IMG/VR virus record: IMGVR_UViG_3300027752_000118
Span: 1-23,498 of that record
Strand: one strand, 5' to 3'
Source: a virus
DNA length: 23,498 bases
Notes under the pieces: generated by a model
Databases searched by the model: none
The model's input: only the letters and a program-made list of their open reading frames with translations
Told to the model about the DNA's origin: nothing
Program-made: the position numbers and the translations under genes
Part shown: positions 1-23,498 of the stretch, one piece after another
How the letters are laid out: each line of letters begins with the position of its first letter
How positions within the stretch are numbered: the stretch's first letter is position 1

Positions 1-134
1 TTCTTTGGGACTACTGCATCAAACCTTTCAACGTCAAGTTTTGTTCGTGTTTTACGAATACTTGCTTCAAGGTTTTCTGTCATTGCAACTGATGCTGGAT
101 GGTCAGGCATTGTTATGATATAAGCATTAACCAT
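1..134 (-). CDS. Glycosyltransferase family 25-like protein, C-terminal part beyond the window
   Basis: Only the first 44 codons are inside the window; the frame is open to base 1. It starts at ATG (134-132) and overlaps the stop of the preceding gene by 8 bases. The N-terminus (MVNAYIITMPDHPASV...) followed by 'VERFDAVVP' resembles the opening beta strand of family 25 (LPS-type) glycosyltransferases, which begin with a hydrophobic strand and later have an F-x-A-V motif. The neighbour at 127-816 has the same fold features, so these may be a tandem pair. The role is presumably transfer of a sugar onto a phage or host glycan. Function is inferred from a short fragment; the catalytic part is not visible. 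Confidence 0.6.
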   Translation of the reverse strand, partial: MVNAYIITMPDHPASVAMTENLEASIRKTRTKLDVERFDAVVPK

Positions 135-816
135 GTGATGTCTTTAAGTTCCTTGAGTTAAAACTTACAGGCGATGGTGATACATATTCCAACGACACAT
201 TCATATCGTTTATTATATAGTCACTTTGTTCGAGTCCTTTTTTCGCGCACACATCGAGCATTTTTTTTGCTGCCTTCGGGGTGATAGCATATGCTGCTGT
301 TCCACACATCATCTTTGCGCCAAGGTATGGAGATTGCGGCACTTTACAGATCAGCGGATAGTTGCTTGGCAATTTACGCACTTGCTGTATAATACTTGGG
401 CGTGGTAACCAGTGGTTGCTAAACTTGCCTTTTAGTGCGCCAAAGTCGAATGCATATTCCATGTTTAGGATAAGGACTTCATTAAACTCCCAAGGGGATA
501 TCGGGTTTATTGAGATCGCATCATGTTCTATAAATGTCATTGGTTCATTAGCGAAACAAACCTTTTCCCAAAAGCGCACATGGTTCATAACGCATGCGCG
601 TTTGGTATCTGCTTTTAGTTGAGACTCTAATGGAAACCTTGAGAGTCTCCCGTGTTCCATAACGTCATACTGGTTGGGGTGTGTTGTATATGTTGCTGGT
701 GTATAACCTTCTTCTAAAGTTATATCCCAACCACAACGATTGAATGAATCTTGGGCAGTTGTTGCTTGTTGGATTGATCCTTTGTGATTAACAAGGTGTG
801 TAATCTGCCCTTTCAC
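127..816 (-). CDS. Glycosyltransferase family 25-like protein
   Basis: 229 aa. It starts with GTG: an in-frame TAA lies 24 bases upstream and no ATG intervenes. Family 25 landmarks are visible: 'ACVMNHVRFWEKV' (residues 74-86) matches the conserved G/A-C-x-x-S/N-H-x-x-x-W helix, 'FIEHDA' (95-100) sits where the family has its acidic E-D-D metal/sugar-nucleotide site, and 'AYAITPKAAKKML' matches the later A-Y-x-I-x-x-x-A-A-x-x-L segment. The second acidic residue is replaced by H (E-H-D), so the metal site is slightly atypical. No signal peptide or membrane segment is seen, so it should act in the cytoplasm. It belongs to a six-gene sugar-modification run (1-3499). Acceptor and donor are unknown. 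Confidence 0.68.
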   Translation of the reverse strand: MKGQITHLVNHKGSIQQATTAQDSFNRCGWDITLEEGYTPATYTTHPNQYDVMEHGRLSRFPLESQLKADTKRACVMNHVRFWEKVCFANEPMTFIEHDAISINPISPWEFNEVLILNMEYAFDFGALKGKFSNHWLPRPSIIQQVRKLPSNYPLICKVPQSPYLGAKMMCGTAAYAITPKAAKKMLDVCAKKGLEQSDYIINDMNVSLEYVSPSPVSFNSRNLKTSHG

Positions 817-838
817 TTTGAAGATTCTCTGCGTTTAC

Positions 839-1441
839 TCACAACTGTACGACCGCTTGGCAATAACCCGATTCCACTACTTCCTTGTTGTTTTCTGATG
901 CCCATTGATTAATCGCTTTCTTCACGCCACCTTTGTCTCCATCGCTATGCCATTTATAATCATCTGCTATTATAAACCCACCTTTTTTTACAACATGTTG
1001 CGCGTTGCAAAAATCTTTATAGACTGCTGTGTATGAGTGATCACCATCGATGTATATCCAGTCAAGAAAAGGTTCGTCAAATTGATCAAACCATTCTGTT
1101 GAAGTCATACGGCATATCTCTACGTTTTTATTTTTCGCAAACTCTTTTACGATGCCATGATATATCCTATCATAGTAAGTGTCGAAAGACTTACGATCAC
1201 TGCCACCTGTCATACTACCATATCTGTTGTAGTAACCAAAAAGATCAAAGTCGTTTTCTGCTAATGCTTCGTCATACCCACGAACTGCCCACGGGTCAAC
1301 AAGATACAGCATTGCCGGTTCCTGTTTGACAAACTGACGGGAACTAGACCCCATCCATACTCCTATTTCTGCACCCACTGAACCTTTATCGATATACTTC
1401 AATATGTTGTGTGAGTTTTTATTGTTAGGACTTCCCATCAT
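839..1441 (-). CDS. Class I SAM-dependent methyltransferase (Methyltransf_24-like)
   Basis: 200 aa from the ATG at 1441-1439, which overlaps the TGA of the upstream sulfotransferase gene (ATGA). GGAGA lies about 9 bases upstream, so I prefer this start to an in-frame TTG 15 bases earlier. SAM-binding motif I is 'GAEIGVWMG' (residues 23-31), followed by the acidic strand 'YLVDPW' (46-51). 'WIYIDGDHSY' (128-137) is the diagnostic D-G-D/A-H-x-Y signature of the Methyltransf_24 group, whose members often methylate sugars or natural products, and 'GGFIIADDY' follows. Translational coupling to the sulfotransferase and the nearby glycosyltransferases suggest a sugar or glycan O-methyltransferase. 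The substrate is inference; the fold is well supported. Confidence 0.82.
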   Translation of the reverse strand: MMGSPNNKNSHNILKYIDKGSVGAEIGVWMGSSSRQFVKQEPAMLYLVDPWAVRGYDEALAENDFDLFGYYNRYGSMTGGSDRKSFDTYYDRIYHGIVKEFAKNKNVEICRMTSTEWFDQFDEPFLDWIYIDGDHSYTAVYKDFCNAQHVVKKGGFIIADDYKWHSDGDKGGVKKAINQWASENNKEVVESGYCQAVVQL

Positions 1442-2136
1442 AATTTTTGTCTCCAATAGTTTTTCTTTGCGCCAGAATCGAAATCATAACCGAACATATC
1501 GATGTCTGCCCTATACCAATCTGCGACTATCTGAATAGTCTTGTCTGTGTAAACATCCATGTATGTTCCTTCGTTCAATGCGGTCACGTTCCTTGCGCGA
1601 GACATTTGCGGAACTTTAAAGTACGCGCATATATCATTGTTAAGGTTTTCAAATCGCATCATATCGCACATAAGATTTCCATTAATGTTTGTCACATAAT
1701 CAACTGCTGAGAACCATCCGCGAATAGCGCGATGCCACATGTAGTCTTTGTCACCCCACATAAATCTTTCCTCTAGGAAATGTTCAAAGGAATCTATGTT
1801 GTGCTTTCCAACGGGTTCTTTTTTTTCTACTTCAATAACTTTCTTTGCAAAGAAGTATCGACTTACAACTCTGTCCCAAGGATTCCGCGCAATTGCAAAC
1901 GGACGATAAAGACTTCGTGTAGAATAACATATGTCCCTCCAACGAGCATGCTCATTTCCGTGATGGTCATCATTTTTTTTCATCACTTTATGTAAACCTT
2001 CAGTGTACTTTTTAGAGATGTGATGGTCTGGTGATGCCACTATGAGGTAAGGTGCTAGTACAGGACTTTTCCGTATCGTCATACCCGCGCACTTTGGGAT
2101 ATGAATGAATAACCTTTTTTGGTTTTCAAATACCAT
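1438..2136 (-). CDS. Sulfotransferase family protein (Sulfotransfer_2-like)
   Basis: 232 aa. The 5'-phosphosulfate-binding loop is 'HIPKCAGMT' (residues 12-20), matching the H-x-P-K-T/C-A-G-T/M-S/T signature of Golgi-type carbohydrate sulfotransferases. The 3'-phosphate-binding motif is 'ARNPWDRVVSRYF' (83-95), with the expected R84 and S92. Both PAPS-binding elements are therefore intact. The enzyme would transfer sulfate from PAPS to a hydroxyl of a sugar. It lacks the N-terminal membrane anchor of eukaryotic relatives, as expected for a cytoplasmic bacterial or phage enzyme. Its ATG overlaps the preceding stop by one base (TAATG). It sits between two methyltransferases and near three glycosyltransferases, so a sulfated, methylated phage or host glycan is the likely product. 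PAPS must come from the host. Confidence 0.85.
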   Translation of the reverse strand: MVFENQKRLFIHIPKCAGMTIRKSPVLAPYLIVASPDHHISKKYTEGLHKVMKKNDDHHGNEHARWRDICYSTRSLYRPFAIARNPWDRVVSRYFFAKKVIEVEKKEPVGKHNIDSFEHFLEERFMWGDKDYMWHRAIRGWFSAVDYVTNINGNLMCDMMRFENLNNDICAYFKVPQMSRARNVTALNEGTYMDVYTDKTIQIVADWYRADIDMFGYDFDSGAKKNYWRQKL

Positions 2137-2711
2137 TACTTCCTTTTCGCCTCATAAATTACACTATCTTTAGACTTCTTTTGTTGCATTGCATTGGCGT
2201 TTACCACTTCCAGACCTAACCCCTCAATAAGAGGAATCATCTCATTCCTATTAACTTGCAAAGGGTCTGAAGCTCGTGATCTGTTATGGTTTTCTTGATA
2301 GGTGTAGTCAATGTAGAGTCTACCGTTCTCGGATAGTTGGTTTCTCCAAGTGATGATGGTTTCTTCAGGAGACATAGAATGGTCAAATGCATTGCTGTAA
2401 ACAATGTCCCAATAACCTTCCCACTCAACCTTGCTGTGGGTAAAGTCCCATTGGGTTGTGAATGGGAAAGAATCTGCTGTGTCAGATATCTCTGTGCCTA
2501 AAACTTCTGCATCAGGATAGCATTCCAAAAACATTTTTTGTTCTGCGCCATTGCGAGTTCCGTGACAAAGGATGGTGTTTGCTTCGCCCTTTAGACCCGC
2601 TATGACATTGATAACTTTACTATCAACCCAGACATTATTTATTTTTTTCTTATTAGCATCTGTCTGTGCTTTGACATAGTGGTCGTAATTCTCATACTTA
2701 AATAGTTTCAT
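2136..2711 (-). CDS. Class I SAM-dependent methyltransferase (Methyltransf_11-like)
   Basis: 191 aa, starting in an ATGA overlap with the GT8-like gene. Motif I is present in degenerate form as 'ILCHGTRNGAE' (residues 47-57), with only two of the usual three glycines. An acidic residue follows the second strand ('GTEIS', E74). The motif IV-like segment 'WDIVYSNAFDHS' (101-112) is typical of Methyltransf_11 proteins, which usually read D-x-V-x-S-x-x-x-x-E/D-H. The 'LSENGRLYIDY' strand near 127-137 matches the L-x-P-G-G-x-L segment. It is short for the family. Its place in the glycan-modification cluster suggests a sugar or glycan methyl group, but the substrate cannot be read from sequence. 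Confidence 0.72.
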   Translation of the reverse strand: MKLFKYENYDHYVKAQTDANKKKINNVWVDSKVINVIAGLKGEANTILCHGTRNGAEQKMFLECYPDAEVLGTEISDTADSFPFTTQWDFTHSKVEWEGYWDIVYSNAFDHSMSPEETIITWRNQLSENGRLYIDYTYQENHNRSRASDPLQVNRNEMIPLIEGLGLEVVNANAMQQKKSKDSVIYEAKRK

Positions 2712-3499
2712 TTGCTTATATCCTTCATTAGTGTTTTTACATCTTCCCCACCGTTGGGAAGTTTATCCTTTAAAAAAAAATGAATAAAATGTGCTTCGGG
2801 TATCTTATTATCTTTCACACCTTTATATAGAGCATTATATTTCCAATCAATGTCTGCAACCTTTAGATTCTTCTCTTTCTTGATCCACCAGTTCAGTAGT
2901 GTTTGGTCTGTTGACCATTTCCATGCACCGTCACCGTCAATAAACCTTTTGAATTCAACTCTGTTTAAGAACTGTCGAGAGTCTTGACCTTTAAAAAACG
3001 GGACGATAGATTTGTTCATCACAATCATTCCCATATTATAAAACTTCGCGCCCCAACCAGTCCAATGCCAGTCAACATCTTTGAGAGACTGGTATTGCAT
3101 GTGGGAATAGTTATGAATCTTTTTAGCATACTCTGTAGTGATGGGCATATCTCTTTCAACGCATGCTCCAAAGGAACAGTCGTCAGGAAGTTGGTCAAAT
3201 ATATTTGGGGAGTTTGGACGAATGTAAATGTCGGCATCAATAATTGCAATCTGGTCGCACTGGTCAAAGTAATCGAATGCTCTTTCTTTTTCATAGATAG
3301 GAAGAAACCCACCATGCTTAGTGTAGGATTCTTTGCTGCGATTGGTGGCGAAAATGTCTGGGCAGATACGCAACACTGGTTTGCGTAGTACTACATGTTC
3401 TATTTTATGTATTTCACAATATGCTTTTACAGATTCAATGCAGTGTTCATAAAGTGCAGACTGCTGTCCAACAGCAACTTGAAATATCATTCGCTTCAT
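2708..3499 (-). CDS. Glycosyltransferase, GT-A fold (family 8-like)
   Basis: 263 aa. The metal-binding D-x-D of a GT-A enzyme is seen in 'IAIIDADIYIRP' (D88 and D90), preceded by 'ERAFDYFDQCDQ', the usual helix before this strand. 'YNMGMIVMNKS' in the middle corresponds to the family 8 F-N-x-G-x-x-x-x-N segment, and 'HFIHFF' (237-242) corresponds to the C-terminal H-x-x-x-x-K/W metal-ligand region. An AGGA ribosome site precedes the ATG by 7 bases, and a TATAAT box is seen 34-39 bases upstream. It is the first gene of the carbohydrate cluster and is separated from the holin gene by 68 bases. Donor and acceptor are unknown. Confidence 0.75.
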   Translation of the reverse strand: MKRMIFQVAVGQQSALYEHCIESVKAYCEIHKIEHVVLRKPVLRICPDIFATNRSKESYTKHGGFLPIYEKERAFDYFDQCDQIAIIDADIYIRPNSPNIFDQLPDDCSFGACVERDMPITTEYAKKIHNYSHMQYQSLKDVDWHWTGWGAKFYNMGMIVMNKSIVPFFKGQDSRQFLNRVEFKRFIDGDGAWKWSTDQTLLNWWIKKEKNLKVADIDWKYNALYKGVKDNKIPEAHFIHFFLKDKLPNGGEDVKTLMKDISK

Positions 3500-3532
3500 T
3501 ACGATTCCTAATCAATTACTTTCATCATCTCT

Positions 3533-3558
3533 ATTATATATATCGTGCAAAATGACAA
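3533..3558 (-). promoter_or_regulatory. Possible sigma-70-type promoter of the carbohydrate cluster
   Basis: The 68-base gap between the holin-like gene and the GT8-like gene holds a perfect TATAAT at 3538-3533 on the minus strand. The best upstream hexamer (TTGTCA, 3558-3553) is only 14 bases away, shorter than the usual 16-18. It may be a weak promoter, an activator-dependent middle promoter, or chance in an AT-rich gap. Confidence 0.3.
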
Positions 3559-3567
3559 TGTTTTTAC

Positions 3568-3936
3568 TTACTCTCCATCTCCGTGAGAACGGGTGTATAG
3601 TCCAAACCATGCAGCACCTGCACCTACAACTGTACTTATAAGTCCTGCTTGGGCAAGGTCTGGTTTGTCTAGGGACATAAACCACATTGTAGAATAGTAC
3701 AGCAACACCATGTAAACAGTAATGAATGCGCGAGGAAATAGTCTCCATGCGTCTATTGTTTTTGCTGCGTGTATCCACTTCTGCCAAGGGTTTACAGAGT
3801 GTTCACTTTTTAGTTCACGGATTTCATCTTTCAGTTGTGAATTTTCATGTAGAATTGCCATGAACCTGTCAAGGTCTACTTCAACTTCATTGCGGTCAAA
3901 GTCACCACGAAATTGATTGTCATCATTCACTAACAT
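3568..3936 (-). CDS. Putative holin (two-TM membrane protein)
   Basis: 122 aa. The first 60 residues are charged and include a short predicted coiled coil (about 26-46). Two hydrophobic segments follow, about 67-87 ('FITVYMVLLYYSTMWFM') and 97-115 ('LISTVVGAGAAWFGLY'). The 'DAWRLFPR' run before the first segment and 'VGAGAAWFGLY' in the second match, from memory, small proteins labelled holin in marine T4-like phages. A holin would make lesions in the inner membrane and release the endolysin. It directly follows the endolysin gene with a 14-base overlap, which supports a lysis role. It is unlike T4 gpT, which has a single membrane segment. Assignment is by context and recalled similarity, not by a diagnostic motif. 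Confidence 0.65.
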   Translation of the reverse strand: MLVNDDNQFRGDFDRNEVEVDLDRFMAILHENSQLKDEIRELKSEHSVNPWQKWIHAAKTIDAWRLFPRAFITVYMVLLYYSTMWFMSLDKPDLAQAGLISTVVGAGAAWFGLYTRSHGDGE

Positions 3937-4381
3937 TCTCCATGCGCGTCATGAGTCGCTCTGCACGATTACCGACTTGAGCATACCAACGGGAATCTCT
4001 ACCTTCTTTTGCTGCTTCTTTCCAATCACTCTTTTGCAAAGCGGCAGTCATTTTCTTAAACTTTCCGAGGCGAGTGCGTCCCATATTAAAACACATGTTA
4101 ACAAGAATTTCTTGAATCTCATCAGGGAATTCATCCCAATAGCAACCATATAGTTTTGAGCATTCGCTAATGTGTAAGTCAAGGTCAAACTCAAATACCT
4201 CATGCACTCTCTCTTCGTCTATAGGAGTTCCTAATGCCTCTCTATATTCGGGGTCACTTGAAAGAACAAGATGTCCAATACCAAATGTAAGATACCCAAG
4301 AGAGTCCTCATATGTTTTATAGACCACGCCTTCATCAATCTTCAATTGTTCGAAGAGTTTTTTTCTACTGGCAAGATTCAT
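3923..4381 (-). CDS. Endolysin, T4 lysozyme-type muramidase (GH24)
   Basis: 152 aa, close to the 164 aa of T4 gpe. The catalytic triad of the T4 lysozyme family is complete: E17 in 'KIDEG', D26 in 'YEDSLGY' and T32 in 'YLTFGIGH' (the E-8-D-5-T spacing is exact). The enzyme cleaves the MurNAc-GlcNAc bond of peptidoglycan. The C-terminal 'CFNMG' and 'SRWYAQVGNRAERL' segments match the family's F-N-x-G and W-x-x-Q-x-x-x-R-A-x-x-x motifs. No signal or SAR segment is seen at the N-terminus, so export should depend on a holin, and the holin-like gene follows with overlap. AAAGGAA precedes the ATG. It lies directly downstream of phoH, so it may be read from the promoter near 5430 as well as from a late promoter outside the window. 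Confidence 0.93.
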   Translation of the reverse strand: MNLASRKKLFEQLKIDEGVVYKTYEDSLGYLTFGIGHLVLSSDPEYREALGTPIDEERVHEVFEFDLDLHISECSKLYGCYWDEFPDEIQEILVNMCFNMGRTRLGKFKKMTAALQKSDWKEAAKEGRDSRWYAQVGNRAERLMTRMENVSE

Positions 4382-4399
4382 TTATAATATTTCCTTTGT

Positions 4400-5122
4400 T
4401 TAATATAACCTACTTTCTTGCATCATTTCTTTTGTCATGATGTAGTCACGGACAAAGTCAGACCTAACAATGTCTTGCCATCCAAACTCTATAGTACTAA
4501 AGTTTTTCATTACTTCCAATATTTTTAGGAACTCTTGTAGTCCGTTTTTATCTGCCTTCTTCACAAAGTCCGACTGATAGTAATCCCCACAAAGGATGAT
4601 GCGAGAGTCTACACCAAGTCTTGTTATTACTGAGTCAAGTTCATGGAAAGTTAGGTTCTGCATTTCATCAACAATAATAATTGATCGATCAAATGTCTGT
4701 CCACGAATAAAAGATGTAGAGTGAAAGTTTATTATTTCTTGTTCTATTAACTGGTGATACGCACTTTTAAATGTAAACAAATCTTCACACAGAGAAATGT
4801 ATGGAGTCACGAATGGAAGTAACTTTTCTTCTGCTGTACCTGGAAGAAACCCCATCTCTCTTGTGGGAACGATAGAACGAATCAAATGAATATTTTCCCA
4901 AGGTGTAGACTTGTCAAGTACATCTTGCAAGGCAAGATATAAAGCAGTAAAAGTTTTACCTGTTCCTGCACTTCCATTCAAAACAAGGTGGTCACCATCT
5001 GCCCACGACTCTCTGGCAATTGATTGATTGTCTGTTAAAGCGTCTATAACTTTTAGGTCATCTATTCTAATCTTCTTTGGTGCGGAAGAAGATACCTGTC
5101 TTTGTTTCTTTTGTTGACTCAT
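4400..5122 (-). CDS. phoH: PhoH-like P-loop ATPase
   Basis: 240 aa. Walker A is 'GSAGTGKT' (residues 50-57) and Walker B is 'IIIVDEMQN' (148-156) with D152-E153. 'IVPTREMGFLPGTAEEKL' between them is the very conserved PhoH segment, and 'LCGDYYQ' is the sensor-like motif. PhoH is an ATPase related to the helicase core of superfamily 1; its role in phage is unproven, although it is very common in marine phages and its host homologue can respond to phosphate starvation. No clear Pho box is visible upstream. It is coupled by ATGA to the FmdB-like gene and should be transcribed from the promoter at 5416-5443. The N-terminal 20 residues are polar and probably disordered. The symbol reflects family membership. 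Confidence 0.93.
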   Translation of the reverse strand: MSQQKKQRQVSSSAPKKIRIDDLKVIDALTDNQSIARESWADGDHLVLNGSAGTGKTFTALYLALQDVLDKSTPWENIHLIRSIVPTREMGFLPGTAEEKLLPFVTPYISLCEDLFTFKSAYHQLIEQEIINFHSTSFIRGQTFDRSIIIVDEMQNLTFHELDSVITRLGVDSRIILCGDYYQSDFVKKADKNGLQEFLKILEVMKNFSTIEFGWQDIVRSDFVRDYIMTKEMMQESRLY

Positions 5123-5352
5123 ATGTTGACCGTGTTTCCTCTACCTGAACCTTTCTTAATTTTTTTAATTAAATCTTTATAATCACCAGAAGTTTTACCT
5201 AACATACTTCCAGAATGAGTAACAATAGAAGCAGTAGATTTATGTATCTGTAAGAATTTACCACTATCAATTTTTTCTAGAAGAGAAGAATAAGAACATA
5301 TTATTTCTTTATCCTCTCCAGTCTTTAAATCTCGTACTTCATAGGTTGGCAT
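5119..5352 (-). CDS. FmdB-like small protein lacking zinc-ribbon cysteines
   Basis: 77 aa. The start 'MPTYEVRDLKTGED' matches the N-terminal strand of FmdB-type putative regulatory proteins ('MPxYxxxC...G'), and the C-terminal 'DLIKKIKKGSGRGNTVNI' is a tail I recall from phoH-adjacent small proteins of marine T4-like phages. Classical FmdB has two C-x-x-C pairs; here only one cysteine (C19) remains, so it cannot form a zinc ribbon. AAGGA lies 7 bases before the ATG. It is the first gene after the sigma-70-like promoter at 5416-5443 and is coupled to phoH (ATGA). Function unknown. Confidence 0.72.
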   Translation of the reverse strand: MPTYEVRDLKTGEDKEIICSYSSLLEKIDSGKFLQIHKSTASIVTHSGSMLGKTSGDYKDLIKKIKKGSGRGNTVNI

Positions 5353-5415
5353 TATAAGTCCTTATTAATAGGTTGTCTTTTATATAGTATTAGTGGGGGG
5401 CAATGTACAATCTTT

Positions 5416-5443
5416 ATTATAAGCATTTAGGATGAGAAGTCAA
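5416..5443 (-). promoter_or_regulatory. Sigma-70-type promoter driving the FmdB-like/phoH/lysis genes
   Basis: On the minus strand TTGACT (5443-5438) and TATAAT (5421-5416) are separated by 16 bases. This is the best sigma-70 match I found in the window. The expected start of transcription is near 5409, leaving a leader of about 57 bases before the ATG at 5352. It would serve early, host-polymerase-driven expression of the phoH operon. Confidence 0.75.
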
Positions 5444-5471
5444 CAAAAATATTATTTATTTTATATAACGA

Positions 5472-5494
5472 CACCCCACCGTTACAGTGGGGTG
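5472..5494 (-). terminator. GC-rich hairpin, probable terminator
   Basis: CACCCCAC (5472-5479) and GTGGGGTG (5487-5494) form a perfect 8-bp stem with a 7-base loop, in an otherwise AT-rich gap. It follows the stop codon of the 58-aa gene by 18 bases. On the minus strand the bases after the stem are TCGTTATAT, a poor U-tract, so termination may be inefficient, or the hairpin may protect the 3' end of the upstream mRNA. Confidence 0.6.
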
Positions 5495-5503
5495 CGAGAT
5501 ATA

Positions 5504-5515
5504 ATCACCTCCTTA
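5504..5515 (-). promoter_or_regulatory. Orphan 12-base perfect anti-SD complement
   Basis: The minus strand reads TAAGGAGGTGAT, starting with the stop codon of the 58-aa gene. This is fully complementary to the usual 3' end of bacterial 16S rRNA. No ATG, GTG or TTG lies at a usable distance downstream; the hairpin at 5472-5494 begins 9 bases later. It is either a relic of a lost small gene or a ribosome-binding regulatory site. Confidence 0.5.
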
Positions 5516-5689
5516 AATACTTTGCCTTGTTGAGTTTGCAAGGTCAGAGATATAAGTATCAAGATACTCTCTCTTCCTCTCTACCTTAAATGCTAACTGC
5601 GTCTTTCCTTTTTTGTTTAGTTTATGAATGTAGTGCGACAACTCTGCACTATCTTTTCTTAGACGTTCTAACTGGTGTGTTGTTACCAT
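5513..5689 (-). CDS. Small basic helical protein, function unknown
   Basis: 58 aa from ATG 5689-5687. GGAG at 5700-5697, 7 bases upstream, decides this start over an in-frame TTG six bases earlier. The sequence (VTTHQLERLRKDSAELSHYI...) is charged and helical throughout, with no cysteine pairs, membrane segment or recognisable motif. It is the last gene of the nrd run and is followed by the hairpin at 5472-5494. The strong ribosome site and the 40-base spacing to the DUF6433 gene support it as a real gene. No function can be assigned. Confidence 0.65.
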   Translation of the reverse strand: MVTTHQLERLRKDSAELSHYIHKLNKKGKTQLAFKVERKREYLDTYISDLANSTRQSI

Positions 5690-5729
5690 AGGCAAACTCC
5701 GTTAAAGGTTATTTAAGAAATCATAATAT

Positions 5730-6179
5730 TTACATAACAAGTCCAGGTACTGCCTCTTCAATCAATGCTTTTTTAATCGCAGGGTGTGGACATTTCTTGG
5801 AAATCATATCTGTTAGTACAAGGGCATCTGAGGGATGAACGGATTCGAGTATACCAATGAACAAGGATTCCCTTTTTACTGGGGACATATCTTCTCCCTT
5901 ACCACCAGTAATAAAATATGTAAGTTTTGTATTTTGCTTTGCCCAAGTAGATGGTTGTGCGCCTTCGGAACTTGGTGTGTATGGGGGCGCACCTTGGGGA
6001 AGAAGAAACTGGATGCGATCATCAAATGTGCATCGTAGATAGTCACAAAATGCAGACATCCTCGCGTAGTGTTTTATCATTGCAAGTCGCTCTTTTTTGT
6101 TCTTTGCTGCTTGAATTTCTTCGAGTATTTCGAACAACTCTACTCTGCGAGTTGCTCCTGTTTGTTGTTCAGTTATCAT
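5730..6179 (-). CDS. DUF6433-like conserved T4-type phage protein
   Basis: 149 aa. 'FDDRIQFLLPQGAPPYTPSS' (about residues 52-71) matches, from memory, the conserved core of DUF6433 proteins of T4-like phages (F-x-x-x-I-x-F-x-L-P-x-G-x-P-P-Y), and 'KRESLFIGILESVHPSDALVL' corresponds to the second conserved block (R-R-E-x-L-F-I-x-L-L-E-x-I-H-P-x-D-A). The ending 'EEAVPGLV' is also typical. GAGG lies 8 bases before the ATG. It sits between the nuclease-like gene and the small helical gene in the nrd run, so early or middle expression is likely. No enzymatic motif is visible, and the role is unknown. Confidence 0.78.
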   Translation of the reverse strand: MITEQQTGATRRVELFEILEEIQAAKNKKERLAMIKHYARMSAFCDYLRCTFDDRIQFLLPQGAPPYTPSSEGAQPSTWAKQNTKLTYFITGGKGEDMSPVKRESLFIGILESVHPSDALVLTDMISKKCPHPAIKKALIEEAVPGLVM

Positions 6180-6194
6180 TGTGTTACCTCAATT

Positions 6195-6623
6195 TTATTT
6201 AGTCAAGCAAGTTTTTAGATGCTTGCGATGAATCTTACATTGTATGATGCCATTGTAATAATCATCTCGTATTAAAACGTCCCTGTCCATTTGCTCTTTT
6301 ACCTCAAGATAAGATAAATCGCCTTTAGACTTTCCAAAATGCAGAATCTCTCTGTAATACTGCCCTGAGAGACCCTCATTTATCTTCTGCTTAATGATCT
6401 CGTTACTACCGTAATAATCACGCCAGTCACTTTCCACAATCGACCTGACGCGCCTCTTGCGCTTCTGAGTGATAGGAAGTGTTTTTGGTTTGTGAAAAAA
6501 CTTCTTACCAACGTACTTCATGCCAGTGTCTTTTTCTGTTATCACATAAACGAATCCTTGATACTCTTTCGGTTCGTCTTTATAAGATGGGTCATAAACC
6601 TCACCCTTATAGTGCCATGTCAT
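6195..6623 (-). CDS. GIY-YIG-like nuclease-fold protein
   Basis: 142 aa from the ATG at 6623-6621. The frame is open further upstream, but that stretch overlaps the zinc-ribbon gene, and the conserved 'MTWHYKGEVYDP' opening begins here. 'GFVYVIT' (residues 23-29) and 'KYVGKK' (36-41) fit the two strands of a GIY-YIG domain, with Y26 and Y37 as the two tyrosines. 'SDWRDYYGSN' (65-74), 'REIL' (91-94) and an acidic 'SYLEVKEQ' (104-111) follow, as in Seg-like relatives. It resembles stand-alone endonuclease-like proteins of marine T4-like phages. It could be a homing or DNA-processing nuclease; it is not inside an intron, and nrdA and nrdB appear uninterrupted. Catalytic competence is not certain because the GIY motif reads FVY. 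Confidence 0.66.
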   Translation of the reverse strand: MTWHYKGEVYDPSYKDEPKEYQGFVYVITEKDTGMKYVGKKFFHKPKTLPITQKRKRRVRSIVESDWRDYYGSNEIIKQKINEGLSGQYYREILHFGKSKGDLSYLEVKEQMDRDVLIRDDYYNGIIQCKIHRKHLKTCLTK

Positions 6624-6627
6624 AGTA

Positions 6628-6756
6628 TTACTTAGCCTCGACAGGACTTCCGCACATTGGACAGAATGCAGGTTCTTCATTATTTGGTTCACCTACAAGA
6701 ACCTCAACTTCTGTTTCACATACTTCACATTCTATTTCATATAAAGATTTTACCAC
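6628..6756 (-). CDS. 42-aa zinc-ribbon (rubredoxin-like) protein
   Basis: A gene of 42 codons starting with GTG immediately after the nrdB stop (TAA-GTG) and ending 4 bases before the ATG of the GIY-YIG-like gene. It has two cysteine pairs: 'CEVC' (residues 10-13) and 'CPMC' (32-35), the second followed by 'GSP', the usual zinc-ribbon knuckle. The loop between them is acidic. It would bind one zinc ion. Small zinc ribbons beside nrdB occur in other marine T4-like phages as I recall them. Position suggests co-expression with ribonucleotide reductase, but a direct role there is only inference. There is no alternative in-frame ATG before the first cysteine pair. Confidence 0.75.
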   Translation of the reverse strand: MVKSLYEIECEVCETEVEVLVGEPNNEEPAFCPMCGSPVEAK

Positions 6757-7734
6757 TTATGCTGCTCCCCAAACGTTCTTCCAGTCACCACTCAATGCTC
6801 CGCGAGCATAGTCGGTGCTTTTATTTTCAAAGAAGTTTGTGTGGATTGGTGCGTTTATCATTTCTTCAACCCAGAGCAGTGGGTTCTTCTTGACTTTAAA
6901 TATTCCCTTCATGCCAAGACTAATCAATCGTCTGTCGGCAATGTAGCGGATGTATTCTTTGACTTGCTCTGGTGTTAAGTCTTCCATTGGTCCAATTGCA
7001 AATGCGAGGTCAATGAACTTGTCTTCAAGTGCTACCATCTTTTCTGCTACTTCATAAATGGCAGACTTCAGGTCATCGTTCCACAGGTCGATGTTTTCTT
7101 CAATGTATGTGCGAAAAAGTTTTATCATAGACTCAGCATGCATGGTCTCATCAACAATAGACCAAGTTACAATCTGTCCCATACTTTTCATCTTACCGTG
7201 TCGCGGAAAGTTCAGCAACATGATGAAGGAAGAGAACAACTGCATGCCTTCGGTGAAAGCAGAGAACGCAGCAATGTTAGTTGCGATGGATTCCCTTGTC
7301 CCGTTCTTGCTTGAGAGTTCTAAAAGATATTCGTGCTTCTCGCGCATTGCTTCATACTCAAGGAACTCGTTGTAAGTAGACTCAGGCATTCCAAGAGTTT
7401 CAATGAGGTGAGAGTATGCCGCAACATGTAGTGCTTCCCTTGCAGCAAATCCGCAAAGCATCATACGCACTTCAGGTTGTTTGAAGTATGGCAAGTAGTT
7501 ATCAACATAAGCACCCGCAACATCAATGTCTCCCTGAGTAAAGAAACGAAAGATGTTAGTCAGGTATGCCTTCTCTTCATTGGTGAGTTTCCTCTGCCAA
7601 TCTTTGACATCTTCTGCCATTGAAAGTTCAGTGTGTAACCAATGAGACTGCTCATGTTGGAGCCACGCTTCATATGCCCAAGCATAATTAAAAGGTTTGA
7701 AACAAGAACGAGTTTCTGTAAGTTTTGTTGACAT
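6757..7734 (-). CDS. nrdB: Ribonucleotide reductase class Ia, beta (radical) subunit
   Basis: 325 aa. The di-iron site of the ferritin-like subunit is complete: D69, E100, H103 ('EALH'), E162 ('EGMQ'), E196 and H199 ('DETMH'). The tyrosyl radical residue is Y107, four residues after H103, with spacing as in E. coli NrdB (E115/H118/Y122). It supplies the radical that NrdA uses to reduce ribonucleoside diphosphates for phage DNA synthesis. AAGGGAAAG precedes the ATG. The gene follows nrdA after 59 bases that hold no other feature I can see. No intron or intein is visible. Its C-terminus (GDWKNVWGAA) should dock NrdA but differs from E. coli. Confidence 0.95.
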   Translation of the reverse strand: MSTKLTETRSCFKPFNYAWAYEAWLQHEQSHWLHTELSMAEDVKDWQRKLTNEEKAYLTNIFRFFTQGDIDVAGAYVDNYLPYFKQPEVRMMLCGFAAREALHVAAYSHLIETLGMPESTYNEFLEYEAMREKHEYLLELSSKNGTRESIATNIAAFSAFTEGMQLFSSFIMLLNFPRHGKMKSMGQIVTWSIVDETMHAESMIKLFRTYIEENIDLWNDDLKSAIYEVAEKMVALEDKFIDLAFAIGPMEDLTPEQVKEYIRYIADRRLISLGMKGIFKVKKNPLLWVEEMINAPIHTNFFENKSTDYARGALSGDWKNVWGAA

Positions 7735-7793
7735 CTACTTTCCCTTTATTTGTGTATGTTTTAATGGTTGCTTATTACTTAGCCCTCTCAACA

Positions 7794-9596
7794 TCATCCT
7801 TCGCAAGCAATACACTCTGAGTCATCAATGACAGCAGATAAATCTATCTCCTTTATCACCTGACGCTCAATGCGCTTAGATACTTTATCTGCCTTGCCTA
7901 GTTTCTCAGAGCGACAATAGTACATTGTTTTGACTCCGCGCTTCCAAGCAAGGAAGTGTACCGTGTGCAGATATACTATATTTGTATCGGGACGGAAAAA
8001 AACATTTAGCGACTGAGACTGGTCAAGATAGAGTTGCCTGTCTGCGGCATGCTCAATGATCCAACGCTGGTCAATTTCCATTGCAGTCTTAAACACATCC
8101 CTGTCGTTTTCCTCCATCCATTTTAAGTGTTGAACTGAACCATCGTTTGCGATGATAGAAGACCAAATTTCATCGTAGTCTCTTTTCTGTGGTTCTGCCT
8201 CACACTCTGTTGTGATGATAGCGTCCAGATATTTATTCTTGTTCAGGAATGCGCCTGACAAGGTGTCTTGCCTGTATGCATTAGCGCGTAGAGGTTCGAT
8301 AGAAGGCGAGGTGTTGCCCATGATAATGCTGCTGGAGGCATTGGGTGCGATTGCCATAGTGTGACTGAATCGCCTCCCTGTGCCTTTTGCATCGGGTGCT
8401 TCGCCCCGCTCACTTCCTAGTTGTAGGTTTGCTTCGTCAACCCTTGTCCTTATGTGCGAAAAGATTCTGTTGTTCGTGACTTTCGCCATTGCACATTCCC
8501 AAGGGAGATGCTTTTTCTGAAGGTATGCGTGAAAACCCAGTGCGCCAATACCGATAGACCTTTCGCGTTGTGCAGAGAACCTTGCCCTTGACACGGCATC
8601 AGGTGCATTGTCAATAAAGAATTGTAAAACGTTATCCAACATTTCTGCCATGTCGCGCAAAAACAATTGGTTCTTACTCCACGCATCGTAATGCTCAAGA
8701 TTAACCGAGGACAGGCAACAGACAGCAGTTCGCTCTTTGTTGGTAGGAAGAATAATTTCAGAGCAAAGATTTGACTGATGAATCCTTAGACCCAACTTTT
8801 TTTGAAACTCTGGCATCGCACGATTGCTTGTGTCAATGAAGTGAAGATAGGGTTCGCCCGTTTCCATACGCAACTCAAGTATCTTCTGCCACAGTTCCTT
8901 TGCTGATATGGTCTCGCGTATCTCCCCGTTGTGTGGGTCGGTCAAGTTCCAACCATCGTCTGCATCACTATCTTGCATGCACCTCTCAATCAGTTCCATA
9001 AAACGGTCAGGAATATTAATCCCGTGATGAAGATTCAAACAGCGAACATTCTGGTCGCCCGTTGGTTTCCGCATCTCAAGAAACTGCATCATGTCTGGAT
9101 GTGAAATATCCAGATAGGCAGCATAGGAACCTCTGCGAGTTTTACCCTGACGATATGCGAGGCAAGATGCATCGTAAGTTTTTAAGTGAGGCATTACGCC
9201 AACTGATTTTTCATCAGATGCACGAATACCAAAACCAATACCAACACCACCACCAAGCATAGACAACCAATTAGTCTCAGAAAGATTTTGAACTAGTCCC
9301 TCTGCGGTATCGTCAATGTAGTTTAGGAAACATGATATCGGCATACCTTTCTGCACTCTACCATAAGCAAGTATGGGGGTGGAGTAAGACAACCAATGCT
9401 TAGAAGAGTACTCGTAAAGTCTCTGTGCATGTTCTGGGTTGGATGAGAATTTTTTAGAGACATAGGCGAAACGATGCTGTGGAGACTCTTCGTCTTCGCG
9501 CATGTAACTTTCTTTTAGTCTTTGGATTCCCAGTTTATCAAATAGTTCATCTCGCGATAGGTCTATTTGGATACCCATATATTCTTGTCGTGCCAT
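7794..9596 (-). CDS. nrdA: Ribonucleotide reductase class Ia, alpha (catalytic) subunit, short form
   Basis: 600 aa, against about 750 for E. coli or T4 NrdA. The catalytic parts are complete: C89 ('PISCFL'), the N276-C278-E280 triad in 'NLCSEI', the second redox cysteine in 'AVCCLSSVNL' (293/294), the radical-transfer tyrosines Y559-Y560 in 'MYYCRSE', and the C-terminal C595/C598 pair ('SECIACEG') that is re-reduced by thioredoxin or glutaredoxin. The missing length is at the N-terminus: there is no ATP-cone, so overall activity should not be switched off by dATP. This suits a phage that must make dNTPs without feedback. It converts NDPs to dNDPs together with NrdB, encoded next. Confidence 0.95.
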   Translation of the reverse strand: MARQEYMGIQIDLSRDELFDKLGIQRLKESYMREDEESPQHRFAYVSKKFSSNPEHAQRLYEYSSKHWLSYSTPILAYGRVQKGMPISCFLNYIDDTAEGLVQNLSETNWLSMLGGGVGIGFGIRASDEKSVGVMPHLKTYDASCLAYRQGKTRRGSYAAYLDISHPDMMQFLEMRKPTGDQNVRCLNLHHGINIPDRFMELIERCMQDSDADDGWNLTDPHNGEIRETISAKELWQKILELRMETGEPYLHFIDTSNRAMPEFQKKLGLRIHQSNLCSEIILPTNKERTAVCCLSSVNLEHYDAWSKNQLFLRDMAEMLDNVLQFFIDNAPDAVSRARFSAQRERSIGIGALGFHAYLQKKHLPWECAMAKVTNNRIFSHIRTRVDEANLQLGSERGEAPDAKGTGRRFSHTMAIAPNASSSIIMGNTSPSIEPLRANAYRQDTLSGAFLNKNKYLDAIITTECEAEPQKRDYDEIWSSIIANDGSVQHLKWMEENDRDVFKTAMEIDQRWIIEHAADRQLYLDQSQSLNVFFRPDTNIVYLHTVHFLAWKRGVKTMYYCRSEKLGKADKVSKRIERQVIKEIDLSAVIDDSECIACEG

Positions 9597-9631
9597 TTCT
9601 CAGTTCGCCTGTGTAGAATGATTTAGTAATA

Positions 9632-9835
9632 TTAAAGAGGTGAGTTATCTATACCACCTGCACTTGGGATTTTTCCACCCTTAATAATTTTTTTTCTCTT
9701 GCCATTGACTTCGATATAGTGACGAGTAAGAACCTGACTTTTGCGCCTTTTCATGTTCATCGCGGTTGGAGGCAAAGCAACGTTGCTTGTGTTGTTACCA
9801 GCAATCTCTTCTCTTATACTTTTGAAATATTTCAC
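9632..9835 (-). CDS. Small basic protein with capsid-targeting-like N-terminus
   Basis: 67 aa, starting with GTG in a GTGA overlap with the previous gene; GGAG lies 13 bases upstream. The N-terminus 'MKYFKSIREEIAGN' fits the T4 internal-protein pattern (M-K-x-x-x-x-[LI]-x-E), with a possible protease site after I7-R8-E9. The following 'NNTSNVALPPTAM' and the strongly basic 'NMKRRKSQ' and 'NGKRKKIIKGGK' segments would give a small basic mature peptide. I cannot name a function; a minor virion or DNA-associated peptide is plausible. It lies 35 bases before nrdA, outside the main late block. Confidence 0.6.
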   Translation of the reverse strand: MKYFKSIREEIAGNNTSNVALPPTAMNMKRRKSQVLTRHYIEVNGKRKKIIKGGKIPSAGGIDNSPL

Positions 9836-10416
9836 TTATACAGTTCTCCAGATGTGATATATATTTTTTGGTTGGTTGGAATGTGAGTGACTTCAAATAT
9901 ATCAAGTCCACAAATGTTTTCTATAGGATAACATTCATTTTCAACTCTGACCCTGTCACCCTTTTTACAGACTTCTTCACATGTTGAATTCAACATCTTA
10001 CCATCTTCATTCATACGATAGATTCCGGGAGACATATTCCCTTCAGGTAGAATAAACCACTGACTACTTTCTGCTAGTATGTCAAGTCGGTCTAGACCAC
10101 ATGCTTCAACTATCCTCTCTATACCTTTGTCCGTAAGTTCTAATTTTTCCTTTATAAGAAGCAGAGCGGCCACATACGAACCAAACTTACTCTTACCACC
10201 AGGTATTTTATTTACCAATCTTTTTATACTAAAGACTAGACGGTGGAATGTGTTGTAAACCTCTTTGTCTGCTGAACTGGAAGGTTTTTTAATTTTCTTT
10301 CCATCTTCATCGATGATACCTGCTTTGAACGCTCCAGTCTCTTCCCAAGGCGTGGTAAGTAGACGGAGAAATCTCAATGTGTAGAGTAGGTCTCCTGCGC
10401 GTGTTAGTATTCCCAT
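9832..10416 (-). CDS. Conserved T4-like phage protein, function unknown
   Basis: 194 aa. The start 'MGILTRAGDLLYTLRFLRLL' followed by 'TPWEETGAFKAGIIDEDGK' and then 'FHRLVFSIKRLVNKIPGGK' is, from memory, a conserved arrangement in marine T4-like phages, where it is left as hypothetical. The N-terminal half looks helical and basic. The second half has a helical stretch ('SYVAALLLIKEKLELTDKGIERI') and then a beta-rich end with several cysteines (C145, C149) but no C-x-x-C. No enzymatic motif is visible. Its ATG overlaps the stop of the 122-aa gene by one base and its own stop is coupled to the small CTS-like gene, so these three form an operon ahead of nrdA. Confidence 0.65.
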   Translation of the reverse strand: MGILTRAGDLLYTLRFLRLLTTPWEETGAFKAGIIDEDGKKIKKPSSSADKEVYNTFHRLVFSIKRLVNKIPGGKSKFGSYVAALLLIKEKLELTDKGIERIVEACGLDRLDILAESSQWFILPEGNMSPGIYRMNEDGKMLNSTCEEVCKKGDRVRVENECYPIENICGLDIFEVTHIPTNQKIYITSGELYK

Positions 10417-10784
10417 TAGATATTCCTAAGTTTTTCTACGACAACTTGATCCATAAAAATATTTGCATACTGATCTTCTCTTATCGCTTGTTTAAAAATA
10501 AGGAAAGGTTTTATGATAGGAAAACTATCCAACCCTATCTTAAACTCAAGCATATTTAAACAAGGATCGTGTCCAAAAACGTTAAGCAGAATGGTGATGT
10601 GATTCAGCACCAATCGTTCTGCTAACTCACCACCTTTATTGTATCTGTTAACTAAACGTTTTATGTATTTAAAACGGTGCAAATCATCATAAAACTCTTC
10701 GGCATTAATGCAACGGGGACTGTGGTAATGTCTCGCAGCATATAATAAAAAGTTTTGATCATTCAAATTTTCAAATAGTTCCAT
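10416..10784 (-). CDS. Conserved helical T4-like phage protein, function unknown
   Basis: 122 aa. 'EEFYDDLHRFKYIKRLVNRYNKGGELAERLVLNHITILLNVFG' spans about residues 29-70 and matches, from memory, a conserved helical protein found in many T4-like phages, with 'ARHYHSPRCINA' before it. It is almost all helical with no membrane segment and no catalytic motif. A strong ribosome site (GAGGAAGGA) precedes the ATG. It is the first gene after the terminator-like hairpin at 10840-10874, so a promoter is expected in 10785-10839, but I see no convincing sigma-70 pair there. Function is unknown. Confidence 0.68.
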   Translation of the reverse strand: MELFENLNDQNFLLYAARHYHSPRCINAEEFYDDLHRFKYIKRLVNRYNKGGELAERLVLNHITILLNVFGHDPCLNMLEFKIGLDSFPIIKPFLIFKQAIREDQYANIFMDQVVVEKLRNI

Positions 10785-10839
10785 TCATATTTCCTTCCTC
10801 TTATCATTACTTATAAGGAATAAATGATGAACTATAGAC

Positions 10840-10874
10840 AAAGAAAGTGCGGCCATTACGACCACACTTTCTTT
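10840..10874 (-). terminator. Terminator-like hairpin, symmetric on both strands
   Basis: AAAGAAAGTG (10840-10849) pairs perfectly with CACTTTCTTT (10865-10874), and an inner GG/CC adds to the stem after one mismatch. The A-rich left arm and T-rich right arm give a rho-independent shape on either strand. It lies 16 bases after the stop of the acidic protein gene, so it should end the late virion transcripts before the nrd region. Confidence 0.75.
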
Positions 10875-10889
10875 TAACACAGCATAGAC

Positions 10890-12086
10890 CTACTTCTTAG
10901 GTTTTTTGCCATCGCCATTATTAAGGTTATCGCCTCGTCTGCTAGGAGCCTGACTCTTAACACCAGTAGGAAGAACTGCCTTGTTGTCTTCCAAGTCTTC
11001 AAGGTCAGGGTTAGATTGCTTATGCATCTTAATAAAATCTTTAGAACCCTGTGAAGCAGTGTCGTCATAAGGTTCGCTTTTGGTTGCGCCCTGAGTTTGC
11101 TTGTTCGCTTCCATCACGGCAAGTGCTTCGCGCATACTTGATACTCTCCAATTTGCTTCAGATGCAAAGTCTTCCTTACGCATACCCTTCATCTTTTCAG
11201 TTGTGGGTTCGCCATTGTCAGATTCTTCATCATCCTCATCATCGTTTTTCTTAGCGTCTTTCTTTATACCCTTGCTAGGTTTCTTATCATCCTTGTAGGC
11301 TTCTTCTTCATCCGCTACAGGATCATCGCTCTCTTCCATCGCCTTCAGTTTCTCACCGATAACTTCTAACCACTCAGGCATTTCAGCAGATTCATTTTGG
11401 TCTTTCATTGACGATTGAACTTTTGCTTTGACATCTTTCCAAGCAGCAACATAGTCGCGAGTCTCTTCATTTGGGATCAACTCTTTTACTCTGGCATCAA
11501 ATGCTTTACGCACTCCAGGTTTCATTGAAGTGCCGCCACCCTTCCAACCATCTCGATATAACTTTCCAAGTTCGTCATCTGTTTGAGTGAGTTTGTGAAC
11601 CTTGGCAATTACTTTCTTCTGCTTACCAGTAAGAGCTCTCCAAGCATCCTTCATCATTTCTTTTGCTGCCTGTTTATATGTCTTACCACCACCAACACCC
11701 CCAGGACCTACGAGCATGTTTATGGGCAAGTTTGCTTCCATCAAATCACTGATTGATTCATTAAACTCATTTATATCGTCTTCGTCTTCGTCTTCGTCTT
11801 TCTTCTTGGCGAATGGATTGACACCCTTCTTAGGTTTCTTGGATTTCTTTTTGTCATCTTCGGAATCTTCTTCAGAATCATCTTCTTCAGAATCATCTTC
11901 TTCCTTAACGTTATCCTTGGAAATCTCTTTACCGATTTTCTTTCTACGGTTAGCGAGATACTTGTCTGATTCATCTTCATCGCCATCGTTATCGATGTCG
12001 CCATCTGCCTGACCTACTGGGTCAAGTTTTTTCTCTTGGACTTCCTTCCAAGATTCCCATATTGATTTGATTGATTCTAAGTCCAC
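10890..12086 (-). CDS. Acidic low-complexity virion/core-like protein with dockerin-like Ca2+ loop
   Basis: 398 aa, starting with GTG; GGAG 8 bases upstream supports this. Residues 21-44 read LDPVG...DKYL, and within them D30-I-D32-N-D34-G-D36-x-D38-x-x-D41 is a 12-residue EF-hand or dockerin-like calcium loop. This block occurs in many marine T4-like virion proteins as I recall. Two acidic stretches follow (about 60-78 'EEDDSEEDDSEED' and 95-104 'KDEDEDEDD'), alternating with lysine-rich ones. A glycine-rich 'GPGGVGGGK' precedes a basic helical part (about 133-210). The composition resembles a scaffold/core or internal head protein. It begins 'SIKSIWES', with a possible I-x-E protease site (I9-W10-E11). 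A late promoter box lies 35 bases upstream. Role is inferred. Confidence 0.62.
   Translation of the reverse strand: MDLESIKSIWESWKEVQEKKLDPVGQADGDIDNDGDEDESDKYLANRRKKIGKEISKDNVKEEDDSEEDDSEEDSEDDKKKSKKPKKGVNPFAKKKDEDEDEDDINEFNESISDLMEANLPINMLVGPGGVGGGKTYKQAAKEMMKDAWRALTGKQKKVIAKVHKLTQTDDELGKLYRDGWKGGGTSMKPGVRKAFDARVKELIPNEETRDYVAAWKDVKAKVQSSMKDQNESAEMPEWLEVIGEKLKAMEESDDPVADEEEAYKDDKKPSKGIKKDAKKNDDEDDEESDNGEPTTEKMKGMRKEDFASEANWRVSSMREALAVMEANKQTQGATKSEPYDDTASQGSKDFIKMHKQSNPDLEDLEDNKAVLPTGVKSQAPSRRGDNLNNGDGKKPKK
11776..11799 (-). repeat. Four perfect 6-bp tandem units (poly Asp-Glu)
   Basis: TCGTCT on the plus strand is repeated four times and encodes the D-E-D-E-D-E run of the acidic protein. 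The six-base period keeps the frame, so copy number can change without a frameshift. Confidence 0.8.
11866..11903 (-). repeat. 15-bp tandem repeat, 2.5 copies, in the acidic protein
   Basis: Two perfect 15-base units (TCTTCTTCAGAATCA, 11866-11880 and 11881-11895) and a partial third (to 11903). They encode the D-D-S-E-E repeats. The unit is a multiple of three, so slippage only changes the length of the acidic tract. Confidence 0.8.
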
Positions 12087-12103
12087 AATAATTACTCCAA
12101 GTT

Positions 12104-12487
12104 TTATTCTTTAGTTGTTTTATTTATATTATTATTTATTGCCACTTGACTTTCGTAGTAATCAATAATCGCTTGTTGCTGTTCTATGTATCGTTTTATC
12201 TCTGAAAAATTTAAGGATAAGTTTTCGTAACCCACAACAGAAGTTGCAATAACTGCTACAGCACCATTCTTCCTTTCATATTCAGAAAGAAAATCTCCCA
12301 CATTGTCAGATGTGATGGCATACCATCGGACATCATTTAGTTCAATTGGTCGAGGATGCGCCCTTAAAGGAATATCCTGATTTTTTATTATTGTCCTTGT
12401 TACTATTTCAGGGGTTGACGCGCAACCAACTAAACTACCTATTAGTAATAGACTCAATATCGTCAAAGGTTTTTTTAGTCCCAGCAT
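12104..12487 (-). CDS. Lipoprotein, putative outer-membrane spanin subunit (o-spanin)
   Basis: 127 aa. A lipoprotein signal is clear: basic 'LKK', hydrophobic 'LTILSLLLIGSLVG' and lipobox L19-V20-G21-C22. After cleavage, C22 would carry the lipid anchor in the outer membrane. 'ENLSLNFSEIKRYIEQQQAIIDYYESQ' (about 89-115) is a helical segment near the C-terminus. The gene overlaps the end of a membrane-anchored coiled-coil gene by 53 bases in another frame, the arrangement typical of Rz/Rz1 spanin pairs, which fuse inner and outer membranes in the last step of lysis. It is longer than lambda Rz1, and not proline-rich. Other phage lipoproteins remain possible. Confidence 0.65.
   Translation of the reverse strand: MLGLKKPLTILSLLLIGSLVGCASTPEIVTRTIIKNQDIPLRAHPRPIELNDVRWYAITSDNVGDFLSEYERKNGAVAVIATSVVGYENLSLNFSEIKRYIEQQQAIIDYYESQVAINNNINKTTKE
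12121..12128 (-). promoter_or_regulatory. T4-type late promoter box upstream of the acidic protein gene
   Basis: TATAAATA on the minus strand, 35 bases before the GTG start at 12086 and inside the 3' end of the lipoprotein gene. It matches the T4 late consensus read by the gp55-type sigma factor. Confidence 0.6.
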
Positions 12488-12815
12488 TTATTCTATTCTC
12501 TATAAGTCCAGGTTTTTTCAATGTCAGACGAGTGAGGTTGTGCCTTTGAAGCATATCTGCTAATTCGTCTTTTCTTTCTTCTGACCTTTGAAGTTCTACT
12601 TCAAGTTCAGCAGATAAAACTTTAGTTTTAAGAAAGTCTTCTTGCATATCGTCAATCGCTTTTTTATTATCTTCAGCAGAAATCTGGAGAATAATGTTAT
12701 TCTCCTCAAGTTGACTTATGATACTCTGGGTATTCTTATAATACAAATACCCTCCAGTAGTTACTGCACCAAATCCAAGAACTAATACTAATATTAGTAT
12801 TAAAGTAGACTGCAT
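12435..12815 (-). CDS. Membrane-anchored coiled-coil protein, putative inner-membrane spanin (i-spanin)
   Basis: 126 aa. A single N-terminal membrane segment (about 5-25, 'LILILVLVLGFGAVTTGGYLY') has almost no residues before it, giving N-in/C-out topology. It is followed by a charged coiled-coil-like helix (about 30-92). A basic end 'NLTRLTLKKPGLIENRINAGTKK' follows; this ending is, from memory, common in T4-like marine phages. This is the layout of Rz-type i-spanins. AAGGA lies 5 bases before the ATG, which overlaps the stop of the polyprotein gene (TAATG). The gene overlaps the lipoprotein gene downstream. Holin and endolysin are about 8 kb away, so the lysis genes are split. Confidence 0.66.
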   Translation of the reverse strand: MQSTLILILVLVLGFGAVTTGGYLYYKNTQSIISQLEENNIILQISAEDNKKAIDDMQEDFLKTKVLSAELEVELQRSEERKDELADMLQRHNLTRLTLKKPGLIENRINAGTKKTFDDIESITNR

Positions 12816-15802
12816 TATTTTCCTTTCTGCTGCATAGAACGCAAAGTCTTCAAAAGAGTAATGCGATACTTGCGCTTCTGCTCTGGTTTCTCAAGTTTGT
12901 CGTAGACAGCAAGCAGTTTATCTATCTGAGGTTTTTTCAGGTTGACAGTCGCTGCATCTTTTACTGGAGATACTCTTATTCCAAAACTACCATTTCCGAA
13001 GTTTGCAGAGTCTTGCGCCCTACGCAACTGCATTACGATGCTTTGTTTGTCTTCTTTTGATGTACCAACATAAGTTGTAGTCTTAGGTAACAAGCGAGTG
13101 TTCTTATCCTTACGTCCCGCCTTAGTTGCTCGCTTCGCTTTACGGTCTGCAATCATATCCTTTTCGCGTTGAGTCAACTCATCAAGATGCTCGACAGATT
13201 CTTTATTGACTCCAACAAACCCTCTAGTTCTATGGCGCAACTTATCGACCGTACTCAGACCACCTTTTTTATTGACATTCTTTGCTGCCCTAGACATACC
13301 TACTTCACGGTTCATAGATTTGTTAGAAAGAGTATCAGACCTAGAGTTTTGATCTTTATTCGCTTTCTTCAAATATGATATGCTGGTCGCTTTAGAGAGT
13401 TCGTCAACCTGATTGATTTCTTCGCCTATGTCAGAACCAAAGAGTCCTTTGTTTGCGCGTTGAGTACGAATGTTTCGTGCCTTACGCATTCCTTTGGCTC
13501 GGTCTTTTTTAGTGTCTTTCTTTGCGGCATCGGAGTAGCGATTCAAAAGTCTATTAGACATTTCATCAGTCTGCTCGACAGATTCAAGTACCCATTCCAA
13601 TGGACGATATGCTTTGCTTGTGCCAGTGTTCTTTTTAACAACCCATTTGTTGTCAGGATATTTACGACCCATCTCTGAAGGTGTTGTCGCCCGTTGCCCA
13701 ACCTTTGTTGCTTTTGCTTTTGGCGCAGTTGCTTTGATGTCTTGGTTCTCATCAACCTGATCGACAGACTCGTATGCTTTTCGATATGCTGCTTTAGTAG
13801 CAGCAGAGTTCTTTGCTCCCGCCTTGGCAGTCTTAACAGCAAGTCTAGGTTTGTCGCCCAATCGCATTAAAGACCTAGCAGTCTTTTTAGTTTCGCGATC
13901 CATCTTCTCATCAACTTGCTCGGCATCTTCTTTAACGAACTTGACAGGAACTTGTGTCATGCCCTGACGACCTTGGTGCTGTGTTACATAGTGTCCACCG
14001 TCTGGCCACTTACCTTTATGGTCTCTATGAATCTTAGCATACTTTGCTTTGGTCAGTTCGATTTCGCCATTCTTATTTTGCTTGGCAACGATCTCATCAA
14101 TCTGCTCGACAGATTCGGGAAGTTTCCTTGTCACCTTTTGGTGCCTACTCATAGCATCTTCTACGTCTTTCTTAAAGTTAGACATAGAAACTTTAGACAG
14201 TTTTCCAGATTTATTTTTCTTGCGTCCAGACAAACCTTGACGGTCTCGCATGATGTCAGTGCCGGAAACGCGATGACGACCATACAAAAGTTTGGAGATT
14301 GCCTTATCGCTTGAAACTTCAGCAGCAACTTTATCACCTGCTATCTTTTTGATAACTGCCATTGCACTTTTGTAATCTTTTTCAGTGATATCGCCATGAG
14401 AACTAATATCTACCAAATAGTCTTGCACAAGGTCTATCATACGCGCTAACAGTTCCTTGTTGTATGGTACAACTTTCTCATCAACCTGCTCGACAGATTC
14501 TTTGACGATATGTCCAGGTTTGTAGGCAGAGGTCAACAAGCGAATGAACTTGAGTTTCTGTGACTTGGTTTCAAATACGGGTTCATCAATCTCACCAGAA
14601 GAACTTTCTTGTGTAAGATAGTATGCCAACCCACGCTTCATGTTGACTTTGATAAGAGGCATGATGCTACCAGCAACGGTTCCACGACTTGTGTAACGGA
14701 AGATTTCTTCTCCCGCCTTCAACCTAACACTCTTGGTGTATTTCTTATCAAAGGCATTGAGCTTAAAGATTACCATAGCGGTTCGCGCACTTGTTCCAAT
14801 AACGCCTACTTCTTTGTAACCTTCTTTGCGACCATAACCCAACGCTGAGTCTTCACCGAAATCTGGTTTGTCGGTGTATTGAATCTCTATCGCCTTTTCC
14901 ATCAAGGCATTAACGTCATAAGGTTCAACGCGCATTCCTTCTTTCAAAGACTTAGCACTTACTGCCATATCGCCCTGTGCCATGCTGACATTCTTACCGT
15001 CACGCTTGTAGAGGTATGACGCTTGTGCCATAGGATTTTTTACACTCTTCAGGGTAATCTTTTCAATCTTGCCACCCTTCAGTTTGCTTTTGCGAGTTAC
15101 GATGAACTCTTTCTCACCACTGCCACCCATGACAGAACTAAAATCAATAGTTACTTTCTGCTTGCTCTTCAGTCTATCAAACTGCTCTACACTGATGCCT
15201 TCGCTAAGACCTTCATTTCGTTTACTTTTCTGATAAGCGTTGTACTCTTTACGCCTCTTAGCATCTGCTGCTTTCTCTTTAGGTGTCATCTGTGAAACAG
15301 GTTTCTTTGCTTCTCCAACTTCCTCAACTGACTCGTTACTTTCCATTGTTCTTTTTCCTTTGGGTGCTGGGTGCATTTTGTTAACAGCGGCTTTCGCTTC
15401 TGCTGCGCTTTTGTATGGACCCATCTCATGAGTCTTCTTACCATCTGTAACTTTGACAAAAATAGGGGAGGACATTGATGTGCCACGCCTAACTGTCTTA
15501 ATATTTATATCGCCACGAACATGGGATGATATGAGTTTGTCTGTGCCTTCACCGATAGATTCTTTCTTGCAATCAGGAACCAACTTACCACCTTTCTTCT
15601 TAGTGCCAGTTGCCTTGTATCCGTCCCAACAGGAATCACTTCCAACGTTGTCACGCGCTTTTTCCAAGTCGCCTTCTTCTTTGTAGATGTCCTTCTTGTA
15701 TTTAGAAGCACCTTTCTTAGCGTCTTTCTTGCGGTCGCGTTGAACGGTCGCCTTGTTAAAAGTCCGTAGATACTTTGCTACTGGATTACTCTTACCTTTC
15801 AT
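12815..15802 (-). CDS. 995-aa basic modular protein with eight protease-site-like repeats (putative internal-head polyprotein)
   Basis: Eight copies of an octapeptide close to E-S-V-E-Q-V/L/I-D-E end at residues 164, 442, 570, 632, 685, 747, 801 and 875. They split the chain into nine modules of about 164, 278, 128, 62, 53, 62, 54, 74 and 120 residues. Each repeat ends in hydrophobic/T-x-E, like the L/I-x-E site of T4 gp21 prohead protease. Most modules are very rich in K and R. The first has a cysteine pair (C58...C78) around a 'TKKKGGK' loop. I infer a polyprotein packaged in the prohead and cut into small DNA-associated peptides; a repeat-bearing structural protein that stays whole is the alternative. 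A late promoter box and AGGA precede the ATG. Confidence 0.72.
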   Translation of the reverse strand: MKGKSNPVAKYLRTFNKATVQRDRKKDAKKGASKYKKDIYKEEGDLEKARDNVGSDSCWDGYKATGTKKKGGKLVPDCKKESIGEGTDKLISSHVRGDINIKTVRRGTSMSSPIFVKVTDGKKTHEMGPYKSAAEAKAAVNKMHPAPKGKRTMESNESVEEVGEAKKPVSQMTPKEKAADAKRRKEYNAYQKSKRNEGLSEGISVEQFDRLKSKQKVTIDFSSVMGGSGEKEFIVTRKSKLKGGKIEKITLKSVKNPMAQASYLYKRDGKNVSMAQGDMAVSAKSLKEGMRVEPYDVNALMEKAIEIQYTDKPDFGEDSALGYGRKEGYKEVGVIGTSARTAMVIFKLNAFDKKYTKSVRLKAGEEIFRYTSRGTVAGSIMPLIKVNMKRGLAYYLTQESSSGEIDEPVFETKSQKLKFIRLLTSAYKPGHIVKESVEQVDEKVVPYNKELLARMIDLVQDYLVDISSHGDITEKDYKSAMAVIKKIAGDKVAAEVSSDKAISKLLYGRHRVSGTDIMRDRQGLSGRKKNKSGKLSKVSMSNFKKDVEDAMSRHQKVTRKLPESVEQIDEIVAKQNKNGEIELTKAKYAKIHRDHKGKWPDGGHYVTQHQGRQGMTQVPVKFVKEDAEQVDEKMDRETKKTARSLMRLGDKPRLAVKTAKAGAKNSAATKAAYRKAYESVDQVDENQDIKATAPKAKATKVGQRATTPSEMGRKYPDNKWVVKKNTGTSKAYRPLEWVLESVEQTDEMSNRLLNRYSDAAKKDTKKDRAKGMRKARNIRTQRANKGLFGSDIGEEINQVDELSKATSISYLKKANKDQNSRSDTLSNKSMNREVGMSRAAKNVNKKGGLSTVDKLRHRTRGFVGVNKESVEHLDELTQREKDMIADRKAKRATKAGRKDKNTRLLPKTTTYVGTSKEDKQSIVMQLRRAQDSANFGNGSFGIRVSPVKDAATVNLKKPQIDKLLAVYDKLEKPEQKRKYRITLLKTLRSMQQKGK
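13178..15334 (-). repeat. Eight dispersed 24-bp repeats (ESVEQVDE family) in the 995-aa gene
   Basis: Units lie at 13178-13201, 13400-13423, 13562-13585, 13748-13771, 13907-13930, 14093-14116, 14477-14500 and 15311-15334, all in frame. The plus-strand core CTCGACAGATTC is identical in four units and nearly so in others, including at synonymous positions. Spacing is irregular and the spacers code for unrelated modules, so this is neither a CRISPR array nor a simple tandem repeat. Confidence 0.85.
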
Positions 15803-15827
15803 GACTATTTTCCTAACAGTTTAACTT

Positions 15828-15835
15828 TATTTATA
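15828..15835 (-). promoter_or_regulatory. T4-type late promoter box upstream of the 995-aa gene
   Basis: TATAAATA on the minus strand, 25 bases before the ATG at 15802. It overlaps the stop codon of the preceding 131-aa gene. Confidence 0.68.
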
Positions 15836-16226
15836 CATCAGCAAAGTGCGACTTAAAACGTTTAATAGTTCTTTCTTCTTTTATGTATAAAGTTCTATAT
15901 GCTTCACGATCTTTTTGTCTAAGGTCTCTCAACTCTTTACCAAACACTTTCATCATTTTTTGGTTCATCTTTTTTTCTTTCTCGTAAGCAACAGTCCAAG
16001 CAGTCTTTGCTGCTCTCCACTTAGGACTAGTCCTGATGTTTTCGGGTGTCATGCCCATTGAGTCTTTGTTCTTACCTTTATCATAACCCAATGACTTTTC
16101 TACCGCATCCCACTTTGCTTTCAGTTTGTTGACAGTATCTTTTTGAGCAGCAATTTGTTTTGCAGAAAGATAGAATACTTTGCCGTATTCTTTTTCTAAG
16201 TCTAAACTTTCAGTAACCTTTTTCAT
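15831..16226 (-). CDS. Basic helical protein, function unknown
   Basis: 131 aa. Charged and helical throughout, rich in K and R, with 'SPKWRAAKTAWTVAYEKEKKMNQKMMK' (about 67-93) and a C-terminal 'EERTIKRFKSHFADV'. There are no cysteines, membrane segments or catalytic motifs. The N-terminus 'MKKVTESLDLEKEYG' contains V4-T5-E6, which could be a protease site like those in its neighbours, but it lacks the F-x-x-Y-L core, so I do not count it with the CTS set. It lies between the tail-fibre-like gene (30 bases upstream) and the 995-aa gene. Ribosome site is weak (GGTGA). A minor virion protein is the most likely role, from context only. Confidence 0.6.
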   Translation of the reverse strand: MKKVTESLDLEKEYGKVFYLSAKQIAAQKDTVNKLKAKWDAVEKSLGYDKGKNKDSMGMTPENIRTSPKWRAAKTAWTVAYEKEKKMNQKMMKVFGKELRDLRQKDREAYRTLYIKEERTIKRFKSHFADV

Positions 16227-16256
16227 TTTATTTTCACCAAGGTTTATCTGTTGTTG

Positions 16257-17258
16257 TTAAAGATCGATCCATGCTCCACCAAAGATGTCAGTATACATAC
16301 TAATCTTCGCTGTAGTAGAGTTAAATACCAATTCCCCTAGAACCATATCTGTCAAAGCATTTCTCTCTACTTCGGTAAAAGATGGCAAAATGGGACCTCC
16401 GTATTTACCTACAGCACCCGTTCCGTTGACTGACATACCTGTATCATCAATTTTGAGTCTTCCGTTGACTGACATACCTGTATTATCAATTTTGAGTCTT
16501 TCCAACTGGCCAGTAGCAATAATTAGCGTACTAGTCATCGTGCCATCGTATGGCACAGAAACCCCATCAATGTCGATAGAAGAGGACGACCCGATAATAG
16601 TGTTATTTTGACCTGTAGTGATAAAAGAACCCGCACTTCTACCTATGCAAGTATTCCAATTTCCTACTGACGCGTTCTCCTGACCTGCCAGAGCTTGAAA
16701 TCCTATAGCAGTATTATTCATGGAGGACGCGCTCCATTTCAATGCCAAAGCACCAATTGCAACATTAGACGACCCAGTCACATCCCTCATGCATGCTTCA
16801 TAACCCACTGCCGTACAACTAGTACCACTTGTCTTGTCTACAAAGTTGGACCTACCGAGCGCAGCACAGTCTGTGGCACCGTTATTTGTGAGCGTAAAAG
16901 AATTATCACCAAATATAGAATTGCTCGCAATCTGTGAAGCACCGTAGGAGTAAATAAACCCGTTCGCTTTTATGTTATTAAACCCTCCAATATTCCCTAC
17001 AACGAGCAATCCATTTTCAGGGGCATTTATAGTAACTGTTCTCGTTGCATTTAACGCAGTAACTTTTAAAATATCACTCGACCGCCAATTCCCAGTCTCA
17101 TAGTTCCATACGGGAATTTCCCCAGTGGCAGTCTCAGGAGCTCCAGCAGGAGGTTCAGGATCGCTTATGATTCCATTTAAAGCAGTGAAGTTATTATCTA
17201 ACTCAGCGGCAGTAAGTGGTACACCTTTCAAGAGTCTTAGAGTTAAGTTGGCTGACAT
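16257..17258 (-). CDS. Tail-fibre-like protein with repeated N-x-A-I-G motifs
   Basis: 333 aa. The N-terminus (SANLTLRLLKGVPLTAAELDNNF) is typical of phage fibre proteins that join a fibre to a virion base (L-T-x-A-E-L-D-x-N-F). The middle has beta-type repeats: 'TAVGYEAC', 'NVAIGALAL', 'NTAIGFQAL', 'NTCIGRSAG', 'NTIIGSSSS', spaced about 22-28 residues, as in trimeric left-handed beta structures. The end 'GELVFNSTTAKISMYTDIFGGAWIDL' resembles a fibre-tip or trimerisation motif. It probably takes part in host recognition. A 39-bp tandem duplication lies just before the C-terminal part. AGGA precedes the ATG, and two late promoter boxes are upstream. Composition is Asn/Gly/Thr-rich and neutral, unlike its basic neighbours. 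Confidence 0.8.
   Translation of the reverse strand: MSANLTLRLLKGVPLTAAELDNNFTALNGIISDPEPPAGAPETATGEIPVWNYETGNWRSSDILKVTALNATRTVTINAPENGLLVVGNIGGFNNIKANGFIYSYGASQIASNSIFGDNSFTLTNNGATDCAALGRSNFVDKTSGTSCTAVGYEACMRDVTGSSNVAIGALALKWSASSMNNTAIGFQALAGQENASVGNWNTCIGRSAGSFITTGQNNTIIGSSSSIDIDGVSVPYDGTMTSTLIIATGQLERLKIDNTGMSVNGRLKIDDTGMSVNGTGAVGKYGGPILPSFTEVERNALTDMVLGELVFNSTTAKISMYTDIFGGAWIDL
16422..16499 (-). repeat. 39-bp direct tandem duplication in the fibre gene
   Basis: Units 16422-16460 and 16461-16499 differ at one base (C/T), causing Asp versus Asn. Each encodes 13 residues, R-L-K-I-D-D/N-T-G-M-S-V-N-G. The length is a multiple of three, so the frame is kept. The near identity suggests a recent slippage or unequal recombination event. 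Confidence 0.93.
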
Positions 17259-17284
17259 AATTTTTTCCTATATATATTATTCTT

Positions 17285-17292
17285 TATTTATA
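17285..17292 (-). promoter_or_regulatory. T4-type late promoter box, proximal, upstream of the fibre gene
   Basis: TATAAATA on the minus strand, 27 bases before the ATG at 17258, in the 73-base gap after the cytidylyltransferase-like gene. Confidence 0.68.
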
Positions 17293-17296
17293 CTTT

Positions 17297-17304
17297 TATT
17301 TATA
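17297..17304 (-). promoter_or_regulatory. T4-type late promoter box, distal, upstream of the fibre gene
   Basis: A second TATAAATA 12 bases upstream of the proximal box, so the two are in tandem and one DNA turn apart. Confidence 0.6.
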
Positions 17305-17331
17305 TTAGCAAATTGTAAGTGCGTAATAAGA

Positions 17332-18231
17332 TTATCCTATATAACGATTACTTCTCTTTTTGATATCGATGAATTTTTTAGTGCCTGTCTTTTTTTCTTT
17401 GATGACGGGTTCAGTTTTCTCAACAGCATTCAACCATTTCTTGACAGTACGATTCTCATCAAGTTCAACTACAACATAGTTTGTTCCAAAATATGTAATG
17501 ATGCCCATCTCATCTGACTCTTTTATGATTACAGTGTCGCCCATCTCAAACAAATCACCTTTTACAAACTGTTCACGTTCTTCAGATACTGGTTCAAGTT
17601 CTATATGCCGCCTAAATATTGTATCTTCTTTAAGTCCCATAGCATCACGCACATCCATGAACAACCTTTTCGCGTCCTTGTTTGCCATCGTGGTAGGTAA
17701 TCCTTGGGTGAATGAAGAAAAGTCATTTTCGCTTGCAAACTTACGCATCTTAGAGGCAGACATACCACTCACACCTTCTGCGTCAGGGTCTCGTTCACCA
17801 GCACTAACAACAGAGATAGACTTGAAGTTATAGAAACCATGTGCGCCTTTTACCCCATTGTACTTATTGAGTAGAGTTTCAAACTCACGAACACGGTCAC
17901 TACCAGCAACGAATACAACACTGCGGTAACCTTTATCATAGAGATAGGTGGATGCATCAAATGCGGTACGGACCTTTTTATTAATCAAAACCCTTCGGGC
18001 ATGACGGGGAAACATTTTACGAACATGCCGCACCTTTGAGGTGTAGTCTAAAGGATTCTTTTTCTTATCTTGAGTCTGTGATAGAAATGCAAAGTAATCA
18101 CTCTTACCTGCTTTCTCTGCCAGAGCATCCAAAAGTTTACCGTGACCAATCGTAGGAGGATTAAGTCTGCCAAACGCATAGTAGGCAACCTTATCCTCTT
18201 CGATCAGATAATTACTGAACGAGGATATCAT
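17332..18231 (-). CDS. Cytidylyltransferase/NMNAT-like nucleotidyltransferase with a C-terminal beta domain and CTS-like N-terminus
   Basis: 299 aa. 'GRLNPPTIGHGKLL' (residues 21-34) is the T/H-x-G-H signature of the cytidylyltransferase-like superfamily, which joins NMP to a phosphorylated small molecule. 'SGMSASKMR' (155-163) is the second, I-S-G-T-x-x-R-like motif; 'VVFVAGSDR' (105-113) is the strand before it. The C-terminal third (about 222-275, 'FVKGDLFEMGDTVIIKESDEMGIITYFG...') looks like a small SH3/KOW-type beta barrel. The protein begins 'MISSFSNYLIEED', which fits the capsid-targeting pattern with a site after L9-I10-E11. Packaging in the head is inferred from that and from position. 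TAA-ATG joins it to the 448-aa gene. The true substrate is unknown. Confidence 0.75.
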   Translation of the reverse strand: MISSFSNYLIEEDKVAYYAFGRLNPPTIGHGKLLDALAEKAGKSDYFAFLSQTQDKKKNPLDYTSKVRHVRKMFPRHARRVLINKKVRTAFDASTYLYDKGYRSVVFVAGSDRVREFETLLNKYNGVKGAHGFYNFKSISVVSAGERDPDAEGVSGMSASKMRKFASENDFSSFTQGLPTTMANKDAKRLFMDVRDAMGLKEDTIFRRHIELEPVSEEREQFVKGDLFEMGDTVIIKESDEMGIITYFGTNYVVVELDENRTVKKWLNAVEKTEPVIKEKKTGTKKFIDIKKRSNRYIG

Positions 18232-19578
18232 TTATGATTCTTCCTTCTTATTGGAGTTGGCATTTGCCCTTCTCTCCCTATCTTGTATTCGAACAATGGG
18301 TAACATTTTCTTCGCCATATTGTCTATTTTTTTAGAAGCATTCTTCAAACGCTTCTCAACGTTTGCTCTTTGAGAAAAGGTCAGGTCAGCTTTAGACTGA
18401 CCTTTCATCCATTTTTTTACCAGTTTATTTTTCGCCTGCTTCTTTGCCCTGAGTTTCAATTTCTCAGGGGTAGGTGCGCGTTTCATAGAACGTTTCTTTG
18501 CCATCTGGATACGCTTGGACATTTTCTTCATACGCTGCTTTGCTTTGATACGCTGGGCAACACTGAACGCTTCATCAACTTGCTCGACAGATTCACGCCC
18601 TCGCGGCCGTTCGATCGGTCCTTTATGTTTCTTTGATTGAGATTTTATCTCGGAAGCAATGTTTGCTTTGACCTCATCATGGTTTTTAAACCGCTTTGGG
18701 TGATATTCTTCATATCCCTCTTTGCCGTTACTCTTTTTCCAAGAATAACCAATATGTCCCTGATTTCCCGCTTTGGTAAATTTAACCTTGGTTCCCCCAA
18801 TGTCGTGAGTTTCACCTGCTTTAATATAGTCGGACGGTCCCCGATTCGGTGTCTTTTTATTCTTAAATCGCAGTTTATCTAAAATCCCACCCTCATCAAC
18901 TTGCTCGACAGACTCTTCATATTTGTATGGGAGTTCTTTGACAATCTTGACTGGAACTTTTGTAGTCCCTGCGCCACCACCCAAGGAGGTAAATTTTACG
19001 CCTCCCTTTGTTACTCCAGATTTCTGGTTCTGTATGATGTAAAGTTTTCCACCACTCTTGCCCTTTTTGTTTTTAGGGTATGAATCATATTTCGCTTGAG
19101 TCATCTCAAGTGGACGAACCTTTTCATCAAGATGCTCGACAGATTCGCGAGTGTCATATTTATTGGTGTATGATTTAACAGCAGATGGTTTGGTTTTTTC
19201 TTTCGCTTGTAATTGTAAGTCAGTACCTCGGTTTCTTAAATCCACATAAAGGTTACCATCTTTTGATTTCCAGTATCCCAAATCGGTTTTGGCATTAAAT
19301 TTCCGTGGCAGTTCGTCTTCAAAGAATTTTACTGCTTGTTGTTGTGTAAACTTTGTGTCTCTTATCAACTGTCGCTTTTTAGACAGTTTGCTTTCCTTGC
19401 CGGGTGGCCTGCCACTTGCGTATTCCATTTCATCAAGATGCTCGACTTCTTCACCGACAGTTCCACGGTGACGCTTCTGCGCCTGATAGTTTATGTACTG
19501 ACCTTCGCCAGGAACATAGTCCACCACAGTGAAGTCTTTGAAGGACATTCTTTTTAGTTTATCGTCCGTATTTTTCAT
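18232..19578 (-). CDS. 448-aa basic modular protein with four protease-site-like repeats (second putative polyprotein)
   Basis: Four octapeptides of the ESVEQ(V/L)DE family end at residues 50, 152, 229 and 336, giving modules of about 50, 102, 77, 107 and 112 residues. The last module is extremely basic ('RIKAKQRMKKMSKRIQMAKK...' to 'KKMLPIVRIQDRERR') and looks like a nucleic-acid-binding peptide; it resembles, from memory, a module widespread in marine T4-like virion proteins. Module 153-229 resembles module 571-632 of the 995-aa protein (T-x-A-K-Y ... T-x-V-P-V-K-x-V-K-E). The N-terminus 'MSFKDFTVVDYVPGEGQYINY' is also of a recurrent marine phage type. The ATG overlaps the previous stop (ATGA). 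Inferred to be cut by the prohead protease. Confidence 0.72.
   Translation of the reverse strand: MKNTDDKLKRMSFKDFTVVDYVPGEGQYINYQAQKRHRGTVGEEVEHLDEMEYASGRPPGKESKLSKKRQLIRDTKFTQQQAVKFFEDELPRKFNAKTDLGYWKSKDGNLYVDLRNRGTDLQLQAKEKTKPSAVKSYTNKYDTRESVEHLDEKVRPLEMTQAKYDSYPKNKKGKSGGKLYIIQNQKSGVTKGGVKFTSLGGGAGTTKVPVKIVKELPYKYEESVEQVDEGGILDKLRFKNKKTPNRGPSDYIKAGETHDIGGTKVKFTKAGNQGHIGYSWKKSNGKEGYEEYHPKRFKNHDEVKANIASEIKSQSKKHKGPIERPRGRESVEQVDEAFSVAQRIKAKQRMKKMSKRIQMAKKRSMKRAPTPEKLKLRAKKQAKNKLVKKWMKGQSKADLTFSQRANVEKRLKNASKKIDNMAKKMLPIVRIQDRERRANANSNKKEES
18571..19452 (-). repeat. Four dispersed 24-bp repeats (ESVEQVDE family) in the 448-aa gene
   Basis: Units at 18571-18594, 18892-18915, 19123-19146 and 19429-19452. 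They share the same DNA-level core (CTCGACAGA) as the repeats in the 995-aa gene, except the last unit, where AGA is replaced by TTC. The units at 19123 and 13178 differ at only one of 24 bases. Confidence 0.85.
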
Positions 19579-19778
19579 GATGGATATTTCCCATTACCTA
19601 TTTCTAGTTTATTTTTTGGCATGTGCTTTTGTGTGCGTTTAACGTATGCTTTCGCTTCTTCTTCTGATTCAAATCTACCCATCTTACTATTTGACTTAAA
19701 CGAACTGGGCGAGTGAACATACCAAGGATGAGACTTCGTGGTTTTTGCTTCTCCAAGGTATTTAGCGAACTTTATCAT
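19575..19778 (-). CDS. 67-aa protein with capsid-targeting-like N-terminus
   Basis: The N-terminus 'MIKFAKYLGEAK' is the clearest match in the window to the T4 internal-protein targeting sequence, with a protease site after L8-G9-E10. The remaining 57 residues have 'HPWYVHSPSSFKSNSKMGRF' then 'ESEEEAKAYVKRTQK', a beta-beta-alpha-like pattern. The same pattern (I/W-x-V ... M-G-x-Y/F-x-S-x-x-E-A-K-A) is found in the first module of the 995-aa protein ('EMGPYKSAAEAKAAVNK'). It therefore looks like a stand-alone copy of a polyprotein module. ATGA overlaps join it to both neighbours. Function is unknown; a packaged peptide is the best guess. Confidence 0.68.
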   Translation of the reverse strand: MIKFAKYLGEAKTTKSHPWYVHSPSSFKSNSKMGRFESEEEAKAYVKRTQKHMPKNKLEIGNGKYPS

Positions 19779-20290
19779 TTCCTTTCCAACGTGTATGTCG
19801 TTGCTATCCTGTTTGTGTTCTCTTTGACCTTGAAGTCTTTGGAAAAGTATCGTTTTATCAAACGACTATACAACTTCTCGCGACTCTGCATTTTCTTTGC
19901 TGCTTCGGGGTCAACTTTCTTGAGTGCCGCCATCTTCTTGAGGTCAGTTTTCTCTGCGCTGAACATGATATACTTGGGGTCTTCCGCTTTTATGAACTGC
20001 CTAATGGCATCAATAACTGTTGAGAATACCCTTACCTCATCGCCTTGCCCAGTTGCATCCAAAGATGACGCTCTGGTATTTGCGTTCTTTGTTCGTGTGA
20101 AGATGATTTCCCAATCAAGTTCTTCAGGGTCGTTGACTTCAGGTGTACCTATCATTCTGATCTTTAGTTTGGTTCCGTCATCCAATACTGCTTCGCCTGA
20201 GTACATTGCACTGTCACCCCCACCCATGCGCGTCAGCGATATTTTATATGGAGAGTCAAACGCTTCATTGAATTGCGAGAATCGTTTCAT
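19775..20290 (-). CDS. CTS-bearing virion-type protein, paralogue A
   Basis: 171 aa. Begins 'MKRFSQFNEAFDSPYK', with a possible protease site after F7-N8-E9. The core 'TGQGDEVRVFSTVIDAIRQF', then 'DPKYIMFSAEK' and 'QSREKLYSRLIKRYFSKDF', is shared with the protein at 20874-21353, so the two are paralogues. The first half is beta-rich and the second helical. I recall similar proteins in other marine T4-like phages, without a function. An insertion of about 8-10 residues ('KMAALKKVDPEAAKKM') distinguishes it from paralogue B. Overlaps join it to the small CTS gene and the ParB-like gene (ATGA). Confidence 0.72.
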   Translation of the reverse strand: MKRFSQFNEAFDSPYKISLTRMGGGDSAMYSGEAVLDDGTKLKIRMIGTPEVNDPEELDWEIIFTRTKNANTRASSLDATGQGDEVRVFSTVIDAIRQFIKAEDPKYIMFSAEKTDLKKMAALKKVDPEAAKKMQSREKLYSRLIKRYFSKDFKVKENTNRIATTYTLERK

Positions 20291-20877
20291 CGTATGTTTC
20301 CGTATGAGAACATTATGGGCATCTGCTTGATGCCGACTGCCTTTGCAATTCCAAGTCTATGATTGCCTTCGCCCAGAAGAACTTCAACGTCACCGTTCTT
20401 TCTTCGGTCGATGGTTACATAACCGTGTTCTTTGATTCCATTCTTCTTGATGTCAGCAGTGAGTTTCTTCATCTCTGCTTCGGTGTTCTTACCAGTGTAA
20501 CCATCAATCATCTTGCGGTCGTATTCTCTTATCTTCCACAACTCGCTTACGTCAATCATCGGTTGAAAGTTATCAGCAACCTTTATGTTACCGTTCGCAA
20601 ATATCTTGATGATGTTATCGAGAGTTACCTTACCACCGCATGCTTTCTTCAGTTCGCCTTGTGAACGAACATATTCGGCAAACCCCTCTTGTTTCTGCCC
20701 ACTGTACTTGCGAGGTTTGTATGACTTGTATGGACTCTTTGGTTTGGCATACTTTGCGAGGACAGCATCCGACTTCTTCATCACCTTATTGATTTCTGCC
20801 TGAGAGACAGGTTCAAAGTCTGCGAGTAGGTCATCGAGGAAACCTTCTTGCAAGAGATATGATTTTAACTTTATCAC
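20287..20877 (-). CDS. ParB-like nuclease-fold protein with CTS-like N-terminus
   Basis: 196 aa, starting with GTG in a GTGA overlap. The C-terminal 60 residues carry the ParB/sulfiredoxin-type core: 'LTADIKKNGIKEHGYVTIDRR', then 'VEVLLGEGNHRLGIAKAVG' with G-E-G-N-H-R at 169-174. The G-x-x-H/N-R motif is the nucleotide or phosphate site of the fold. ParB proteins bind CTP and spread on DNA, while relatives act as nucleases or ATPases, so the exact activity is open. There is no helix-turn-helix, so it is not a plasmid-partition ParB. It begins 'MIKLKSYLLQEGF', with a possible site after L9-Q10-E11, and lies between two CTS paralogues, which suggests packaging. Confidence 0.74.
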   Translation of the reverse strand: MIKLKSYLLQEGFLDDLLADFEPVSQAEINKVMKKSDAVLAKYAKPKSPYKSYKPRKYSGQKQEGFAEYVRSQGELKKACGGKVTLDNIIKIFANGNIKVADNFQPMIDVSELWKIREYDRKMIDGYTGKNTEAEMKKLTADIKKNGIKEHGYVTIDRRKNGDVEVLLGEGNHRLGIAKAVGIKQMPIMFSYGNIR

Positions 20878-21353
20878 TTACCTTTCCTCGTCATAAAGAA
20901 AAGAGACTCTCTGCTCCCCGCCTCAACTCTTATTGTATACTTACCCGAAAAATATTTCTTTGCCATTCGCAGATACAACTTCTCGCGACTCTGCAACTGT
21001 TTGGTTCCAGTGTCCTTAGACTTCTCTGCCCCAAAGGATACATACTTAGGGTTTTCTTTTTTCAGAAAGTCCTTAGTGATCGCCAGAACAGTAGAGAAGA
21101 TTCGCATAGCATCACCTTCTCCTGTCGTATCAAATCTTGTTACTTGTGAACCTGACTTCTGACGAAAAAAACTTAAAGTCCAATCATACTCATCGTAATC
21201 ATCAGGATGTTCTGAACCTGTAATGACTACAGTTACCTTACCACCGTCTTCAGTCTGAAAGGTATATTCATACTCATCGTTATACTTCTTACCACCACTG
21301 TACTTGTATGGTGTGTCAAACGCTTCTGTAAGGTAGTGGTCAAATCCTATCAC
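20874..21353 (-). CDS. CTS-bearing virion-type protein, paralogue B
   Basis: 159 aa, GTG start directly after the TAG of the upstream gene. 'MIGFDHYLTEAFDTPYK' matches the N-terminus of paralogue A ('...FNEAFDSPYK') and has a perfect L-T-E protease-site candidate at residues 8-10, the same tripeptide used in T4. The shared core reads 'TGEGDAMRIFSTVLAITKDF', 'NPKYVSFGAEK', 'QSREKLYLRMAKKYFS'. No catalytic motif is evident. A duplication followed by insertion of the ParB-like gene, or a duplication across it, explains the layout. Confidence 0.72.
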   Translation of the reverse strand: MIGFDHYLTEAFDTPYKYSGGKKYNDEYEYTFQTEDGGKVTVVITGSEHPDDYDEYDWTLSFFRQKSGSQVTRFDTTGEGDAMRIFSTVLAITKDFLKKENPKYVSFGAEKSKDTGTKQLQSREKLYLRMAKKYFSGKYTIRVEAGSRESLFFMTRKGK

Positions 21354-22589
21354 CTATCCGCGCCCCTTAGAATCCCAACCCTTTAAGATGTTGGGCGAAA
21401 AGTTATTGTAACTGAACTCCATACGGTCAACAAGTTTGACTGCATTGCCACCGAGTTTATCAATGGCAACGAAACCCTCTTGACCAGTAACCTTGTATCC
21501 CTTACTTGTCTTGACGAATGTGCCAATGTTTGCAAGGTCATTGAGTTTATTTATAAGAATTAATTTAGCAGTAACAAGTTGTTTTTGCAACTCAAACATA
21601 TTGGTAAGACTTGCTGTATTTTCCTTTGAAAAGAAAGACAGTATCTCTGCGAGTTTCTTTTGTTGAACTTTCTTACCAGCATCAGTTGAACGCTTGTCTT
21701 CTTCTTTCTTGTACTTCGCCTTTAACCAAGTCTGCAATGCAATAGTATGTCTGCGCGAGTTATTAACAATCTCGCCCTTACGGACATAGGTGTTATTAAA
21801 CTGTTCTATCAGTTGAGCAAGTTGTGGGTTCGCCTCCAGTTGACGCAGAGTGCTTCCTGCTACTTTAGAAAACAACTTACCCGCATTAGATAAAGCAGCA
21901 TCAACCTCTTTAGTTTCTTTCTCTGTTAGTGTGGCAACAGAGACATCACGCAACATTGCATCTTGCGACCATACCTTACTTGTGCTTTTAAGTTTGTCTA
22001 CATCAACACCGTAAGATGCTTTTAGTTTTTCAAATGACGAACCTTTATATGTCGTGTGCCAAACGATTCCAATGGTCGCCTTCTTTGTTTCCTTTGCGCC
22101 AGTAGAATTAGTAGGGAATGCATAGACAATAGTGTTGGGGTGGAATGTCATAAACTTTTGCCCAGCAATACTTTTACTGGTTACATCGCCAGGACCGAAT
22201 AGGAAGTCGCCTTGTATGATACCCTTAATACCAATTAGTGGTAGCAGTTCAAGTGCTGCATTCATTTTTGTATTGAGGTCACCAGATGTATCGGCATCAA
22301 CATCTGCTTTTGTTTTATAGACTTTGGGGTTCTTGTTAAATACACCTTTCTTAGCGACAAAAAACTTTCCATCACTTGGGTCGGTTCCCGCAAATATTGC
22401 TGGTGCGCCATCCCACTTCACAGAAATATCTTGCTTGTGTTTGCCCTGAAGCATATCACGGAGTTCCCTCAAGGCGTTGATTGCCTGTCGGGTTCCTTCC
22501 ACGCCACCATAAATAACTTGATCTTCCAAGTGTGTCATGTGGGTGTTTTTTTGCTCAGAAAGAATCTGTTGGTGTAGAAATGATTTCAT
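21354..22589 (-). CDS. DUF6267-like protein with KxDG nucleotidyltransferase motif and CTS-like N-terminus
   Basis: 411 aa. 'MTHLEDQVIYGG' and 'SVKWDGAPAIFAG' (K58-W-D60-G61) match, from memory, DUF6267 proteins of T4-like phages. K-x-D-G is motif I of DNA/RNA ligases and mRNA-capping enzymes, where the lysine takes the nucleotide. 'GKFFVAKKG' (74-82) and 'IIQGDFLFG' (125-132) are in the right order and nature for motifs III/IIIa and IV, and 'IGIVWHTTYKG' may be motif IV/V. It lacks the usual second basic residue after KxDG (here A rather than R). The first residues 'MKSFLHQQILSEQ' end in L10-S11-E12, a possible protease site. Two late promoter boxes are upstream. It may be a packaged ligase-like enzyme; this is inference. 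Confidence 0.72.
   Translation of the reverse strand: MKSFLHQQILSEQKNTHMTHLEDQVIYGGVEGTRQAINALRELRDMLQGKHKQDISVKWDGAPAIFAGTDPSDGKFFVAKKGVFNKNPKVYKTKADVDADTSGDLNTKMNAALELLPLIGIKGIIQGDFLFGPGDVTSKSIAGQKFMTFHPNTIVYAFPTNSTGAKETKKATIGIVWHTTYKGSSFEKLKASYGVDVDKLKSTSKVWSQDAMLRDVSVATLTEKETKEVDAALSNAGKLFSKVAGSTLRQLEANPQLAQLIEQFNNTYVRKGEIVNNSRRHTIALQTWLKAKYKKEEDKRSTDAGKKVQQKKLAEILSFFSKENTASLTNMFELQKQLVTAKLILINKLNDLANIGTFVKTSKGYKVTGQEGFVAIDKLGGNAVKLVDRMEFSYNNFSPNILKGWDSKGRG
21548..21555 (-). promoter_or_regulatory. TATAAATA inside the DUF6267-like gene, possible internal late promoter
   Basis: The box lies in coding sequence (L-I-N-K region), about 195 bases before the start of paralogue B. It may be chance in an AT-rich codon run. 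Confidence 0.25.
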
Positions 22590-22608
22590 ATCGGATTGGT
22601 CACCCTTT

Positions 22609-22616
22609 TATTTATA
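22609..22616 (-). promoter_or_regulatory. T4-type late promoter box, proximal, upstream of the DUF6267-like gene
   Basis: TATAAATA on the minus strand, 20 bases before the ATG at 22589, in the 40-base gap after the 282-aa gene. Confidence 0.65.
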
Positions 22617-22620
22617 AGAC

Positions 22621-22628
22621 TATTTATA
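22621..22628 (-). promoter_or_regulatory. T4-type late promoter box, distal, upstream of the DUF6267-like gene
   Basis: A second TATAAATA, again 12 bases upstream of the proximal box, the same spacing as the tandem pair before the fibre gene. It ends just after the stop codon of the 282-aa gene. Confidence 0.6.
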
Positions 22629-22629
22629 C

Positions 22630-23478
22630 CTAATATACTTTGACGAAATAACTGGATTGGTCTACATCGGATTGTGCGTAGCGAAATAACTTGGTAGCAA
22701 ACTCGTCTTTCTTTTTAGCACTACCAGATTCTAGACGATCAAGGAAAAGCATGGATATCAGTTTGCTATTTTTAAACTTGAAATCCTTTTCCGCAAGTTC
22801 AGCATAGAAGTCTTTCTCGTTCAGAATCTTCCTTGACGGTTTTGATTTGGAGTTGTGTTTTTTATATAAATCATATAACAACTCTTGATACTCGCCATCC
22901 TGATGAGACCGTATCCACTGCACAAGTTGCCTCTCAGTCCCTAGACCCTTGTAGATGTCTTGACCTCTACCAAATACTTCGCGGGTATAGAAGTCAACAT
23001 TACCACCGCCAATCTTTCCACCAGCAGCAGCACCACCTTTAATCTCCCCTTGCCAAGCAGTCTCTCCACCGAATGTGCGAAACTGTACATCCCCAACATT
23101 GGTGTGCATGTAGATATCTTGAGAGTTAAAAAATTCTCCCGTCTGCCCGAAAGTGAATCCTTTGTACTTGTAGGACTCCCGCTTACTTTCAGTATTTGGA
23201 GTGCCGTATGGTGTTAGTTGTGCCTTTCTATCTTTCGCAACCTTCTTTAGAGAAATGCCTAGCAGTATTCCTTTGTCTGCCAACCTATACACTTCAGCAT
23301 TGAGTTCGCCCCAACTGCTTGTGTTTTTTTTAAGAGGCGTACTTAGAGGTGGCGCAGTTGATGCCCATATATCGCCTGGGTTCCATTTATCATTTGAGAA
23401 ACTTCCAGGTGCTTGCTGCGCTTCAGATTTTTTATCTATTTTATGCGTTGCCTTTTTTGCCTCATAGAGATTTTCCAT
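22630..23478 (-). CDS. Unrecognised late-region protein, 282 aa, 5' end may lie beyond the window
   Basis: I do not recognise the family. The frame stays open from the ATG at 23478 to the end of the window, and no ribosome site precedes that ATG, so the true start may be upstream. 'MENLYEAKKATHKIDKK' contains L4-Y5-E6-A7, the L-x-E-A pattern of the neighbouring capsid-targeting sequences; if the start is further upstream this would be the end of a longer CTS. A central beta/glycine-rich stretch ('FRTFGGETAWQGEIKGG' then 'GGKIGGGNVDFYTREVFG', about 133-170) is followed by a helical basic C-terminal half. No catalytic residues can be named. It is followed by the tandem late promoter boxes. Confidence 0.68.
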   Translation of the reverse strand: MENLYEAKKATHKIDKKSEAQQAPGSFSNDKWNPGDIWASTAPPLSTPLKKNTSSWGELNAEVYRLADKGILLGISLKKVAKDRKAQLTPYGTPNTESKRESYKYKGFTFGQTGEFFNSQDIYMHTNVGDVQFRTFGGETAWQGEIKGGAAAGGKIGGGNVDFYTREVFGRGQDIYKGLGTERQLVQWIRSHQDGEYQELLYDLYKKHNSKSKPSRKILNEKDFYAELAEKDFKFKNSKLISMLFLDRLESGSAKKKDEFATKLFRYAQSDVDQSSYFVKVY

Positions 23479-23498
23479 GAAGAGAGAACCACGATGAA

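Follow-up and report, generated by a model that had tools for sequence, protein, structure and literature searches.

Exchangeable modules joined at candidate prohead-protease sites in two large proteins of a T4-like marine phage

Results

Two modular proteins and a third member in a T4-like late-gene block

We analysed a 23.5-kb stretch of DNA (the window), a fragment of a T4-like marine phage genome that carries nrdA, nrdB, phoH and spanin genes and has its late-gene block on the minus strand. The region adjoining nrdA/nrdB holds two large open reading frames, here called A and B, and a third gene of the same kind that encodes an acidic protein. Overlapping Rz/Rz1-like spanin genes (12104-12815) lie directly downstream of A.

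12815-15802, minus strand: protein A, 995 aa, module order a-b-f-g-h-i-j-k-l-m-n
18232-19578, minus strand: protein B, 448 aa, a 50-aa N-terminal part and then modules x-y-w-v
10890-12086, minus strand: acidic 398-aa protein, module d after FNE↓S and LME↓A

A sequence-only reading had described A and B as polyproteins divided by 12 copies of one octapeptide, ESVEQ(V/L/I)DE. Both frames are present as it gave them, 995 and 448 aa on the minus strand, and all 12 sites end at exactly the residues claimed (the arrow marks the putative cut).

15311-15334, minus strand: joint ESVEEVGE↓A, residue 164 of A
14477-14500, minus strand: joint ESVEQVDE↓K, residue 442 of A
14093-14116, minus strand: joint ESVEQIDE↓I, residue 570 of A
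13907-13930, minus strand: joint EDAEQVDE↓K, residue 632 of A
13748-13771, minus strand: joint ESVDQVDE↓N, residue 685 of A
13562-13585, minus strand: joint ESVEQTDE↓M, residue 747 of A
13400-13423, minus strand: joint EEINQVDE↓L, residue 801 of A
13178-13201, minus strand: joint ESVEHLDE↓L, residue 875 of A
19429-19452, minus strand: joint EEVEHLDE↓M, residue 50 of B
19123-19146, minus strand: joint ESVEHLDE↓K, residue 152 of B
18892-18915, minus strand: joint ESVEQVDE↓G, residue 229 of B
18571-18594, minus strand: joint ESVEQVDE↓A, residue 336 of B, preceding the basic helical module v

The octapeptide is exact at only 4 of the 12 sites, however, and the others are variants, among them ESVEEVGE, EDAEQVDE, ESVDQVDE, ESVEQTDE, EEINQVDE and EEVEHLDE, so that the family reads E-x-[VAI]-[E/D/N]-[QHE]-[VLIT]-[DG]-E. 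The loose pattern E-x4-[VLIT]-D-E matched 11 sites, against 0.08 expected from composition-preserving shuffles. The P3 residue is Val at 7 sites, Leu at 3, Ile at 1 and Thr at 1, and the strict T4 rule, L/I-x-E, fits only 4/12. We found three further probable joints of like chemistry in A, which the earlier reading had passed over, as it had the acidic third member.

15548-15562, minus strand: probable joint ESIGE↓G, residue 85 of A
15200-15211, minus strand: probable joint GLSE↓G, residue 201 of A (HLTE↓S at the same module edge in relative L002)
14939-14950, minus strand: probable joint SLKE↓G, residue 288 of A

The modules are mostly 50-130 aa long (12 of 14) and nearly all basic (pI 9-11.6), as had been described. 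The label of small DNA-binding peptides found no support beyond the basic charge: the modules tested gave no significant or credible match to a DNA-binding family in Pfam, PHROG functions or the PDB (by sequence, and for one module by fold). In Pfam, A matched only DUF7230, at its N-terminus, and B had no match. This domain, the first 40 aa of A (12815-15802), forms the N-terminus of several of these proteins and could be a head-targeting part in place of a classical leader. Inspection of the N-terminus of A found no short leader ending in L/I-x-E, and B begins with no more than a weak MSFKDF-like stretch.

Modules are exchanged between phages at the motif

Two relatives (L001 and L002) are 60-96% alike to the window in parts, and more distant ones are L003, L004, L059, L130 (contig G002, 138.6 kb) and L062/L196 (contig G001, 153.9 kb). 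They encode proteins of the same build of 1165, 1301, 991, 1035, 536 and 991 aa, plus partial ones. Using 27 hand-defined queries, since single-linkage clustering had merged chimeric pieces, we found 27 module types permuted across eight contigs. The orders in the relatives are as follows.

L001: a-b-c-d-e-f-g-i-o-j-k-?-n
L002: a-b-c-d-h-p-q-f-g-r-i-k-j-n
L003: a-t-h-?-u-s-n
G002: d-s-q-r-A-r
G001: u-q-t-s-n, with a DUF7230 start under the hit threshold yet visible
L059: w-o-j-k-n
L004: k-i-p

The first residue of an internal module copy follows directly on a Glu, which in nearly every case belongs to the motif. Module h, for example, is preceded by g, d or another module, and always stands directly behind ESVEQVDE. 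The same module can also sit in A in one phage and in B or the acidic protein in another. Module d forms part of the acidic protein in the window and of the large protein corresponding to A in the sister phages L001 and L002 and in G002; L001 has module o in its large protein and module u in its protein B, whereas in L002 module o belongs to the acidic protein and in L003 module u belongs to the large one. Over 397 bp of module h the window and L003 share 99.0% identity, and the DUF6267 and cytidylyltransferase genes of the same pair align at about 67%. Module q is 98.2% identical between L002 and G002. Module exchange between these phages is recent and exact, and it occurs at the motif. A separate stretch of the window, the ParB-like gene region (20244-20849), has about 93% DNA identity to L003 and G001 with neighbours at about 67%, which suggests recent transfer of a single leader-bearing gene.

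We then compared the ends of nucleotide alignments of at least 80% identity with the motif, taking those ends for which both partners are within these genes and scoring the ones that lie no more than 4 bp from it. Of 70 such interior ends, 52 lie on the 24-bp motif in both partners; with sites rotated at random (2000 trials) the mean was 0.47 and the maximum 8, and because the sequences are phylogenetically non-independent, p-values for this comparison and for the module v edge below are descriptive only. At the protein level the result was moderately clear, with 42% of BLASTP ends on the motif against 22% in the null, as alignments overrun, and the nucleotide comparison gives the cleaner answer. 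The joints thus coincide with the boundaries of independent modules, as in a polyprotein.

The DNA of the motif is itself uniform. Codon choice in it is uniform far above background (Ser is TCT in 26/28, P3 Val is GTT in 32/33), and conservation stops abruptly at the edges of the 24 bp. Close copies of this DNA in the window and in the near-complete relatives G001 and G002 are all in frame within multi-motif open reading frames (26/26), which rules out a DNA element used elsewhere. EEVEQIDE or ESVEQLDE also occurs in unrelated phage contigs, there spelled by different codons. On these observations the motif DNA behaves, or is passed on, as a seam, and what lineages retain is the peptide. Neither the codon uniformity nor the exchange exactly at the motif had been noticed in the sequence-only reading.

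The glutamate before module v is kept behind unrelated sequences

18235-18570, minus strand: module v, 112 aa, four predicted helices, mean pLDDT 91.5

Module v is a stand-alone protein elsewhere and is predicted to fold alone; a PDB search found no solved look-alike of the predicted four-helix fold. It is a gene of its own in HTVC008M, Melnitz and C48C1, behind leaders that end VVE↓A, LIE↓R and VSE↓V (for example MLSFKQFVSE↓V), and in fused form it follows DLTE↓A (DLP6), HLDE↓V (G002) or VDE↓A (the window). The residue preceding it is Glu in 39/47 homologues (background 13%), and the next residue is Ala in 28 and Val in 10 (A or V in 38/47). The P1 Glu is thus kept at this edge though the sequence upstream has been replaced by unrelated leaders or by DLTE↓A.

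The sites and the prohead protease of relatives

The prohead protease gp21 of T4 cuts after L/I-x-E (PMC9026906). We found no gp21 gene in the window, which is a 23.5-kb fragment of a genome. Among 13 related contigs over 100 kb, 12 encode an S77 (gp21) protease and one, of 156 kb, has no S77 match. In one record (G012, the record of L117) the S77 match at 217856-218185 falls within a 597-aa open frame, possibly a protease fusion. The related contigs carry a gp23 maturation site of the form LTE↓T, LTE↓A, MTE↓T, MTE↓A or LNE↓A, and their gp21 has LTE or IVE near its N-terminus.

Across the clade (n=43 polyprotein sites) P1 is Glu in 43/43 and P3 is Val in 33, Ile in 4, Leu in 3, Phe in 2 and Thr in 1, in keeping with a relaxed rule of P1 Glu and hydrophobic P3. 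Beyond this core P8 is Glu in 43/43, P5 is Glu in 37/43 and P4 is Gln in 38/43. In the N-terminal leaders described below P3 is mostly Leu or Ile, with Val in 5/80. Since Val at P3 is common in the joints and rare in leaders, either the protease accepts Val or the ExVEQ context compensates. Inside the modules [LIV]xE is depleted (48 versus 64 expected), whereas control proteins have 43 versus 32.5 expected.

Neighbouring genes carry T4-like leaders

In T4, capsid-targeting leaders of 10-19 residues bring internal proteins into the prohead and are then cut off (PMC9026906). Leaders of this kind start six genes around B.

17332-18231, minus strand: cytidylyltransferase-like protein, leader MISSFSNYLIE↓E
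19575-19778, minus strand: 67-aa protein, leader MIKFAKYLGE↓A
19775-20290, minus strand: protein, leader MKRFSQFNE↓A
20287-20877, minus strand: ParB-like protein, leader MIKLKSYLLQE↓G
20874-21353, minus strand: protein, leader MIGFDHYLTE↓A
21354-22589, minus strand: DUF6267 protein, leader MKSFLHQQILSE↓Q

We read the leaders orthologue by orthologue, a simple leader regular expression applied to whole genomes having matched only a few proteins per genome. The N-terminal leader region contains [LIVFM]xE in 46/49 distinct orthologues of the cytidylyltransferase and 34/36 of the DUF6267 protein (80/85 in all), and many of these leaders have the T4 form M..F..YLxE. Published mass spectrometry detected the cytidylyltransferase family in purified virions of the cyanophages S-SM1 (PMC3037559) and, together with the neighbouring ORFs 155, 156 and 160, of S-CREM2 (PMC10665884). 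In two other relatives, small genes directly upstream of gp21 (L187, 8864-9052; L200, 9128-9349) start MKSFQEIRE↓A and MKTFKQIRE↓A; they are probably unrecognised internal proteins.

Late-promoter boxes precede A and the acidic gene

The T4-type late box TATAAATA occurs 8 times in the window versus 1.1 expected, always on the gene strand. Boxes precede A, the acidic gene, a fibre-like ORF and the DUF6267 gene, and a search of the window found none at the starts of nrdA, nrdB or phoH. Paired boxes 12 bp apart lie at 17285-17304 and 22609-22628. By this promoter match, A, the acidic gene and the DUF6267 gene are predicted to be expressed late.

15828-15835, minus strand: late-promoter-like box TATAAATA, 26 bp upstream of A
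12121-12128, minus strand: TATAAATA box upstream of the acidic 398-aa protein gene
22609-22628, minus strand: double TATAAATA box upstream of the DUF6267 gene

Discussion

The best reading of these data, to which we give a probability of about 0.74, is that A and B are prohead-processed polyproteins that would deliver an exchangeable payload. The proposal that a gp21-type protease cuts them, made in the sequence-only reading, gains from the module joints, the leaders, the virion proteomics of a neighbouring family, the late promoters and the presence of gp21 in relatives; for A and B themselves we infer packaging, cleavage and injection. In the mechanism we propose, A, B and probably the acidic third protein would be late-expressed precursors of the head interior. 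They would enter the prohead with the internal proteins encoded alongside, which bear T4-like capsid-targeting leaders. At maturation, a prohead protease of the gp21 family (S77) would cut after the last Glu of E-x-V-E-Q-[V/L/I]-D-E and at the simpler L/I-x-E joints. This would free some 14 or more mature modules; most are basic and may remain with the DNA to be injected. Recombination at the 24 bp of joint-coding DNA would add, remove and reorder whole modules, giving a different payload in each phage.

The octapeptide might alternatively stay uncut and serve to bind the prohead core, targeting from several internal positions a protein that is packaged whole, as the virion RNA polymerase of phage N4 is packaged uncut. 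We consider this unlikely. In its favour, the motif surpasses L/I-x-E in length and conservation, and because the extended ExVEQxDE goes beyond what T4 gp21 needs it may bind something; A also has no N-terminal leader for targeting, and T4 leaders join targeting with cleavage (PMC9026906). Those targeting leaders are also cut, however, and neither the Glu kept before module v behind unrelated leaders or DLTE↓A nor the depletion of [LIV]xE inside modules fits a motif that only binds.

That the motif is mainly a 24-bp DNA seam for cassette exchange, its peptide a merely tolerated linker, would account for the codon uniformity, for conservation over exactly 24 bp and for homology that breaks on the motif. 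It seems to us improbable as the full account, given that all 26 DNA copies are in frame, that other phages write the same peptide in different codons, and that homologous joints with other DNA (DLTE↓A, VVE↓A, VSE↓V) retain hydrophobic-x-Glu; a DNA seam is likely true as an addition and not the whole story. Least probable, and in our view very much so, is that A and B are ordinary multidomain proteins of the infected cell whose likeness to hydrophobic-x-Glu sites is coincidence. The border with nrdA/nrdB would suit such proteins, as would the fact that no homologue of A or B has been reported in a virion, but the late-promoter boxes, the T4-like leaders on neighbouring genes and the detection in virions of the cytidylyltransferase family and of the adjacent S-CREM2 ORFs 155, 156 and 160 speak against them.

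On the favoured reading, that of a processed payload polyprotein, the closest known systems are those of T4. Like IPI, IPII, IPIII and Alt of T4, the locus would combine mostly basic small products, late expression and a gp21-type protease (here in relatives), with short leaders of the form M..F/Y..F/YLxE↓ on the window's neighbouring genes. Each T4 internal protein, in contrast, has one gene and one leader, whereas here one open reading frame holds many modules and up to 8 octapeptide joints, mostly V-D-E. The T4 core proteins gp22, gp67 and gp68 share the plan of a single precursor with several gp21 cuts inside the prohead (the cutting being proposed here), but their cuts mostly destroy and clear the scaffold. 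Here the joints fall at domain edges and the modules are conserved, suggesting that the products are retained. The system would work like the internal- and core-protein system of T4, yet we place it outside the family of classical internal proteins, since A has no leader of their type and the start of B is weak.

Giant phages (phiKZ, SPN3US, 201phi2-1) also cut many head proteins after Glu with a gp21-like protease, some at several sites. Their sites mostly remove N-terminal propeptides, however (13/14 in SPN3US, PMC10052503), and they are not known to have a multi-module polyprotein bearing a repeated extended site. Repeated cutting of a single head precursor is known from gp22, gp67, gp68 and giant-phage propeptides (PMC10052503, PMC5694885). 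Polyvalent proteins such as DarA and DdrB of P1 (Iyer et al. 2017, PMC5512222) are likewise multi-domain, modular and shuffled; they are predicted to be packaged and injected, and some are proteolytically processed (PMC5512222). They differ in having large enzymatic domains and often their own peptidase, where A and B have unannotated modules of 50-130 aa with a uniform joint, and Pfam found in neither the several large conflict-related enzymatic domains of that class. The literature we searched held no earlier description of the octapeptide or of prohead-protease polyproteins, nor of a precursor in which many modules share one uniform, extended joint and are exchanged at it. Polyproteins of many parts are characteristic of eukaryotic RNA viruses; in tailed phages we know of none described at such a scale.

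Each phage probably carries in its head a set of small proteins of its own, open to change. We would more tentatively suggest, at somewhat less than even odds, a combinatorial cassette system within a coding gene, in which the 24-bp element may be both recombination seam and in-frame protease site for the release of each module and may give T4-like phages a rapidly exchangeable set of injected small proteins. The cultured Synechococcus phage S-SKS1 (host WH7803) encodes, beside nrdA/nrdB, a related protein of 683 aa (AGH31595.1; L209, 4471-6519) whose x-D-E joints read EEPEQLDE↓A, EEYIDE↓M, ESENVDE↓A and EEFEQLDE↓L, which makes this cyanophage a ready laboratory model. If right, the reading accounts for large uncharacterised ORFs of marine T4-like phages, offers a sequence rule to predict injected head proteins and opens to study a system in which cassettes are swapped quickly within the limits set by a protease. 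Early takeover and anti-defence would be foremost among the roles to consider for the payload modules.
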